A stretch of 64,000 nucleotides of DNA from Phenylobacterium deserti (GTDB lineage: Bacteria > Pseudomonadota > Alphaproteobacteria > Caulobacterales > Caulobacteraceae), in assembly GCF_003254705.1 (NCBI RefSeq), contig NZ_QFYR01000003.1, positions 310,001 to 374,000 of the forward strand. Direction: 5' to 3'. The notes below the pieces were generated by a model, which had not been told where the DNA came from, searched no databases, and was given only the letters and a program-made list of their open reading frames with translations. Below, piece after piece: positions 1 to 64,000 of the stretch. Positions within the stretch are counted from its first letter, which is position 1, and every line of letters starts with the position of its first letter. The position numbers were made by a program, and so were the translations under genes.

Positions 1-557
1 AACAAGGCCTGGGCGTCGCGCGTGCCGAACGCATCCTTGCACCTTTGGGCCCACCGAGCCGAACGGCGCATCGCGTCGGCCGCCTTGTCTTCGGTGGTCG
101 GCAGCGAAACCAGCTCGTCGAGCTGCATCACGATGTCGGAGCCAAGCAGGTCGGCCTGGATCTCCATGGATCGTTCCGGCGACAGCACGTGCCGCGAGCC
201 GTCGAGGTGACTTTGGAACGTCACCGCCTCTTCCTTGACCTTGCAGATCTTGGAGAGGGACATGACCTGGAAGCCGCCGCTGTCCGTCAGGATGGGCTTG
301 TCCCAGCGCATGAACTTGTGGAGCCCGCCAAGCCGCGCGACCCGCTCGGCCGTGGGACGCAGCATCAGGTGGTAGGTGTTGCCGAGGATAATGTCGGCGC
401 TGGTGGACTTCACCTGGTCCACCGTCATCGCCTTCACCGTGCCGACCGTGCCCACCGGCATGAAGGCCGGCGTGCGGATGTCGCCGCGCGGCGTAGCCAG
501 GATCCCTGTCCGGGCACGGCCGTCCGTGGCGTCGATTTTGAACGGGAACGCTGCCAT
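1..557 (-). CDS. tgt: queuine/preQ1 tRNA-guanine transglycosylase, C-terminus cut by window edge
   Basis: Exchanges the wobble guanine of GUN-anticodon tRNAs for preQ1 in queuosine synthesis; a cytoplasmic TIM-barrel enzyme. The visible 185 N-terminal residues run from a start reading [16 protein letters not shown], through [17 protein letters not shown], to the family signature [14 protein letters not shown], whose Asp lies in the active site, and MQLDELVSL. The zinc-binding C-terminal part lies outside the window. The ATG shares one base with the queA stop (TGATG), so the two genes are translationally coupled and belong to one leftward operon. Only plus-strand antisense frames are longer here; this minus frame is the one with family similarity. 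Confidence 0.95.
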
Positions 558-1630
558 CAGGCCCGCCACAGCAGGCTGGAGTCGCCATAGGAATAGAAGC
601 GGTAGCCGCTCTCGATGGCGTGGGCGTAGGCCGCGCGCATGGTCTCATATCCCGCAAAGGCCGAGACCAGCATGAACAGGGTCGATTTCGGCAGGTGGAA
701 GTTGGTCATCAGCCCGTCGGCGGCCCGGAACCGGTAGCCCGGGGTGATGAAGATCGAGGTCTCGTCCATGAACGGCCGGATCACACCGTCCTCGCCCGCT
801 GCGCTCTCCAGCAGCCGCAAGGAGGTTGTCCCAACGCAGATGATGCGTCCGCCCGCCGCCCGCACCGCGTTCAGCCGGTCAGCGGTCGCCTCGTCCACCT
901 CGCCCCACTCGGCGTGCATCCGGTGCTCCGACAGGTCTTCGGACTTCACAGGAAGAAAAGTGCCGGCGCCCACATGGAGGGTCACGAAGGCGGTCTGAAC
1001 CCCGGCAGCTTCCAGCCCCGCGAAGAGTTGCGGCGTGAAATGCAGGCCCGCCGTCGGAGCGGCGACCGAGCCGTCCTCCTGCGCATAGACAGTCTGGTAG
1101 TCGGCGCGGTCCTTCTCGTCTTCCCCGCGTTTGGCGGCGATATAGGGCGGCAGGGGCATGGCGCCCCGCTCCGAGATCGCCACGTCGAGGTCGGGTCCGG
1201 ACAGATCGAAGGCGAGGGTGACCTCTCCACCCTCACCTTTCTCCTTCACCGTCGCGTCGAGCGCCGACAGCAGGCAGGCTGCGTCGCTGGTGGCGCCGAA
1301 CGCGATCCGGTCGCCAGGGCTGAGCTTCTTTCCAGGACGCATGAACGCCGTCCAGACGTGGGCGGACAGGCGCTTATGGAGGGTCGCCTCGCACGCCACT
1401 CGGCTCTCGCCACGCAGGCGAACGCCCTTCAGGCGCGCCGGGATGACCCTGGTGTCGTTCAGAACCAGGATGTCGCCGGAGCGCAGCAGGCCCGGCAGAT
1501 CGTAGACGCGTAGGTCCTGCAGCGGCGCACCGGGCTCAACCAACAGCAGTCGCGCGGAATCCCGAGGGTTCGCGGGGCGAAGAGCGATGCTCTCCTCGGG
1601 CAGAATGAAGTCGAAATCAGCAAGACGCAT
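557..1630 (-). CDS. queA: S-adenosylmethionine:tRNA ribosyltransferase-isomerase QueA
   Basis: Transfers and isomerises the ribosyl part of AdoMet onto preQ1-modified tRNA to give epoxyqueuosine, the step after Tgt. The 357-residue protein has the usual family length. Hallmarks are the N-terminus [58 protein letters not shown] and [17 protein letters not shown] longer frame opens 39 bases upstream, but the ATG at 1630 matches the family start. The stop overlaps the tgt start by one base. The gene is divergent from the EEP-family gene at 1696. Confidence 0.97.
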
Positions 1631-1695
1631 AGGACGGGCGTCAAGGCCACGCGGCCGCAGGCGCGTCAAGCGTCGCCTCGTGCTAGACGCGCGAC

Positions 1696-2655
1696 GTGCA
1701 TCGCTTGCGAATCTTTCTCGCCGACCTTCTGGGCGTAGCGATCCTCACCGGGACGTTCCTGTCCGCAGCCGCGGGAATGGGCGCGCACCTGGGTCGGATC
1801 AGCCTCGACTGGGACGTGCTGGCCCACTTCGCGCCCATCTGGCTCGCGGGAGCCGCGCTCGGCCTTGTTCTGGGTCTTCTGTTTCGCGGCAGGCTCCGCT
1901 TGTTCATCGTGGGCATCGGCCTGTTGGGCGTGGTCGCGGGCGCATGGCTGGTTGCGCCCGAGTACCTGCGCGATACCGGTCCGAAAGCCGCAGCCGGCGG
2001 CTCCGGCGAGCTGAAGATCGTCTCGCTCAACGTCTATGTGAGCAACCCTGCGCCGGAAGCGACGGCCGACTGGATCCTCGCCCAGGATCCTGACGTGGTG
2101 ATCCTCGCGGAATATCGCCCCGAGGTCCGCCAGCGCATCCTTGAACGCGGCGGCTGGAACGCAACCTGCATCAGATGCGATTCCACGGTGCTAACCCGCC
2201 TGCCAATCGTGGCGACCTCCCGGGCCAAGGGCGACGGACCCCTGGTGACGGCGACGCTCCGTGACGCGCGTGGCGAGTTCACTGTGGTGGGAATGCACAA
2301 CGCCTGGCCGACGGACGTGGCTGACCAACAGCGTCAGGAGGAACGCATCCGGCGCACGCTTCGCCGCTTCCCCGGCGAACGCACGATCCTTGCCGGCGAC
2401 TTCAACTCCGCACCCTGGTCCTTCTCGCGGCAGCGGTGGGACCGGACGTTCGGCCTGTTCCGCCGCGACCGGGCTATCTTCAGTTGGCCGGCTCAGCCCT
2501 ACAAACAACTGAAGTGGACGGCCGTTCCCTTTCTGCCAATCGATCACGTCTACGCAGGATCGGGGTGGGCGACGGTGAGCATCAAACGCGGCCCGCGCCT
2601 GACCTCCGACCACTACCCGTTAATCACGGTTCTAGCGCCGCTCGAGCCCCGCTGA
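1696..2655 (+). CDS. membrane-anchored endonuclease/exonuclease/phosphatase (EEP) family protein
   Basis: A 319-residue protein with about three hydrophobic segments in residues 5-90, followed by a catalytic domain of the EEP (DNase I/sphingomyelinase-like) fold. The expected motifs are all present: [11 protein letters not shown], the acidic [32 protein letters not shown] and the terminal SDHYPLI. This is therefore probably an active metal-dependent phosphodiesterase facing the periplasm. Its substrate (nucleic acid, phospholipid or phosphoester) cannot be read from sequence. The start is a GTG. Its 3' end overlaps the convergent gene 2624-3088 by 32 bases. Confidence 0.85.
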
Positions 2656-3088
2656 GCGCAGCCTCCAGCTTCTCGCGGCGAGCGTGGTAATCGTGCACGA
2701 GTTCGCCGGCGCGGCGCTCCAGCGTTGCGCGCTGTTCTTCGATCTCGGCGAGAGCCTCCTCGTGCGAGGCTTCGAGATCAGCCAACTTCGCTTCGAGATC
2801 GGCGACCTTTTTCAGCGCGGCCGGCGACGTGCCCTTTGGCTTAGCCTTCGAAGGGGGCTTCAGCTTGGCAAGACTGTCCCGCGTACCAGCGGGTCGGCGC
2901 AGAACCTGGTCCGGCTGCGCGGTGGCCGCGGCGACGAGATCGGGATCGTCCGTCTCGTGCGCGCGGCCTTCCTTGAACACATCTTGGCGCAAGCCCCAGG
3001 CGGCCAGCGCCTTGGCTCTAGAGGTGGTCGCGACGATGTAGTCGGTGAACCCGTCGCTCGTCACGAACACCTTGAGCCGAGGCGCCAC
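2624..3088 (-). CDS. conserved hypothetical coiled-coil protein
   Basis: No family was recognised. The 154-residue protein starts at a GTG. Its N-terminal 50 residues look globular (RLKVFVTSDGFTDYIVATTSRAKALAAWG), with Trp and aromatic residues like a small RNA- or ligand-binding fold. A basic, Pro/Lys-rich linker follows, and from about residue 90 there is a long charged helix with heptad-like Leu/Ala spacing, probably a coiled coil. It follows the cyclophilin gene at 3097 by 8 bases and is probably the last cistron of that operon. It overlaps the convergent EEP gene at its end. Confidence 0.7.
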   Translation of the reverse strand: MAPRLKVFVTSDGFTDYIVATTSRAKALAAWGLRQDVFKEGRAHETDDPDLVAAATAQPDQVLRRPAGTRDSLAKLKPPSKAKPKGTSPAALKKVADLEAKLADLEASHEEALAEIEEQRATLERRAGELVHDYHARREKLEAALSGARAALEP

Positions 3089-3096
3089 GGCGGGCC

Positions 3097-3564
3097 TCAG
3101 GCGTCCGCCGCCACCTTCATGGAGACGATCTTGCCGGGCGCGCGGGGCGGCTCGCCCTTCGGCAGGGCGTCCACGTGCTCCATGCCTTCCGTCACCTCGC
3201 CCCAGACGGTGTACTGGCCGTCCAGGAAGGTGGCGTCGTCGAAGCAGATGAAGAACTGGCTGTTGGCCGAGTTCGGGTTCGGCGTGCGTGCCATGGAGCA
3301 GACGCCACGGACGTGGGGCTCACGGCTGAATTCCGCCTGAAGGTTCGGCTTGTCCGAGCCGCCTGAGCCGGTCCCGGTCGGATCGCCGCCTTGAGCCATG
3401 AAGCCCGGGATCACACGGTGGAACACGACGCCGTCGTAGAAGCCCTCGCGGGCCAGTTCCTTGATCCGCTCCACGTGGCCCGGCGCCAGATCGGGACGCA
3501 GCTTGATGGTCACCGGACCCGACTCCAGCGTCATGATCAGGGTGTTCTCGGGATCGTTGGCCAT
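3097..3564 (-). CDS. ppiB: peptidyl-prolyl cis-trans isomerase, cyclophilin type (cytoplasmic)
   Basis: Catalyses proline isomerisation during folding. The 155-residue single-domain cyclophilin lacks a signal peptide. Diagnostic stretches are FYDGVVFHRVIPGFMAQGGDPTG, ARTPNPNSANSQFFICF and YTVWGEVTEGMEHVD, with the active-site Arg in FHRVI and the QGGD and NSQFF pockets intact. The ATG at 3564 was preferred to the GTG one codon upstream. This ATG overlaps the stop of the preceding exported cyclophilin by one base (TGATG), so the two isomerases are coupled in one operon. Confidence 0.95.
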   Translation of the reverse strand: MANDPENTLIMTLESGPVTIKLRPDLAPGHVERIKELAREGFYDGVVFHRVIPGFMAQGGDPTGTGSGGSDKPNLQAEFSREPHVRGVCSMARTPNPNSANSQFFICFDDATFLDGQYTVWGEVTEGMEHVDALPKGEPPRAPGKIVSMKVAADA

Positions 3565-4439
3565 CACTTCACCTCAGCAGGAATGTTCACGTCACAGGCC
3601 GAGAAGTCGGCCCCTTTGGTTGCTCGAACGCGGTCAATCTCGCCCTTGAACCAGGCGCTTTTCGGATCGATCACCCGCACCTTGGGCCGCTCCGCCGCCG
3701 GTATATCGGCCAGCACGCGGACCCGTTCCATGCGGTCTTGCGGATCAGCGACGGGTTCTCCGACCTTGATGGCCCGCACCACGTCCTGACCCGAGATCAC
3801 CCGGCCCCAGGCGGCATAACGCTTCTCCAGGGAAGGATAGCCCGCCCGCATCAGGAAGAACTGGCTGTTCGCCGAGTCAGGGCTCTCGGCGCGCGCCGCG
3901 CCGGCGACGCCAGGGCAGAACAGCCCCCAGGCCGAGACCTTCCCGTCCCGGGTCATCGGGGCGAGCATCATGCTCTGGCTCATGACCGGGAGCGACTTGA
4001 TGAAGCCCACTTCCGCGATGCTCTGATCAGCCGCCGTCACGAAGGCCGTCTCTGGACCACGGCGGAACGTGAACTCGCCGGGCACGTCCGGTCGGGTCGA
4101 GCCGCCCTCGCCCGTGTTCAAGGGGTCGCCGGTCTGATCCATGAAGTCTTCAATGACCCGGAAGAAGGTGTGGCCATCGTAAAAGTGCTCGAGAGCCAAC
4201 TCGCGCACGCGCTGCACGAACAGCGGCGCCGCCTCCGGGATCATCTCGAGGACGATCCGACCCTTGTTGGTGTCGATCACCAGCACGTCGTTGGCGTCCG
4301 GCGTGCGCCAATCAGCTGCAACCGGTCCCGGCCGCTTCGGCACGTCGGTGATGGAGGGTTTGGCGCGAGACTGCGCTGTCGCGGCAGCAGGCAGGCAAAG
4401 GGCCGCGAACGCCGCGGCGAGCAATAGCTTGGCTCTCAT
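3564..4439 (-). CDS. exported cyclophilin-type peptidyl-prolyl isomerase
   Basis: A periplasmic proline isomerase of 291 residues. A Sec signal peptide (MRAKLLLAAAFAALCLPAAATAQ, cleaved after about residue 22) precedes a cyclophilin core with ALEHFYDGHTFFRVIEDFMDQTGDP, SPDSANSQFFLM and YAAWGRVISGQDVVRAI. The usual catalytic Arg is kept in FFRVI. It carries an insert of about 60 residues between the FRV and NSQFF blocks and a C-terminal tail of about 60 residues. It heads the operon with the cytoplasmic cyclophilin and lies 4 bases downstream of the NTF2-like gene. Confidence 0.9.
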   Translation of the reverse strand: MRAKLLLAAAFAALCLPAAATAQSRAKPSITDVPKRPGPVAADWRTPDANDVLVIDTNKGRIVLEMIPEAAPLFVQRVRELALEHFYDGHTFFRVIEDFMDQTGDPLNTGEGGSTRPDVPGEFTFRRGPETAFVTAADQSIAEVGFIKSLPVMSQSMMLAPMTRDGKVSAWGLFCPGVAGAARAESPDSANSQFFLMRAGYPSLEKRYAAWGRVISGQDVVRAIKVGEPVADPQDRMERVRVLADIPAAERPKVRVIDPKSAWFKGEIDRVRATKGADFSACDVNIPAEVK

Positions 4440-4443
4440 GATC

Positions 4444-4794
4444 CTACTCGTAATAGGCGGCGGACTCGTGGACCAGTCCGTCTTCGCCGAAGCGGGCGAC
4501 TTCCACCACTTCGGCGTCTGTCCGCGAGCTGTGGTAGCGGATCGCCACGCCGTCGGGCCCGCTCAACACCGCGCGAAGGGTGAAAGTTAGGCCTCCGCTC
4601 TGCAGGGCGCGGCTCCAGTAGTCCCGGAGATCCGTCTTGCCGACCACCCGGCCCGTGGGATCACCGGTGAAGCGCACGGCGTTCGGCGTCGTGAAAACGA
4701 TGTCCTCGGCGTAATGGCTAAGCACGGCCTCGACATCCAGCGCGTTCCAGGCGGCGATCCAGGCTTCGGCGAAGGCGCGCGGATCAGGTCGCAT
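4444..4794 (-). CDS. nuclear transport factor 2 / SnoaL-like family protein
   Basis: A 116-residue protein with the cone-shaped NTF2-like alpha+beta pattern: an N-terminal helix (FAEAWIAAWNALDVEAVLSHY), then ADDIVFTTP-like strands and a glycine-marked turn (GRVVGKTDLRDYWSRAL). Members bind small hydrophobic molecules or act as isomerases or hydrolases, and the substrate cannot be predicted. The ATG at 4794 lies inside the end of coaD (11-base overlap) and is preferred to a start 60 bases upstream, which would only add residues read out of frame from coaD. It is probably co-transcribed with coaD. Confidence 0.75.
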   Translation of the reverse strand: MRPDPRAFAEAWIAAWNALDVEAVLSHYAEDIVFTTPNAVRFTGDPTGRVVGKTDLRDYWSRALQSGGLTFTLRAVLSGPDGVAIRYHSSRTDAEVVEVARFGEDGLVHESAAYYE

Positions 4795-5284
4795 TGCTGA
4801 CCTTCTCCAGCAAGCGGTCCCGGACAGGCGGACTGACGAACTTGGAAACGTCACCGCCCAGCATGGCGATCTCCTTCACCAGCTTGGACGCGATCGCCTG
4901 ATGGCGTGGATCCGCCATCAGGAACACGGTCTCGATCTCACGTTCCAGCTGCTGGTTCATGGCCGTCATCTGGAACTCGAACTCGAAATCGGCGACGGCT
5001 CGCAGGCCCCGCACGATGATCCCCGCACCGATGTCGCGGGCGAACTGCATGGTAAGCCCCTGGAACGGACGCACCTCGATCTCGACCCGGCTGCGAAGGG
5101 GCTCGACGGCCTCTTCGACGATCGCCACCCGCTCCTCAAGGCTGAACATCGGCCCCTTGCCGGTGTTCATGGCCACTCCGAGCACCAGCTTGTCCACCAG
5201 CTTGATGGCGCGGCCGATGATGTCGGTGTGACCGTTGTGGATCGGGTCGAAGGTGCCCGGGTAGAGGCCGACGCGCGTCACCAT
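4784..5284 (-). CDS. coaD: phosphopantetheine adenylyltransferase
   Basis: Transfers AMP from ATP to 4'-phosphopantetheine, the penultimate step of coenzyme A synthesis. The 166-residue protein has the nucleotidyltransferase signature GLYPGTFDPIHNGHTDII with the conserved HxGH-type histidine, a FQGLTMQFARDIGAGIIVRGLRA block and MADPRHQAIASKLVKEIA. Length and motifs are typical. It lies 71 bases after gyrA on the same strand and overlaps the following NTF2-like gene. Confidence 0.97.
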   Translation of the reverse strand: MVTRVGLYPGTFDPIHNGHTDIIGRAIKLVDKLVLGVAMNTGKGPMFSLEERVAIVEEAVEPLRSRVEIEVRPFQGLTMQFARDIGAGIIVRGLRAVADFEFEFQMTAMNQQLEREIETVFLMADPRHQAIASKLVKEIAMLGGDVSKFVSPPVRDRLLEKVSNAT

Positions 5285-5355
5285 GAGGCTTGGTCCCCCA
5301 ACTGCCCGTCTCGCGTTTCGCTAAGGCGCGGGCTTCTGGCAAGCCCTAACTTGAC

Positions 5356-8133
5356 TTAGGCCTCGCCGCCCTCGGGAGCCTCGGGGGTCCCGTCCTCGAC
5401 CTGGTCGACCTCTTCCTCGCCCGTGTCCGCCAGGCGCTCCACCGAGACCACGTGCTCATCCTTCGCCGTGCGGAAGATGATCACGCCGGAGGTGTTGCGG
5501 CCCACCATGCGAACCTGGCTCACCGGCGTGCGGATCAGTTGCCCCTGATCGGTGACCAGCAGGATCTGGTCGCTGTCCTCCACCGGGAACGAGGCTGTCA
5601 GCCGCCCGCCCCGCTTGGTGAGGTCCTGAGCAAGCAGACCCTGACCGCCACGACCGGTGCGACGGAACTCGTAGGCGGACGTGCGCTTGCCGTAGCCTTC
5701 GGTCGACACGGTGAGGATGATCTCCTCGGCCGCGCCCAGCTGGGCGAAGCGCTCCACCGACAGGGCGGCGTCGCCCGCGGCGTCATCCTCGTCGTCGGCC
5801 GCGACGGCGTCCTCCACCTCATCGCCTTCGCCGTTGGCGGCTCTGCGGTTGGCGTTCGACTGCTTGACGTAGGCGGCGCGCTCTTCGGCGCTGGCTTCGA
5901 CAGAGCGAAGGATCGCCATGGAGATGACGCTGTCGCCATCGGCCAGGCGGATACCGCGAACCCCAGTGGAGTCGCGGCCGGCGAAGACACGCACCTCGTC
6001 CACCGCGAAGCGGATGCAGCGGCCCAGGGCTGTGGTGAGCAGGATGTCGTTCTGGTCGGCGTTGCAGACGCCCACGCCCACGATGGAGTCGCCCTCGTCG
6101 AGCTTCATCGCGATCTTGCCGTTTCGCTTGATGCCGATGAAGTCGCTGAGCTTGTTGCGGCGGACGTTCCCCGAGCGGGTGGCGAACATCACGTCGTACT
6201 GATCCCAGGTCGCCTCGTCTTCGGGCAGCGGCAGAATGGACGTGATGCTTTCGCCAGGCTCGATCGGCAGCAAGTTGACGAACGCCTTGCCGCGGGACGT
6301 CGGCGTGCCGACCGGCAGGCGCCACACCTTCAGCTGATAAGCCTTGCCGCCCGACGAGAAGAACAGCATCGGCGTGTGCGTGTTCGCGGAGAAGACACGG
6401 GTCACCGCATCCTCGTCCTTGGTCGCCATGCCGGAGCGGCCTTTGCCGCCGCGATGCTGGGTCCGGTAGGTCGCCAGCGGCGTGCGCTTCACATAGCCGG
6501 AGTGGGTGACCGTGATCACCATCTCCTCGCGCGCGATCAGGTCCTCGTCTTCGACGTCGGAGTCGCCGTCGACGATGTCCGTCCGGCGGGGAACGGCGAA
6601 GTTCTCGCGCACCTCGACCAGTTCTTCTCGGACGATCGCCATGACCTTCTCGCGAGAGGCCAGGATCTCGAGGAAGCCACGAATGGCCTCGGCCAGCGTG
6701 CGGGCCTCCCCGAAGATTTCGTCACGACCGAGGCCGGTAAGGCGCGACAGCGTCAGGGCGAGGATCGCCCGGGCCTGTTCGTCGGTGAGGCGGATACGGT
6801 CTCCGCCGATCACCACGGTGCGCGGATCTGCGATCAGCTCGACCAACGGCAGCATGTCGCCCGCCGGCCAATCGCGCGCCACCAGGCGCTCGCGAGCTTC
6901 CGACGGGTCCTTAGACGAGCGGATGATCTGGATGAAGTCGTCGATGTTGGCCACGGCGATCGCCAGGCCCACCAAGACGTGACCGCGATCGCGCGCCTTG
7001 GACAGCTCGTACTTGGTCCGGCGGACAACCACCTCTTCGCGGAAATCCACGAAGGCGGTGATCATCTCGCGCAGCCCCATCTGCTGGGGCCGGCCGCGGT
7101 TAAGCGCCAGCATGTTGACCCCGAACGAGGTCTGCAGCGGCGTGTAGCGATAAAGCTGGTTCAGCAGCACGTCGCCCGAAGCGTCGCGCTTCATTTCGAC
7201 GACGACGCGCATGCCGTCGCGGTCGCTTTCGTCGCGCAGGTCCGCGACGCCTTCAATCCGCTTTTCACGGACGAGTTCGGCGATGCGTTCGACCAGCGCG
7301 GCCTTGTTCACCTGATAAGGGATCGCCGTGATGACGATCGCTTCACGATCCTTGCGGATCTCCTCAACGGTGGCCTTGCCGCGCATGACGACCGAACCGC
7401 GGCCTGTCATCAGCGCTTGGCGCGCACCCGAGCGGCCGATGATCTCACCGCCCGTCGGGAAATCCGGACCGGGCACGATGTCCAGCAGCTGCTCGAGGCT
7501 GACTTCCGGATCGTCGATGTAGGTGAGGCAGGCGTCGATAACCTCGCCAAGATTGTGCGGCGGGATGTTGGTGGCCATGCCGACGGCGATGCCGCCGGCG
7601 CCATTCACCAGCAGGTTCGGAATACGCGACGGCAGAACGGCCGGCTCCTGTTCGGAACCGTCGTAGTTGTCCTTGAAGTCGACCGTGTCCTTGTCGAGAT
7701 CCGCAAGGATCGACATGGAAGCGCGCGTCAGACGGCATTCCGTGTAGCGCATGGCCGCGGGCGGATCATTGTCCACCGAGCCGAAGTTGCCCTGACCGTC
7801 GATCAGCAGCAGGCCCATGGAGAAGGGCTGCGCCATACGGACGAGCGTGTCGTAGATCGCGACGTCGCCGTGCGGGTGATACTTACCCATCACGTCACCG
7901 ACCACGCGGGCCGACTTCACGTATGATCGATCCGGCGTGTTGCCCTGCTCGTTCATCGAGAACAGGATCCGCCGGTGCACCGGCTTCAGACCGTCCCGAA
8001 CGTCAGGCAGCGCTCGGCTGACGATGACGCTCATGGCGTAGTCGAGATACGAGCGCTTCAGCTCGTCTTCGATGGCGATAGGGGCGATGCCCCCGCGCCG
8101 GTCGTCCGGAGGGGTGGTGGTCTCGTCGGTCAC
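5356..8133 (-). CDS. gyrA: DNA gyrase subunit A
   Basis: The breakage-reunion subunit that introduces negative supercoils with GyrB. The 925-residue protein has an N-terminal winged-helix region ([16 protein letters not shown]), [20 protein letters not shown], the catalytic tyrosine in [10 protein letters not shown], and a C-terminal beta-pinwheel with the GyrA box QHRGGKG at 6430-6460. Two features stand out. The residue equivalent to E. coli Ser83 is Val (codon at 7861-7863), while Asp87 is kept. Between late pinwheel blades there is an Asp/Glu/Ala-rich insert (about 5740-5865), and the C-terminal tail is also acidic. Confidence 0.99.
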
Positions 8134-8239
8134 GGAGGGATTTTGCCGTTAGAATCGGACTGCTTATGTAGGCATCGTTGTTAGCATTCTGAAGGCGGCT
8201 GCGCCAACTCCACGCGGGTGGCGCGACCCGGAGTCCCAT

Positions 8240-9301
8240 ATGTCCATCGCTGTCGGCGAGCCTGTTCCCTGGTTTCGGGCCGCGACCCCGTCCCAGCCCG
8301 AGTTCAGTTTCGACACCGTGGCGGGACGCTATGTGCTGATGGTCTTCCTGCCCCGGGACGCCGACCGGCGGGGGGAGGTCCTGGCGGCTCTGTCCGAGAA
8401 CCTGGCGACGTTCGACAACCGTCGGCTCACCGCGCTCGCCGTTGTCCGGGATGCCGCGACAGCCGTGGGGGTGAAGGATCTCAAGGCGCTCCACTGGATC
8501 CTCGACCTTGATGACCGCATCAGCCGCAAATTCGACGTAGCGGCTGACGATGGCGTAGACCGGCCCGCCTGGCTCCTGCTTGACCCCACCCTGCGCCTGC
8601 TGCGGCGCTGGAACGTGGGCGAAGAGCAGGCTCTCTTCGCCGCCTTGCCCAAGCTGCCGCCGCCGGAGCGTCATGCCGGCCCGATCATCCCTGCGCCCGT
8701 TCTGATCGCCCCCAGAATTTTCGAACCCGCTTTCTGTCAGCAGTTGATCGACCTGCTCGAAAGCGACGGCGGCGGCGCTTTCAGCGGCGTCATGCGCGAT
8801 CGAGGTCAGCGCACCGTGGTGGTGATGGACGATCTGAAGAAGCGGCGTGATGTCCTGATTACTGACCCGGACCTGCAGACGGCGATCCGCCGTCGGCTCA
8901 AGGCGCGTCTTTTCCCGATGATCAACCGAGCGTTCGGCTTCAAGGTCACGCGTATCGAGCGCTACCTTGTGAGCTGCTACGCGGCGGAGGACGGCGGCGT
9001 CTTCCACGCCCACAGGGACAACACCACCCAGGGAACGGCACACCGCAAGTTCGCCGGGTCCATCAATCTGAACGACAGCTTCGAAGGCGGCGACCTGCGC
9101 TTTCCGGAATTCGGCCCCGCCACCTACCGACCGCCGGTGGGCGGCAGCTGCGTGTTCGGTTGCGGACTGCTGCATGAAGCCACGCCCGTAACCTCCGGCC
9201 GCCGCTACGCTTTCCTGCCATTCTTCTATGACGAAGCCGGCCAGTCGCTGCTCGATGCCTACCGCGAACGGATTGCCGAGACCGCTGTCGAAGCGAACTG
9301 A
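8240..9301 (+). CDS. redoxin-like domain fused to a prolyl-4-hydroxylase-type 2OG-Fe(II) oxygenase
   Basis: A 353-residue two-domain protein. Residues 1-150 resemble an AhpC/TSA thioredoxin fold (VGEPVPWFRAATPSQPEFSFDTVAGRYVLMVFLPRD then VRDAATAVGVKDL and WLLLDPTLRLLRRW) but contain no peroxidatic cysteine, so this part is probably not an active peroxidase. Residues 155-345 form a double-stranded beta-helix oxygenase: the iron ligands are His and Asp in VFHAHRDNTT and the distal His in LLHEATPV, followed by the 2-oxoglutarate-binding Arg in SGRRYAFLPFF. The substrate is unknown. An ATG preceded by GGAG sets the start. It stands alone, divergent from gyrA. Confidence 0.85.
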   Translation: MSIAVGEPVPWFRAATPSQPEFSFDTVAGRYVLMVFLPRDADRRGEVLAALSENLATFDNRRLTALAVVRDAATAVGVKDLKALHWILDLDDRISRKFDVAADDGVDRPAWLLLDPTLRLLRRWNVGEEQALFAALPKLPPPERHAGPIIPAPVLIAPRIFEPAFCQQLIDLLESDGGGAFSGVMRDRGQRTVVVMDDLKKRRDVLITDPDLQTAIRRRLKARLFPMINRAFGFKVTRIERYLVSCYAAEDGGVFHAHRDNTTQGTAHRKFAGSINLNDSFEGGDLRFPEFGPATYRPPVGGSCVFGCGLLHEATPVTSGRRYAFLPFFYDEAGQSLLDAYRERIAETAVEAN

Positions 9302-9379
9302 ACACGGTGGAGCCTATGTGCTCATGATCGGTTCAGGTCGGATGCACCAAGGCTGCGCGGAATGCTAAGACGGAACGCA

Positions 9380-9829
9380 ATGAAGAACCTGACCGCCCTC
9401 CTCCTCGCCGCAGCCGCCATCGCGACCCCGGCGGCCGCCGCTCAGAAGACCGAGACCATCAAGCCCGGCTACTGGGAGTCCACGAACCGCCTTCTCTCCC
9501 CGATCCGCGACAGCTCCACGGAGAAGCGCTGCATCACGCCCGCAGACGTGGAGAAGTTCATGAACGGGCCCAGCAACAGGCACTACGCCTGCACCTACCC
9601 GACTAAGGTGATCGATGACGGCAAGATCACCCTCAAGGGCACCTGCGTCAGCAAGAAGGGCCGGAAGGTGGCTGTGGAAGGCGAAGGCAGCTACACGCCG
9701 ACCAGCTTCCAGATCAACGCCCGGATCGCTTCTGAGCTGTTCGGGATCCCGCTTTCCGGCCGCGCCTCCACCGAAGCCCGTCGGATCTCCGACACCTGCC
9801 CGCCGACCACCGCCAGCTCCGGCAAGTAA
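9380..9829 (+). CDS. DUF3617-type periplasmic protein
   Basis: A 149-residue exported protein of unknown role. It has a signal peptide (MKNLTALLLAAAAIATPAAAA, cleavage near residue 21), then the typical DUF3617 opening IKPGYWESTNRL, a paired-cysteine region (KRCITPADVEKF with HYACTYP), and a C-terminal Cys in ISDTCPP. The ATG at 9380 is chosen over the in-frame ATG at 9362 because it places the signal peptide at the N-terminus. It is convergent with the TetR gene, 7 bases away. Confidence 0.8.
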   Translation: MKNLTALLLAAAAIATPAAAAQKTETIKPGYWESTNRLLSPIRDSSTEKRCITPADVEKFMNGPSNRHYACTYPTKVIDDGKITLKGTCVSKKGRKVAVEGEGSYTPTSFQINARIASELFGIPLSGRASTEARRISDTCPPTTASSGK

Positions 9830-9836
9830 ATGAGCG

Positions 9837-10409
9837 CTAGCCGATGGCCGTCCTGAGAAGGTCGGCCACCTTGCGGCACAGCTGCTGTCGCTCGCCGTCC
9901 TGAAGCATGGCGTCGTCATCGATCGCGCGAGCGACCGCAAACCCCATGATGATCCCTGCGACGGCTCGGGCTCGAACGGCGGCGTCCGGCGCGCCGAGCC
10001 ATTCCTCCAGCGGACCGTAAAAGGTCTCGCGATTGTTCCGCCGGATGATCTCCGCCGCTTTTGTCGACGCGGCGGAGCGCAGCACCATCAGCAGGTGCTC
10101 CAGCTTCCCCTCCGGCTTCGGCTCGACGACCAGCATCTGAGCCACCCGCTCCGGGAAACTCTTAGGATCGCCGCCGAACAGGTCAGGCGGCGAAGCGCAG
10201 TTCTTCAGCGCCTCGGCGAACAGGTCTTCTTTGGATCCGAAATAACGGCAGATCAGGGCTGGATCGACGCCCGCATCGGACGCAAGGTCGCGAAGACTCG
10301 CGCCGTCATAACCCTCACGTGAGAATCGGCCACAAGCCGCTTTCAGGATGGCTGCCCGGGTTGCGGCCGCATTGCGGCTGCGTGCAGGTGTGGCCTCGAC
10401 GCAACTCAT
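9837..10409 (-). CDS. TetR/AcrR-family transcriptional regulator of the adjacent RND pump
   Basis: A 190-residue one-component regulator. The N-terminal HTH is clear (RAAILKAACGRFSREGYDGASLRDLASDAGVDPALICRYFGSKEDLFAEAL), and a helical C-terminal ligand and dimerisation domain of the TetR_C type follows (GKLEHLLMVLRSAAS, AVAGIIMGFAVARAI). It is transcribed divergently from the efflux operon, and two related palindromes lie in the 120-base gap. By family precedent it is the local repressor of the pump and of itself. The inducer is unknown. Confidence 0.9.
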   Translation of the reverse strand: MSCVEATPARSRNAAATRAAILKAACGRFSREGYDGASLRDLASDAGVDPALICRYFGSKEDLFAEALKNCASPPDLFGGDPKSFPERVAQMLVVEPKPEGKLEHLLMVLRSAASTKAAEIIRRNNRETFYGPLEEWLGAPDAAVRARAVAGIIMGFAVARAIDDDAMLQDGERQQLCRKVADLLRTAIG

Positions 10410-10429
10410 CCGGGCAAACTCCTGATCTT

Positions 10430-10445
10430 GTCAACGCGCGTTGAC
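10430..10445. promoter_or_regulatory. candidate TetR operator, site 1 (perfect 16-bp palindrome)
   Basis: GTCAACGCGCGTTGAC reads the same on both strands and lies 20 bases upstream of the tetR start codon. Its right half contains TTGACT, a possible -35 hexamer for the pump operon. A perfect palindrome of this length in a divergent tetR-pump gap is the usual form of an autoregulatory operator. Binding itself is inference. Confidence 0.7.
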
Positions 10446-10470
10446 TTGTATAGTTCCGCTCCACGCCTAT

Positions 10471-10486
10471 GTCACCGCCTGTTGAC
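10471..10486. promoter_or_regulatory. candidate TetR operator, site 2 (imperfect copy of site 1)
   Basis: GTCACCGCCTGTTGAC keeps the outer GTCA/TGAC of site 1 and differs from it at three inner positions. The centres of the two sites are 41 bp apart, close to four helical turns, so both dimers would sit on one face of the DNA. It lies 43 bases before the start of the adaptor gene. Confidence 0.55.
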
Positions 10487-10529
10487 TTAAGTCCGACGAT
10501 CGGACGGGCGTAAGCCTTGGGGATAGGGC

Positions 10530-11672
10530 ATGCGAAATCAAACCACGCTTGCGCTCGTTGCGTTGGCGAGCCTCACCGTCACTGCTTGCGGCAAGCCCGC
10601 GGGTCCGCCGCAGATGCCGCCGCCGGCGGTCTCGGTGGCCACGCCGCTGACGCAGAACGTCGTCGACTGGGACGACTTCACCGGCCGCTTCGAAGCGCCC
10701 GAACAGGTTCAAGTGCGCGCCCGCACCGGCGGGTACCTGCAGCAGGTGCACTTCAAGGACGGTCAGTTCGTCCGCAAGGGCCAGCTTCTCTTCACCCTAG
10801 ACCCGCGTCCGGCGCAGGCTGCTCTCGCTGCCGCCCAGGCTCAAGCCCAGTCGGCACGCTCGGAGCTCCGGCGCGCCCAGTCCCTGCTGGAAGCGCAAGC
10901 CTTCTCCCGTGAGGAGTTCGAAGCCCGCCGCGCCGCCTCCCTGGTGGCGGAAGCGACCCTGCGGGCCCGCCAGCTCGACTTGGAGTTCACTCGAGTGACG
11001 GCGCCGATCTCCGGTGTGGTGTCCGACCGCCGGGTCGACCCCGGCAACGTGATCTCCGGCGGCACGTCGAACGGCGACATCCTGACGACGGTGGTCTCCA
11101 CCAACCCGATCCACTTCGTCTTCGACGCCTCCGAAGCGCAGTACCTCCGCTACCAGCGTGAGGCCACCAGCCGCTCAGGCGCCCCCGTGCGGATTCGCCT
11201 GCAAGACGAAGCCGAGCCGCGCTGGAACGCCCGTCTGGAGTTCTCGGACAACGCTCTCGACCCGAACTCGGGCGCGGTGCGCCTGCGTGCGGCGGTCAAC
11301 AATCCGAACGGCTTCCTCAAGCCCGGCATGTTCGGTTCCGCCCGAATGGCGGCCACCGGCGCCTACCCTGCCCTGCTGGTCCCCGAAGCGGCCGTCGTGT
11401 CCGATGGTCCGCGCAAGGTGGTCTACGTGGCGCAAGCCAACGGCGACGTGCTGATCAAGCCGGTGCAGACCGGCCCGACGACCGGCGGCCTGCGCGTCAT
11501 CCGCTCCGGGATCCGTCCCGACGACCGGGTGATCGTGAACGGTCTCCAGCGCGTGCGCCCGGGCCAAAAGGTGCAAGCCAAGCTGACCGCCATCAGCCGC
11601 ACCGAGCAGGCCGCAGCGACCAGCTTCACGCCGGCGCTGTCGCCGGCCGCCACCGCCACGCCGGCCAACTGA
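10530..11672 (+). CDS. RND efflux periplasmic adaptor (membrane fusion) lipoprotein
   Basis: Bridges the inner-membrane RND pump and the outer-membrane channel. The 380-residue protein begins with a lipoprotein signal (lipobox LTVTAC, Cys 20) and continues with barrel-sandwich and lipoyl halves (VQVRARTGGYLQQVHFKDGQFVRKG, and FTRVTAPISGVVSDRRVDPGNVIS), an intervening alpha-hairpin (AALAAAQAQAQSARSELRRAQ) and a C-terminal beta-barrel and membrane-proximal domain (LVPEAAVVSDGPRKVVYVAQ). It belongs to the AcrA/MexA type. It is the first gene of a three-gene operon, 7 bases before the pump gene. Confidence 0.95.
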   Translation: MRNQTTLALVALASLTVTACGKPAGPPQMPPPAVSVATPLTQNVVDWDDFTGRFEAPEQVQVRARTGGYLQQVHFKDGQFVRKGQLLFTLDPRPAQAALAAAQAQAQSARSELRRAQSLLEAQAFSREEFEARRAASLVAEATLRARQLDLEFTRVTAPISGVVSDRRVDPGNVISGGTSNGDILTTVVSTNPIHFVFDASEAQYLRYQREATSRSGAPVRIRLQDEAEPRWNARLEFSDNALDPNSGAVRLRAAVNNPNGFLKPGMFGSARMAATGAYPALLVPEAAVVSDGPRKVVYVAQANGDVLIKPVQTGPTTGGLRVIRSGIRPDDRVIVNGLQRVRPGQKVQAKLTAISRTEQAAATSFTPALSPAATATPAN

Positions 11673-11679
11673 GGCCCCC

Positions 11680-14600
11680 ATGCGTTTCTCGCATTTCTTC
11701 ATCGACCGGCCGATTTTCGCGGCCGTCATCTCGGTGTTCATCGCGCTGCTGGGGATCTTCGCCTATCCGGCGCTGCCCCTCTCGCAGTACCCCGAGATCG
11801 CTCCGCCTAGCGTATCCGTCGTGGCCGCCTATCCGGGCGCCTCGGCCGAGACACTCGCAGAAGCGGTGGCCGCGCCTCTCGAGCAAGAGGTGAACGGCGT
11901 CGAGGGCATGCTCTACATGACCTCGTCTTCCGCGAACGGCGCGGTGACCCTCACCGTCACCTTCCGTCCGGGCACCGACCTCGATCAGGCCCAGGTGCTT
12001 GTCCAGAACCGTGTGGCCCTGGCTGAGCCGCGCCTGCCCGAGCAGGTCCGCCAGATCGGCGTCACCGTGAACAAGGAAGCCACCGGCTTCCTGCTGCTGG
12101 TCGCCCTGACGTCCAAGGACCCGAACGTCACCACGGACTACATCGGCAACTACGCCCAATCGGAGCTGCGTGACCGCCTCCTCCGCATCCCGGGCGTCGG
12201 CGGCGTGCAGGTCTTCGGCGGCGGCTTCTACTCGATGCGCGTCTGGATCGACCCCAACCGAGCGGCTGCGCGCAATCTGACCGCCTCGGAAATCGTGGGA
12301 GCCCTGCGCAACCAGAACCTCCAGGTCGCTGGCGGCGCGCTCGGCCAATCGCCCTCGGGGCCCGGCGTCGCCACCGAGTTGCCGATCCAGGTCCAGGGCC
12401 GCTTGTCCGATCCCGAACAGTTCGGCGACGTAGTCATCCGCACTGATGCGGAGGGTCGCATCGTCCGCGTCCGCGACGTCGCTCGCGTGGAAGTCGGCTC
12501 GCAGGACTACAACATCCGCGGCTACTTCGACGGCCAGCGCGGCATCGGTATCGCCGTCATCCAGCAGCCCGGGTCCAACGCCCTGGAAACCGCTGAAGCC
12601 GTGCTGCGCACGGTCGAAGAGGCCAAGCCGTCGTTCCCGCAGGGCGTCGAGTACTCGATCCCCTACAACCCGACCATCTACGTCGAAGAGTCCGTGAAGG
12701 CGGTTCAGCACACCCTGCTGGAAGCCGTCGTGCTGGTGACCATCGTGGTCATCGTGTTCCTGCAGACCTGGCGCGCCGCGATCATTCCGATCATCGCCAT
12801 GCCGGTGTCCCTGCTGGGCAGCTTCGCCGTCCTGCTGGCGCTCGGCTACTCGATCAACTCCTTGTCCCTGTTCGCCCTCGTGCTGGCGGTGGGCATTGTG
12901 GTCGACGACGCCATCGTCGTCGTGGAGAACGTCGAGCGAAACATACGCCTGGGGATGACCCCTCGGGAGGCCGCCTACCGGACCATGGATGAGGTGACCG
13001 GCGCGCTGATCGCCATCGGCCTGGTGCTGCTGGCGGTGTTCGTGCCCACCGCCTTCGTCTCGGGCATTCCGGGCAAGTTCTATCGTGAGTTCGCGGTGAC
13101 CATCTCGGCGGCCACCCTGATCTCGCTGCTGGTTTCCTTGACCCTGTCGCCCGCGCTGGCCGCGCTGCTGCTGAAGCCACACAAGGAAGGCGCTCACCAC
13201 CCAGCGTGGATGCGGCCTGTTGTCGTCGCCGGCGAGAAGTTCAACAGCGGCTTCAATTGGCTCAGCGACCGTTATGGCCGCCTGACCGCCCGGCTGGTGC
13301 GCGCCAGCATCCTGATGCTGGTCCTCTACGCCGGCCTGCTCGCCCTCACCGGCTGGCGCCTGGCCGCCACGCCCAGCGGCTTCATCCCGCCGCAGGACCA
13401 GGGCTATCTGATCGGCGTTGTCCAGCTTCCCCCGGGCGCCAGCCTCGACCGCACGGACGCCGTGCTGAAGAAGGCGGTCACAGAGATCCAGTCCATGCCC
13501 GGCGTGCTCGGCTCCGCGGCCTTCTCAGGCTTGGATGGCGCAAGCTTCTCCATGCAGTCCAACGCCGCGACCGTCTTCGTCCGCCTCAAGGACTGGGACG
13601 AGCGTGGTAAGGACCTGAACGCGGACGCCATCGCCGGCGCGGTAATGGGCAAGCTCAGCGCCATTGAGGACGCCAACATCTTCGTGCTGTCGCCGCCCCC
13701 CGTTCAGGGCCTCGGCAACGCAGGCGGCTTCAAGATGATGGTGCAAGACCGTTCGGGCGCCGGCTATCAGGCGCTTGAACAGGCGGCCAACGGAATCATG
13801 GGCGCCTCTATGACCAACCAGAACGTGCTGGGCGTCTTCAACCAGTTCAACACGGGCTCGCCGCGCATCTCGGCGGAAGTCGATCGCGATCGAGCGCTGT
13901 TGATGGGCGTGCAGCCGGCGGATGTCTACGCGACCCTCGGCACTTACCTTGGCTCCACCTATGTCAACGACTTCAGCCTGGGCGGCCGCACCTTCCGGGT
14001 GACGGCGCAGGCCGAGCCTTCGGGGCGCAACAACGTCTCCGACGTCGCCAACCTGCGCGTCCGTTCGGCGGCCGGTTCGATGGTGCCGCTCGGCTCGGTC
14101 ACTCAGCTGAACGACGACACGGGGCCGGTGCGCGTGGTCCGCTTCAATGGGTTCCCGGCCGCGGAAATCCAGGGTGCGGCGGCGCCGGGCGTTTCGTCCG
14201 GTCAGGCGCTGACCACCATGGAGCAGATCGCCACGCAGGTGCTGCCTCCGGGCATGAGCTACGAGTGGACCGAACTCGCCTACCAGCAGAAGACCGCCGG
14301 CAACACGGCGGGCCTCGTGTTCGGCATGGCCGTGATCCTGGTCTTCCTGGTGTTGGCGGCCCAATACGAAGCCCTGACGCTTCCGTTGGCGGTCATCCTC
14401 ATCGTGCCGATGTGTATCCTTGCGGCGCTGCTGGGGGTGAATCTCCGGGGTCAGGACAACAACATCCTGACGCAGATCGGGCTGGTGGTGCTGGTCGCCC
14501 TGGCGGCGAAGAACGCGATCCTGATCGTGGAATTCGCCAAGCAAGCCGAGGATCATGAGGGCAAGAACCGGTTCGAAGCGGCCGTCACCGCCGCCCGGAC

Positions 14601-14895
14601 CCGCCTGCGCCCCATCCTGATGACCTCCTTCGCCTTCATCTTCGGCGTCGTGCCGCTGATGCTGGCCACGGGCCCCGGCGCGGAGATGCGTCAGGCGCTT
14701 GGCACGGCAGTGTTCTTCGGGATGCTCGGGGTGACCCTGTTCGGCCTGGTCTTCACGCCGGTGTTCTACGTCGTCAGCCGCTGGCTCGGTCAGCGGATGC
14801 CCAAGCCTCCGCAGAAGGAGCGCGTCTACCCCACGACCGGCGGCGGGACTCCGCATGACCCGCTGAGCGGCGAGCCGGAAGGAGCCCGTTCGTGA
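11680..14895 (+). CDS. RND multidrug efflux permease (AcrB/MexB-like, HAE1 family)
   Basis: The proton-driven trimeric inner-membrane pump. At 1071 residues it has the HAE1 length. It starts with FSHFFIDRPIFAAVISVFIALLG, shows two six-helix bundles and two large periplasmic loops, and carries the TM4 proton-relay acids in LVLAVGIVVDDAIVVVENVER (adjacent Asp pair) and the TM10 Lys in VALAAKNAILIVEFA. Substrates are unknown, but HAE1 pumps generally export amphiphilic drugs, dyes or detergents. Its TGA overlaps the GTG of the outer-membrane gene (GTGA). Confidence 0.97.
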   Translation: MRFSHFFIDRPIFAAVISVFIALLGIFAYPALPLSQYPEIAPPSVSVVAAYPGASAETLAEAVAAPLEQEVNGVEGMLYMTSSSANGAVTLTVTFRPGTDLDQAQVLVQNRVALAEPRLPEQVRQIGVTVNKEATGFLLLVALTSKDPNVTTDYIGNYAQSELRDRLLRIPGVGGVQVFGGGFYSMRVWIDPNRAAARNLTASEIVGALRNQNLQVAGGALGQSPSGPGVATELPIQVQGRLSDPEQFGDVVIRTDAEGRIVRVRDVARVEVGSQDYNIRGYFDGQRGIGIAVIQQPGSNALETAEAVLRTVEEAKPSFPQGVEYSIPYNPTIYVEESVKAVQHTLLEAVVLVTIVVIVFLQTWRAAIIPIIAMPVSLLGSFAVLLALGYSINSLSLFALVLAVGIVVDDAIVVVENVERNIRLGMTPREAAYRTMDEVTGALIAIGLVLLAVFVPTAFVSGIPGKFYREFAVTISAATLISLLVSLTLSPALAALLLKPHKEGAHHPAWMRPVVVAGEKFNSGFNWLSDRYGRLTARLVRASILMLVLYAGLLALTGWRLAATPSGFIPPQDQGYLIGVVQLPPGASLDRTDAVLKKAVTEIQSMPGVLGSAAFSGLDGASFSMQSNAATVFVRLKDWDERGKDLNADAIAGAVMGKLSAIEDANIFVLSPPPVQGLGNAGGFKMMVQDRSGAGYQALEQAANGIMGASMTNQNVLGVFNQFNTGSPRISAEVDRDRALLMGVQPADVYATLGTYLGSTYVNDFSLGGRTFRVTAQAEPSGRNNVSDVANLRVRSAAGSMVPLGSVTQLNDDTGPVRVVRFNGFPAAEIQGAAAPGVSSGQALTTMEQIATQVLPPGMSYEWTELAYQQKTAGNTAGLVFGMAVILVFLVLAAQYEALTLPLAVILIVPMCILAALLGVNLRGQDNNILTQIGLVVLVALAAKNAILIVEFAKQAEDHEGKNRFEAAVTAARTRLRPILMTSFAFIFGVVPLMLATGPGAEMRQALGTAVFFGMLGVTLFGLVFTPVFYVVSRWLGQRMPKPPQKERVYPTTGGGTPHDPLSGEPEGARS

Positions 14896-16322
14896 AGTCC
14901 CTCTTCGTGAAGCCTCTTCCCGTGAAGCCCTGGCGCTCCGCCTTGGCCCTTAGCGCAGCCGCTCTCCTGAGCGCCTGCGCAGTGGGACCGGACTATCGGG
15001 CGCCGGCGAACACGCCCGGCCAGGGGGCCTTCGTGGCCGCCGCCCAGGGTCCCTTCTCCGCTGAGCAGCCGCCGGGCGACTGGTGGCGCCTGTACCAGGA
15101 TCCCACTCTGGATGGTCTGGTCGCCGACGCCCTGGCCAACAACCGGGACATCGCGGTCGCGACGGCCAACCTCGCTCAGGTCCGCGCTATTCTGTCGGAG
15201 GCTCGGACCGCCCGCCTGCCTGGCACCCAGGTGACCGGGTCGGCGGCGCGTGTGCGCCAGCCGAACCCGCTGACGGGCCAGGCGATGGAGATCGACACGA
15301 GCTCCCTGGGCCTGGATGTCTCCTACGAGGTCGACCTGTTCGGTCGGGTCGGTAGGTCCATCGAGGCAGCGCGTGCGGAAACGCAAGCGGCCGAGGCGGC
15401 GCTGGAAGTGGTGCGCGTCTCCGTCGCAGCGGAAACCGCCCGCGCCTATGCCGACGCATGCGGCGCCAACGCTCAGCTCGCCGTGGCTCAGCGCACGGTG
15501 GGCGTGCAGCAGGAAAGCGCTCAGCTGACCCAGACCATCTTGCGAGCCGGCCGCGGAACGGGGCTGGATGTGGCGAGTGCGAACGCTCAGCTGGAGTCGA
15601 CGCGCGCCAGCATCCCGCCGCTGGAAGCCGCCCGGGATGCGGCGCTCTTCCGGCTTGCGGTGCTGACCGGCCGTCCGCCCGCCGAGGCTTCGACCGCGGC
15701 GCGCGCCTGCCTGCGGCCCCCGCAGATTGTCAGCCCGATCCCGGTGGGTGACGGCGCGGCCCTGCTGCGTCGCCGTCCGGATGTCCGCCAGGCCGAGCGT
15801 CGCCTCGCGGCTTCCACGGCCCGGATCGGCGTCGCCACGGCGTCGCTTTACCCGAGCATCTCGCTTGGGGGCTCGATCGCCACCGCCGGGGGCATGTTCC
15901 AGGAGTTCGGCGACGACTATCAGTTCAGCGTCGGCCCGCTGATCAGCTGGACTTTCCCCAACATCCTCGCGGCGCGAGCGCGGATCGCCCAGGCGGGCGC
16001 GGCGGCCGAAGGCGCTTTGGCGACCTTCGAGCAGACCAACCTCGTCGCCCTGCAGGAGACCGAGACGGCTCTGAGCGCCTACGCTCGCGAGCTCGACCGG
16101 CGCAATGCGCTGCGGCGGGCGCGGGACCAGGGCGCGCGCGCCGTGGAGCTGTCGCGACTGCGCTATCGTGAGGGGGCCGACAGCTTCCTCTCCGTCCTAG
16201 ACGCGGAGCGCACCTTGGCAAACCTCGAAGCCCAGCTCGCCCAGTCCGAGACGGCTGTGACCTCGACCCAGATCACCTTGTTCAAGGCTCTGGGCGGCGG
16301 CTGGTCGCAGACCGCGAGCTGA
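14892..16322 (+). CDS. outer-membrane efflux lipoprotein, NodT/OprM family
   Basis: The channel partner of the RND pump. The 476-residue protein starts at a GTG overlapping the pump stop by 4 bases, so translation is coupled. The lipobox LLSAC is followed by the typical VGPDYRAPANTPG. It has two OEP repeats with long helices rich in Ala/Leu/Gln (for example EVDLFGRVGRSIEAARAETQAAEAAL and YREGADSFLSVLDAERTLANLEAQLAQSE). With it the operon encodes a complete tripartite exporter. Confidence 0.95.
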   Translation: MKSLFVKPLPVKPWRSALALSAAALLSACAVGPDYRAPANTPGQGAFVAAAQGPFSAEQPPGDWWRLYQDPTLDGLVADALANNRDIAVATANLAQVRAILSEARTARLPGTQVTGSAARVRQPNPLTGQAMEIDTSSLGLDVSYEVDLFGRVGRSIEAARAETQAAEAALEVVRVSVAAETARAYADACGANAQLAVAQRTVGVQQESAQLTQTILRAGRGTGLDVASANAQLESTRASIPPLEAARDAALFRLAVLTGRPPAEASTAARACLRPPQIVSPIPVGDGAALLRRRPDVRQAERRLAASTARIGVATASLYPSISLGGSIATAGGMFQEFGDDYQFSVGPLISWTFPNILAARARIAQAGAAAEGALATFEQTNLVALQETETALSAYARELDRRNALRRARDQGARAVELSRLRYREGADSFLSVLDAERTLANLEAQLAQSETAVTSTQITLFKALGGGWSQTAS

Positions 16323-16380
16323 CCTCTTCCGTGACGGCGATCCGGCTCTACACTAGCTGGATCGCCGTTCGGAGTTTGCA

Positions 16381-16866
16381 GTGTCCCTCCGCCTCCTTCT
16401 CGCCTTCACCGCTCTCGCCGCCCCAGCAACCGCCCTTTCGCAGGACCGGGCGACGGCTTGGCGTCTGATCCGCACGCCGGCGGGCCAGGTCTGGGCGGCG
16501 CAAGCCGACATCACGGCGGCGCCTGAGAAGCCTGGCGGGCCAAAGGAGGTCCGACAGCTCACGCGCGGCCCGTGGCTGCAGCCGCGGCTGCCTTCGGACT
16601 GGACCATCACCCGCGTCCGATATGAGTGCGGCAAGGACCGCTTCCGCACTCTGCAAGCCGAGCAGTTCACCCTCGCCGGACAACGCAAGTCACGGCGCGG
16701 CGGCCCCTCCGGCCCGATCGAGCCCGAGACCCTGGCCGCTACGATCTACGGCATGGCCTGCAACGGCGCTTCGCTCGGCGATGCGCCGCGGGCCGATGAT
16801 CTGGCCGCGGTGTTCCGTGCCGAGTACCTGTCCGACCCCGCGCCTCCCGCAACGCCCGCTCCGTAG
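16381..16866 (+). CDS. exported hypothetical protein
   Basis: No family was recognised. The 161-residue protein starts at a GTG, with a signal peptide (LRLLLAFTALAAPATALSQ). The mature part reads like a short beta-rich domain (TAWRLIRTPAGQVWAAQADI) with two cysteines (RYECGKDRFRTL and YGMACNG) that could form a disulfide, and a Pro/Ala-rich tail. It lies 58 bases after the efflux operon and ends 3 bases before the convergent fdhD gene. Membership in the efflux transcript is possible but unproven. Confidence 0.7.
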   Translation: MSLRLLLAFTALAAPATALSQDRATAWRLIRTPAGQVWAAQADITAAPEKPGGPKEVRQLTRGPWLQPRLPSDWTITRVRYECGKDRFRTLQAEQFTLAGQRKSRRGGPSGPIEPETLAATIYGMACNGASLGDAPRADDLAAVFRAEYLSDPAPPATPAP

Positions 16867-16869
16867 CTG

Positions 16870-17670
16870 TCAGGCGAGGTCGACCCGCGCCCCGTGGGTG
16901 AAGACCTCAAAGCCGTCAGCGCGGCATACAGCAATCAAGGTCACGCCCGCCTCATCGGCGGTTCGCACGGCCAGCGTGGTCGGGGCGGAGACGGCGCAGA
17001 TCACCGGCGCGCCGAAGGCCGCGACCTTCTGCACCATCTCAACGGACACACGGCTGGTCAGGAGCACGGCTCCCACACTCGACGCGCCCTTCCGCGCCAG
17101 AGCGCCCACGAGCTTGTCCAAAGCGTTGTGCCGCCCGACGTCCTCACGCACGGCGACTAGCGTCTCGTCCTGCCAGAAGCCCGCAGCGTGCGCCGCCCTC
17201 GTGCTGTGGCCGAGCGTCTGACGGTCGGTCATAGCCGACATGCCGCGCAGCAGGGACTCCGGCGTGATGCTGAACCCTTGCGCCTCGACGCGTGACGTAG
17301 ATCGCTTGGACGCCGCCAGGCTCTCGACGCCGCAAAGCCCGCAGCCGGTGGGGCCCGCGAGCTTGCGGCGGCGCATGGCGATCTTCGCCGCCGTCGCGGC
17401 GTCGAGCCACACGCGCGCCTCGATACCTTCGGCCTGACGAACGGCTTCCACATCGCGGATTTGATCAAGGGCGCTGACCAGCCCCTCGGTCAGGCTGAAG
17501 CCGATGGCGAAGTCCTCCAGATCGGCGGGCGTCGCCATCATCACGGCCGTGGTCGAGCCGTTATGCACCAGGGCGACCGGCGCTTCCTCGGCCACCATCC
17601 GCTCGCCGATGGCCGGTCCACCGGCTGTCCAGCTCAGCCGGGGCAGAAGACTGGTGGTCGTGACGTTCAT
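16870..17670 (-). CDS. fdhD: formate dehydrogenase accessory sulfurtransferase FdhD
   Basis: Passes sulfur to the bis-MGD molybdenum cofactor so that formate dehydrogenase-type enzymes become active. The 266-residue protein shows EEAPVALVHNGSTTAVMMATPADLEDFAIGFSLTEGL, the sulfur-carrying cysteine pair in GPTGCGLCGVES, the VREDVGRHNALDKLVGAL block and LLTSRVSVEMVQKVA. The ATG at 17670 gives the family N-terminus; a frame extending to 17739 adds low-complexity sequence. It is divergent from the molybdoenzyme gene at 17771, its likely client. Confidence 0.95.
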   Translation of the reverse strand: MNVTTTSLLPRLSWTAGGPAIGERMVAEEAPVALVHNGSTTAVMMATPADLEDFAIGFSLTEGLVSALDQIRDVEAVRQAEGIEARVWLDAATAAKIAMRRRKLAGPTGCGLCGVESLAASKRSTSRVEAQGFSITPESLLRGMSAMTDRQTLGHSTRAAHAAGFWQDETLVAVREDVGRHNALDKLVGALARKGASSVGAVLLTSRVSVEMVQKVAAFGAPVICAVSAPTTLAVRTADEAGVTLIAVCRADGFEVFTHGARVDLA

Positions 17671-17770
17671 CTCCGCCCCTTGGAAGCGGACGTGGATGAT
17701 CCCTCCCCCGCCGCCGCAACGTAACGCTTCGTCCGGCATTGAAGTTCAGCAAGCTTCGCAGGGGGTCCGC

Positions 17771-20188
17771 ATGACCAAGGCTTCGGACACGCCGCGCATC
17801 AAGCCTTACGATGGCCCGTCCGGCGGCTATGGCTCTGTGAAGTCGGTTGCGGAAATCCTGACCCGCGAAGGTGTCCTGCTGGAGGGTGGCGAGGCGCTGC
17901 TCCACCAGAACAAGCCGGGCGGCTACATGTGCGTGAGCTGCGCCTGGGCCAAGCCTGCCAAGCCGCACCCGCTGGAAATTTGCGAGAACGGGGTGAAGGC
18001 GACCGCCTGGGAGATCACCGGCAAGAAGGTCGATCCCGAATTCTTCCAGGCGCACACGCTGACGGAGCTGGAGGACTGGCTCGACTACCGCCTGGAAGAG
18101 GCCGGTCGGCTCACCCAGCCCATGCGCTGGAACCCGCAGACCGACAAGTACGAGCCGGTGGCCTGGGAAGCGGCGTTCGAGGAGATCGGCCGCGAGCTGA
18201 AGGCGCTAAGCGCTGATCCCGATCAGGTGGTCTTCTACGCCAGCGGGCGGGCGAGCCTTGAGACCAGCTACATGTATCAGCTGCTGGCGCGGGCCTATGG
18301 GACCAACAACCTCCCGGACAGCTCCAACATGTGCCACGAGAGCACCTCGGTGGCGCTCCCGCAGAGCATCGGGGTATCGGTAGGCACCGTCACCCTGCAG
18401 GACTTCGAGCAGGCCGACCTGATCCTTTACGTCGGCCACAATCCCGGTACGTCTTCGCCCCGCATCCTCCACCAGTTGCAGGAAGCGGTGAAGCGCGGGG
18501 CCACGGTGATCGGCTTCAACCCATTGCGCGAGCGTGGCCTGGAGCGCTTCAAGAATCCGCAGTCCCCCCGCGAAATGGTGGTCCAGCAGGAGACCCAGAT
18601 CGCCTCTGCGATCCACCAAGTCCGCAACGGGGGCGACATCGCGGCGCTGACCGGGATCTGCAAGGCGCTGATCGCCGCCGATGACGAAGCCATAGCCCGA
18701 GGCGAGGCCCACGGCACGGACCGACCCGACCTGCTGGCCAAGACAGAGAACGATGCCGGGTTCTCCATGGAAGCTGCCGCGGCCAGCGCCGCCAATCGCC
18801 GGGTGCTGGATCACGACTTCATCGCGGAGCACACGGCCGGATTCGTGGAGTTCGCGGAGTACTGCCGCCGCGCGGACTGGGGGGAGATCGAACAGGTCTC
18901 GGGCCTCACGCGTGCGGCGCTGCAAGAAGTGGCGCATCGCTACGCCACGGCCGACCGCGTAATGGCTATTTACGGCATGGGCCTAACTCAGCACGTCGCG
19001 GGCGTCGAGAACGTGCAGATGCTGGTCAACCTGCTGCTGCTGCGCGGCAACATTGGCAAGGCGGGGGCCGGGATATGCGCCGTTCGGGGCCACTCGAACG
19101 TGCAAGGCCAGCGCACCGTCGGCATCACCGAAAAGCCGGAACTCGCGCCGCTCGATCAGCTCAAGGCGATGTACGGCTTCGAGCCGCCGCGACACGAGGG
19201 GGTCACCACAGTCACGGCCTGCGAGAAGATGATCAGCGGCGAAGTGAAGGCCTTCGTCGCCCTGGGCGGCAACTTCGTCCGCGCCGCTCCCGACCTGCCT
19301 CGAGTGGAGGCCGCCTGGCGCAGGCTGCGCCTCAGCGTCGCCATCGCCACCAAGCTCAATCGCAGCCACGTGGTGCACGGCGAGGTCGCCTATCTTCTCC
19401 CTTGCCTGGGCCGGATCGAGATCGATGAACAGGCGACGGGTCCCCAGATCGTTTCCATGGAGAGCAGCCTGGCTCATTTCCACGGCTCGGTCGGACGGGT
19501 CCGCCCGGCGAGCCCTCACCTGCGGTCCGAACCGGCCATCGTGGCCGCCATCGCAAAGGCGGCGCTGCCGCCCAACCCGCTGATCCCATGGGACGCTTGG
19601 GTGGCGGATTACAGCCGTGTCCGCACGGCCATCGAGGAGACCTGGCCCGCCACCTTCAAGGGGCTGAACGAGAAGATGATGCAGCCGGGCGGCCTGACCC
19701 GGCCGCTGGCTGCGCGCGAGCGCAAATGGAACACTCGAAGCGGCAAGGCCAACTTCATCACGCCCACACAGATGTTCGCCGGGCGGCCGGAGAGCTTGGG
19801 CGAAGCGGGCGTGCTGCAGTTGCTGACCTTGCGCAGCAACGACCAGTTCAACACCACGGTCTACGGCTACCATGACCGCTTCCGCGGCGTGAAAGGCACT
19901 CGGCTGGTGGTGTTCATGAACGCCGCCGACATCGCCGATCTCGGCTTGGCGGCGGACATGTTCGTTGATCTGGAGACCGTGATCGAGGACGGGGTTTCGC
20001 GCACCGTGCAGGGTCTCAGGATCGTGCCCTACGACATCCCCAAGGGCTGCATCGGCGCCTACTATCCCGAAACGAACCCGCTGGTGCCCCTCGGTCATCA
20101 CGACAAGCAAGCCCACACCCCGGCCTACAAGGCCGTGCCGGTGCGGGTGACGCGGGCCGAGCGGCAATCGCCGGCCCGCGCCGGATAG
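17771..20188 (+). CDS. FdhF/YdeP-family molybdopterin oxidoreductase
   Basis: An 805-residue member of the bis-MGD DMSO-reductase superfamily, in the branch of E. coli YdeP and formate dehydrogenase-like proteins. The N-terminal cysteine cluster differs from a classical 4Fe-4S site: MCVSCAWAKP then LEICENG. The metal-ligand position is a cysteine in SSNMCHESTSVALPQSIG rather than selenocysteine. Later cofactor blocks include LLLRGNIGKAGAGICAVRGHSNVQGQRT and LTLRSNDQFNTTVYGYHDRFRG. The natural substrate is not known; formate should not be assumed. The ATG at 17771 fits the family start, and the frame upstream of it is an fdhD antisense read-through. Confidence 0.88.
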   Translation: MTKASDTPRIKPYDGPSGGYGSVKSVAEILTREGVLLEGGEALLHQNKPGGYMCVSCAWAKPAKPHPLEICENGVKATAWEITGKKVDPEFFQAHTLTELEDWLDYRLEEAGRLTQPMRWNPQTDKYEPVAWEAAFEEIGRELKALSADPDQVVFYASGRASLETSYMYQLLARAYGTNNLPDSSNMCHESTSVALPQSIGVSVGTVTLQDFEQADLILYVGHNPGTSSPRILHQLQEAVKRGATVIGFNPLRERGLERFKNPQSPREMVVQQETQIASAIHQVRNGGDIAALTGICKALIAADDEAIARGEAHGTDRPDLLAKTENDAGFSMEAAAASAANRRVLDHDFIAEHTAGFVEFAEYCRRADWGEIEQVSGLTRAALQEVAHRYATADRVMAIYGMGLTQHVAGVENVQMLVNLLLLRGNIGKAGAGICAVRGHSNVQGQRTVGITEKPELAPLDQLKAMYGFEPPRHEGVTTVTACEKMISGEVKAFVALGGNFVRAAPDLPRVEAAWRRLRLSVAIATKLNRSHVVHGEVAYLLPCLGRIEIDEQATGPQIVSMESSLAHFHGSVGRVRPASPHLRSEPAIVAAIAKAALPPNPLIPWDAWVADYSRVRTAIEETWPATFKGLNEKMMQPGGLTRPLAARERKWNTRSGKANFITPTQMFAGRPESLGEAGVLQLLTLRSNDQFNTTVYGYHDRFRGVKGTRLVVFMNAADIADLGLAADMFVDLETVIEDGVSRTVQGLRIVPYDIPKGCIGAYYPETNPLVPLGHHDKQAHTPAYKAVPVRVTRAERQSPARAG

Positions 20189-20191
20189 GTC

Positions 20192-20683
20192 TTAGAACGG
20201 GATTTCGTCGTCCAGGTCGGCCGAGAAGTCCTCGCGCGGGCCGGAGCCCTGCTGGCGCGGACCGGAAGACGACGAGAAGCCGCCGCCGTAGCCCCCGCCC
20301 TGGTCGCGATCGCCGGCGCCGCCGCCTTCGCCACGCCCGTCGAGCATGGTCAGCTCGCCGCGGTACTTCTGCAGCACGATCTCGGTGGAGAACTTCTCCT
20401 GGCCCGACTGATCGGTCCACTTGCGCGTCTGGATCGCGCCTTCGAGATAAACCTTGGAGCCCTTGCGCAGGTAGTTCTCACAGACCTTCACCAGGCCATC
20501 GTTGAACACCACCACCCGGTGCCACTCGGTGCGCTCCTTGCGCTCGCCCGAGGCGCGGTCGCGCCAGGTTTCCGAGGTGGCGATGCGCAGATTGGCGACG
20601 CGGTCACCGGAATTGAGAGTGCGGATCTCGGGATCGGCTCCGAGATTGCCGATCAGGATGACCTTGTTGACGCTGCCCGCCAT
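20192..20683 (-). CDS. ssb: single-stranded DNA-binding protein
   Basis: Coats single-stranded DNA in replication, repair and recombination. The 163-residue protein opens with [21 protein letters not shown], carries the OB-fold region ([46 protein letters not shown]), then a Gly/Gln-rich disordered linker and the acidic partner-binding tip DLDDEIPF. It is convergent with the molybdoenzyme gene (3 bases apart). A LexA-type box lies upstream at 20769-20783, consistent with SOS control of ssb. Confidence 0.98.
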
Positions 20684-20736
20684 GCGAATGTCCTAGCTTC
20701 CGTGGTTCCGGGCATTTCTCAGCCCCCGGGCGCAAG

Positions 20737-20751
20737 CTAACGACCCGTTAA
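20737..20751. promoter_or_regulatory. near-match to a CtrA box upstream of ssb
   Basis: CTAA-N7-TTAA, one mismatch from the CtrA consensus TTAA-N7-TTAA, located 54 bases before the ssb start. A single mismatch in an eight-base motif can occur by chance, so this is only a candidate. Confidence 0.25.
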
Positions 20752-20768
20752 CAGGCTGGCAACCAGAT

Positions 20769-20783
20769 GTTCCGCTTCCGTTC
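20769..20783 (-). promoter_or_regulatory. LexA (SOS) box upstream of ssb
   Basis: GTTC-N7-GTTC with spacer CGCTTCC, an exact match to the alphaproteobacterial LexA consensus. It lies about 86 bases upstream of the ssb start, within a 124-base gap, with no other gene start to serve. ssb is a common SOS gene in this class. Confidence 0.65.
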
Positions 20784-20807
20784 CGCGCCATCCACAGGCG
20801 ATTGGAA

Positions 20808-21185
20808 CTACTGCTGCGGCATAGCGCCCGGAATGGCGAGGCGTCCGTCTCCTGTCCGGACCAGCGCGACGTATCGCGGCCCTTCGAGGCTGGTGCCGGT
20901 GAAGATCCCTTCCCGCATCAGGAAGATGAAGTTGGCCTGGTAGGCGCCCATGATCTCGGTCTGGTTGCCGCCCATCAGCAGGAACTTCAGACGCATGGCC
21001 TCCAGGTTGGCGGCGCAGGTCTCCAGGTTCGGCGTGTTGACCAGCTTGTTGTAGCGGAGCTCGCCCTCCTTGCCGGCCACCACGTGGTAGCAGACGCCCG
21101 GCGTACCCGGAGGCTTGGTGCGCTTGGCGCAGCCGGACAGCGCGGCCGCGACGGCCAGGGACAGGATCAGGAGGGTGCGTTGCAT
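20808..21185 (-). CDS. small hypothetical lipoprotein
   Basis: A 125-residue predicted lipoprotein with signal MQRTLLILSLAVAAALSGC (lipobox ALSGC, Cys 19). The mature part has a Pro-rich start (KRTKPPGTPGVCYHVVAGKEG), then a helical and beta segment with Cys in LETCAANLEAMRLKFL and the stretch QTEIMGAYQANFIFLMREGIF. No domain of known function was recognised. It looks like a conserved Caulobacterales envelope protein. It reads leftward, 32 bases after the anchored protein gene at 21218, and the LexA box for ssb follows it. Confidence 0.75.
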   Translation of the reverse strand: MQRTLLILSLAVAAALSGCAKRTKPPGTPGVCYHVVAGKEGELRYNKLVNTPNLETCAANLEAMRLKFLLMGGNQTEIMGAYQANFIFLMREGIFTGTSLEGPRYVALVRTGDGRLAIPGAMPQQ

Positions 21186-21217
21186 GGTGCGAGCCTACAC
21201 AACGCGATCACGCCACT

Positions 21218-21880
21218 CTAGCTCCCTTGCAGAACCGGCAGGCTGCAGCCGGCGGCCTGTTCGGCCAACGTCCGGAAGCTCTGGTTGTCGCTGCTGATCT
21301 CCACCTTGCCGGGCACCAGACGCAGGGTCTGCTGCATCCAGCGCCCATAGCTCGCCGCCCCGGCCTTCTCGCATCGACCCGCATAGAGGGTCTGGACGCA
21401 GGCGTTCAACGTCATCTCGCCCGGAAGCCGCCGCCACTGGCTGTCGGCGTAGCGCCAGCAAGCTCCCGCGGGCGGTCCTGCCGGCTGGACGGGCGTTGGC
21501 TGCAATGGGGTCGGCGCCTGTTCGCTCGGCGGCAAAGGCGTCAGCACGGTGCCCGCCTGCCCAGCCGCGGCCAACGCCCCCGATGCATCGACACCGACAT
21601 CGAGGGCGGCTGTGGCGACGCCGTTGCGCTGGGCGCAGCGGGCCAGGCTCATCTCGCCCACGAACTGGCCGGCCACGAAGCAGCGGAGCGCCTTGGACGC
21701 ATCCACGCCCTGGTCCGGCTGGCCTTCCTCGATGATGAGGCCGGCGCGCGACGCAGGCGGCGGCGGCGGGGCCTCGTCCTTGTGAGGTGCGATCATGCCG
21801 ATCGCCACCAGGCCGCCCGCCAGCACGGCGACGGCGGCGCCGCCTAGCGCGATGCGAATGCGGCGATCGGACAGGTCCAT
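21218..21880 (-). CDS. membrane-anchored hypothetical protein with paired cysteines
   Basis: A 220-residue protein with one N-terminal transmembrane helix (IRIALGGAAVAVLAGGLVAIGMI, about residues 9-31) and a periplasmic part. That part has a Pro-rich spacer and two comparable Cys-containing segments: LRCFVAGQFVGEMSLARCAQRNG and ACWRYADSQWRRLPGEMTLNACVQ. The two share the pattern C-(10-14)-G(E)M-(S/T)L-x-x-C and look like a duplicated small disulfide module separated by a Pro/Ala linker. No function is known. It lies between FlaEY and the small lipoprotein on the same strand. Confidence 0.65.
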   Translation of the reverse strand: MDLSDRRIRIALGGAAVAVLAGGLVAIGMIAPHKDEAPPPPPASRAGLIIEEGQPDQGVDASKALRCFVAGQFVGEMSLARCAQRNGVATAALDVGVDASGALAAAGQAGTVLTPLPPSEQAPTPLQPTPVQPAGPPAGACWRYADSQWRRLPGEMTLNACVQTLYAGRCEKAGAASYGRWMQQTLRLVPGKVEISSDNQSFRTLAEQAAGCSLPVLQGS

Positions 21881-21931
21881 GCCTCTGGCTAGACCGGCCC
21901 GCCGCCGCTTTCAAGGCGGCTAAGAGCCGGT

Positions 21932-24718
21932 TCAGCCGCCGCCGGTCAGGCGCTGAAGCGCCGCCTGATAGCTGGAGATCTGGTTCTGGAGATATGTCGG
22001 GACCTTGCCGCTGGCGGCGGCCGCCGCGATCTCTTCCTGCCGGCGCTGGCTCTCTGGCGTCGCGGCCGTCTTCAAGTCCTTGTAGGCGTTCCGGATGATG
22101 CCTTGCGCCGCCACGATCTCAGCCAGCGCGTGCCGGATTTGCTCGGCGTTCGAAAGGTTCAGGTCATTCGGCAGCCCGAGGCCATAGAGCATGCCCTTTC
22201 CGTCCGTCGGAACGCTCTTGCCAGCCTTGTTCATCTCCGTCGCGCGCACCACGCCTTCCGGGATGCCGAGCAACTCCAGTGCGTCCTTATCCACCTTCCC
22301 TGCCACGATCTCGACGATGCTCCGGGTGTTGATCGGCTCGATCTTCAGGGTGCGCGCGCCCTGGGCGGTGGACACCGTCACCTTGGCATTGAACCCGGAC
22401 GCCCGGCGGATTTTGGTCGCCAGCGTGTCCAAGGTATCCTTGTCCTCGATGGTCACCGTGCGCGTCGTCTGACCGATCCGGATAGAGAACTGGTCGCCCG
22501 CCCGGATCGCGCTGACCGCCGTCAAACGCTGCGACGGTGTGGTGTCGATCATTCCGGTGGGCAGGCCCATGCGATCCAGGACGCTCGCGCCCTTGGTGTC
22601 CACGGCGATCGCGGTCGGTGCGGCGAAACCATCCTTGCCGGTGAAGCGGCGGGACCAACCCACCTCACCACTCGCCACATCCAGGCTCGCCAGGAAGCCG
22701 TCCTGCTTTCCGACCGGAGCGAGATCCGGCAGGTCGCCACCGGCCGAGCCGCCGATGAACACCTTGCCGTCGGCCACCGCTAAGGAGGTCGCCTTATCGT
22801 TGCCGATCCCGCCGTAGTAGGCGATCCCGTCACCGGCTGCGAACTCCAGGTTGGCGCCCATGCGCGCCGCGAACGCGTCGGAGCCGCCGTTGTGAGCTCG
22901 CGTCACCGTGCCGGCCGCCAACGCCCCATTGTAGGTCGTACCCACCAGGACGACATCGCCGCCGTCCAGCGCCAGTCCAGCGATGTCGCCGCCTTGCAGG
23001 TCGCCCAGATCACGGGTGGCCACCAGTTCAGGCGCCCCGCTCGACAGGTCGAAGCGACGCAGCACAGCTCGTCCCTCCTCCACGCTCGCCGTGACCAGCG
23101 CATCGCCGTCAACCACCAGCCCCTTGGTCCGATCGACGCCTGCGGATCCGAAGCTCTGCGTAAACAGCGTCTGGACCTTGCCGGCAGCGTCGGCCTTGAA
23201 GCCTTGAACGTAGTTGTCCCAGCCCCCGATCGCCTCGCCGCCGGGCATGGTCGACTTGGACCGGCCCGAGACATAGACAGTTCCGTCCGCGCCGAAGGCC
23301 ACGTTTGAGGCTTCGTCGTCCTGCTTGGCGCCCCGACGCTGGGTCCACAGCTCCTCGCCGTCTGCATTGAAGACGGTGACGAAGCTGTCCGTGAGCCCGG
23401 CATAGGTTCCGGTCGTGCCGGAGTTCAGCGCCCCCTCGGTAGCGCCATGCAGTGCGCCTTTCACGGCGCCGGCGATTGCGACCTTGCCGTCGGCCGACAC
23501 AGCAAGTCCGAGGCCCGTGGCGTTCTCCGCCGCGCCCAACGTGCGTGCGTAGACGAGCTTGCCGGCGGAGTCGTACTTCAGCAGGGCGACGTCCTGGCTG
23601 CCCTTGATCGTCTGTCCTTCGACCTCGCCATTGACGTCGGCCAGCATGTAGACCGAGCCGTCTGGGCCAACGGTCTGGGCGCGGACCGTTTTCACCTGCG
23701 CGTCCAGGTTCTCCGCGAACACCCGGCCTTCCACCCAGTTGGACTGGCCGGGTGTCTGGCTCGGCGCGCCCACGACTGAGGTGTCGGTCTGGAACTTCAG
23801 CAACTGGTTCTGGATGACGCCATCATCGGTGGTCGACTTGCCATCTGGATTGGGATCGCCCACGCCTTGCGCCACATACACTGCAGGAGCCTGGGCCGGG
23901 GCCGAGAAGGACACCTTCTCCCCGATACCTACCGTCACCTTCATGGCCCACTGGTCGGGACCGGCCGGCAGCTTGACTGTCTTGGAGCCGACCTTCACCT
24001 CCCGCTCCTGGGCAGGGATGCGCTCGGTTTTCAGGCGCGAGTCGACGCCGGCGGCGTCCAACTGGCCGTTCACATAGTTGATGACGTTGGCCAGGGTGCG
24101 AGGCGTCCCGCCCATGCCTGCCAGGTCGATCTCCACGTCGTGGACGACGTTGACGCGCTCCACCGACATGGTGAAGCGCACGTCGCCTTCAAACGCGGGC
24201 ACGGCCTCGGTGGATGAGCTGGTCAGCGGCCCGGTGACATAAGTGGTCTGAGACTTCGGGACCGTAAGCTTGGCTTTGGCGACCGTGTTGGTCTCGCCCT
24301 GCGTCATCCGCAGCTGCTCGAAGTCCGAACTCTTGATGTAGGTGGAGATCTCAGCCAGCCCTTTCGCGAAGGTGCTGCTGATCCGCGACTTCTCGAGGGC
24401 CGTCAGGTTCTTGGCGTTCATCTGGTTCGCAAGACCAGTGAGCGTCTCCAGACCGTTGAAGAGCGCGAAAAGCTTCTTGTAGTCCGCGCTTGCGCCCGGA
24501 AGGTCGAGCTGAGCTGCGTTTTCGTCGACCAGCTTCTTGCCGGCGAGCGCCGCCTTGACCGTTTCGCTTATCTGGGCCGGGGTGGCCGTCTTCGACCAGG
24601 GCGCCGTCGGCGCGACCTTGGTGCTCGTCCCTGTCGCTCCGGCCACGCCGGCGCCACCCACGCCCGAACGGGCCTGATAGTAGCTCAGCAGGATGTTCGG
24701 ATCGAAGGTTACAGCCAT
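21932..24718 (-). CDS. flaEY: FlaEY-like flagellin regulatory protein
   Basis: A 928-residue protein resembling Caulobacter FlaEY, which affects flagellin production and filament assembly. It starts MAVTFDPNILLSYYQARSG. After a helical, Lys-rich N-terminal third there is a run of beta-propeller-like repeats (about residues 370-700) with the recurring pattern (D/N)-x-(A/D)-G-x-(V/E)-x-W-x-R/T..G and GLAVSADGKVAIAGA, AFGADGTVYVSGRS, AVADGKVFIGGSAGG. The C-terminal part has a VSAIRAGDQFSIRIGQTTRTVTIEDKDTLDTLATKIRRASG segment, like flagellar hook-associated FlgK/FliD-type modules. It sits at the end of the flagellin cluster. The symbol is assigned by similarity recalled from Caulobacter and by position. 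Confidence 0.7.
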   Translation of the reverse strand: MAVTFDPNILLSYYQARSGVGGAGVAGATGTSTKVAPTAPWSKTATPAQISETVKAALAGKKLVDENAAQLDLPGASADYKKLFALFNGLETLTGLANQMNAKNLTALEKSRISSTFAKGLAEISTYIKSSDFEQLRMTQGETNTVAKAKLTVPKSQTTYVTGPLTSSSTEAVPAFEGDVRFTMSVERVNVVHDVEIDLAGMGGTPRTLANVINYVNGQLDAAGVDSRLKTERIPAQEREVKVGSKTVKLPAGPDQWAMKVTVGIGEKVSFSAPAQAPAVYVAQGVGDPNPDGKSTTDDGVIQNQLLKFQTDTSVVGAPSQTPGQSNWVEGRVFAENLDAQVKTVRAQTVGPDGSVYMLADVNGEVEGQTIKGSQDVALLKYDSAGKLVYARTLGAAENATGLGLAVSADGKVAIAGAVKGALHGATEGALNSGTTGTYAGLTDSFVTVFNADGEELWTQRRGAKQDDEASNVAFGADGTVYVSGRSKSTMPGGEAIGGWDNYVQGFKADAAGKVQTLFTQSFGSAGVDRTKGLVVDGDALVTASVEEGRAVLRRFDLSSGAPELVATRDLGDLQGGDIAGLALDGGDVVLVGTTYNGALAAGTVTRAHNGGSDAFAARMGANLEFAAGDGIAYYGGIGNDKATSLAVADGKVFIGGSAGGDLPDLAPVGKQDGFLASLDVASGEVGWSRRFTGKDGFAAPTAIAVDTKGASVLDRMGLPTGMIDTTPSQRLTAVSAIRAGDQFSIRIGQTTRTVTIEDKDTLDTLATKIRRASGFNAKVTVSTAQGARTLKIEPINTRSIVEIVAGKVDKDALELLGIPEGVVRATEMNKAGKSVPTDGKGMLYGLGLPNDLNLSNAEQIRHALAEIVAAQGIIRNAYKDLKTAATPESQRRQEEIAAAAASGKVPTYLQNQISSYQAALQRLTGGG

Positions 24719-24840
24719 GTGGCCCCATGCGCAGGCGCAGCCCCGCAGGACGACGCTACAGCAGGTACGGCTGACGCCCGGTTAAGAGGCGGCAAGAATT
24801 TTTGGGGCGTCACGGCGAGGCTCCTGCGCGCCGCGCCTCA

Positions 24841-25674
24841 TTAGCCCTTGAACAGCGACAGGATGATCTGCGGCGACTGGTTGGCGATCGACAGCGCCTG
24901 GGCGCCGAGCTGCTGCTGAACCTGAAGGGCCTGAAGCTTGGCGCTCTCCTTGGCCAGGTCCGCGTCCACCAGGTTGCCGACACCGGCTTCCAGGGTGTCC
25001 GTGAGCTTGGAAACGAACTCCGTGTGCGCAGAGATCTGCTTGGCCTGTGAGCCGAGGTTTCCGAGAGACTGGTTCACGTTGCTGATCGACGAGTTCAGCG
25101 CCGTCAGAACGTCGGTGGCGAGGCTTACCGTGGCCAGCGAAGCCGTCGCCGGGATGGTGATGATCCCGCCGCCAAGCGTCAGGTCCTGCGCCGAAAGCGT
25201 GATGAAGGAGTTGGCGTCCGCGTTCGCCAGGAACTGGATGTCAGGGTTAATCGAACCATTCAGCAGATTGGCGCCGTCGAAGGACGCGTTGTCCGTGACC
25301 TGCTTGATCTGACGAAGGATCGCCTTGAATTCGGAGTCGAGGGCGGTGCGCGACTCGTTGTCGATGGACGTATCCATCGCCGCGGTCACCTTCTCCTTCA
25401 GCTGCACGAGCAGGTCGGAGACGGACTCGCCGGCGGTCATGGAGACTTCGGCGATGGAGTTGGCCCGGTCGAGGCTCATCTTCACGGCGCCGAACGCGCC
25501 GATGTCAGCCCGCTGGTTCTGGGCGATCGACCAGATGGCCGCGTTGTCCTTAGCGTTCGAGATCTTCAGGCCGGTGTTCACCCGGTTCTGAGTCTCGCCC
25601 AGCTGGTCATTCGTGCGATTCAGATTCTGAAGCGCAGTCAGCGCGGACTTGTTCGTATGCACGCTGATCGACAT
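24841..25674 (-). CDS. flagellin (divergent third copy)
   Basis: A 277-residue flagellin with the standard D0/D1 ends: N-terminal SVHTNKSALTALQNLNRTN and NTGLKISNAKDNAAIWSIAQNQRADIG, C-terminal [37 protein letters not shown]. Its central region and many D1 positions differ from the two other flagellins here, so it is not part of the recent duplicate pair. The ATG is preceded by GGAG. I see no -24/-12 element or ftr-type repeat upstream. Instead the gap holds three GGTTAAC copies and a CCGGCATGCCGG palindrome, which suggests different control. Confidence 0.95.
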   Translation of the reverse strand: MSISVHTNKSALTALQNLNRTNDQLGETQNRVNTGLKISNAKDNAAIWSIAQNQRADIGAFGAVKMSLDRANSIAEVSMTAGESVSDLLVQLKEKVTAAMDTSIDNESRTALDSEFKAILRQIKQVTDNASFDGANLLNGSINPDIQFLANADANSFITLSAQDLTLGGGIITIPATASLATVSLATDVLTALNSSISNVNQSLGNLGSQAKQISAHTEFVSKLTDTLEAGVGNLVDADLAKESAKLQALQVQQQLGAQALSIANQSPQIILSLFKG

Positions 25675-25762
25675 ACGGATTCTCCTTAGTCGCCTTCCAA
25701 CGTCTCATGCCCTGAGTCGCCGGGTTATTCGAAGGCAGGCTAGGAATTTATGGTGTCCAGAA

Positions 25763-25812
25763 GGTTAACGGTTAACCATGATCGCCGCCTCCGGCATGCC
25801 GGGGCGGTTAAC
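25763..25812. repeat. three GGTTAAC heptamers upstream of the divergent flagellin
   Basis: GGTTAAC occurs at 25763-25769, directly again at 25770-25776, and at 25806-25812. A 12-bp palindrome CCGGCATGCCGG lies between (25791-25802). The TTAA cores are spaced 3 and 32 bases apart, so this is not the canonical CtrA TTAA-N7-TTAA. A role in transcription of the flagellin at 24841-25674 is a guess from position. Confidence 0.4.
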
Positions 25813-25853
25813 GAATACCTTGACCAAAGCTCCTGCTGGAGCGCTGGCGGACC

Positions 25854-26144
25854 TCAGGCCTTGGCGCGGATTACAGATCCCGCGACGTACTCGGTCTCCT
25901 CGCCCAGTTTCTCGATCTCTTCTCTGGGCATTTGCAGGACGACCTCGCCGGTGCGGCGGTTGATCGTCTTGTAAACCAGGGTTCCGGCGGCCTCGTCCTC
26001 TTCGATGATCAATCGCAGGTCAGCCTGCTCCTCATTCTGGACCTCCGCCCTGCGCGTCCGGCTCCTGGGAGCTTTGCGAGGCGGTGGGTTCTGGCTGAAC
26101 GGGGAGTCGGTCGTCGCTGCGAAAGGGGCGACCTTGCTTTCCAT
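25854..26144 (-). CDS. flaG: FlaG-family flagellar protein
   Basis: A 96-residue protein with a disordered basic N-terminus and a C-terminal FlaG domain (LRLIIEEDEAAGTLVYKTINRRTGEVVLQMPREEIEKL). FlaG proteins influence filament length or flagellin handling. It lies between two flagellin genes on the same strand. The ATG at 26144 has GGAGAG just upstream. It starts about 40 bases past the terminator hairpin of the neighbouring flagellin, so it may have its own weak promoter or depend on read-through. Confidence 0.85.
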   Translation of the reverse strand: MESKVAPFAATTDSPFSQNPPPRKAPRSRTRRAEVQNEEQADLRLIIEEDEAAGTLVYKTINRRTGEVVLQMPREEIEKLGEETEYVAGSVIRAKA

Positions 26145-26183
26145 CTCTCCTCATCGCCGACGCCTTGCGGGCCAGCGCTCCGG

Positions 26184-26223
26184 AAAAAGCGAACAGCGGC
26201 GGGGAGGTCTCCCTCCCCGCCGC
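26184..26223 (-). terminator. rho-independent terminator after flagellin 26262-27098
   Basis: Perfect 12-bp stem (26196-26207 with 26212-26223) and a 4-base loop. On the minus strand a TTTTT run (26184-26188) follows eight bases beyond the stem. Confidence 0.7.
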
Positions 26224-26261
26224 CGCGCCGGCGCGCGCCTTGCGGCCCGCGCCAAGTCGAC

Positions 26262-27098
26262 TTAGCGGAAGAGGCTCAGGAGCGAACCGGAAGACTGGTT
26301 CGCGATCGACAGCGCCTGGATGCCAAGCTGTTGCTTGGTCTGCAGGGCCTGCAGCTTCGCGCTTTCCTTCGCCAGGTCGGCGTCGACGAGGTTGCCCACG
26401 CCGGCGTCGATCGAGTCCTGGAGCTTGCCAATGAAGTCGGCATGCGAGCCCAGCGACTTGGAGCCGGTGCCGAGAGCCGACAGGGCGCTCGAGACGTTGG
26501 CGATGGCGGTGTCGAGGTTGGTGACCATGTCGGACGCGATGGTCTGCGTGCCGATCGAGGCCGTCTCATCGACGCCCGAGTTGCCAATGCCGTTGCTCAG
26601 CGACAGGTCTTGCGCGGCGACCGAGATCACCGAGCTGCCCTTGGCGTTCGCCAGGGCCTGCACCTGCACGCCGTCAGCCTTGATCATATTGGCGCCGTTG
26701 AACTCGGCGTTGGCGATCGCCTTGCCGATCTGATCACGCAGCGCCTTGAAGTCGTCGTTCAGGGCGACGCGGCTGTTGGTGTCGAGGGTGGTGTCCGTGG
26801 CCGCCAGGGCCTTCTCCTTCATCTGCACGAGCAGATCGGAGATCGTCTCGCCGGCGGAGATCGCCACGTCCACGGTCGATTGGCCGCGGGACAGGGATTC
26901 CTTGACGGCGTTCAGCGAGTTGGAGGTCGAGCGTTGGTTCTGAGCGATAGCCCAGATGGCGCCGTTGTCCTTCGCCGAACCGACCTTCTTGCCCGTGTTG
27001 ATGCGGGCCTGGGTCGTCATCAGGTCGGTGTTGGTCTTGTTCAGATTTTGGAGCGCCACCATGGCGCCCAGGTTCGTATTGACGCTGTTCATCGGCAT
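26262..27098 (-). CDS. flagellin (FljK/FljL-like, sigma-54 dependent)
   Basis: A 278-residue filament subunit. N-terminal D0/D1: [45 protein letters not shown] and [21 protein letters not shown]-terminal: [33 protein letters not shown] and a final SLLSLFR. It is very similar to its neighbour at 27387-28226, mainly differing in the central variable part, and so is a tandem duplicate. GAAGGAA 7 bases before the ATG at 27098 supports this start. A -24/-12 promoter lies 74 bases upstream and ftr-like repeats lie beyond it. Confidence 0.97.
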   Translation of the reverse strand: MPMNSVNTNLGAMVALQNLNKTNTDLMTTQARINTGKKVGSAKDNGAIWAIAQNQRSTSNSLNAVKESLSRGQSTVDVAISAGETISDLLVQMKEKALAATDTTLDTNSRVALNDDFKALRDQIGKAIANAEFNGANMIKADGVQVQALANAKGSSVISVAAQDLSLSNGIGNSGVDETASIGTQTIASDMVTNLDTAIANVSSALSALGTGSKSLGSHADFIGKLQDSIDAGVGNLVDADLAKESAKLQALQTKQQLGIQALSIANQSSGSLLSLFR

Positions 27099-27171
27099 AC
27101 GACTGTTCCTTCATTCAAAGGGGTCGGCCGTCGTTTTGACAGCCGAGGACTTTTTGCCCGGCAGTCTTTGC

Positions 27172-27187
27172 AGCAAGTCGCAGGCCA
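27172..27187 (-). promoter_or_regulatory. sigma-54 (-24/-12) promoter of flagellin 26262-27098
   Basis: On the minus strand TGGCCTGCGACTTGCT has GG at -24 and GC at -12 with the required 10-base spacing and matches TGGCac-N5-TTGCw well. The expected transcription start is near 27161, giving a leader of about 63 bases. A degenerate ftr-like repeat at 27159-27173 overlaps the -12 and start region. Confidence 0.8.
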
Positions 27188-27261
27188 CTGATTCGCCCGT
27201 CGCAAGCGCGCGCAAGCTGTTGTCAAGTCTAGGTTATATGTCTGTTAGCCACGTCCCAACT

Positions 27262-27276
27262 CGGCACTTATTGCCC
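27262..27276. promoter_or_regulatory. ftr-like FlbD site, imperfect
   Basis: CGGCAC-TTA-TTGCCC keeps the CGGCA/TGCC half-sites with a 3-base spacer but has mismatched outer positions. It lies between the promoter and the two perfect copies at 27293 and 27316. Confidence 0.45.
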
Positions 27277-27292
27277 AGCACAAAGCAGCGCC

Positions 27293-27307
27293 CGGCAGAA
27301 ACTGCCG
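27293..27307. promoter_or_regulatory. ftr-like FlbD enhancer site (perfect inverted repeat)
   Basis: CGGCAG-AAA-CTGCCG, preceded by CC, agrees with the Caulobacter ftr element bound by FlbD as I recall it. Its centre (27300) is 113 bp upstream of the first base of the -24 element, the same distance as at the neighbouring flagellin gene. Confidence 0.7.
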
Positions 27308-27315
27308 ACCGCACA

Positions 27316-27330
27316 CGGCAATAGTTGCCG
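27316..27330. promoter_or_regulatory. second ftr-like FlbD site (perfect inverted repeat)
   Basis: CGGCAA-TAG-TTGCCG has perfect six-base arms and the same 3-base spacer as the site at 27293. The centres are 23 bp apart, about two helical turns, which favours cooperative binding of an activator of the NtrC type. Confidence 0.65.
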
Positions 27331-27342
27331 CCTTTCAGAGCG

Positions 27343-27381
27343 AAAAGGGCACCGCCGGACGGAAGCTACCCGCCCGGCGGT
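27343..27381 (-). terminator. rho-independent terminator after flagellin 27387-28226
   Basis: A 12-bp stem (27351-27362 with 27370-27381, one G-U pair) and a 7-base loop. On the minus strand a TTTT run follows three bases after the stem. It starts 6 bases past the stop codon and separates this transcript from the next flagellin unit. Confidence 0.75.
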
Positions 27382-27386
27382 CGCGA

Positions 27387-28226
27387 TTACCCACGGAACA
27401 GGGACATGATCGTCTGCGGCGACTGGTTGGCGATGTTCAGCGCCTGAACCCCGAGTTGCTGCTTGGTCTGCAGCGCCTGGAGCTTTGCACTTTCCTTCGC
27501 CAGGTCGGCGTCGACGAGGTTGCCCACCCCGGCGTCGATCGCGTCCTGCAGCTTGCTGATGAAGCTGAGGTGCGAGGCCAGCGACTTGGATCCCGTACCC
27601 AGGGTCGAGAGAACGCTCGAAACCTTGGTGATAGCCAAGTCCACTGCGGTGACCATGTCTGTAGCCAGGGAGATCGTGCTGATCGACGCGGTGGTCGACA
27701 CGCCCGTGTTCCCGAGGCCGTTGGTCAGCGAGAGATCCTGCGCAGCAACCGAAATCACCGAGGTCCCATTCGCGTTCGCCAAAGACTGGATCTGGACGCC
27801 GCCTGCTTTCAGCATATTGGCGCCGTTGAATTCCGCGTTGGCGATCGCTTTGCCGATCTGGTCTCGCAGCGCGACGAAGTCGTCGTTGAGCGCAGTGCGG
27901 CTGTTGGTGTCCAAGGTGGTGTCGGTCGCGGCTAGCGCCTTCTCCTTCATCTGGAGGAGGAGGTCCGAGATGGTCTCGCCCGCGGAGATCGCAACGTCGA
28001 CGGTCGATTGACCACGAGAAAGCGACTCCTTCACCGCATTCAACGCCCCGGACGTCGCGCGCTGGTTCTGAGCGATGGCCCAGATAGCGCCGTTGTCCTT
28101 GGCATTGGCGACCTTTTTGCCGGTATTGATACGTGTCTGGGTGTTGGCCAGCTCCGTGTTGGTCGCGTTGAGGTTCTGGAGCGCAACCATGGCGCCCACG
28201 TTCGTATTCACCGAATTGAACGGCAT
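27387..28226 (-). CDS. flagellin (FljK/FljL-like, sigma-54 dependent)
   Basis: A 279-residue filament subunit, tandem duplicate of the gene at 26262. N-terminal [45 protein letters not shown] and [21 protein letters not shown]-terminal [25 protein letters not shown] and a final IMSLFRG. The ATG at 28226 matches the sister gene start. The frame is open for 75 bases further upstream, but that stretch is leader sequence. Promoter and enhancer lie at 28297-28312 and 28416-28434. Confidence 0.97.
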
Positions 28227-28296
28227 CTCGTAGTCCTTCCATTCTGGAGGTAGGCGCGGCTTTTGCCGCCAAGCGATTTTTCGCTGACCTCCACAT

Positions 28297-28312
28297 CGCA
28301 AGGCCCGGGCCA
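28297..28312 (-). promoter_or_regulatory. sigma-54 (-24/-12) promoter of flagellin 27387-28226
   Basis: On the minus strand TGGCCCGGGCCTTGCG carries GG and GC with exact 10-base spacing and a good TTGC -12 block. The expected start is near 28286. It is 71 bases from the ATG, close to the 74 bases of the sister gene. Confidence 0.8.
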
Positions 28313-28415
28313 GGCATGGTTAACCGGCGCCAACCACGCCGCACACTGTATTTGCTGGATTATTTGCGCTTGCCCGGCCATCGGGCTGGTCCGCGAATCC
28401 GGATCCTTGCTGCCG

Positions 28416-28434
28416 CCCGGCAGCCTCTGCCGGG
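28416..28434. promoter_or_regulatory. ftr-like FlbD enhancer site (8-bp perfect arms)
   Basis: CCCGGCAG-CCT-CTGCCGGG is the most symmetric copy of the motif in the window. Its centre (28425) is 113 bp upstream of the -24 element, identical to the arrangement at the neighbouring flagellin gene. Confidence 0.7.
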
Positions 28435-28471
28435 TCGGCGCGGCGCCATGCCGCAAGCTGCGCGCATGAAG

Positions 28472-28496
28472 AAGGCCGCGGGAGCGCCGCGGCCTT
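28472..28496 (-). terminator. hairpin terminator after flaF
   Basis: Perfect 10-bp GC-rich stem (28472-28481 with 28487-28496) and a 5-base loop, followed on the minus strand by a weak CTTCATG tract. It would end the flbT-flaF transcript before the flagellin promoter. Confidence 0.5.
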
Positions 28497-28522
28497 GATG
28501 GCTTTTGTCCTGGAGAGAGCGG

Positions 28523-28891
28523 TCAGGCGGCCGCGGCCGCGCCTCCGCCGCTCAAGCCCTGCATGATCATGCGGTTCACTTCGATAAGAGGTTCGATGGC
28601 CTCTTGCCGGCGGATCACCGCACTCGTGTGCTTGCCGACCCAGATGCTCAGCGAAATGATCGATGCCCGCAACGGCGGCGGCAACTTGTTATCGGGATGC
28701 GAGCAGTCGTCGCCCAGGACCCGCCACATGCGTCGGTTCCAGTCGAGCGCGTCGATTCGGCCGCGCAGATCCGCGGGGTCGCACTTGGCGGCCTCCATCA
28801 GCGCAAGCGTGACCTGCGCAAACAGCCGGTATTCCGTTTCCCGCGGGGCCTCAGCCCGGGTCGCGGCCTGCTGATACGCCTTTAGGGACAT
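28523..28891 (-). CDS. flaF: flagellar biosynthesis regulator FlaF
   Basis: A 122-residue FlaF-family protein ([78 protein letters not shown]). In Caulobacter, FlaF is needed for flagellin synthesis and secretion and acts with FlbT. Its start lies inside flbT (41-base overlap), so expression of the two is coupled. The C-terminal Gly/Ala tail is low complexity. Confidence 0.93.
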
Positions 28892-29276
28892 TCCCCAACC
28901 TCTCGTCTTCGTACTCGATAAGCTTCCGACAGAGCATCAACGCCTTGTAGTACTCGCGCGCCATGCAGTGCTTCGAGATCGTGACGCAGTCCGCCAAGAC
29001 CTCTGGGTTGCTGATCGCCCCCATAAACTCGCTGAGACGCCGGACGAACTCGTCGTAAAACTGAGACGCCCCTGCCTCGTCGAGGTACATCATCATGACC
29101 GGGAAATAGATGCGGCGGGCGGGGGTGTTCACCTCCTCCACCTGCATGATGTCCTTCTCTCGAAGGACCGAAGCCTTGTTCTGGAGGACAAGCACGCCCC
29201 GGCGGTCGCCATTCTGGACGACGGCGCCATTGAGGACGAACTTCTCCCCCGGCTTCAGCGACAGTTTTAGCGGCAA
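28851..29276 (-). CDS. flbT: flagellin translation regulator FlbT
   Basis: A 141-residue FlbT-family protein ([73 protein letters not shown]). In Caulobacter, FlbT binds flagellin mRNA leaders and blocks translation until the hook is complete. The start codon is TTG at 29276, supported by the family N-terminus and by GGGAGG about 7 bases upstream. A weak start codon suits a low-abundance regulator. It overlaps flaF and is divergent from the glycosyltransferase gene. Confidence 0.95.
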
Positions 29277-29414
29277 AGTCCGCCTCCCGATCTCACGCTA
29301 CCAACCGACTTTTCGAATCGGTCCAACCCATTGTCGCCTTCCGTTGGGCCAAGCGCACGTTAAGGGTTACCGGCCACCCGTTAACGGGGCCTTGCCGCAG
29401 TTGCGCCCACAGGG

Positions 29415-29429
29415 TTAATCCGGAATTAA
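29415..29429. promoter_or_regulatory. CtrA box between flbT and the flagellin glycosyltransferase gene
   Basis: An exact TTAA-N7-TTAA (spacer TCCGGAA), the full CtrA consensus of Caulobacterales, 46-60 bases upstream of the glycosyltransferase ATG. A 12-bp palindrome CCCGTTAACGGG lies at 29377-29388. Cell-cycle control by CtrA of this gene, or of both divergent genes, is the natural inference. Confidence 0.7.
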
Positions 29430-29474
29430 GCATAAAATGGCGATCTCGACCCGTTCCCTGCGGAGTCGCCAACC

Positions 29475-31286
29475 ATGCGTGCGGATCGGTCTTCCGTGTC
29501 CCCCAATGTCCTCGCCGCCGTGGCCGCGCCAGCCGCCAGCCAGACGCGCCTGGCGAGCGGTCTCTTGGGCGACTCTGGATCCAAGGAAGCTCTCTCGCGG
29601 CTGAACGCCGCGATGGAGGATCTCAAGCAGGCCACCGTTCGAGCCATGCTGGAAGAGTCGCTGGCAGCCCTTCGGAAAGAGGACCAACGCCGGGCCAGCG
29701 AGTATGCGATCAAGGCGCTGGAATACGACGAGCGGAACGGCTTGGGCTGGTATCTGCTAGGCATCGCCTGCGAGCGGTCGGGCGATTTCGCCTCTTCGAT
29801 CCGCGCCTTTGAATCGGCGCTGAAGCTGCTCCCGGACCACGCCGAGATCGCCAACAACCTCGGTCGCCTGGCCATGCGAATGGGCATGAAGTCGCAGGCC
29901 GAGAAGTTCTTCCGCCATTACGCAGCGCGCTTTCCGGGCAACGTCGAGGCGGCGAACAACATGGCCGTCGCTATCCGGGATCAGAACCGGCACGAGGAGG
30001 CCATCGAGATCCTCCGCGAGGCGATCCTCGCAAACCCCGAGCAGCCGATGCTCTGGAGCACCATGGGCACCGTCGTCGCCGAGCAGGGCGACTACACCAC
30101 CGCCCGGGTGTTCTTCGAAGAGTCGGTGCGCCTCAACCCGAATTACCCAAAGGCGCGCTACAATCTCGGCAACAGCCAGCTGGCTCTCGGCGACGCGGCC
30201 GCCGCCCTGGAGTCCTGTGACACCGCCATGCGGGGAGTCATCAGCGAGGACGAGCGCCAGATGATGCGGATGGCGCGCTCCAGCATCCTGATCGCGCTCG
30301 GGCGCATCAAGGATGGCTGGGAAGAATACGAGTGCCGACTGCACCCGCAGTTCGCCGAGCTCACCCGCTTCCTGATCGATCGCCCGCTCTGGGAACCTGG
30401 CGCGGATCTCGCGGGCAAGAGCTTCCTGGTGGTCGGCGAACAGGGCCTCGGTGACGAGGTGCTATTCTCCAACATCCTGCCTGACGTGCTCGAGCGGCTC
30501 GGTCCCGATGGCAAGCTGGTCCTGGCTGTCGAGGCGAGGCTCGTCGATCTCTTCGCTCGATCGTTTCCCCAGGCGACCGTCACCTCGCACGCGACCTACA
30601 AGTACCTTGAACGCCCTGCCCGCGCCGTTCCGCTCCTGGAGCAGGGCGTTGAGGTGGACCTGTGGGCGCCGATCGCCTCCCTTCTGCGCGAGTTCCGGCC
30701 GACGGTGGCCTCGTTCCCGGACCGGTTCGGGTTCCTCGAGGCTGACCCGGAGCGGGTCGCCTACTGGCGCGATCAGCTCCGCTCGGCGCCGCCTGGCGCG
30801 AAGATCGGGCTGCTGTGGAAGAGCGGCATCTTCACCACCGCCCGTCGCCGCTTCTTTTCGGCGTTCGAGCAGTGGGCTCCCGTGCTGAAGCAGCCAGGGG
30901 TCACCTTCGTGAACCTGCAGTACGGCGACTGCTCGCAAGAGCTCGGATACGCCCGCGAGCAGCTGGGCGTGGACATCTGGACGCCGCCAGGCATCGACCT
31001 CAAACAGGATCTCGACGACGTCACTGCCCTGTGCGCCGCCATGGACCTGACGATCGGCTTCTCGAACGCCACCTTCAACCTCGCCGCGGCCATCGGATCT
31101 CCGGCCTGGCTGATCACCTCGCCAGGCGCCTGGCCGCGCCTGGGCACGCGCGATCAGTACCCCTGGTACCCGCAGGTGCGGGTGTTCGCGCCCGAAACCT
31201 ACGCCGACTGGGAACCAACCATGGTTCAGGTCGCCGAAGCCCTGGCTGCCTTCACCGCGGAACGTCGCGACAGTCCAGGGGTTTGA
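29475..31286 (+). CDS. flmG: TPR flagellin glycosyltransferase, FlbA/FlmG-like
   Basis: A 603-residue modular protein. Residues 60-300 hold about six TPR units (DERNGLGWYLLGIACERSGDFASSIRAFESALKL, LGRLAMRMGMKSQAEKFF, ALGDAAAALESCDTAM). Residues 330-600 form a GT-B-like glycosyltransferase domain with VVGEQGLGDEVLFSNILPDV, GLLWKSGIFTTARRR and the nucleotide-sugar block MDLTIGFSNATFNLAAAIGSPAWLIT. In Caulobacter the FlmG (old name FlbA) TPR part binds flagellins and the GT part attaches a nonulosonic acid sugar. The ATG at 29475 has GGAG 9 bases upstream. It is divergent from flbT and has a CtrA box in its promoter region. Confidence 0.82.
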   Translation: MRADRSSVSPNVLAAVAAPAASQTRLASGLLGDSGSKEALSRLNAAMEDLKQATVRAMLEESLAALRKEDQRRASEYAIKALEYDERNGLGWYLLGIACERSGDFASSIRAFESALKLLPDHAEIANNLGRLAMRMGMKSQAEKFFRHYAARFPGNVEAANNMAVAIRDQNRHEEAIEILREAILANPEQPMLWSTMGTVVAEQGDYTTARVFFEESVRLNPNYPKARYNLGNSQLALGDAAAALESCDTAMRGVISEDERQMMRMARSSILIALGRIKDGWEEYECRLHPQFAELTRFLIDRPLWEPGADLAGKSFLVVGEQGLGDEVLFSNILPDVLERLGPDGKLVLAVEARLVDLFARSFPQATVTSHATYKYLERPARAVPLLEQGVEVDLWAPIASLLREFRPTVASFPDRFGFLEADPERVAYWRDQLRSAPPGAKIGLLWKSGIFTTARRRFFSAFEQWAPVLKQPGVTFVNLQYGDCSQELGYAREQLGVDIWTPPGIDLKQDLDDVTALCAAMDLTIGFSNATFNLAAAIGSPAWLITSPGAWPRLGTRDQYPWYPQVRVFAPETYADWEPTMVQVAEALAAFTAERRDSPGV

Positions 31287-31333
31287 TCCTCCGACACGGC
31301 GCCGCCTCGGCGCCCTTTGCGAGGAGTTTCCCC

Positions 31334-31879
31334 ATGCCCGGAACGAGCTTCGACAGCGAAGCGGATTTCGACCCGCAGGATCAGGCCGAAGCCTTTGACG
31401 AGAGCATGACCGTCGGCGGCGAGGGCAGCGTCTCCCTCGGCGGCGACTCCCCCATGGAAGTCGGCGAGGAGATGCGGACGTTCGAGGAACTGCCGGACGT
31501 CTATGACGTGACGCAGATGGCCGGCGACCGTGACCGCGACGAAGAGCTGGCCCTGGACGCCGACGAGTTCGACGAGGACGCCATGGACGACGGCGACTTC
31601 GAAGACGACAACGAACTGGCCTACTCCGCCACGGATGCCGATCGCGAGGACGATCTCGACGGTCTCGGGCCCGAGGACAGCTTCAACGAGGACGCCCTCG
31701 ACATGGCCGAGGAGATCGAGGGTCTCGACGAGGTGGTGGCCGACGCTGGGGAAGTGACGGGCGGCGAGGACGATTTCACGGACTTCCAGGCTCGTAACGT
31801 GTCGGACGAGGACCTCATCCGGATGGGCTACTCGGAAGAGAAGGACGGCGAAGTCGTCGCCAAACCCAAGGAAGACTGA
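31334..31879 (+). CDS. highly acidic hypothetical protein
   Basis: A 181-residue protein with no recognised family. By my count it has 66 Asp/Glu against 9 Lys/Arg and no Cys, so it should be disordered or need cations or a basic partner. Acidic blocks (ALDADEFDEDAMDDGDFEDDN, EDSFNEDALDMAEEIEG) surround a few hydrophobic residues. The C-terminal end is more ordered-looking (FQARNVSDEDLIRMGYSEEKDG). GAGGAG upstream of the ATG at 31334 supports this start rather than the much longer open frame that runs through the glycosyltransferase gene. It lies 47 bases after that gene and 100 before the MoxR gene. Confidence 0.7.
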   Translation: MPGTSFDSEADFDPQDQAEAFDESMTVGGEGSVSLGGDSPMEVGEEMRTFEELPDVYDVTQMAGDRDRDEELALDADEFDEDAMDDGDFEDDNELAYSATDADREDDLDGLGPEDSFNEDALDMAEEIEGLDEVVADAGEVTGGEDDFTDFQARNVSDEDLIRMGYSEEKDGEVVAKPKED

Positions 31880-31979
31880 TCTTGCGCGCGGCGCCGGCTT
31901 GCAAGCCGCGCCGCGCCCTTTAGTCTGGCGCTCCAAACAGTTGTTCGAACGCAGGCGCCCTCGCCTGCCCGGAGCTTGG

Positions 31980-32849
31980 ATGAGCCAGCGTTTCGAAGGC
32001 ACCGAAGACTACGTCGCCACCGAGGACCTCGAGGTGGCTGTCAACGCCGCTATCACCTTGGAGCGGCCCCTCCTCATCAAGGGCGAGCCTGGCACCGGCA
32101 AGACCGTTCTCGCCTATGAGATCGCAAAGGCGCTCGATGCACCGCTGATCACCTGGCACATCAAGTCGACCACCAAGGCTCAGCAGGGGCTTTACGAGTA
32201 CGACGCTGTCAGCCGCCTGCGCGACAGCCAGCTTGGCGACGAGCGCGTCAAGGACGTGCGCAACTACATCAAGCGCGGCAAGCTCTGGGAAGCGTTCGAC
32301 AGCCCTCAACGCCCCGTGCTGCTGATCGACGAGATCGACAAAGCCGACATCGAGTTTCCGAACGACCTCCTTCAGGAGCTCGATCGGATGGAGTTCTACG
32401 TCTACGAGACGAACGAGACGATCACGGCCCGCGTCAGGCCGGTGGTGATCATCACGTCGAACAACGAGAAGGAGTTGCCGGACGCGTTCCTGCGCCGCTG
32501 CTTCTTCCACTACATCCGCTTCCCTGACGAGCAGACGATGCAGGAGATCGTCGAGGTCCACTATCCGGGGATCAAGCAGAAGCTCGTCGGCGAGGCCCTG
32601 CGCATCTTCTATGACATGCGCAAGGTTCCGGGCCTGAAGAAGAAGCCGTCGACGTCGGAGCTGCTGGACTGGCTGAAGCTCCTCATGGTGGAGGACATCG
32701 GCCCCGATGTGCTGCGTGAGAAGGATCCGACGAAGCTGATTCCGCCGCTGCATGGCGCACTGCTGAAGAATGAGCAGGACGTCCACCTCTTCGAGCGCCT
32801 TGCTTTCCTCGCGCGTCGGGAGGGCTCCGGCTCGCGCCCGGGCCAGTAA
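31980..32849 (+). CDS. MoxR-family AAA+ ATPase
   Basis: A 289-residue AAA+ ATPase probably acting as a chaperone for metal-centre insertion or complex assembly. Walker A is LLIKGEPGTGKTVLAYE, Walker B VLLIDEIDKADIEFPNDLL, sensor 1 VVIITSNNEKELPDAFLRRC, and arginine residues follow as in the family. The ATG at 31980 is preceded by GGAGC. MoxR genes usually sit next to a von Willebrand A (CoxE-like) partner. Here the next gene is a repeat-containing lipoprotein instead, so the partner must be elsewhere. Confidence 0.93.
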   Translation: MSQRFEGTEDYVATEDLEVAVNAAITLERPLLIKGEPGTGKTVLAYEIAKALDAPLITWHIKSTTKAQQGLYEYDAVSRLRDSQLGDERVKDVRNYIKRGKLWEAFDSPQRPVLLIDEIDKADIEFPNDLLQELDRMEFYVYETNETITARVRPVVIITSNNEKELPDAFLRRCFFHYIRFPDEQTMQEIVEVHYPGIKQKLVGEALRIFYDMRKVPGLKKKPSTSELLDWLKLLMVEDIGPDVLREKDPTKLIPPLHGALLKNEQDVHLFERLAFLARREGSGSRPGQ

Positions 32850-32934
32850 CAGCGGTAACGCGACTTACCGCGAATTCACTCGCCTTCGTGGCCGCGTGGC
32901 GGCACCGTTCAGCCAACGAGAACGGGAGCGCCAG

Positions 32935-33744
32935 ATGAAGACCCTGCTGATCATGACCGCCTGCACGCTGGCCTTGGGGGCCGCTGCGTGTACGCCGAAC
33001 GAGCGGCCGGTCGCACGAGCCGCCCTCGACTGCCCAGAGAAGCACGAGGGCCTCACCCGCGTTAGCGTGGCCGGTGATCGCAAGAGCTGCACCTATCGCA
33101 GCAACCGTGGCGATGAGGTCGTCCTGCAACTGCTGCCCACGCAAGGCGATCCCCGCGCGGCGCTACAGGGTCTGGAAGCGCAGCTTGTGCCTGCCTCGAC
33201 CACAGCTCCGCTCGCCTCGCCCGACGAGAACGCCCAGGCCGCTTCGGAAGACGCGCGCAAAGCCGCTGAGGAAGCCTCCGCAGACGCAGCCGCAGCCGTT
33301 GATGCTGGCGACGGCCCGGAAGAGGTCCACGTTGGCGTCGGCGGCATCGGCGTGCACGTAAAGGAGGGTGCGGACGGGGCGCAGGACAAGGCCGATATTC
33401 GCCTTCCCGGCATCCACATCAACGCACAAGGCGACCGCGCCGACATCAACGTCGCAGGCGTGCAGATCAACGCAGACGGGGAAGACGCGACTGTCCGGAT
33501 GTTCCGCAACGTTCGCCTGAAGGGCGAGGCGTTCTCGCGCGAAAAGCGAGGCGTCCGCGCCACCTACGTGCGCACCGGCGAGAACCTGCCGGGCGGTGCG
33601 CGCACCATCGGCTATGAGGCCGGCGGCCCGGCGACCGGGCCGCTCACAGTCGCAGTGATCCGCGCGCGCGAGGGCGAGCACGACGGCGGCGACGACCTGT
33701 TCAAGGCTGTCCAGGACCTCGTCCGCCGCAACGGCGGCGTTTGA
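32935..33744 (+). CDS. lipoprotein with short glycine/isoleucine beta repeats
   Basis: A 269-residue predicted lipoprotein (lipobox LGAAAC). After a domain with a cysteine pair (ALDCPEKHEGLTRVSVAGDRKSCTYRSN) and an Ala-rich helix, residues about 130-190 hold three imperfect repeats: VGVGGIGVHVKEGADGAQDK, ADIRLPGIHINAQGDR and ADINVAGVQINADGED. They look like a short beta-solenoid or beta-roll. The last 70 residues are basic and mixed. No function is known. The ATG at 32935 opens the signal peptide; the longer frame overlaps moxR in another frame. Confidence 0.75.
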   Translation: MKTLLIMTACTLALGAAACTPNERPVARAALDCPEKHEGLTRVSVAGDRKSCTYRSNRGDEVVLQLLPTQGDPRAALQGLEAQLVPASTTAPLASPDENAQAASEDARKAAEEASADAAAAVDAGDGPEEVHVGVGGIGVHVKEGADGAQDKADIRLPGIHINAQGDRADINVAGVQINADGEDATVRMFRNVRLKGEAFSREKRGVRATYVRTGENLPGGARTIGYEAGGPATGPLTVAVIRAREGEHDGGDDLFKAVQDLVRRNGGV

Positions 33745-33748
33745 ATCC

Positions 33749-34123
33749 TCAGCCGACCGGCTGCACTTCCATCACCTTGTACGTCAGTGGTCGGCCATCT
33801 TCGTCCGTCACCGTGACGTACTCACCGACGGCGAACCTGTGCTCACCGAGACGGTGCACCGGCTCGTCGTCGGCCTGATCTCCGTCGTCGTAGTCGAAAA
33901 ACCAGCGCTGCCCATGGCGGTTCAGCCGACCATCGGCCGGGTCCTCGTCAGGCGAGAACCGGCGCACGGCGCACGCGTCACGGTGCTTGCTGAAGGCCGC
34001 TTCGTCGAGCATGCCGTCATCCGTCAGCGGAGCCGTGAGCGCATAGCCGCGGTGATCATCTCCCCCGCTGAACTCAGTGCCAGGATTGCGGGCAAGCCGC
34101 ATGACGATGCGCGACAGGGTCAT
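33749..34123 (-). CDS. conserved hypothetical protein
   Basis: A 124-residue soluble protein without recognised domain. It has an acidic middle (RRFSPDEDPADGRLNRHGQRWFFDYDDGDQADDEP) followed by a beta-rich end (HRFAVGEYVTVTDEDGRPLTYKVMEVQPVG) that resembles a small SH3-like barrel. It begins 18 bases after the stop of the universal stress protein gene on the same strand, so the two probably form an operon. It ends 4 bases from the convergent lipoprotein gene. Confidence 0.65.
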   Translation of the reverse strand: MTLSRIVMRLARNPGTEFSGGDDHRGYALTAPLTDDGMLDEAAFSKHRDACAVRRFSPDEDPADGRLNRHGQRWFFDYDDGDQADDEPVHRLGEHRFAVGEYVTVTDEDGRPLTYKVMEVQPVG

Positions 34124-34141
34124 GTTTCCACCTCTAGAACC

Positions 34142-34954
34142 TTAGTGAGACAAGAACAGCGAAGGCTGGTCGGAGTTCAACAGCGTCCGCGTCGTTCCAC
34201 CGAAGATGAATTCCTGCAGACGCGGATGACCGAAGGCGCCGGCGACCAGGATCTCTGCGCTGACGCCGCGTGCAGCGGCCAGAAGGGCGGGAGCCGCGTC
34301 TCCGGTCTCCTTCAGAACCTCGAGCCGGGCGTTCACGCCGCGCGCCGCGTAGTAGGCCTGCAGGCGCGCTGGGTCGAAGCTGCGGGCGCTGGCCTTGGGC
34401 GCGGCAAGGATGACGACGTCTCGCGCCTTCTCCAGCAAGGGTAGCGCCAGCCGAGCAGCGCGCGACGCCTCCTTGCCGCCGTCCCACGCCACTGCGATCG
34501 TGCCGCGCGGCTGAAAGCCGTCTCTGGCGACCAGCACGGGCCGCTGCTCGTCCGCCAACATCTGCTGAAAGGCTTCCGCCAGGGGACCACGACCGCGCGC
34601 AGCTTCGGAGCCGAAAACGACCACATCAGACAGGCGGCTTTCGGCCGAAAGGGCCGCCCAGACCGGCGTGCTCAGCACGATGAAGCGAGCTTTATCGTAG
34701 GCGCAGCCGCTCATGGCTTCGCGCGCGCGCGTCTCGCCAGCGGCCGCAGCTTCGCGCAGCGACTCCAACGCGGAGGTCTGGACGCCACCCAGAAACCCCT
34801 CGCCCATCCAGGGCATGACGTCGGCGATGTCGGCCGGTGTGTAGACGCAGGCAAGCTCGGCCCCGAACGGCTCGGCCAGCTGAGCTGCGGCGGCGATGGT
34901 CTCGGCGTCACCGCGACCACCTGAAAGCGGAGCCAGAATGCGAGCCCAACTCAT
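34142..34954 (-). CDS. universal stress protein (UspA family)
   Basis: A 270-residue protein with an N-terminal Usp-like half (WARILAPLSGGRGDAETIAAAAQLAEPFGAELACVYTP) and a more degenerate C-terminal half ending in ILVAGAFGHPRLQEFIFGGTTRTLLNSDQPSLFLSH. The latter contains the Usp loop G-(2)-G/H-(9)-G pattern associated with ATP binding. Such proteins act in stress tolerance. The ATG at 34954 opens the Usp strand; the 57 bases before it in frame are leader. It is divergent from the HD hydrolase gene. Confidence 0.88.
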   Translation of the reverse strand: MSWARILAPLSGGRGDAETIAAAAQLAEPFGAELACVYTPADIADVMPWMGEGFLGGVQTSALESLREAAAAGETRAREAMSGCAYDKARFIVLSTPVWAALSAESRLSDVVVFGSEAARGRGPLAEAFQQMLADEQRPVLVARDGFQPRGTIAVAWDGGKEASRAARLALPLLEKARDVVILAAPKASARSFDPARLQAYYAARGVNARLEVLKETGDAAPALLAAARGVSAEILVAGAFGHPRLQEFIFGGTTRTLLNSDQPSLFLSH

Positions 34955-35068
34955 GGTTTGCGCCCTTCCCTTCTCCTGTGAACGGTTGGACCTATGGACC
35001 CACGGCCGCATTGATCTTTGTCAGGTCCTGGGTCAGGTCACGACCTTGACTGTGAAAGGAATGCGCGG

Positions 35069-35713
35069 GTGAGAAAAGCGCTCCGCCGAGCGAAAGCAGA
35101 GCCGAGAGCTTGGCAGCGGATGCTGTCCGGGCGTCGGCTGGACCTGCTCGATCCTTCGCCGATGGACATTGAGATCGAGGACATCGCCCATGGGCTTGCG
35201 CGCGTGGCGCGCTGGAACGGGCAGACCTTGGGCGAGCACGGGTTTTCGGTCGCCCAGCACTCGATCATCGTCGAGGAGATCGTCGCTCACATCCAGCCGG
35301 ATATCGAGCCTCGCTGGCGGCTGGCGGCCCTGCTGCACGATGCGTCTGAGTACGTGATCGGCGACATGATCTCACCGTTCAAGGCGGCCCTCGGCGTCAA
35401 CTATCGGGTGTTCGAAGATCGGCTGGAAAACGCCATCCACATCCGCTTCGGCCTGCCCGCAAAGACGCCGCTGGCGATCAAGAAACTCATCAAGCGCGCT
35501 GACCACGCCTGCGCCTTCTTCGAAGCCACCCAGCTCGCCGGCTTCACCCGGGACGAAAGCCTCGCGTTCTTCGGGGAACCGCCGGAAGGCTACAGCCTGA
35601 CAATTGAGCCCTGGCCCGCCGCCATGGCTCAGGTCCGCTACGTGGAGCGCTTCAACGTGTTGTCCGAGGCCGCCGGCTACAAGCCGGGCCCGGCAGCCTT
35701 CGACACCGAGTGA
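35069..35713 (+). CDS. HD-domain phosphohydrolase (YfbR-like)
   Basis: A 214-residue metal-dependent phosphohydrolase resembling 5'-nucleotidase YfbR. The metal-binding set is H in FSVAQHSIIVEEI, HD in AALLHDASEYVIGD and the distal D in LIKRADHACAFFEA. The likely substrates are nucleotides. A GTG at 35069 with AAGGA 8 bases upstream is the best start; a TTG 51 bases earlier has no good ribosome site. It is coupled by a GTGA overlap to the NrtR-like regulator gene. Confidence 0.85.
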   Translation: MRKALRRAKAEPRAWQRMLSGRRLDLLDPSPMDIEIEDIAHGLARVARWNGQTLGEHGFSVAQHSIIVEEIVAHIQPDIEPRWRLAALLHDASEYVIGDMISPFKAALGVNYRVFEDRLENAIHIRFGLPAKTPLAIKKLIKRADHACAFFEATQLAGFTRDESLAFFGEPPEGYSLTIEPWPAAMAQVRYVERFNVLSEAAGYKPGPAAFDTE

Positions 35714-36675
35714 GCGCCATGACGCCCGTGGTGATCGGACTGTCCGCCGTGGTGGTCGCCATCCGCGACGGCGAAGCGGTCGTGCTTACGGTGCGTCCAA
35801 AAGGCCAATCGGAGTCAGGCCTGCCGTTCGGCCCCTTCGATCCGGAGGGGCACCGGACCTTCGAGCTCGCCCTCCGCGCCTTCGTGACGGAGCAGACCCG
35901 GTTCGACCTCGGCTATGTGGAGCAGCTCTACACCTTCGGAGACAAGGGACGCGACGCCCCGTTGGCGGACATGGGCGCGGGCGCCGCTCGCATCATATCC
36001 GTCGGCTATCTCGCCTTGGCGCCGGCCGCCCTGGATACCCACACGCCCGGGTCACAGTGGGACGCCTGGTCGCGCTTCTTCCCTTGGGAGGACTGGCGCG
36101 ACGGACGCCCGGCAGCCATTGCCCCTATCGAGAGCGCGCTACGGGCTTGGGCTTTGGCTAGCGAAGACGCCTCGGGGCAGCGACTCGCACGCGCAAGGCT
36201 GCTGTTTGCGCTGGATGGGGCTCCCTGGAACGAGGAGCGTGTGCTCGAACGCTATGAGCTTCTTTACGAAGCTGGACTCGCGCCGGAGGCTGCCCGGGAT
36301 CGCGGAGAAGCCTTCGAGGCAGACTCGGCTCTGGAAAGCGCTGTGGGCCAATCGATGATCTCCGACCATCGACGCATCCTCGCCACCGCCCTCTCGCGGC
36401 TGCGCGGCAAACTGAAGTACCGGCCCGTGGTCTTCGAGCTCATGCCCGACGCATTCACTCTTTCGGCTCTGCAACGAGCTGTCGAAGCGATTGCAGGTGT
36501 GCCCCTGCACAAGCAGAACTTCAGGCGCGCGCTCGAGCGCGCCGAACTGGTTGAGGGACTGGGGCGGCTGGAAACCGAGACGGGCGGCCGTCCCGCTGAA
36601 CTTCATCGGTTCCGCCGCGAGATTCTCGCCGCACGACCTGTGTCGGGGCTTTCCCTGCCCCTGCTGCGCGACTAG
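35710..36675 (+). CDS. NrtR-like regulator: degenerate NUDIX domain plus winged helix
   Basis: A 321-residue protein built like NrtR, the regulator of NAD metabolism. The NUDIX-like domain (residues 1-150) has lost the catalytic box: where GX5EX7REUXEEXGU is expected there is FELALRAFVTEQTRFDLGYVEQLYTFGD without the RExxEE glutamates. This fits ligand sensing rather than hydrolysis. The C-terminal winged helix (LPDAFTLSALQRAVEAIAGVPLHKQNFRRALERAELVEG) would bind DNA. The GTG at 35710 overlaps the stop of the HD gene; an ATG three codons later is an alternative. Its TAG shares CTAG with the stop of the convergent gene. Confidence 0.8.
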   Translation: MSAMTPVVIGLSAVVVAIRDGEAVVLTVRPKGQSESGLPFGPFDPEGHRTFELALRAFVTEQTRFDLGYVEQLYTFGDKGRDAPLADMGAGAARIISVGYLALAPAALDTHTPGSQWDAWSRFFPWEDWRDGRPAAIAPIESALRAWALASEDASGQRLARARLLFALDGAPWNEERVLERYELLYEAGLAPEAARDRGEAFEADSALESAVGQSMISDHRRILATALSRLRGKLKYRPVVFELMPDAFTLSALQRAVEAIAGVPLHKQNFRRALERAELVEGLGRLETETGGRPAELHRFRREILAARPVSGLSLPLLRD

Positions 36676-37076
36676 GCGGCCAGTCTGCGGGTCAGCTGCT
36701 CTGGCGGCCAGCCCTGCAGCGCCAGAACCACCTTCGGCGACGCCACGTCCGCGAGATCGATGCAGATCTGTCCCCGCTGCACGCCTTGGCACAGAGCCTG
36801 CGCCCAAGGCAGTTTGCGAGCGGTCCAACCGTCAGCCAGCCGGCAAAGCACGAGAGCGGCAGCGCCCGACTTGCCGACAGCGCCTTTACCGTCCCGCGTC
36901 ACCCACACCGCTTCGATGACGCGCCCGGGAAACTCATATTCCAGCAGGGCCTTGGCTTGCGCTTCGTTGAGCGGGCTCTGCGGCTTGGCGAGCTTGGCCC
37001 AGACGGCGAAGCCTACAAGCACCGCAACAGCGGCGACCGTGGTCGAAAGCTGAGTCAGAAGCGCCGCGTCCGCCAT
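36672..37076 (-). CDS. small membrane-anchored hypothetical protein
   Basis: A 134-residue protein with one N-terminal transmembrane helix (LLTQLSTTVAAVAVLVGFAVWAKLA, about residues 5-29). A soluble part follows (LLEYEFPGRVIEAVWVTRDGKGAVGKSGAAALVLCRLADGWTARKL), then Cys in ALCQGVQRGQICIDLADVA. No family was recognised. The ATG at 37076 places the helix at the N-terminus. Its stop codon overlaps that of the convergent NrtR-like gene in a shared CTAG. Confidence 0.7.
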   Translation of the reverse strand: MADAALLTQLSTTVAAVAVLVGFAVWAKLAKPQSPLNEAQAKALLEYEFPGRVIEAVWVTRDGKGAVGKSGAAALVLCRLADGWTARKLPWAQALCQGVQRGQICIDLADVASPKVVLALQGWPPEQLTRRLAA

Positions 37077-37124
37077 CGGTCCTCCCAGGATGCGCAGCGT
37101 TAACGGCCCGCCTCCTCCGGTCAA

Positions 37125-37157
37125 GCAAAAGCCCTCCCTCGGCGACCGAGGGAGGGC
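37125..37157 (-). terminator. strong rho-independent terminator after the outer-membrane protein gene
   Basis: A 12-bp perfect stem (37131-37142 with 37146-37157) and a 3-base loop, followed on the minus strand by TTTTGCTTG. It ends the transcript of 37212-37787. Confidence 0.8.
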
Positions 37158-37211
37158 CAGGCGTCGGCGCGGACGTTTGGGGACGGGTTAGCCCGCGCGG
37201 ATCAGAACCGC

Positions 37212-37787
37212 TTAGAAGCGGCGGTTATAGGCGATCGACCAGACGTCAGCGTGGCCCGCGTCATCGTCACGGAACTCATGACGGGTGTAGTCCACGCGCA
37301 CGCCGTTCTGGGCGTCCCAGTGGTACTGCGCGCCAACACCGAAGTTCCAGGAGTCGCCATCCGCGGTTTCGGACACGGTCACCGGACCGCCGACGCCGAC
37401 CGCCGTGGCCGAGGCTTTGGCCTTGGTGTTGCCGTAGCCGACCCGAGCAAGCAGGTCCGCTTGCGGGGTGATCGGGGCGAAGCCGACGGCATAGATCGCT
37501 TCCTGGTGCTTAAGCTCGACCCGGGTTTCTACGGGCGTGCCGGCCACGACCTGCCGCGACTTGTCATCCTTCACGCCAACAGCGAGCTCACCCTCAACGC
37601 CCAGCCAGTTGTTGGCGCGGTAGCCGATGCGGCCTTGAATGGCGCCCAGGTTGAGGTCATCCGCCTTGGCGCTGGAATAGCCAAGGTTGCCATAGACGCC
37701 CATCGGCGCCGTTTGCGCCTGGGCGAGCGCCGGCGTGATGGCGATCAGGGTCGTAACCGATGCGGCGGCGATGAGAGCTTTTTTCAT
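37212..37787 (-). CDS. outer-membrane beta-barrel protein
   Basis: A 191-residue protein with signal peptide MKKALIAAASVTTLIAITPALAQAQ and an eight-strand-type barrel (MGVYGNLGYSSAKADDLNLGAIQGRIGYRANNWLGVEGELAVG, LLARVGYGNTKAKASAT). It ends with an aromatic C-terminal Phe (IAYNRRF), the BAM signal. It resembles the OmpA/opacity-like porin family. The ATG at 37787 opens the signal peptide. A strong terminator follows it, and it is divergent from exoD. Confidence 0.9.
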   Translation of the reverse strand: MKKALIAAASVTTLIAITPALAQAQTAPMGVYGNLGYSSAKADDLNLGAIQGRIGYRANNWLGVEGELAVGVKDDKSRQVVAGTPVETRVELKHQEAIYAVGFAPITPQADLLARVGYGNTKAKASATAVGVGGPVTVSETADGDSWNFGVGAQYHWDAQNGVRVDYTRHEFRDDDAGHADVWSIAYNRRF

Positions 37788-37975
37788 TGTCGGTACTCCA
37801 CTAAGTGAACAGCTGCCCCCAGCCGTGTTGGTCCGTCCCAAACGCGACCCTCCGCGGTGGGTTCGGCGCCCATCCCATGTCGGCTGCCCGACTGTGTCGA
37901 TTGCGCAACACCTTCTTGCGGCGGCGCCGGCAGCTTCCTTCAGGCGTTACAGCCAAGGACTGGAGGAGACACGGC

Positions 37976-38572
37976 ATGGCGGCGAAGGCCGAAGCGCAAG
38001 ACCTGGAAGACCTGCTCGATCAGCTGGATGATCTGTGTCAGCGGCAGGATCCGAAGATCACCGTGGGAGAGATCCAGGAGGCGATCGGCGTGCGCTCCTT
38101 CGGCCCGCTGCTGCTGCTGGCGGGCCTTCTGGGAATGACGCCAGTGTCAGCCGTTCCTGGCGTTCCCAGCCTCATCGCGCTGATCACGATCTTGATCGCC
38201 GGGCAGCTGCTGATCGGCCGCAAGTCATTCTGGCTGCCGAAGAAGCTGCTTGGGCTGTCCGTGAAAAACGAGAAGCTTGGCAAGAGCGTGAAGGTGGCTC
38301 GTAAGCCGGCCAAGTTCGTGGACCGCCTCGTGCGCCCACGCCTCACCTACCTCACCAAGGGGCCGGCACACTGGATTGTGGCGCTGGCGTGCTTCCTTGT
38401 AGCGGTGTGCGTCCCGCCGTTGGAGCTGCTGCCGCTGGCGGCCATTCTGCCGAGTTTCGCGATCGCGACCTTCGGCCTGGGCCTGATCGCACGTGATGGC
38501 GTGTTGGTGGTGATAGCCGCCGCGGTGACCGCCACAGCGCTCGGCTTCGTCGCCAAGGCCCTGTTCTTCTAA
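37976..38572 (+). CDS. exoD: exopolysaccharide synthesis protein ExoD family
   Basis: A 198-residue integral membrane protein of the ExoD family, linked in rhizobia to exopolysaccharide production and alkali tolerance. A cytoplasmic acidic N-terminus (LEDLLDQLDDLCQRQDPKITVGEIQEAIGVRSFGPLLLLAGLLGMTPVSAVPGVPS) precedes about four to five hydrophobic segments. GGAGGAG upstream supports the ATG at 37976; the longer open frame starts in the intergenic region. It is convergent with ppdK, 41 bases away. Confidence 0.9.
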   Translation: MAAKAEAQDLEDLLDQLDDLCQRQDPKITVGEIQEAIGVRSFGPLLLLAGLLGMTPVSAVPGVPSLIALITILIAGQLLIGRKSFWLPKKLLGLSVKNEKLGKSVKVARKPAKFVDRLVRPRLTYLTKGPAHWIVALACFLVAVCVPPLELLPLAAILPSFAIATFGLGLIARDGVLVVIAAAVTATALGFVAKALFF

Positions 38573-38613
38573 GGCGCGGGGCGGAGCTGCAGGCGCAGCG
38601 CCGCCCCTGCCTC

Positions 38614-41310
38614 TTACCGATCTTTCTCGCGCTCTCCGACGGCGGCCTGCGCGGCCGCCAGGCGGGCGATCGGCACGCGGTAGGGAGAGCAGCTGACGTA
38701 GTCGAGCCCGATGCTCTCGCAGAACTGTATAGAAGCAGGATCGCCGCCGTGCTCACCGCAGATGCCCAGCTTCACGTTGGGACGCTGGGCGCGACCGCGT
38801 TCGGCCGCAATGCGGATCAGGTCGCCCACGCCCGCTTGGTCGAGGCTGACGAAGGGATCCTTTTCGAAGATGCCCTTGTCCACATAGGCGCCCAGGAACT
38901 TGCCAGCGTCGTCACGGCTGATCCCGAAGGTCGTCTGCGTCAGGTCGTTGGTGCCGAACGAGAAGAACTCGGCCTGCTCGGCCAGATCCCCGGCGCGGAT
39001 GGCGGCGCGGGGCAGCTCGATCATCGTGCCGACCTTGAACTCGATCTCACGCCCCTTTTCGGCGATCACCTCACGCGCCGTGCGGTCGGTGAGCTCGCGC
39101 AGGAACTTCATCTCTTCGCGCGTTGCCACCAGCGGGTGCATGATCTCTGGGATCGGCGCAGGGCGGCCGGATGCGGCGACCTCGCAGGCCGCCTCAATGA
39201 TCGCCCGGACCTGCATCTCGTAGATCTCAGGGTATGACACACCCAGTCGGCAGCCGCGGTGACCCAGCATCGGGTTCACCTCGTGCAGCTCCTGAGCGCG
39301 GCGCAGCAGCTTGGCGGCGTCCAGGCCGGTCGCCTGCGAAACAGCCGCGACATCCTCTTCGGTGTGCGGCAGGAACTCGTGCAGCGGCGGATCGAGCAGC
39401 CGGATGGTGACCGGCAGCCCTTCCATGATCGTGAACAGGTCGACGAAGTCCTGCCGCTGCATCGGCAGGATCTTGGCCAGAGCTGCGCGACGCCCGGCCA
39501 CGTCATCCGCCAGGATCATCTCGCGCACAGCCGCGATCCGGTCCGGATCGAAGAACATGTGCTCGGTGCGGCAAAGGCCGATGCCTTCGGCTCCGAACTG
39601 TCGGGCCATCTTTGCGTCCTGCCCCGTCTCCGCGTTGGCCCGCACTTTCAGACGGCGGACCCCGTCGGCCCAGCCCATCAGGGTTGCGAAGTCACCCGAC
39701 AGCTCCGGCTCGACCATCTTCACCGTGCCAAGCAGCACTTCGCCGGTGGAGCCGTCGATGGTGATGACATCGCCCGCCCGGATCGTCTTGCCGCGGGAAT
39801 GGAATTCCTGCGCCCTGCCGTCGATGTGGACTTCGCCGGCGCCGGAGACGCAGGGTCGCCCCATGCCGCGTGCGACCACCGCCGCGTGGCTGGTCATGCC
39901 GCCGCGAGCGGTGACCACGCCGCGCGCGGCGTCCATCCCACGGATGTCCTCCGGGCTCGTCTCTTCCCGAACCAGGATCACCGCTTCGCCCGCGCCGCCC
40001 AGGCGCTCGGCTTCCTCGGCCGTGAAGACCACCTTGCCGGTCGCAGCGCCCGGCGACGCCGGCAGGCCGACGGCGACCACGTCCCGAGGGCTGCTGGGAT
40101 CGATGGTCGGATGCAGGAGTTGGTCGAGGCTCGCCGGCTCTACGCGCATGACGGCTTCTTCACGCGTGATCAGGCCTTCGCTGGCCAAGTCCACAGCAAC
40201 CTTCAGCGCCGCCTTGGCGGTGCGTTTCCCGTTGCGCGTCTGCAGCATGTACAGACGGCCCTTCTCCACCGTGAACTCGATGTCCTGCATGTCGCGGTAG
40301 TGCTTCTCGAGCTTTTCCACGACGGACTTGAACTGGGTGAAGACGTCCGGGAGCGCCTCTTCCATGGACGGGTTCTTCTCACCCATCTCTTCACGGGCGA
40401 TCTTGGTCAGGGCTTGCGGCGTGCGGATGCCCGCCACCACGTCCTCGCCCTGGGCGTTGATCAGAAACTCGCCGTAAAGCCGGTTCTCGCCGGTCGACGG
40501 GTTGCGGGTGAAGGCCACGCCCGTGGCGCTGGTCTCCCCCATGTTGCCGAACACCATCGACTGCACGTTCACGGCCGTGCCCCAGCTCTCCGGGATATCG
40601 TGCATACGGCGATAGAACTTGGCCCGGTCGTTCATCCAGCTGGCGAACACCGCGCCCACGGCGCCCCACAGCTGCTCGTGCGCATCCTGCGGGAACGGTC
40701 GGCCGAGCTCGCGCTGCACGGCAGCCTTGTAGTCGGCGACGACCGCTTCCCAGTCTTCGGCGCTCAGCGCCGTGTCCACGGTGACGTAGAGGCGGTCCTT
40801 ATGCTCGTCGAGGATCTCCTCGAACATGTGGTGATCGAGGCCCAGCACCACGTTCGAGTACATCTGGATGAAGCGACGATAGCTGTCGAAAGCGAAGCGC
40901 CGATCGCCGGACAACTTGGCCAAGCCGTCGACGGTCTTGTCGCTGAGGCCGAGGTTCAGCACCGTGTCCATCATGCCCGGCATGGACGCGCGAGCGCCCG
41001 AGCGCACGGACACCAGCAGGGGGTTGGCGGGATCGCCGAAGGTCTTGCCGGTCAGCTCCTCGACCCGCTGCAGGCCGGCCGCGACCTGCTCTTTCAGATC
41101 CGCCGGATACTGCCGCTGGTTCGCGTAATAGTGGACGCAAGCTTCCGTGGTGATGGTGAAGCCCGGCGGCACCGGGAGGCCGAGCGCGCTCATCTCCGCG
41201 AGATTGGCGCCCTTGCCGCCCAGAAGGTTCTTCATGGAGGCGTCGCCATCCGCGCTCCCGCCGCCGAAGGCATAGACCCAGCGCGTCTTCACCATCGTGT
41301 CGGCCACCAT
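38614..41310 (-). CDS. ppdK: pyruvate, phosphate dikinase
   Basis: Interconverts pyruvate + ATP + Pi and phosphoenolpyruvate + AMP + PPi, giving a gluconeogenic route or a PPi-saving glycolytic step. At 898 residues it has the full bacterial PPDK length. The ATP-grasp nucleotide domain is N-terminal (VYAFGGGSADGDASMKNLLGGKGANLAEM), the phosphohistidine is in GGMTSHAAVVARGMGRPCVSG, and the C-terminal PEP barrel carries GIGLCRTEHMFF, LGHRGCRLGVSYPEIYEMQ and LGICGEHGGDPASI. It is 15 bases downstream of glyS on the same strand. Confidence 0.98.
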   Translation of the reverse strand: MVADTMVKTRWVYAFGGGSADGDASMKNLLGGKGANLAEMSALGLPVPPGFTITTEACVHYYANQRQYPADLKEQVAAGLQRVEELTGKTFGDPANPLLVSVRSGARASMPGMMDTVLNLGLSDKTVDGLAKLSGDRRFAFDSYRRFIQMYSNVVLGLDHHMFEEILDEHKDRLYVTVDTALSAEDWEAVVADYKAAVQRELGRPFPQDAHEQLWGAVGAVFASWMNDRAKFYRRMHDIPESWGTAVNVQSMVFGNMGETSATGVAFTRNPSTGENRLYGEFLINAQGEDVVAGIRTPQALTKIAREEMGEKNPSMEEALPDVFTQFKSVVEKLEKHYRDMQDIEFTVEKGRLYMLQTRNGKRTAKAALKVAVDLASEGLITREEAVMRVEPASLDQLLHPTIDPSSPRDVVAVGLPASPGAATGKVVFTAEEAERLGGAGEAVILVREETSPEDIRGMDAARGVVTARGGMTSHAAVVARGMGRPCVSGAGEVHIDGRAQEFHSRGKTIRAGDVITIDGSTGEVLLGTVKMVEPELSGDFATLMGWADGVRRLKVRANAETGQDAKMARQFGAEGIGLCRTEHMFFDPDRIAAVREMILADDVAGRRAALAKILPMQRQDFVDLFTIMEGLPVTIRLLDPPLHEFLPHTEEDVAAVSQATGLDAAKLLRRAQELHEVNPMLGHRGCRLGVSYPEIYEMQVRAIIEAACEVAASGRPAPIPEIMHPLVATREEMKFLRELTDRTAREVIAEKGREIEFKVGTMIELPRAAIRAGDLAEQAEFFSFGTNDLTQTTFGISRDDAGKFLGAYVDKGIFEKDPFVSLDQAGVGDLIRIAAERGRAQRPNVKLGICGEHGGDPASIQFCESIGLDYVSCSPYRVPIARLAAAQAAVGEREKDR

Positions 41311-41325
41311 CGCAGGTCCCCTTGT

Positions 41326-43335
41326 CTAGCCAGTCACTTGTGAGAAGTCCGCCACGCGCCCCATGGCGTCACGAACCTTCACCAGAAGCCGCAAACGGTT
41401 GTCCCGTTCCGCGGAAACGTCGGAATTCACGAGAACTTTGTCGAAGAAGGCGTCCACCGAGGCACGAAGCGCCGCCAGCTCCCGCATGGCCGCTTCGAAA
41501 TCCTCGCGATCGAGCGCTTTGCCAAGTTCGATCTCCGCATGGCCCACGGCGTTGATGAGGCCGCTCTCTTCAGGCGGCGCGCCCGCCATGTCGGTGGGCT
41601 CACCCGCCGGTAGCGGCCCCTTCTTCTCCTCGGCGCGCAGAATGTTCACGGCCCGCTTGTAGCCGGCCAACAGGTTCTTCCCGTCTTCCGTGGCCAGGAA
41701 GCGATCGAGGTGATCCACCCGGCTGACGATCCGCACCAGATCGTCGTCGCCCAGCGCGAACACCGCATCCACCAGATCATGCCGCTGCCCCTGCTCGCGC
41801 AGCAGAACCTTCAACCGGTCTGCGAAGAAGGCCAGCAGGTCGTCCGAGGCGAACTTGCGTAGCGGAAGGCGCGTCCGCGTTTGCAGCAGGATCCGGATGA
41901 CGCCGAGCGCCGAGCGGCGAAGGGCGAAGGGATCCTTCGAGCCGGTGGGCTTCTCGCCGATGTTGAAGAAGCTGACCAGCGTGTCGAGCTTGTCCGCGAG
42001 CGCCACGGTGGCCGCAACGGAGCTTACCGGCACCGCGTCGCTTGGGCCCTGAGGCCGGTAATGCAGACGGATGGCGTCGACGACCTCCGGATCGAGGCCT
42101 TCCTTCTCGGCATAGTAGCCGCCCATGATCCCCTGAAGTTCGGGGAACTCGCCGACCATGCCGCTGACCAGGTCCGCCTTGGCCAAGCGCGCGGCCTGCT
42201 CGGCCTTCTGTGTGGTGATGCCGTCAGGACGCACGAACGGCGCCAGATCACGCGCCAAAGCGGTGATGCGCTCCACCCGGTCGAACATAGTTCCGAGCTT
42301 GGCGTGGAAGGTCACGCCCTTCAGCTTCTCGAGCCGGCTCTCGAGAGTCTTCGAAAGGTCCTCGTTCCAGAAGAACCGCGCATCGTTCAAACGGGCCGAA
42401 AGCACCTTGGCGTTGCCCTTGGCGATCGTGGCCCCGCCGTCCTTCGCCTCGATGTTCGCCACCGTGACGAAGTGCGGGACCAGAAAGCCGGTCGCGGGGT
42501 CCCGAACCGCGAAATAGCGCTGGTGAACACGCATCGAGGTGCGGATCACTTCCGGCGGCAGGTCCAGGAACGCGGGATCCATGTCGCCCATGACCGGCGT
42601 CGGCCATTCGGCGAGGCCGGCGACTTCGTCCAGCAACCCCTCATCCTCGACAAGCTCGAAGTTACGGGCGAAGCAGAGCGTGCGGGCGGCGTCCATGATC
42701 CGCTCCTTGCGCTCCTCGGCGTCGAGAACCACGAAGGTGCGGGCAAGCCCGTCCTGATACTCGTCGAAGTCGCGGGCTTGGAACGGCTGCCCCGAACCCA
42801 TGAAGCGGTGACCCTCGGTGACGTCGCCGCTCCGAATGCCTTCGATCTCGAAGGGCACGACTTCACGGTCGAAGACGCAAAGGATCCGCTTCAGCGGACG
42901 CACCCAGCGAAGCTTGCTCGTCCCGCTCACCATGGACTTGGGCCACGGGAAGGTGCGCACGATGCTCTCGACAATCTCCGCCACGATCTGCGGCGTCGCG
43001 CGACCGTGCCTGTGAAGATGGGCGAAGTAGACGCCGTCGCGCTCGATCAGCTGCTCGCGCGCAAGGCCGTTCTTGCGCAGGAAGCCTTCCAGCGCCTGTT
43101 CCGGCGCGCCAACCTTCGGGCCCTTCACCTCTTCATGGCGGTCGGCCTGGGCGACCGGCACCCCCTCGGCCACCAAGGTCAGCCGGCGCGGCCCGGCGAA
43201 GGTCTTCAGCGCTTCGGGCAGGAAGCCTTCGGCCGCCAGCTTGTCGCGCGCCATCCGCTCCAGGTCGCGCGCGGCCTGGGCCTGCATGCGCGCGGGGATT
43301 TCTTCGGAGAACAGTTCCAGAAGGAGTTGGGGCAT
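41326..43335 (-). CDS. glyS: glycyl-tRNA synthetase beta subunit
   Basis: The tRNA-recognition and editing-like subunit of the bacterial alpha2beta2 glycyl-tRNA synthetase. At 669 residues it has the expected length. It starts MPQLLLELFSEEIPARMQAQAA, with KRILCVFDREVVPFEI, HQRYFAVRDPATGFLVPHFVTVAN and the HD-like region MGGYYAEKEGLDPEVVDAIRLHYRP. The ATG at 43335 is the family start, while an open frame continues 48 bases upstream into the glyQ end. It lies 5 bases after glyQ, so one operon makes both subunits. Confidence 0.97.
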   Translation of the reverse strand: MPQLLLELFSEEIPARMQAQAARDLERMARDKLAAEGFLPEALKTFAGPRRLTLVAEGVPVAQADRHEEVKGPKVGAPEQALEGFLRKNGLAREQLIERDGVYFAHLHRHGRATPQIVAEIVESIVRTFPWPKSMVSGTSKLRWVRPLKRILCVFDREVVPFEIEGIRSGDVTEGHRFMGSGQPFQARDFDEYQDGLARTFVVLDAEERKERIMDAARTLCFARNFELVEDEGLLDEVAGLAEWPTPVMGDMDPAFLDLPPEVIRTSMRVHQRYFAVRDPATGFLVPHFVTVANIEAKDGGATIAKGNAKVLSARLNDARFFWNEDLSKTLESRLEKLKGVTFHAKLGTMFDRVERITALARDLAPFVRPDGITTQKAEQAARLAKADLVSGMVGEFPELQGIMGGYYAEKEGLDPEVVDAIRLHYRPQGPSDAVPVSSVAATVALADKLDTLVSFFNIGEKPTGSKDPFALRRSALGVIRILLQTRTRLPLRKFASDDLLAFFADRLKVLLREQGQRHDLVDAVFALGDDDLVRIVSRVDHLDRFLATEDGKNLLAGYKRAVNILRAEEKKGPLPAGEPTDMAGAPPEESGLINAVGHAEIELGKALDREDFEAAMRELAALRASVDAFFDKVLVNSDVSAERDNRLRLLVKVRDAMGRVADFSQVTG

Positions 43336-43340
43336 GGGTC

Positions 43341-44225
43341 TTACGCCGCCTCGGTTTGTTGGGCGACGTAGGCTTCGGCGCACTTCTTACAGAGGTCGCG
43401 GATGCGGCCGATGTAGCTCTGCCGTTCAGCCACGGCGATCGCGCCGCGGGCATCCATGATGTTGAACAGGTGGGAGGCCTTCAGCACGTGGTCGTAGGCC
43501 GGCAGCACCAGCTGCTGGCCCTGCCGCCCGCGGCTGTTGAGGATCTCGGGCACCATGCGCTCCATGTCCTCGAACTGACGCTTGAAGGTGGCCACGTCCG
43601 CCACGTCGAGCTCGAAGGCCGAGAACTGCTGCTCGTTGGCCAGGAACACGTCGCCGTAGGTGAAGTCGTCGTTGAACTGCAGGTCGTAGACGCTGTCCTT
43701 GTCTTGAAGATACAGACTCAGGCGCTCGAGACCGATGGTCAGTTCGCCGGCGACCGGGGAGACGTCCAGGCCGCCCACCTGCTGGAAGTAGGTGTACTGG
43801 GTGATCTCCATCCCGTCGCACCAGACCTCCCAGCCCAGACCCCAGGCGCCCACAGTCGGGTTCTCCCAGTCGTCCTCGACGAACCGGATGTCGTGCAGCA
43901 TCGGGTCGATGCCGATCGCCTTTAGGGAGCCGAGATACAGCTCCTGCAGGTTCTCCGGATTGGGTTTGAGAATGATCTGGTACTGATGGTGCTGGTGCAG
44001 CCGGTTGGGGTTCTCGCCATAGCGGCCGTCGGCCGGCCGGCGGGAAGGCTGTACATAAGCGACACGCCAGGGCTTGGGTCCGAGCGCGCGGAGCACGGTC
44101 GCCGGGTTCAACGTCCCGGCCCCGACCTCGACGTCATAAGGCTGCAGAATCACGCAGCCTTGCTGGCTCCAATACTCGTGGAGTTTCAGGATCAGTCCCT
44201 GAAACGTAAGCGGCTTGTCGGTCAT
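43341..44225 (-). CDS. glyQ: glycyl-tRNA synthetase alpha subunit
   Basis: The catalytic class II subunit of the tetrameric glycyl-tRNA synthetase. At 294 residues it begins [44 protein letters not shown]. It carries class II motif 2 in [36 protein letters not shown] and [19 protein letters not shown]-like blocks, ending [18 protein letters not shown]. It heads the glyQ-glyS(-ppdK) operon. Confidence 0.98.
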
Positions 44226-44248
44226 GAAAACGGGCGTTTCGCAGGCGC

Positions 44249-44281
44249 AAAAAAAGTCGGCGGACCATAGGGCCCGCCGAC
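44249..44281 (-). terminator. rho-independent terminator after the Ser/Thr-rich protein gene
   Basis: An 11-bp stem (44256-44266 with 44271-44281, one G-U pair) and a 4-base loop. On the minus strand it is followed by a run of seven T (44249-44255). It isolates glyQ from the upstream gene. Confidence 0.85.
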
Positions 44282-44322
44282 CTTCGCTTCAAGCCGCCGA
44301 CGGCGGCTTGTCCGCTGCTGAC

Positions 44323-44778
44323 TTAGTTGCCGGCCGCTTGGGTGCGCTTGCCGGCGCGCGACATCGGCTGACCGTACTTCGAACGGTTCTCGGCGGTGTC
44401 GGGCACCGGGCCATTGGTCGTGGTGCTGGTGGTCACGCTCGCGCCCGTGCCAAAGCTCGTGGCGGACGATGCGGTCGCGTCGGTGGAGGTCGTGCCGCTC
44501 ATCGACGACGCGCCCATGGACGCCGAACCCGTCGTGTCCGTCGACATGCCGGTCGAGGTCGAGCCGGTCATGCTGCTGCCGGTGCTGGTGGAGCCGGCCA
44601 TGCCCGTGGTGGACGTGGCGCCGGTGTCCGTACCCGGGGTTTGCGGGTAGCTGGTCACGGCGGGGCTGCCGCCAGCCGGGCCTTGGCCCGTGGCCGCGCC
44701 TTGACCCAGTTGGGCGTGAGCAGCGCCGGCCATCAGGGCGGAGGCCGCGACGGCCCCAATCAGGTGTTGCAGTTTCAT
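44323..44778 (-). CDS. exported Ser/Thr/Gly/Met-rich low-complexity protein
   Basis: A 151-residue protein. The signal peptide (MKLQHLIGAVAASALMAGAAHAQ) is clear. The next 90 residues are almost only Ser, Thr, Gly, Ala and Met (STSTGSSMTGSTSTGMSTD), then a short basic tail (RSKYGQPMSRAGKRTQAAGN). It is probably a disordered periplasmic or cell-wall-associated protein; no function can be given. The ATG at 44778 opens the signal peptide. It follows the fasciclin gene by 60 bases, and a strong terminator lies downstream. Confidence 0.75.
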   Translation of the reverse strand: MKLQHLIGAVAASALMAGAAHAQLGQGAATGQGPAGGSPAVTSYPQTPGTDTGATSTTGMAGSTSTGSSMTGSTSTGMSTDTTGSASMGASSMSGTTSTDATASSATSFGTGASVTTSTTTNGPVPDTAENRSKYGQPMSRAGKRTQAAGN

Positions 44779-44838
44779 GGTCTGGGACTCCTCGGTTGTC
44801 TCAGTATCGCTTGCTGAAAGCGCCACCCCGAATTCGGT

Positions 44839-45546
44839 TCACTGATTGCTGGTCGAGGCCGACGCGCCGGCGGAGCCGGCCGGCTGCCCCGCCTGAGCCG
44901 AAGCGTTGCTCGAAGCGCCCGCCGCGCTCGCACTGTCCGTGGCGCCGGCCGCACCTGGGCTCAGCACCGCGTCGACGACGTGGAGGATGCCGTTGGAGGC
45001 CATCACGTCGGACTGCACGATGGTCGCGTTGTCGACCTTGAGCGCATCGCCGCTGCCATCCAGAAGAACCTGGTCGCCGGCCACGGACGGCACCGGACCC
45101 TTCGCGCCCTTGATCTTCGACGAGTCCACGCGCGTGTTGATGATGTGGTGGGTGATCAGCTTCTGCAGGGCGGCGCGATCCGTCTGCAGGCGCTGAGCTT
45201 CGGCGGGCGGCATGGCGGCGAACGCAGCGTCCGTGGGCGCGAACACCGTCAGGTTCGGCGCGGTCTTCAGCACCTGGGTCAGGTTGGTGTCGTTCACCGC
45301 CTTGACGAAGGTGTTGAACTGGCCGGACGCACGAGCTGTCTCAAGGATGTCACCGGCCGGCTTCACCTGCCCCGTGGCGGAAGCAGCGGGCGCGGCTGGC
45401 GTGCTCGCGGCAGGAGCCTGCGCGGTCGAAGCGGCGCCGGCGGGAGCGGCGGCCGGAGCGGCTGCGGTCTGGGCGAATGCAGTCGGGGCGGCGCCCATTC
45501 CTGCGATGACAGCCAAGGCGGCGGCAGCGGTCAGCAAGCGGTTCAA
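44839..45546 (-). CDS. secreted fasciclin (FAS1) domain protein
   Basis: A 235-residue protein with signal peptide MNRLLTAAAALAVIAGMGAAPTAFAQ and an Ala/Pro-rich linker to about residue 60. One FAS1 domain follows, showing H1 NLTVFAPTDAAFAAMPPAEAQ and H2 NGILHVVDAVLSP, with HHIINTRVDSSKIKG between. An Ala/Ser-rich tail ends the protein. FAS1 domains mediate adhesion in eukaryotes; in bacteria the role is mostly unknown. It lies upstream of the low-complexity gene on the same strand. Confidence 0.92.
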   Translation of the reverse strand: MNRLLTAAAALAVIAGMGAAPTAFAQTAAAPAAAPAGAASTAQAPAASTPAAPAASATGQVKPAGDILETARASGQFNTFVKAVNDTNLTQVLKTAPNLTVFAPTDAAFAAMPPAEAQRLQTDRAALQKLITHHIINTRVDSSKIKGAKGPVPSVAGDQVLLDGSGDALKVDNATIVQSDVMASNGILHVVDAVLSPGAAGATDSASAAGASSNASAQAGQPAGSAGASASTSNQ

Positions 45547-46253
<707 letters not shown>

Positions 46254-46278
46254 GGGACAGGGATAAGGGGACAGAAGA

Positions 46279-47835
46279 ATGAAGCTCATCGGATCACACC
46301 GGCTGGCGGGGCTTGCGCTCGCCGTCGCCTTGGCGGGAGGCTCCATTGCAGCCCCTGCCCTAGCTCAAGACCCCGCTGCGGCGACGGCTCCTGCAGCTGC
46401 AGCCGCGCCTGCAGCTCCCGGTGGCGTAGCCGCAGCTGCACCTGCCGCTGAAGCGCCCGCCGCTGAAGCGCCCGCCGCTGCGGCGGAAGCTCCGGCTCCG
46501 ACGCCCGACAAGGGCGACGTCTCCTGGATGCTGCTTTCCACCCTTCTGGTCCTGCTGATGATCCTGCCGGGCCTGGCGCTGTTCTACGGCGGCCTGGTTC
46601 GCCAGAAGAACATGCTGTCCATGCTCATGCAGGTGTCCACGGTGACCGTCATCGGCATGATGGCCTGGCTTCTGTGGGGCTACAGCCTGGCCTTCACCGA
46701 CGGCGGCGGTCTGGACACCTTCGTCGGCGGCTTCGGGCGCCTGTTCTTCAAGGACGTGACGACCAGCAGCAACGTTGCGACGTTCTCCACCGGCGTGGTG
46801 ATCCCGGAGCTCGCTTTTGCGGCCTTCCAGATGACCTTCGCCGCCATCACCGCCGCCCTGGTGCTGGGCGGTGTGGCCGAACGCATGAAGTTCGGCGCCG
46901 TGGTCGTGTTCGCTCTGCTGTGGCCGCTGCTGTCCTACTATCCGATGGCCCACATGGTCTGGTGGTGGCCGGGTCCCGACGCGATCGCGGCGGCTCCGAC
47001 TGACCCGATCAAGTCCGGCCTGATCTGGGGCTTCGGCGCTCTCGACTTCGCCGGCGGCACCGTCGTCCACATCAACGCGGGCATCGCCGCTCTGGTGGGC
47101 GCTCTCATCCTCGGCGCTCGGAAGGGCTACCGCACCGAGCCGATGCCGCCCCACTCGCTGACCCTGACCTTTGTCGGCGCCGGCCTGCTGTGGGTGGGCT
47201 GGTTCGGCTTCAACGCCGGCTCCAACCTGGAAGCGAACAGCTATGCCGCCCTGGCCATGATGAACACCTTCATCGCCACGGCCGCCGCGGGCTTCTCCTG
47301 GACCGTGACCGAATGGGTCACCCGTAAGAAGGCTTCGATGCTCGGCATGGCCTCGGGTCTGGTCGCCGGTCTGGTGGCGATCACCCCGGCCGCCGGCTTC
47401 GCCGGTCCGGTGGGCTCGCTGTTCCTCGGCCTGATCGTCTCGCCCATCTGCGTGATCTTCTGCTCGACCATCAAGAACGCCCTCAAGTACGACGACAGCC
47501 TGGACGCCTTCGGCATCCACGGGGTTGGCGGCATCGTCGGCGCTCTGGCGACCGGCCTGCTGGTGAACCCGGCCTGGGGCGGCGCGGGCGTGGTCGACTA
47601 CACGACCTGTGCGGCCGACGGCGACATCTCCACCTGCGACACCGCCACCTACGTGATGTCCACCCAGGTCCTGGCGCAGTTCAAGGCCGTGCTGGTGGCT
47701 TGCGTCTGGTCGGCCGTGGCCAGCGCGATCGTCTTCTTCATCATCAAGTACACGCTGGGCCTGCGGGCGAGCGCGGACGCCGAGGAAGAAGGTCTCGACA
47801 TCGTCGAACACGGCGAGCGCGCCTACCACTCGTAA
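46279..47835 (+). CDS. amtB: ammonium transporter
   Basis: A 518-residue Amt/Rh channel. The signal peptide (to about ALAQ, residue 30) is followed by an unusually long Ala/Pro/Glu linker (about residues 31-78), then 11 transmembrane helices. Twin-histidine pore residues are in FAGGTVVHINAGIAALV and AFGIHGVGGIVGAL, and the gate and vestibule segment is MAHMVWWWPG. It is co-transcribed with glnK and followed by a strong terminator. The long Ala-rich extension is the only departure from the family. Confidence 0.97.
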   Translation: MKLIGSHRLAGLALAVALAGGSIAAPALAQDPAAATAPAAAAAPAAPGGVAAAAPAAEAPAAEAPAAAAEAPAPTPDKGDVSWMLLSTLLVLLMILPGLALFYGGLVRQKNMLSMLMQVSTVTVIGMMAWLLWGYSLAFTDGGGLDTFVGGFGRLFFKDVTTSSNVATFSTGVVIPELAFAAFQMTFAAITAALVLGGVAERMKFGAVVVFALLWPLLSYYPMAHMVWWWPGPDAIAAAPTDPIKSGLIWGFGALDFAGGTVVHINAGIAALVGALILGARKGYRTEPMPPHSLTLTFVGAGLLWVGWFGFNAGSNLEANSYAALAMMNTFIATAAAGFSWTVTEWVTRKKASMLGMASGLVAGLVAITPAAGFAGPVGSLFLGLIVSPICVIFCSTIKNALKYDDSLDAFGIHGVGGIVGALATGLLVNPAWGGAGVVDYTTCAADGDISTCDTATYVMSTQVLAQFKAVLVACVWSAVASAIVFFIIKYTLGLRASADAEEEGLDIVEHGERAYHS

Positions 47836-47881
47836 GCGCTTCGGAGAGCCGGATCGGCCGCTGGGGGCGGCCGGTCCTGGG

Positions 47882-47915
47882 AACGGGGGTCCTTCGGGGC
47901 CCCCGTTTTCGTTTT
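47882..47915 (+). terminator. rho-independent terminator after amtB
   Basis: An 11-bp stem (47882-47892 with 47897-47907) with one G-U pair and a UUCG tetraloop, followed by TTTTCGTTTT. It lies 47 bases past the amtB stop and just before the 3' end of the convergent ispE. Confidence 0.85.
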
Positions 47916-47919
47916 CGGG

Positions 47920-48816
47920 CTAGGCGCGAAGATCGTCTGGCCAAGGTCCGCCAAGACGACAGCTTCGAACCCACCAGCCTGGGCGCATGCCGCCCAGCCG
48001 CGCCGCGAGGCTCTCGGCCGCCATCTCACCTTCACAGATGGCGAAACAGGTGCCGCCTGACCCGGAGACCCGGGCGATCAAGGCCTCCGGCTCGTCACGG
48101 AGCGTCGCGAGCACCTCGCCGACGACAGGCTCCACCTCGATCGCAGGCGCTTCGAGATCATTCCGCAGCGTGGCCAGCCAGGCCGCGGTCTCTTCGGAGC
48201 TTTCCAGCTCGGCAGGCATCGGCGGAGGCTCGACCTCACCGAACGCGCCTGACCGGTCGAGTTCGCGGTACACCGCGGGCGTCGAGACCGGCGCGCCGGC
48301 GTTGACCAGAACGGCATGCAGCGGCGGAAGCGTCGGCGCGCCCGACAGGCGTTCTCCGTAGCCTTGGGCAAGCACCGGACGCGCCCACAGGCAGGCTGGA
48401 CCATCGGCGCCGAGTCGCGCCGCCAGCGCTTCGAGCCGCTGGTCAGACACGTCCAGCTGCAGCGCCTCACGAAAAAGCCGCAGAGCGGCGCCGGCGTCGC
48501 TCGAGCCGCCGCCAAGGCCCGCGGCCACGGGCAACTGCTTGTCCAATATCAGAGCCAGGCCCGGCGCGGCCGTTCCAGCCTCCTCCAAGAGGGCCAGGGC
48601 CGCTCGCGTGACTAGATTGTCCCCTGCACCTTCGAGCCCCGCAGCGAAGGGGCCGCCGACCCGCAGGCCGAAGCCCTCGCCCGGAACACCGGACAGCACG
48701 TCGCCCACATCGGCGAAGACCATCAGGCTGCAAAGCGGATGGTAGCCGTTCGCCTCCGGCGCACCGACGTGCAGGAACAGGTTGACCTTGGCCGGCGCAA
48801 ACGCGCGGAACGTCAT
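47920..48816 (-). CDS. ispE: 4-diphosphocytidyl-2-C-methyl-D-erythritol kinase
   Basis: Phosphorylates CDP-ME in the MEP isoprenoid pathway. The 298-residue GHMP kinase begins MTFRAFAPAKVNLFLHVGAPEANGYHPLCSLM. It has the ATP loop PVAAGLGGGSSDAGAALRL and the C-terminal RVSGSGGTCFAICEGE. It starts 3 bases after the stop of the TPR lipoprotein gene on the same strand, suggesting a shared transcript. Confidence 0.96.
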   Translation of the reverse strand: MTFRAFAPAKVNLFLHVGAPEANGYHPLCSLMVFADVGDVLSGVPGEGFGLRVGGPFAAGLEGAGDNLVTRAALALLEEAGTAAPGLALILDKQLPVAAGLGGGSSDAGAALRLFREALQLDVSDQRLEALAARLGADGPACLWARPVLAQGYGERLSGAPTLPPLHAVLVNAGAPVSTPAVYRELDRSGAFGEVEPPPMPAELESSEETAAWLATLRNDLEAPAIEVEPVVGEVLATLRDEPEALIARVSGSGGTCFAICEGEMAAESLAARLGGMRPGWWVRSCRLGGPWPDDLRA

Positions 48817-48819
48817 GGC

Positions 48820-50517
48820 TTACTGCCCGGCGATCCTGGCCGGCTTTCCGCCCGGACCGGCGCCGGATGCGAGCTTGCCTTCCACCTCGGCGCGGATCTT
48901 GGCGTCCGGATCGAGCGTCAGCACCCGGCGCCACTGGAACACGGCTTCGTCACGACGACCGACCTTCCAGTAGGCGTCGCCCAGGTGGTTGTTGATCTCG
49001 GGGTCCCCCGCCTCGAGCTCGACCGCCTGCTCCAGCTTTTCAACCGCGCGCTTGTAGTCCCCCAGCTTGAAGTAGGCCCAGCCGAGGGAGTCCACCATCG
49101 GTCCGGACCGCGGGTTCTGGGCGACGGCTTGCTCAACCATCTTCAAGGCTTCGGGCAGGCGCTCGCCGCGGTCGATCCAGGAATAGCCGAGGAAGTTCAG
49201 AAGCTCGGCTTCGTCCGGTTCGGCCTCAAGGGCCGTGCGCAGGTCCTTCTCCGCGTCGGGCCAGCGGCCCATGCGTTCATACACCACCGCACGCGCATAG
49301 AGGATCCGCCAGTCGGGCGTCTTCGCCTCGTTGATCAGCCCGGTCAGCAGCTCGGCCGCCTCCGGATAGCGTTCGTTGGCGCGCAGCAGATCCGCCAAGG
49401 TCAGCCGCGCCTCGGCGCCGCCGCCAACAGCCGCGGCCCGGGCGATACGGATCGCGGACTCCGGCTCCTCCGCCTGCTGATAGGTCCAGGCGAGCTTGGC
49501 CTGACCCGTCGCGTAGTAGGCCGAGCCGGGCTTCGGCTTCGCATAGGCCAGGCGAGCGGCCTCGGTGTCACCGCTGGCCTGCAGCGCGTCCCCCGTCATG
49601 ACCCAGGCGTCGTCACGTGTCGGGTCGAGGCGAAGCGCAAGGCGAAGGTAGGCCAGCGCGATCTGCCCTTGGCGGGCGGCCATCATGGTCGCCGCCGGTC
49701 CCAAGAGCGCCTGGGCGGCGCCCGCCTTGAGGGTGGGCAGCTCAGGCGCCGACTTGCCGGCCGCCGCACGGGCACGAGCGATAAGCAGCTCAGAGGACGA
49801 CGGATCTGCCGCCAAGCCACGGTCGTACAGAGCCACCGCGTCAGCCCTGCGGCCGCGACGTTCCAGGAAGGCGCCGTAGGCTACAAGCGAGATGACGCTG
49901 GGACGGTCACCCGTGGTGGCCGCCTTGAATTCGGTTTCAGCCTCGTCATAGCGGCGAGCGCGCTCGAACAGCTGCCCGCGGCCAAGCTGGCCGAAGTATT
50001 CGACCAGGCGATCACCTTTCACCTCTGGACGGACGAGCGCGCCCTCCGCATCGCCGGCCATGGCGGCGGCCCAGGGCGCGAGCAGCACCGCGGCGCTCTT
50101 GTGCGGGAAACCGAGGTCTTCGGAGGCGAGCTGAACCTGGGCCGCCTTGCCCTTGCCCTGCGCCATGGATTCCACGGCGACCACCAGAGCGCCGAGCCGC
50201 TTGCCGGCTTCCGACGCATCATCACCTGAGGGTGCGATGGTCGCCGCTTTCTGGACGTCGCCGGCGAGAAGCGCGGCCTGGAACGCGCGTTCACTCAGGA
50301 GCTGGGAGGCGGCGGGATCGCCCCGCGCCATGTCGAACAGGCGCGCCGCCTCACGGTTCTGGCCGTCGTTGAGCGCAGCTTCGCCCGCAAGATAGAGCCC
50401 GTAAGGCGAGTAGCCGGAGTCCTGCACCTCCGCCCGTTCGGTCTCCAAGCTGGGACCGGCGCTGGCGCACGCCGTCAGAAGCACAAGGGGCGCGGCAAAC
50501 AGCAGGAGAGAACGCAT
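48820..50517 (-). CDS. tetratricopeptide-repeat lipoprotein
   Basis: A 565-residue lipoprotein (lipobox VLLTAC after MRSLLLFAAPL). Nearly the whole mature part is made of TPR-like helix pairs, clearest at the C-terminus: ALEAEPDEAELLNFLGYSWIDRGERLPEALKMVEQAV, VDSLGWAYFKLGDYKRAVEKLEQAV and EINNHLGDAYWKVGRRDEAVFQWRRVL. It is probably an envelope scaffold or assembly protein. The ATG at 50517 opens the lipoprotein signal; the longer frame upstream has no signal character. Located directly before ispE. Confidence 0.88.
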   Translation of the reverse strand: MRSLLLFAAPLVLLTACASAGPSLETERAEVQDSGYSPYGLYLAGEAALNDGQNREAARLFDMARGDPAASQLLSERAFQAALLAGDVQKAATIAPSGDDASEAGKRLGALVVAVESMAQGKGKAAQVQLASEDLGFPHKSAAVLLAPWAAAMAGDAEGALVRPEVKGDRLVEYFGQLGRGQLFERARRYDEAETEFKAATTGDRPSVISLVAYGAFLERRGRRADAVALYDRGLAADPSSSELLIARARAAAGKSAPELPTLKAGAAQALLGPAATMMAARQGQIALAYLRLALRLDPTRDDAWVMTGDALQASGDTEAARLAYAKPKPGSAYYATGQAKLAWTYQQAEEPESAIRIARAAAVGGGAEARLTLADLLRANERYPEAAELLTGLINEAKTPDWRILYARAVVYERMGRWPDAEKDLRTALEAEPDEAELLNFLGYSWIDRGERLPEALKMVEQAVAQNPRSGPMVDSLGWAYFKLGDYKRAVEKLEQAVELEAGDPEINNHLGDAYWKVGRRDEAVFQWRRVLTLDPDAKIRAEVEGKLASGAGPGGKPARIAGQ

Positions 50518-50694
50518 AGGTCGATCTTCGGCCCTTCGAGGGCGTGGCGGAAGCAAAAAGCTGACCGCCAGCCGATCGAGCAAGGCCGCCCTTTCAGGCC
50601 GATGAGGCTCGGGTTGATACTCCTGAGCCGCGCTGGACGCCCGGAAAATCTGCAACGCAGATCAGGCGACCCAGCGGCCGGCCGGCGCGCCGCC

Positions 50695-52368
50695 TTACAT
50701 GTTCGGGTAGTTGGGCCCGTCGCCGCCCTGGGGCGTGGTCCAGTCGATGTTCTGCGATGGATCCTTGATGTCGCACGTCTTGCAGTGGACGCAGTTCTGG
50801 AAGTTGATCTGGAACTTCGGGTTCTGCCCCGCCTCGTCGTACAGCACCTCGTACACCCCGGCCGGGCAATAGAGCCGCGCCGGCTCGCCGTACTTGGGCA
50901 GGTTGACGTTGATCGGGATCGAAGGGTCCCGCAGCTTGAGGTGCGCCGGCTGGTTTTCGTCGTGGTTGGTGTTCGAGATGAACACGCTCGAGAGCTTGTC
51001 GAAGCTCAGCACCCCATCGGGTTTCGGATAGACGATCGGCTTGTGATCCTTGGCGAGGCCCGTGGACTCCGCATCGCCCTTCCCGTGGTGCATGGTGCCG
51101 AAGATGGACGCCCCGCCCAGCAGGTTGGCGATGTTCATGTCCAGCAGCCCCAGCGCGCCGCCCACCGTCGTACCGAACTTGCTCAGCAAGGGCTTGGCGT
51201 TGCGGACGACCTTGAGCTCCTTCTTGACCCAGGAGGTCTGGAAGGCGGTGTCGTAGGCCACCAGCTCGTCGCCCGAGCGGCCTGCCACGATGGCGTCGTA
51301 CGCCGCCTCGGCCGCCATCATCCCGCTCTTCATGGCGTTGTGGCTGCCCTTGATGCGCGGGACGTTCACGAAGCCGGCCGAATCGCCAAGCAGCACGCCT
51401 CCGGGGAAATAGAGGCGGGGAATCGACTGCAGTCCGCCCTCGGCGATCGCACGGGCGCCATAGGCGATGCGCCGGCCGCCCTGCAGGTGCTTGGCCACGT
51501 CAGGATGATGCTTGAACCGCTGGAACTCGTCGAAGGGCGAGAGCCAGGGGTTCTTGTAGTTGAGGTGAACCACGAAGCCGACGGACACGTAGTTGTCGCC
51601 GAAGTGGTAGAGCCAGCTGCCGCCGCCGGTCTTATCGTCCAGCGGCCACCCGGTGGTGTGCTGCACCAAGCCCGGCCGGAACACCTCGTCGGGCACCTGC
51701 CAGAGTTCCTTGAGGCCGATGCCGTACTTTTCGGGATCGCTCTGGGCGCACAGGCCGTACTTGTGTTTCAGAACCTTGGCCAGCGAGCCTCGGACGCCCT
51801 CGCCGATGAAGACGTACTTGCCCAGCACATCGACGCCCGGCTGGTAGTCGGGACCCGGCTCGCCGTCCTTGCCGATGCCGAACACGCCGGCCACCACGCC
51901 CTTCAGCTCGCCGTTCGGCCCGAACACCGGCTCAGAGGCGGCCATGCCGGGGTAGACCTCGACGCCCAGCGCTTCGGCCTGCTGCGCGAGCCAGCGGCAC
52001 AGGTTGCCGAGCGAGCCGATGTAGTTGCCCTGGTTGTGCATGAAGCTCGGCATGGCGAACATCGGCAGGGAGACCGAACCCTGAGCGCCGAGCATCAGGA
52101 ACTTGTCCTCGGTGACCGCCGTCTCGAGCGGTGCGCCGAGTTCCTTCCAGTTCTGGAACAGCTCGTTCATGGCGATCGGGTCGATCACCGCGCCGGACAG
52201 AATGTGCGCGCCGACCTCCGAGCCCTTCTCCAGCACAGCGACGGACACGTCCGTCCCACGTTCGGCCGCGAGCTGCTTCAGGCGGATGGCGGCGGCAAGG
52301 CCGGACGGGCCCGCGCCGACGATCACGACGTCGTATTCCATCGCTTCGCGTTCGACGGCTTCGCTCAT
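50695..52368 (-). CDS. etfD: electron transfer flavoprotein-ubiquinone oxidoreductase
   Basis: Moves electrons from ETF, reduced by acyl-CoA and amino-acid dehydrogenases, to ubiquinone at the membrane. At 557 residues it has an N-terminal FAD Rossmann motif (YDVVIVGAGPSGLAAAIRLKQLA), LLLGDSAGFVNVPRIKGSHNAMKSGM and the C-terminal 4Fe-4S ligands in LYCPAGVYEV and FQNCVHCKTCDIKDPSQNIDW. It is divergent from the amine oxidase gene, with a palindrome-rich 307-base gap between. Confidence 0.97.
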   Translation of the reverse strand: MSEAVEREAMEYDVVIVGAGPSGLAAAIRLKQLAAERGTDVSVAVLEKGSEVGAHILSGAVIDPIAMNELFQNWKELGAPLETAVTEDKFLMLGAQGSVSLPMFAMPSFMHNQGNYIGSLGNLCRWLAQQAEALGVEVYPGMAASEPVFGPNGELKGVVAGVFGIGKDGEPGPDYQPGVDVLGKYVFIGEGVRGSLAKVLKHKYGLCAQSDPEKYGIGLKELWQVPDEVFRPGLVQHTTGWPLDDKTGGGSWLYHFGDNYVSVGFVVHLNYKNPWLSPFDEFQRFKHHPDVAKHLQGGRRIAYGARAIAEGGLQSIPRLYFPGGVLLGDSAGFVNVPRIKGSHNAMKSGMMAAEAAYDAIVAGRSGDELVAYDTAFQTSWVKKELKVVRNAKPLLSKFGTTVGGALGLLDMNIANLLGGASIFGTMHHGKGDAESTGLAKDHKPIVYPKPDGVLSFDKLSSVFISNTNHDENQPAHLKLRDPSIPINVNLPKYGEPARLYCPAGVYEVLYDEAGQNPKFQINFQNCVHCKTCDIKDPSQNIDWTTPQGGDGPNYPNM

Positions 52369-52492
52369 GCCCTGCTCCCTCTTCCCCGGCCACTGACGCC
52401 GTCAGCCAACGCCTGCCGAGCCTTGTAAGTTCGCCGCTTATCCGAAGGTGACGCTGCGGCGGTCAAGAAGTAGCGCCGCTGCGGCCAGGAAA

Positions 52493-52508
52493 TCAAACAT
52501 GCGTTTGA
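52493..52508. promoter_or_regulatory. PsrA-like palindrome upstream of ETF-QO
   Basis: TCAAAC-ATGC-GTTTGA has perfect 6-bp arms. The core CAAAC-N4-GTTTG matches the pattern of PsrA/FadR-type TetR regulators of fatty-acid oxidation. The site is 125-140 bases before the ETF-QO start, a gene often placed in such regulons. Assignment to a specific regulator is inference. Confidence 0.5.
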
Positions 52509-52514
52509 GTTCGA

Positions 52515-52553
52515 GGCGCGGCCGGTGCACAGCCGCTGCGCACCGGCCGCGCC
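52515..52553. repeat. perfect 14-bp inverted repeat with an 11-base loop
   Basis: Arms GGCGCGGCCGGTGC (52515-52528) and its exact complement (52540-52553). No T-run follows on either strand, and it lies upstream of both divergent genes, so it is not a normal terminator. It could be an mRNA leader hairpin or a protein-binding site. Confidence 0.6.
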
Positions 52554-52675
52554 GCGGCGCCCGCATTTCAGCTGGCTGGCGCTTCTTTGTTTCGGGCGCG
52601 GCCGATCGGTCTCCCACTGCGGGCGAGGCTTGCTAGCCAGGATCCGTACCGCGTCAGCGTTGGGGGATCGTTCAG

Positions 52676-54268
52676 ATGCAATCGGGCTCCGGCCGCACCA
52701 CGCGGCGACAGCTCCTGTCGGCCATAGGGATGGTTGGCGGGACCGCCGCGCTTTACCAGGCGATGACCACCTTGGGTCACGCGTCCGAGACCCAGTTCAC
52801 AGGACCGCCCAAGCTGCAGGGCGCCCGCGCGGGCGCTTCGGTGGTCGTGCTGGGAGCCGGCCTCGCAGGTCTTCTCGCCGCCTACGAGCTGCAGAAGGCG
52901 GGCTACAAGGTCACCATCCTCGAATACCAGAACCGCGCCGGCGGCCGGAACTGGTCGCTGCGCGGCGGCGACACCTACACCGAGCTCGGCGGGGCGACGC
53001 AGAAGATCGGCTTCCAGAAGGGCAACTACCTCAACCCGGGTCCCTGGCGGATCCCGCATCACCACCGGACCTTGCTCCACTACTGCAAGCAGTTCGGCGT
53101 GGCGCTGGAGCCCTTCATCCAGTTCAACCACAACACCTGGGTCCACTCCTCCACCGCATTCGGCGGCAAGCCGGTCCGCTTCAAGGCGGCGGCGGCGGAC
53201 TTCGAAGGCAACGTGGCCGAGCTCCTGGCCAAGTCGGTGAACCAGAAGGCGCTCGACCAGGAAGTCAGCGCCGAGGATCGCGAACGCCTGCTCGAAGCCC
53301 TGCGCGGCTGGGGGATGCTGGACGCGGACTACAAGTACGCATCGAACCTGCGGTCCGCGGCGCACCGGGGCTATGACCGTCCGCCGGGCGGCGGGGTGAA
53401 CGGCGCTCCCATTCCGTCCGCGCTCTACGATCTGCACGACGTGCTTGATCCGCAGGTCTGGACGTCCATGGGCTTCTTCATGGGCCATGAGATGCAGACC
53501 ACCATGTTCCAGCCGACCGGCGGCATGGACATGATCGGCAAGGCCTTCGCCAAGCAGGTCAGCGACCTGATCACCTACAACGCCAAGGTCACCAAGATCG
53601 CGCAGGACGACCGCGGCGTCGGCGTCACCTGGACGGACACCGCCACGGGCCAGACCAAGACGACCAACGCCGACTGGTGCGTCTGCACCATCCCGCTCGG
53701 CATCCTGGCGCAGATCGACACCCAGGTGACCGACGAGATGTCCGCCGCCATCCGCGCGGTGCCCTACTCCGGCCAGGTGAAGATCGGCCTGGAGATGCGG
53801 CGCAGGTTCTGGGAGGAGGACGAGGCCATCTACGGCGGCCACTCCTTCACCGACCAGGAGATCGGCCTGATCTCCTATCCCAACCACAACCTCTTCGGCG
53901 ATGGTCCGGCCGTGCTGCTGGGAGCCTTTGCGCGGGATATTGGCGCTTTCCGCCTGGCCGGCATGACGCCGGAGGAACGCATTCAGGTCGCGCTGCAGCA
54001 GGGCGCGGTCATTCACCCCGAGCAGTACCGCAAGGAGTTCCTCTCCGGCGCGTCCGTCGCCTGGAGCCGCGTGCCGTGGAGCCTGGGCTGCTGCGCACGC
54101 TGGAACGAGCAGACCCGCAAGGACCACTACCAGACGCTGGTCGCCATGGACCGCCGCATCGTCCTGGCCGGCGAGCACGCCTCCTACATCGGCTGCTGGA
54201 TGGAAGGCGCCCTGCTCTCCTCGCTCGACGCCATCACCCGCCTGCACAAGCGCGCCCTGGAGGCCTGA
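52676..54268 (+). CDS. Tat-exported flavin monoamine oxidase family protein
   Basis: A 530-residue FAD-dependent amine oxidase-type protein with a twin-arginine signal (GRTTRRQLLSAIGMVGGTAALYQ). The dinucleotide-binding motif is SVVVLGAGLAGLLAAYELQKAGYKVTILE, followed by NRAGGRNWSLRGGD. The C-terminal FAD segment is RRIVLAGEHASYIGCWMEGALLSSLDAI. It therefore folds with FAD in the cytoplasm and is exported. Its amine substrate is unknown. It is followed after 4 bases by a cytochrome c gene, which suggests electrons go to the respiratory chain rather than directly to oxygen. Confidence 0.88.
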   Translation: MQSGSGRTTRRQLLSAIGMVGGTAALYQAMTTLGHASETQFTGPPKLQGARAGASVVVLGAGLAGLLAAYELQKAGYKVTILEYQNRAGGRNWSLRGGDTYTELGGATQKIGFQKGNYLNPGPWRIPHHHRTLLHYCKQFGVALEPFIQFNHNTWVHSSTAFGGKPVRFKAAAADFEGNVAELLAKSVNQKALDQEVSAEDRERLLEALRGWGMLDADYKYASNLRSAAHRGYDRPPGGGVNGAPIPSALYDLHDVLDPQVWTSMGFFMGHEMQTTMFQPTGGMDMIGKAFAKQVSDLITYNAKVTKIAQDDRGVGVTWTDTATGQTKTTNADWCVCTIPLGILAQIDTQVTDEMSAAIRAVPYSGQVKIGLEMRRRFWEEDEAIYGGHSFTDQEIGLISYPNHNLFGDGPAVLLGAFARDIGAFRLAGMTPEERIQVALQQGAVIHPEQYRKEFLSGASVAWSRVPWSLGCCARWNEQTRKDHYQTLVAMDRRIVLAGEHASYIGCWMEGALLSSLDAITRLHKRALEA

Positions 54269-54272
54269 ACTG

Positions 54273-54695
54273 ATGCTCCCCAAACACCTGATGGCGCTTC
54301 TCTCGCTGCTGGCGACGCCTGCGCTCGCGCAAGCCGTGCAGGGCGGAGACACCGGCGGCGGCGTGGTTCGCGTGCCCAAGCCGGTCACCGGCGAACAGGT
54401 CTACCGGCAGGTCTGCCAGGCCTGTCACATGGCCGACGCGAAGGGCGCGGCCGGCGCCGGCGTCATCCCGGCTCTGGCGAGCAATCCTCGCGTCAGCGTG
54501 CCGGTCTACCCCGTGCAGGTGGTGGCGCAGGGCAAGGGCGCGATGCCTGGCTTCGCGGGCAGCCTGAGCAACGCCCAGATCGCCGAGGTGGTGACCTACG
54601 TGCGGACCCACTTCGGCAACGCCTACGCCAAGCCGGTGACCGAGGCCGACGTCGCGCGGATGGCTGGTCCCCCGCCGCCGCGCGGGGGCCACTAG
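54273..54695 (+). CDS. periplasmic class I cytochrome c
   Basis: A 140-residue exported protein (signal MLPKHLMALLSLLATPALAQA) with one haem-binding site CQACH in GEQVYRQVCQACHMADAKG. The sixth-ligand Met is in KGAMPGFAGSLSNAQIAEVVTYVRTHFGN. It belongs to the small soluble mono-haem cytochromes. Its position 4 bases after the Tat flavin amine oxidase suggests it accepts electrons from that enzyme. The tail is Pro/Gly-rich. Confidence 0.92.
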   Translation: MLPKHLMALLSLLATPALAQAVQGGDTGGGVVRVPKPVTGEQVYRQVCQACHMADAKGAAGAGVIPALASNPRVSVPVYPVQVVAQGKGAMPGFAGSLSNAQIAEVVTYVRTHFGNAYAKPVTEADVARMAGPPPPRGGH

Positions 54696-54746
54696 CCGCA
54701 GCAGCGGCCCTTTCGCGGACCGCAGCGAGGGCTTAGGAAGGTGGGC

Positions 54747-55580
54747 ATGGCCGCCGCCCTCGGACATGCCCCGCTCGATCCCGCCATGGAGAGCCTGCTG
54801 GCGTTCTGGGCCGACAGCGGCGTCGACGCCCTGCTGCTGGACGAGGCTGTCGACCGCATCGAAGCGGGCAAGTTCGTGCCCCCTCCCCCGCCCGCGCCGC
54901 GCGTGCCGCCTGTGGCGGCGACGGTTCAGTCGCTGCGCCCGGGACAGCCGGATGTGGCCTCCTCGATCGCCCAGGCCCGCATGCTGGCCGCCCAGGCTCA
55001 GGATCTCGCCGCCTTGGGCGAGGCGATCGCAAGCTTCGACGGCTGTGCGCTTCGGTTTGAAGGCGCGGCTCGCCAAGCGGTCTTCTACCGCGGCCAGGAG
55101 AACGCCCCGGTCATGGTGATCGGCGAAGGTCCAGGCGCCGAGGAAGACCTGCAGGGCAAGCCGTTCGTCGGCCGAGCTGGCCAGCTGCTCGACCGGATGC
55201 TGGGCGCAGCCGGGCTCGCCGATCGCACCTTCATCACCAACACCGTGTTCTGGCGCCCGCCAGGCAATCGGACGCCCACGCCGCAGGAACAGGCGGTCTG
55301 CGCGCCGTTCCTCGAGCGCGCCATAAGCCTTGTGAAGCCGAAGATGCTGCTGCTGGTCGGCGGCGCATCGGCCAAGGCGCTGCTGAAGAAGGACGAAGGG
55401 ATCCTCTCCCTCCGCGGCCGCTGGTTCGAGTGGCGCAGCGAGGATGCAAGCCAGGAACTCCCGGCCATGCCGACCCTGCATCCCGCCTTTCTTCTGCGGC
55501 AACCTGCGGCGAAGAAGCGCGCCTGGAACGACCTGTTAACACTTACTGAGCGACTTGATCGTCCTGAGCGGCCCGCCTAG
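54747..55580 (+). CDS. uracil-DNA glycosylase, family 4-like, with two Fe-S ligands replaced
   Basis: Removes uracil from DNA by the UDG-superfamily mechanism. The 277-residue protein has an N-terminal, Pro-rich extension and the core motifs [31 protein letters not shown] (motif 1) and [10 protein letters not shown] (motif 2). Family 4 enzymes bind 4Fe-4S through four cysteines. Here I see Cys in FDGCALRF and in QAVCAPFL only, and the other two positions read Phe (FDGC) and Trp (FWRPPGNR). An intact cluster is therefore doubtful. AGGAAGG upstream supports the ATG at 54747 over a GTG two codons earlier. Confidence 0.85.
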
Positions 55581-55655
55581 CCTCGCCGCTTCTGGTTTTT
55601 CGGGAAAAGGGCCGCGCCAGCCCGCTCAAGATGGGTCGCGCGGATACAAGACGGC

Positions 55656-57269
55656 ATGACGCTGAAGAAGCGCCTGCAGGTCGGTGCGTCCGTCCTGATC
55701 AGTTTCGCGGTCCTGGCACAGGCCGCCGTGGCGGCTCCCATGGCGCTGTCCCCTGATGACGCCCAGCGGTACGCCGCGGCGTTCGAAGCCTCGGATCGCG
55801 GCGACTTCATCGACGCGCAGATGCAGGCGGTGGAGATTCAGGACAAGTCGTTGCTGGGCTACCTCAGCTTCAGTCAGCTGATGCACCCCACGAATCACAA
55901 GGCCAGCTTCGACGAGCTTGCGGGCTGGATGGCGAAGTTCCGGGACCTGCCGCTGGCAGAACGCATCTTCACGCTTGCCGCCAAGCGAAAGCCGGCTGAC
56001 GCCCAGCTGCCCGCACCCGCGCTCTCGACCGCCGAGCTCGCGAAAGCCGCTCCGGCGAGCGCTGCAAAGGCGTCGGATCGTGGCCGCCAGGCGCGAGAGG
56101 CTTACTACTCGGGCGACGCGAAAAAGGCGCTGCAGCTTGCCTCCAGCTCGGGTGAGCGCTGGATCGCCGGCCTCGCCGCCTACCGGCTGAAATCCTACGA
56201 CAAGGCGCTCGACTTCTTCGGGCAAATCTCCCGCGACGGCGACCAAGACGACTGGATGCGCTCGGCGGGGGCTTACTGGGCCGCACGCGCCGCGACGGCC
56301 CTGGGAGATTCCAGTCGCGCCACCCTCGAGCTCAAGGTGGCGGCCAAGGCGGCCGACACCTTCTACGGCATGATCGCCGCCCGTCAGCTCCAGCTGCAGG
56401 GACCGACGCTGGCCTCCGCGACGGCTGGCGAAGCGAAGCTCTTCAAGGCGGCCTACAGCGCCCCTTCGGACGAGACGAGCCGCTTCATCAAGAGCGAACC
56501 GCGCGCCCACCGCGCCGCCGCCCTCGCCCAGCTTGGGCGGCTGCAGGACGCTGGCCAGGAAATCCGCGCCGGGATGGCCCTGGCTCGCACCGACGCGGAG
56601 CGCAGCCGTTGGGAGGCGTTCGCAGGCGAGATCGGCGCGCCGCTGAGCGACGGACCCACAGCCGTGCGGCGTCGCAGCTCGTCCGAGGACTACCCGATCC
56701 CGGCGCTCGAGCCGAAGTCGGGCTTCACGCTCGACAAGGCGCTGGTCTACGCGATCGTTCGGCAGGAAAGCCGCTTCAACCCCATGGCGGTGTCTCCCGT
56801 GGGCGCGGTCGGCCTGATGCAGTTGATGCCGGAAGCGGCCGCCCGGGCCGCCGGCGACGACAAGCTCAAGGCGGACATGAGCCCGCTGTTCGATCCCGCG
56901 TTCAATCTGCGGGTCGGCCAGGATTATGTGACGTGGCTGATGGAGCGGGGCGTCGGCTACGACCTGCTGCGCACGGTGGCGGCCTACAACGGTGGTCCGG
57001 GCACGATCCAGAAGACCGCCCAGATGCTCGGCTCCGATGGAAACGACACGCTGCTTCTCATCGAAAGCCTGCCGTCGCTCGAGACGCGCAACTACGTCGA
57101 GAAGGTCGTTGCGGCCTATTGGACCTACAAGAAGATGTTCGGCGACGAGACGCGCACCTTGGACGCTCTCGCTGGCGGCGCCGGCGTCATCGACGCTCGT
57201 CTTGATCTAAAGCAGGCGACGAGCCCGGGCACCAAGTACTCGGCGCAAGGCGGCCACCTCGGTCTTTGA
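55656..57269 (+). CDS. soluble lytic transglycosylase
   Basis: Cleaves peptidoglycan glycan strands to form 1,6-anhydro ends. The 537-residue protein has a signal peptide (VLISFAVLAQAAVA), a helical superhelical N-terminal part of about 340 residues like Slt70, and a C-terminal SLT domain: ALVYAIVRQESRFNPMAVSPVGAVGLMQLMPEAA with the catalytic Glu in RQESRF, then YVTWLMERGVGYDLLRTVAAYNGGPG. Its 3' end overlaps the convergent gene 57207-57641 by 63 bases. Confidence 0.93.
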   Translation: MTLKKRLQVGASVLISFAVLAQAAVAAPMALSPDDAQRYAAAFEASDRGDFIDAQMQAVEIQDKSLLGYLSFSQLMHPTNHKASFDELAGWMAKFRDLPLAERIFTLAAKRKPADAQLPAPALSTAELAKAAPASAAKASDRGRQAREAYYSGDAKKALQLASSSGERWIAGLAAYRLKSYDKALDFFGQISRDGDQDDWMRSAGAYWAARAATALGDSSRATLELKVAAKAADTFYGMIAARQLQLQGPTLASATAGEAKLFKAAYSAPSDETSRFIKSEPRAHRAAALAQLGRLQDAGQEIRAGMALARTDAERSRWEAFAGEIGAPLSDGPTAVRRRSSSEDYPIPALEPKSGFTLDKALVYAIVRQESRFNPMAVSPVGAVGLMQLMPEAAARAAGDDKLKADMSPLFDPAFNLRVGQDYVTWLMERGVGYDLLRTVAAYNGGPGTIQKTAQMLGSDGNDTLLLIESLPSLETRNYVEKVVAAYWTYKKMFGDETRTLDALAGGAGVIDARLDLKQATSPGTKYSAQGGHLGL

Positions 57270-57641
57270 GGCTGCATCGGCGCGCCCGATCAGCAGGGCC
57301 TCGGGTCCACGCCTGAACAGACGCCCGCCCAGGCCTAGAAGCACAGCTTCGCGCCCGCCCTCGCGCAGGTGATCAGACAGCCGCTCCGCCCATCCCTCAG
57401 TGGGGCGGAACTCCGGGGGCGCGACGAGCAGCAGCTCCGATTTCGCCCTGCCGATAGCTGACGGTAGGTCAGCCGCGAGCTCGGCTCCCGTCTCGTCGCA
57501 CACCGCCTCCAGGAGCGCTTTTGGTCCCTTACAAGCGATCAGCACCTCGCGCACGAGCCCCTCGACGGCCGCTGTCGTAAGCACGGCCAGCAAGCCCGCC
57601 AAGCGTTCCGAATCTCCAGGCGACACGATCACCGTCAGCAT
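57207..57641 (-). CDS. small hypothetical protein with a GT2-like Rossmann pattern
   Basis: A 144-residue protein whose N-terminus (MLTVIVSPGDSERLAGLLAVLTTAAVEGLVREVLIACKGP) and later LPSAIGRAKSELLLVAPPEF recall the nucleotide-binding half of family 2 glycosyltransferases. It is too short for the full domain and shows no DxD motif. It could be a degenerate or regulatory relative. The ATG at 57641 starts the beta-strand; upstream frame extension is poor. It is divergent from the radical SAM gene and shares with it a gap that contains a LexA box. Confidence 0.6.
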   Translation of the reverse strand: MLTVIVSPGDSERLAGLLAVLTTAAVEGLVREVLIACKGPKALLEAVCDETGAELAADLPSAIGRAKSELLLVAPPEFRPTEGWAERLSDHLREGGREAVLLGLGGRLFRRGPEALLIGRADAASKTEVAALRRVLGARARRLL

Positions 57642-57680
57642 GGGCGGACAGAGCCCGCGCCCTGCTGCTAGGTCAATAGA

Positions 57681-57695
57681 GTTCTTGTTTCGTTC
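57681..57695. promoter_or_regulatory. LexA (SOS) box in front of the radical SAM gene
   Basis: An exact GTTC-N7-GTTC (spacer TTGTTTC) 25-39 bases upstream of the GTG of the radical SAM gene and 40-54 bases from the divergent gene start. This position would overlap a promoter, as expected for LexA repression. It is one of two such exact boxes noticed in intergenic DNA of the window, the other being at ssb. Confidence 0.65.
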
Positions 57696-57719
57696 TCCGC
57701 GCAGCGCTAACCTCCACGC

Positions 57720-58796
57720 GTGACCACCTTCACGCAACAGATCCGGGGCCGAGGCGCCCGCTCGAACGCCAGCGGGCGCTACGAGGCCCAGGTGCGCGAA
57801 GCGTTCGAGGATGGCTGGACGGTCGAGGACCCGCAGCCTTTGCAGATCCGCACCGAGGTCGCTCCCGAAAAGGCGAAGGTGATCATCACCCGCAACGACA
57901 GCCCGGACGTCGGCTTCAGCGCTTCAATCAACCCGTACCGTGGATGTGAACACGGCTGCACCTACTGCTACGCCAGGCCGGCTCACGCTTACATGGGCCT
58001 GTCGCCCGGACTGGATTTCGAGACCAAGCTCTTCTTCAAGCCTGACGCCGACGTGCTGCTCGAACGGGAGCTCTCCAATCCTCGATACAGGCCCGAGATC
58101 ATCCACGTCGGCGGCAACACCGATCCTTACCAGCCACAGGAGCGCAACCTGCGGGTCACCCGCTCGATCATCGAGGTGCTGAGCCGCTTCAACCAGCCGT
58201 TCTCGATCATCACCAAGTCCGCGCTGATCCTGCGCGACCTGGATCTCTTGGCGTCCATGGCGGACCGGAACCTGGTGCGGGTCGCCATCTCCATCACCTC
58301 GACCGATCGCAAGCTGTCCCGTTCCATGGAGCCGCGGGCGGCCACCCCCGAGAAGCGGTTCGACGCCGTGCGCCGCCTCACCGAAGCGGGCGTGCCCACC
58401 ATGGTGATGTTCGCGCCGGTGATTCCAGGGCTCAACGATCACGAACTTGAAGCGGTGCTGGAGCGGTCCGCGGACGCCGGAGCCCGCGGCGCAGGCTATG
58501 TGGCCCTGCGGCTGCCGCTGGAGATCAAGGACCTCTTCCGGGAGTGGCTGGAAACGGATCATCCGGACCGCGCCGGCCGCGTCATGTCGCTGGTGCGTCA
58601 GATGCGAGGCGGCCGCGAGTACGACGCGCAATGGGGCTCACGCATGGTGGGCCAAGGTCCGATCGCAGACCTGTTGTCCAAACGGTTCGCCGCCGCCCGC
58701 CGCCGGTACGGGCTGGCGGACAGGCAGGAGCCGTTGGACATGACCCTGTTCCAGGTTCCTCCGAAAGCGGGCGACCAGATCGATCTGTTCGGTTAG
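57720..58796 (+). CDS. PA0069-family radical SAM protein (COG1533, photolyase-like)
   Basis: A 358-residue radical SAM enzyme of the SplB-related COG1533 group. The cluster motif is in [15 protein letters not shown] (CxxxCxxC), followed by [19 protein letters not shown] and [24 protein letters not shown] as in this family. Its reaction is unknown; relatives are annotated DNA repair photolyase on the basis of spore photoproduct lyase. The start is a GTG. A LexA box immediately upstream suggests DNA-damage induction. Its stop overlaps that of the convergent LLM gene by 4 bases. Confidence 0.88.
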
Positions 58797-59806
58797 GCCG
58801 CCGCCGCCAGGGCGTCACGCGCGTCGGCGACGATCTCGAAGGAGCGCACTCGCGCGGCGTGATCATAGATTTGCGCCGTGACGATGATCTCGTCCGGCTG
58901 ATGCTGGCGGGCGAAGTTCTCCAGTCCACGGCGCACGGTGTCGGGCGACCCCACCACCGCTGCGGCCAGGGCGCCCTGCATTCCCGGGGCGACGCCGGCC
59001 TGCAGGAAGCGGCTTTCGATGTCGTCCACCGGCGGCGGCAGCTTGCTCGGCCGACCGGTTCGCAGGTTCAGGAAGGCCTGCTGCAGCGAGGTGAACAGCC
59101 GCTTGGCCTCGGCATCGCTGTCGGCGGCCACCACGTTCAGGCCCAGCATGACATAAGGCTTGTCCAGCTGGGCAGACGGTTCGAACCGCTGCCGATAGAC
59201 CTCGATCGCCTCCTCCATCTGGTGGGGCGCGAAGTGGGACGCGAAGGCGTAGGGCAGCCCCAGCGCTGCGGCGAGCTGAGCGCCGAAGAGGCTGGAGCCG
59301 AGGATCCAGAGCGGCACGTTCAGGCCCGCTCCGGGCACGGCGCGGATCATCTGACCAGGCTGCTCCGGCTGGAAGTAGGCCTGGAGCTCCACAACGTCTT
59401 GCGGGAAGCGATCGACGTCGCCCGCCAGGGTCCGCCGCAAAGCGCGCGCGGTGATCTGATCCGTGCCTGGCGCGCGGCCCAGTCCGAGGTCAATACGCCC
59501 CGGGAACATGGCCTCCAGGGTGCCGAACTGTTCGGCGATCACCAGGGGCGCGTGGTTCGGCAGCATGATGCCCCCAGCGCCCACCCTGATCGTCTGCGTG
59601 GCTGCAGCGACCTGACCGATCACGACCGCCGTCGCCGCGCTGGCGACGCCCGGCATGTTGTGGTGCTCCGCCAGCCAGAAGCGATTGAACCCCAATCGTT
59701 CGGCGCGCTGCGCCAGGTCGACGGTGTTGCGGAAGGACTGGGCGGCGTCGCCGCCTTCCAGGATGGGCGAGAGGTCGAGAACGGACAAAGGAACCATGTC
59801 CGCCAT
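58793..59806 (-). CDS. LLM-class flavin-dependent oxidoreductase
   Basis: A 337-residue luciferase-like monooxygenase. Typical stretches are [107 protein letters not shown], and a C-terminal [26 protein letters not shown]. It probably uses reduced FMN supplied by another enzyme; the substrate is unknown. It is followed upstream by the RNA methyltransferase gene, 10 bases away on the same strand. Confidence 0.92.
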
Positions 59807-59816
59807 ATGGGAAGCC

Positions 59817-61109
59817 TCAGCGCGAAAACACGCCCACCAATTCTATGTGCGGGGACCAGAGGAACTGATCCACCGGCATGACGCGCTCCAGCCGGAAGCC
59901 GGCGTCCACCAGCACCCGCGCGTCCCTGGCGAAGGTCGCCGGATTGCAGGAGACCCCGATCACCCGCGAAACGGCCGACCTGGCAAGTTCCGCGGTCTGT
60001 TCGGCGGCGCCTGCGCGCGGCGGGTCGAACACAGCGACATCCGTCTTCTTGAGTTCCTCGGCCAGCACCGGACGACGGACGAGATCACGAGCCTCGGCGG
60101 CGACGCCTTTCAGGCCGGGTGCGGTCGCCGACGCGCTGGTCAGCGCCTGGATGGCGGCCGGTGCGAAATCGGTCGCATAGACCGGCGCGATCTCCGCGAG
60201 GCGGAACGTGAAGGTGCCCACACCGCAGTAGAGGTCCGCGATCCGCGAGGCTCCAGCTGCTTGGCTCAGAACGAAGTCGGCCATGGCAGCCTCGGCGCCT
60301 GGCGTCGCCTGCAGAAAGGCGCCGGCCGGCAGAGCCACCCTCGCCTGCCCCAACCTAACCTGCGGTTGTCGCGCCATGTAGGCCACCTCGCCGTTCAGGG
60401 TGACACGGGCGAAATCCGCTGCGGCCGCTTGCTCCGCGAGCTGCATGCGCCCGTCCGCCGAGAGCCCGCCGCTCTTCTCCTCGACGCCCGAGATGTCGAT
60501 GTCGAGACCGGTGTCTGTCAGCGTCACGTGCAGCGTGGGCGCGGACTTCGGATGCTCGAACAGCGGGGCGGCCAGGCGTTTCATGGCGGGGATCGCCGCC
60601 TGGATCCCCGGGTCGGAAATCGGACACACGGAGATGTCCACCAGGTCCCAGGACTTGCGGACCTTGTAGCCGAGGCGGGCTGCGTCGCGGCTGCCCTTGC
60701 GGGCGTGAAGCGCGACGCGCCGCCGGGTCTCGGGTCCCGCCGCATAGGCCGGGACGAACTCGGCTTCCAGGTGCTGGCGGGCCAGGGTGGTGCGCAGACG
60801 CTCCACCTTCCAGTCGAGGTAGGCAGGGTGTTCCCAATGCTGAAGCGCGCAGCCGCCGCACACGAAGAAATGCGGGCACGGGGGCGTGACCCGCTGCGGG
60901 CTGGCTTCCAACACCTCGACAAAGTCCCGCCGTTCGCCGGACCCGGAAGCCAGAACGCGCTCGCCCGGCAGGCTGAAGGGCACGAACACAGGGCCGTTGG
61001 CCACACCGTCGCCCTCTCCGCCCACGGCTTGGATGGTGAGTTCGACCGGCGGACCGGCGGGCTTTGCGGGACGAGGAGCAGGACGCGGACGACGCATGGC
61101 CGGCGTCAT
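59817..61109 (-). CDS. class I SAM-dependent RNA m5U methyltransferase (RumA/TrmA family)
   Basis: Methylates C5 of a uridine in rRNA or tRNA. The 430-residue protein has a basic Pro-rich start, a partial TRAM-like domain ([31 protein letters not shown]), and 4Fe-4S cysteines in [18 protein letters not shown] with a further Cys in VDISVCPIS. The SAM site is [17 protein letters not shown], and the catalytic region [16 protein letters not shown] then [14 protein letters not shown] holds the nucleophilic Cys. Which RNA is modified (RlmC/RlmD-like or TrmA-like) is not decided here. Confidence 0.93.
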
Positions 61110-61261
61110 AGCTGAAAACGCCTCGCGTGCGTGTGGAAACCAAGATGAACGAAGATGAACGGCCCGCTCAACAGCCGTTCAGCTTGGAAAAGCCACATTG
61201 CTCCCCGAAGCGGCCAGTACGGCTCAAGCCGCGGCCCGATACGTCTGGAGAGGGGTTCACA

Positions 61262-61873
61262 ATGTCCATGTTCAAGCGCTTCGCGAAAGGCGCCCTGGCC
61301 GCTGCGGCCGGTGTCACCGCCCTGACCGGCGCGTTCGCTGTTCCGTCGGTCGCCTCGGCGCAGCCCTATGGCTACGGCTATGATCCGTGCCAACGCTCGG
61401 CCAACAACCGTGGCGTTGTCGGCGCCCTGATCGGCGGCGCGCTGGGCGCGTCCATCGGCGCCAACGCCGCGGCCCGCAACGCCCGCCAGGACGGCGCTCT
61501 GCTGGGTGGCGCGGTCGGCGCCATCGGCGGCGCCATGGTCGGCAAGAACGGCGCGGCCTGTAACGGCGACTACCGCGGCTATAACGCCCCTCCGCCCCCG
61601 CCGCCGGTCAGCTACTACGACAACGGCTACTATGATCGCGGCGCCTACGCCGATCGGGGCTACGGCCGTGGCGACTACTACGGCAGCCGCTATGACGACG
61701 ACAGCTGGGCCTACGGCCGCCGGGGCGAGCGCTTCCGCATCGCCGAGCGTCCGGTCGGTCGCGACGGCTGCACCCTGGCGGAAAGCCCGATCTACCTGCC
61801 CGATGGCCGCGTCCAGAAGCGCTTCGTGCGCGTCTGCCAAGACAGCTCGGGCCGCTATCAGGTCGTCGACTAA
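61262..61873 (+). CDS. exported glycine-zipper protein
   Basis: A 203-residue envelope protein. The signal peptide (FAKGALAAAAGVTALTGAFAVPSVASA) is followed by a glycine-zipper 2TM region (GVVGALIGGALGASIGANAAARNARQDGALLGGAVGAIGGAMVG). A Tyr/Gly/Asp-rich segment (YYDNGYYDRGAYADRGYGRGDYYGSRYDDD) and a C-terminal domain with two cysteines (GRDGCTLAESPIYLPDGRVQKRFVRVCQDSSGRYQ) follow. Such zippers insert in or span membranes; the exact role is unknown. The ATG at 61262 follows GGAGAGGGG. A strong terminator lies downstream. Confidence 0.85.
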   Translation: MSMFKRFAKGALAAAAGVTALTGAFAVPSVASAQPYGYGYDPCQRSANNRGVVGALIGGALGASIGANAAARNARQDGALLGGAVGAIGGAMVGKNGAACNGDYRGYNAPPPPPPVSYYDNGYYDRGAYADRGYGRGDYYGSRYDDDSWAYGRRGERFRIAERPVGRDGCTLAESPIYLPDGRVQKRFVRVCQDSSGRYQVVD

Positions 61874-61942
61874 GCACGACCGCGCCGCCGGGCCGGCGTT
61901 GGCGAGGCCCGGGCTGCATCTGTCTTCCGTGTGCCAACTTGC

Positions 61943-61977
61943 GGCCGTCGCTCCCCTGGGAGCGACGGCCTTTTCTT
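61943..61977 (+). terminator. rho-independent terminator after the glycine-zipper gene
   Basis: A 12-bp perfect stem (61943-61954 with 61959-61970) and a 4-base loop, followed by TTTTCTTT. It also lies just past the 3' end of the convergent tlyA gene. Confidence 0.85.
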
Positions 61978-61981
61978 TGGT

Positions 61982-62713
61982 TTAGGCGCGGCGCGCCCAC
62001 AGCAGGAACTCGCGGTTCCCGTCGCCGCCGGTGATCGGACTGTCCGCCGTTTCCAGAACGCGCCAGCCGCTGGCTTCCAGAAAGGCGCGCACGGCTTCCA
62101 GCGCCCCCATCTGCGCCGCCTCGTCCTTGACCACCCCGCCCTTGCCTACGCCGTCGGGCCCCACCTCGAACTGAGGCTTCACCAGGGCGACCAGTTCACC
62201 GCCTGACCGTGCAAGACGGAGGGCGGCTGGCAGCGCCTTTTCCAGGCTGATGAAGCTGACGTCGGTGACGATCAGGCCAGGCGGCTCGGGAATCAGAGCC
62301 GGCGTGAGATCGCGAGCGTCAGTGCCCTCAAGGCTCGTGACCCGAGGATCCCCGGCCAGCTTCGGATGCAATTGCCCCCGCCCGACGTCCACCGCGTAGA
62401 CCCGCCGCGCGCCGGCTGAGAGCGCCACTTCGGTGAACCCGCCCGTTGAGGCGCCGACGTCGAGCACCGCCTGGTCTCGCACCGTCACCGACCACAGCGC
62501 GAGGGCGTGCGCCAGCTTCAGGGCGCCGCGCCCGACCCACGGGTGAGCGGCGACCGCCTCCAGGACGACATCTTCGTCCAGGCTGTCCGACGGCTTGGCG
62601 ACCGTGCGACCGCCGGCGACCACGCCGCCGGCCTCGATGGCGGCGCGAGCCTTGGCGCGGCTCTCGAAGAGGCCGCGCTCCACCAGCAGGATGTCCGCCC
62701 GTTTCTTCCCCAC
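61982..62713 (-). CDS. tlyA: TlyA-family rRNA 2'-O-methyltransferase
   Basis: A 243-residue protein with an N-terminal S4 RNA-binding domain (RADILLVERGLFESRAKARAAIEAGGVVAGGRTV) and an FtsJ/RrmJ-like Rossmann methyltransferase domain (VLDVGASTGGFTEVALSAGARRVYAVDVGRGQL, VTDVSFISLEKALPAALRL, ALVKPQFEVG). TlyA methylates riboses of 16S/23S rRNA in some bacteria and is often annotated hemolysin. It reads leftward, 9 bases after the acyl-CoA synthetase gene. Confidence 0.93.
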   Translation of the reverse strand: MGKKRADILLVERGLFESRAKARAAIEAGGVVAGGRTVAKPSDSLDEDVVLEAVAAHPWVGRGALKLAHALALWSVTVRDQAVLDVGASTGGFTEVALSAGARRVYAVDVGRGQLHPKLAGDPRVTSLEGTDARDLTPALIPEPPGLIVTDVSFISLEKALPAALRLARSGGELVALVKPQFEVGPDGVGKGGVVKDEAAQMGALEAVRAFLEASGWRVLETADSPITGGDGNREFLLWARRA

Positions 62714-62722
62714 GGCGGCTGT

Positions 62723-64000
62723 TTAGGCCGTAGCGGGCTCCTGGGCGAACAGCTTCTTCAGCTCGCTCTTGAGGATCTTGCCGTTGGCGTTGCGCGGCAG
62801 GGTCTCGGGCCAGAAGCGCACCTCGACCGGCACCTTGAACGCCGCCAGGCGCTCGGCGACCCAGGCCCGGAGCTCCGCCTCGTCGGCGTCCCCGCCGGGC
62901 TTCAGCGTGACGACCGCCACCGGCTCTTCGCCCAGGGTGCGATGGGGCCGGCCCACAATGGCGGCGTCCATGATCGCCGGATGGTCATAGAGGCAGTTCT
63001 CGACCTCGACGCAGTAGATGTTCTCGCCGCCCCGGATCAGCATGTCCTTGGCGCGGTCGATGATGAAGCAGAAGCCTTCCTCGTCCAGCCGCGCCAAGTC
63101 GCCGGTGCGCACCCAGCCGTCCACAAAGGTCTCGGCGCTCGCTTCGGGCTTGTTCCAATAGCACTTGGCGTTCATCGGCCCCTTGGACCACAGCTCTCCG
63201 ACCTCGCCGGCTGGGAGCACCGTGACGCCGTCTGCGGGATCGCGGATCTGCAGTTCGGCGACGGCTGCCGCCGGGCCACAGCTGTCCGGTCGGTTGATGT
63301 AGTCCTCCCCGCCGTTTGAGGTGACGGTGGCGCAGGTCTCGGTCATGCCCCAACCCTGGCCAGGGATGGAGTTCGGGAACGCTTCCCGGATGCGCCGCAC
63401 AAGCTCCGGCGCCGCGGGCGCGCCGCCGAACGAGACGCCTTCCAGCGAGGACAGGTCGTAGTTCACCCGCGCCGGGTGCTCGATCAGCTGCCAGGCGATG
63501 GTCGGCACCCCGCCGGCCAGCGTGACCCGCTCGCGCTCGATCAGCTCGAAAGCGCGGATCGGGTCCCACTTGCGCATCATGACGATCTTGCCGCCGTTGA
63601 AGAACGTCGGGTTCAGAGAGGCGAAGCAGCCCGTCACGTGGAAGAGCGGAATCGAAAGCAGGCCCGTCCGCTGGGGCGCGGCCGGATCGGGCGCCGGCGG
63701 CATCTCTCCACGGCGGAGGAAGACGCGCGCCCCGGCCGCCATGGCCGTGAAGATGTTGGAGTTCACCGCCCGCTGGGTGGCCAGGGCGCCCTTCGGCTTT
63801 CCGGTCGTGCCGGAGGTGTAGAAGATCGTGGCGTCGTCGTCGGGGCCGATGTCGGCCGGCGGCAGCGGTTGATCCGGCAAGGCGCCCCAGGCGGCAGGTT
63901 CGCCCACCACCTGCTCCAGCTTGGCGATCAGGGGATGAGCGATCTCGTCCTCTTCCCGGCTCACGTAGATCCGCTGCAGATCAGGGCAGTTGTGGAGGTG
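62723..64000 (-). CDS. AMP-binding acyl-CoA synthetase, N-terminus outside the window
   Basis: The visible 425 C-terminal residues of an ATP-dependent acyl-CoA ligase. The frame stays open to the window edge (HLHNCPDLQRIYVSRE), so the annotated start lies beyond it and an internal GTG at 63964 is not the true start. Motifs: AMP-binding P-loop TIFYTSGTTGKPKGA, PGQGWGMTETCATV, WVRTGDLARLDEEGFCFIIDRAKDMLIRGGENIYCVEVE and the C-terminal Lys in LPRNANGKILKSELKKL. The acyl substrate (long- or medium-chain) cannot be told. It is followed by tlyA. Confidence 0.95.
   Translation of the reverse strand, partial: HLHNCPDLQRIYVSREEDEIAHPLIAKLEQVVGEPAAWGALPDQPLPPADIGPDDDATIFYTSGTTGKPKGALATQRAVNSNIFTAMAAGARVFLRRGEMPPAPDPAAPQRTGLLSIPLFHVTGCFASLNPTFFNGGKIVMMRKWDPIRAFELIERERVTLAGGVPTIAWQLIEHPARVNYDLSSLEGVSFGGAPAAPELVRRIREAFPNSIPGQGWGMTETCATVTSNGGEDYINRPDSCGPAAAVAELQIRDPADGVTVLPAGEVGELWSKGPMNAKCYWNKPEASAETFVDGWVRTGDLARLDEEGFCFIIDRAKDMLIRGGENIYCVEVENCLYDHPAIMDAAIVGRPHRTLGEEPVAVVTLKPGGDADEAELRAWVAERLAAFKVPVEVRFWPETLPRNANGKILKSELKKLFAQEPATA

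Follow-up and report, generated by a model that had tools for sequence, protein, structure and literature searches.

It is already known in principle that LexA can control radical SAM genes of this type. LexA control of splB has been predicted in Alphaproteobacteria and Betaproteobacteria and was not observed in the Gammaproteobacteria covered in the same passages (PMC3323433), and a COG1533 'SplB'-type gene has been predicted to be under LexA in Bacteroidetes, with the remark that this had been shown in several species (PMC8565304). The relevant passages of both papers deal with the same kind of radical SAM gene under predicted LexA control as the one described here, although the gene is called splB or COG1533 there, PA0069 is not mentioned, and the layout of the promoter is not described. 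In addition, a radical SAM protein appears in the SOS networks of Gram-positive bacteria and Balneolaeota (PMC7739468), SplB-like radical SAM proteins have been linked to ImuB-C operons (PMC3765255), and the table of the LexA regulon of Streptomyces venezuelae contains vnz_31145, a 'Radical SAM protein', with fold-change values and a site (PMC9380542). This last case comes from a different phylum with a different LexA motif, and its likeness to our gene lies in the table label. In C. crescentus the LexA motif is GTTCN7GTTC, and GTTCttgttatGTTC is the box of two SOS genes (PMC12700426); the same form is present before the PA0069-family gene in relatives. The term 'radical SAM' is absent from the main texts, supplements aside, of the C. 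crescentus SOS papers PMC1839093, PMC12700426, PMC13384398, PMC6120978 and PMC4211646. A literature search for PA0069 with LexA, or Rv2578c with LexA, found no paper in the collection searched. PA0069 and Rv2578c are reportedly included in LexA regulons published for P. aeruginosa and M. tuberculosis. What is added here is a survey of the gene family, a swap of the LexA motif between classes, a reading of the promoter and the absence of a catalytic cysteine.

The gene under study lies in a stretch of 64,000 nucleotides of Phenylobacterium deserti (the window), at 57720..58796 on the forward strand, and encodes 358 amino acids from a GTG start. Its assignment to the PA0069 family of radical SAM proteins, made in a previous sequence-only reading, was borne out: the ORF scored 521.7 bits against NF033668 (rSAM_PA0069), whose curated cut-off is 360, and it also matched Pfam Radical_SAM (PF04055). 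The CxxxCxxC cluster motif of the radical SAM superfamily (C76, C80, C83) was kept in 222/222 orthologues, residues being counted at the 222 of 226 loci whose protein fell inside the length filter (203/207 alphaproteobacterial and 19/19 others). The nearest named protein relatives belong to Phenylobacterium, Caulobacter and Brevundimonas, the best one with 73% identity. On the same strand, the gene is preceded by genes for a lytic transglycosylase and for a uracil-DNA glycosylase of family 4. It is followed, on the opposite strand, by a luciferase-like monooxygenase gene and one for an RlmD-like methyltransferase, with scores below the curated cut-offs.

The proposed relatedness to spore photoproduct lyase (SPL) stood as far as the fold is concerned and failed at the catalytic cysteine. 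In a fold search, the best structural match of the protein was SPL (PDB 4fhc and its mutants), and a profile comparison with SPL gave 95.1% probability, with 14-15% identity in that alignment. The link was obtained through these two approaches; when the family profile was run against the sequences of solved structures, it returned SkfB weakly and stretches of NifB, and no SPL entry. The fold and the cluster motif are common to SPL and the PA0069 family, whereas the catalytic C140 and the Pfam family PF20903 (SPL) have no counterpart in the latter: PF20903 had no match in the window protein at E 0.001, nor anywhere in its genome, and C140 of 4fhc aligns with position 132 of the window protein, which is Cys in 0/222 orthologues and is occupied by Thr, Gly, Ala or other residues instead. 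The position directly behind the third cluster cysteine, where SPL has Y98, holds Phe in 134/222 orthologues and Tyr in 88/222, the window protein having Tyr. A true spore photoproduct lyase working in vegetative cells would agree with the structural match, the profile probability and the identical cluster motif, but it should carry the cysteine donor, and the lack of a PF20903 match speaks against it as well, as the mixture of Phe and Tyr at the Y98 position may; we consider this alternative improbable, and the SPL reaction an unlikely answer for the PA0069-family enzyme. Because the SPL catalytic cysteine is absent, the label 'photolyase-like' fits the structure of the protein, not its reaction.

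An exact GTTC-N7-GTTC was confirmed before the gene at 57681..57695 on the forward strand (GTTCTTGTTTCGTTC), with a gap of 24 bases between the box and the GTG at 57720. Conservation upstream of orthologues had been put forward as the check on this site, and the box proved to be conserved. In Caulobacteraceae the gene was found in 47/60 genomes, with a box within 200 nt upstream in 45/47. Matches over the cut-off were obtained in 107/193 genomes in the class search and in 48/60 in the order search; a C-terminal piece in a Brevundimonas genome (G049), also over the cut-off, was excluded from the gene count. After removing 5 duplicates from the 194 loci examined, 189 unique alphaproteobacterial loci remained, and at 170 of them the box was present in the 300 nt preceding codon 9. 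At the same 189 loci, each of 20 dinucleotide shuffles gave 0-2 boxes, and the reversed pattern gave 3. When 18 alphaproteobacterial loci from the phylum search were added, and either orientation between -350 and +40 was accepted, the box was found at 191/207 loci; both GTTC half-sites at the fixed spacing were present within 300 nt of the gene in 186/207. Six further over-cut-off alphaproteobacterial matches of the phylum search were not fetched (G409, G426, G394, G423, G414 and G404). The exact box was missing at 16/207 loci, some of which have a box with one mismatch or a box slightly further upstream, and one box-less locus among the 189 has 42 nt of upstream sequence only. Among named records, which share species with the main survey, the box was present in 73/80, including Caulobacter, Brevundimonas, Bradyrhizobium, Rhizobium, Agrobacterium and Bartonella.

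The LexA of E. coli and of many of its relatives binds a different motif, CTGT-N8-ACAG. At the loci from other classes of the phylum, GTTC-N7-GTTC was found in 0/19, and CTGT-N8-ACAG was located within 100 nt of codon 9 in 13/19, being missing at the other 6. Three over-cut-off matches from other classes were not fetched (G351, G422 and G393). A further genome (G374) was left out of the 19, since its gene is in a split arrangement; no LexA site was found within 300 nt of the complete copy. The presence of the alternative motif at 13/19 loci indicates that the control has been kept through the change in LexA specificity, and it provides evidence independent of the conservation of GTTC-N7-GTTC. 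The passages on splB in PMC3323433 report a negative for their Gammaproteobacteria, whereas here 13/19 orthologues of other classes, for which the search gave no class names, carry the E. coli-type site.

It should be noted that the box stands between two divergent genes. The second of them is a small gene on the reverse strand (57207..57641), which encodes 144 aa from an ATG 39 bases away from the box; beginning with a TTG at 57737, a longer frame is open too. This gene is a shortened, diverged relative of family-2 glycosyltransferases: its protein matched no Pfam or NCBIfam family at E 0.001, and by BLASTP it was identical in 33/103 columns (E 3e-9) to the divergent neighbour at an orthologous locus (L062), which belongs to PF00535. 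The divergent neighbour is frequently a glycosyltransferase of this family, found at 83/207 loci in a rough grouping by single-linkage BLAST clusters. The position of the box and the recurrence of this neighbour would suit a site that mainly controls the divergent gene, or both genes equally. Nevertheless, the box accompanied the glycosyltransferase-type neighbour at 80/83 loci and was present at 111/124 loci without it; its frequency is thus independent of the divergent neighbour, and the box follows the radical SAM gene. In addition, the aligned promoter elements described below face the radical SAM gene, the direction in which they were examined, and the small gene of the window is shortened and matches no family. 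The results therefore do not support control of the small gene, raised in the sequence-only reading, as an explanation for the box; the divergent gene is probably not why the box is there, and we give this explanation little chance.

The box also overlaps a predicted promoter. A -35-like hexamer, TTGTTT, is located at 57685-57690 inside the spacer of the box, and a predicted, consensus-based -10 element, TAACCT, follows 17 nt after it at 57708..57713, both on the forward strand. In 44/45 Caulobacteraceae boxes the spacer starts with TTG, and in 35/45 a TAnnnT begins 26-28 bases behind the first base of the box, compared with a mean of 1.3 and a maximum of 6 in 200 shuffles; a start codon in frame with the gene is found at offset 38-40 in 42 of the 45. 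In other Alphaproteobacteria this geometry was weaker and still enriched (63/141, shuffle mean 7.9, maximum 15). From this arrangement transcription is predicted to start at or next to the GTG at 57720, which would yield a leaderless mRNA. With the predicted -35 element lying inside the box, bound LexA would keep RNA polymerase from the promoter. On the other hand, the motif could be a mere strong promoter element, or the site of another regulator, without any action of LexA, and indeed the TTG of the spacer is better explained by a -35 element than by LexA contact. However, two half-sites at fixed spacing in 186/207 loci exceed the needs of a -35, and the other classes have the E. coli-type LexA site at the same place, which makes this explanation very improbable.

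Taken alone, the frequency of the bare pattern says little. GTTC-N7-GTTC occurred 3 times in the window, with 1.63 expected and at least 3 in 24/100 shuffles (not significant), and 101 times in the genome, near the background of 88 given by the reversed pattern. A narrower form, GTTCTNNTTNNGTTC, which was picked by eye after viewing the genome site list, had 11 sites and 0 in reverse. Because the bare-pattern counts were not significant alone, conservation was used as an independent test, and the 170/189 orthologous positions, against 0-2 by shuffling, practically dismiss a chance match to a pattern found about 100 times in the genome.

The genome encodes one LexA and one full RecA, with boxes located 57 and 135 nt upstream of the respective matched regions. 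We inspected 26 sites of this genome, namely the 11 of the GTTCTNNTTNNGTTC pattern and 15 chosen by eye from the GTTC-N7-GTTC list. They comprise the window site, six sites of a paralogous family, eight SOS-type sites and 11 without a recognised SOS gene adjoining (L001, L005, L010, L247, L248, L250, L254, L255, L256, L259 and L260); as the set was partly hand-picked and 11 sites have no SOS neighbour, it represents a selection, not a regulon. The SOS-type sites adjoin lexA again, YifB/ComM, RadC and rSAM_link_UDG (over cut-off), MmcB-like (by Pfam), and ImuA-, RecN- and DnaE-like genes, these last three with NCBIfam scores below the curated cut-offs; the ORFs of the RecN- and DnaE-like genes are truncated at the edge of the locus. 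The rSAM_link_UDG gene (TIGR03916, 551 bits; L253:1201-2414, G000:C3:1770093) is a second radical SAM gene with a GTTC-N7-GTTC box in the same genome, GTTCTCCGTCTGTTC, 14 bases before the ORF. It differs from PA0069 in belonging to a separate family, and its C-terminal part matches helix-hairpin-helix motifs weakly, at scores that do not reach the Pfam cut-off.

Two other observations were made in this genome. The paralogous family, of about 200 aa, has six members (L002, L003, L004, L007, L009 and L011; box at 1501-1515 in each), and a strong GTTC-N7-GTTC abuts the start codon in 6/6; the four that were scanned gave no Pfam match. The start-abutting box of this family was found at 12/26 loci of the own and related genomes, own six included, and these paralogues are possibly a lineage-specific SOS gene family. 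Furthermore, GTTC-N7-GTTC precedes an ORF (L259:531-1201, G000:C6:76259), presumably MraZ-like, that may be the first gene of a division cluster.

At the orthologous loci, a co-directional RNase HII-like gene was seen downstream of the radical SAM gene in at least 68/207 alphaproteobacterial loci (e.g. L210 and L213), and a DNA methylase (Pfam N6_N4_Mtase), which we take to be of the CcrM type, in at least 38 loci. One member of each group was verified by Pfam, and the counts are low estimates since the flanks are short. Wherever the radical SAM gene shares an operon with the RNase HII gene, LexA would control RNase HII as well. In three genomes, Brevundimonas G049, another member of Caulobacteraceae (G008) and G374 from another class, the gene is split, with an N-terminal fragment and a complete copy downstream; the fragments stop at the codons of the cluster cysteines (regions L243:961-17104, L244:12565-16833 and L245:1367-2917). 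In G049 the C-terminal piece lies about 14 kb further on, adjoining a large serine recombinase; in G374 and G008 the extra stretches are short, and inspection by eye showed no recognisable recombinase there. These split loci look like the work of an island that integrates within the radical SAM gene and supplies a new copy in its place.

As a whole, the best explanation is that LexA truly uses GTTCTTGTTTCGTTC as an operator and that the PA0069-family gene is thereby an SOS gene, and we assign to it a probability of about 0.87. The SOS control claimed from the sequence is strongly supported, on comparative grounds, by the conservation of the box, the motif swap and the boxes at lexA, recA and several repair genes, and is very likely. 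LexA bound to the box would cover the embedded -35 hexamer and block RNA polymerase; RecA on single-stranded DNA would trigger LexA cleavage, upon which the radical SAM gene would be transcribed, probably as a leaderless transcript with its 5' end at or beside the GTG. The regulation and the fold further suggest, more weakly, that the enzyme may put the 5'-deoxyadenosyl radical to work on damaged DNA, and its hydrogen-return step might differ from the chemistry of SPL. A LexA switch before the gene in most of the relatives examined points to an enzyme that probably helps with damaged DNA.

Scattered statements are thereby turned into a strong comparative result on the LexA control of the PA0069-family gene, and the promoter reading offers a precise test in Caulobacteraceae. 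With the box at 191/207 alphaproteobacterial loci and the alternative LexA motif elsewhere, this uncharacterised radical enzyme becomes a priority candidate for a DNA-damage function. As a tentative proposal, which we hold at somewhat less than even odds, the PA0069 enzymes may belong to the near-core SOS functions of proteobacteria and carry out a so far unrecognised DNA repair reaction, the second of the radical-SAM type, in which the 5'-deoxyadenosyl radical would repair or process a lesion without light and without the cysteine donor of SPL, under a LexA control that outlasts the change of motif.
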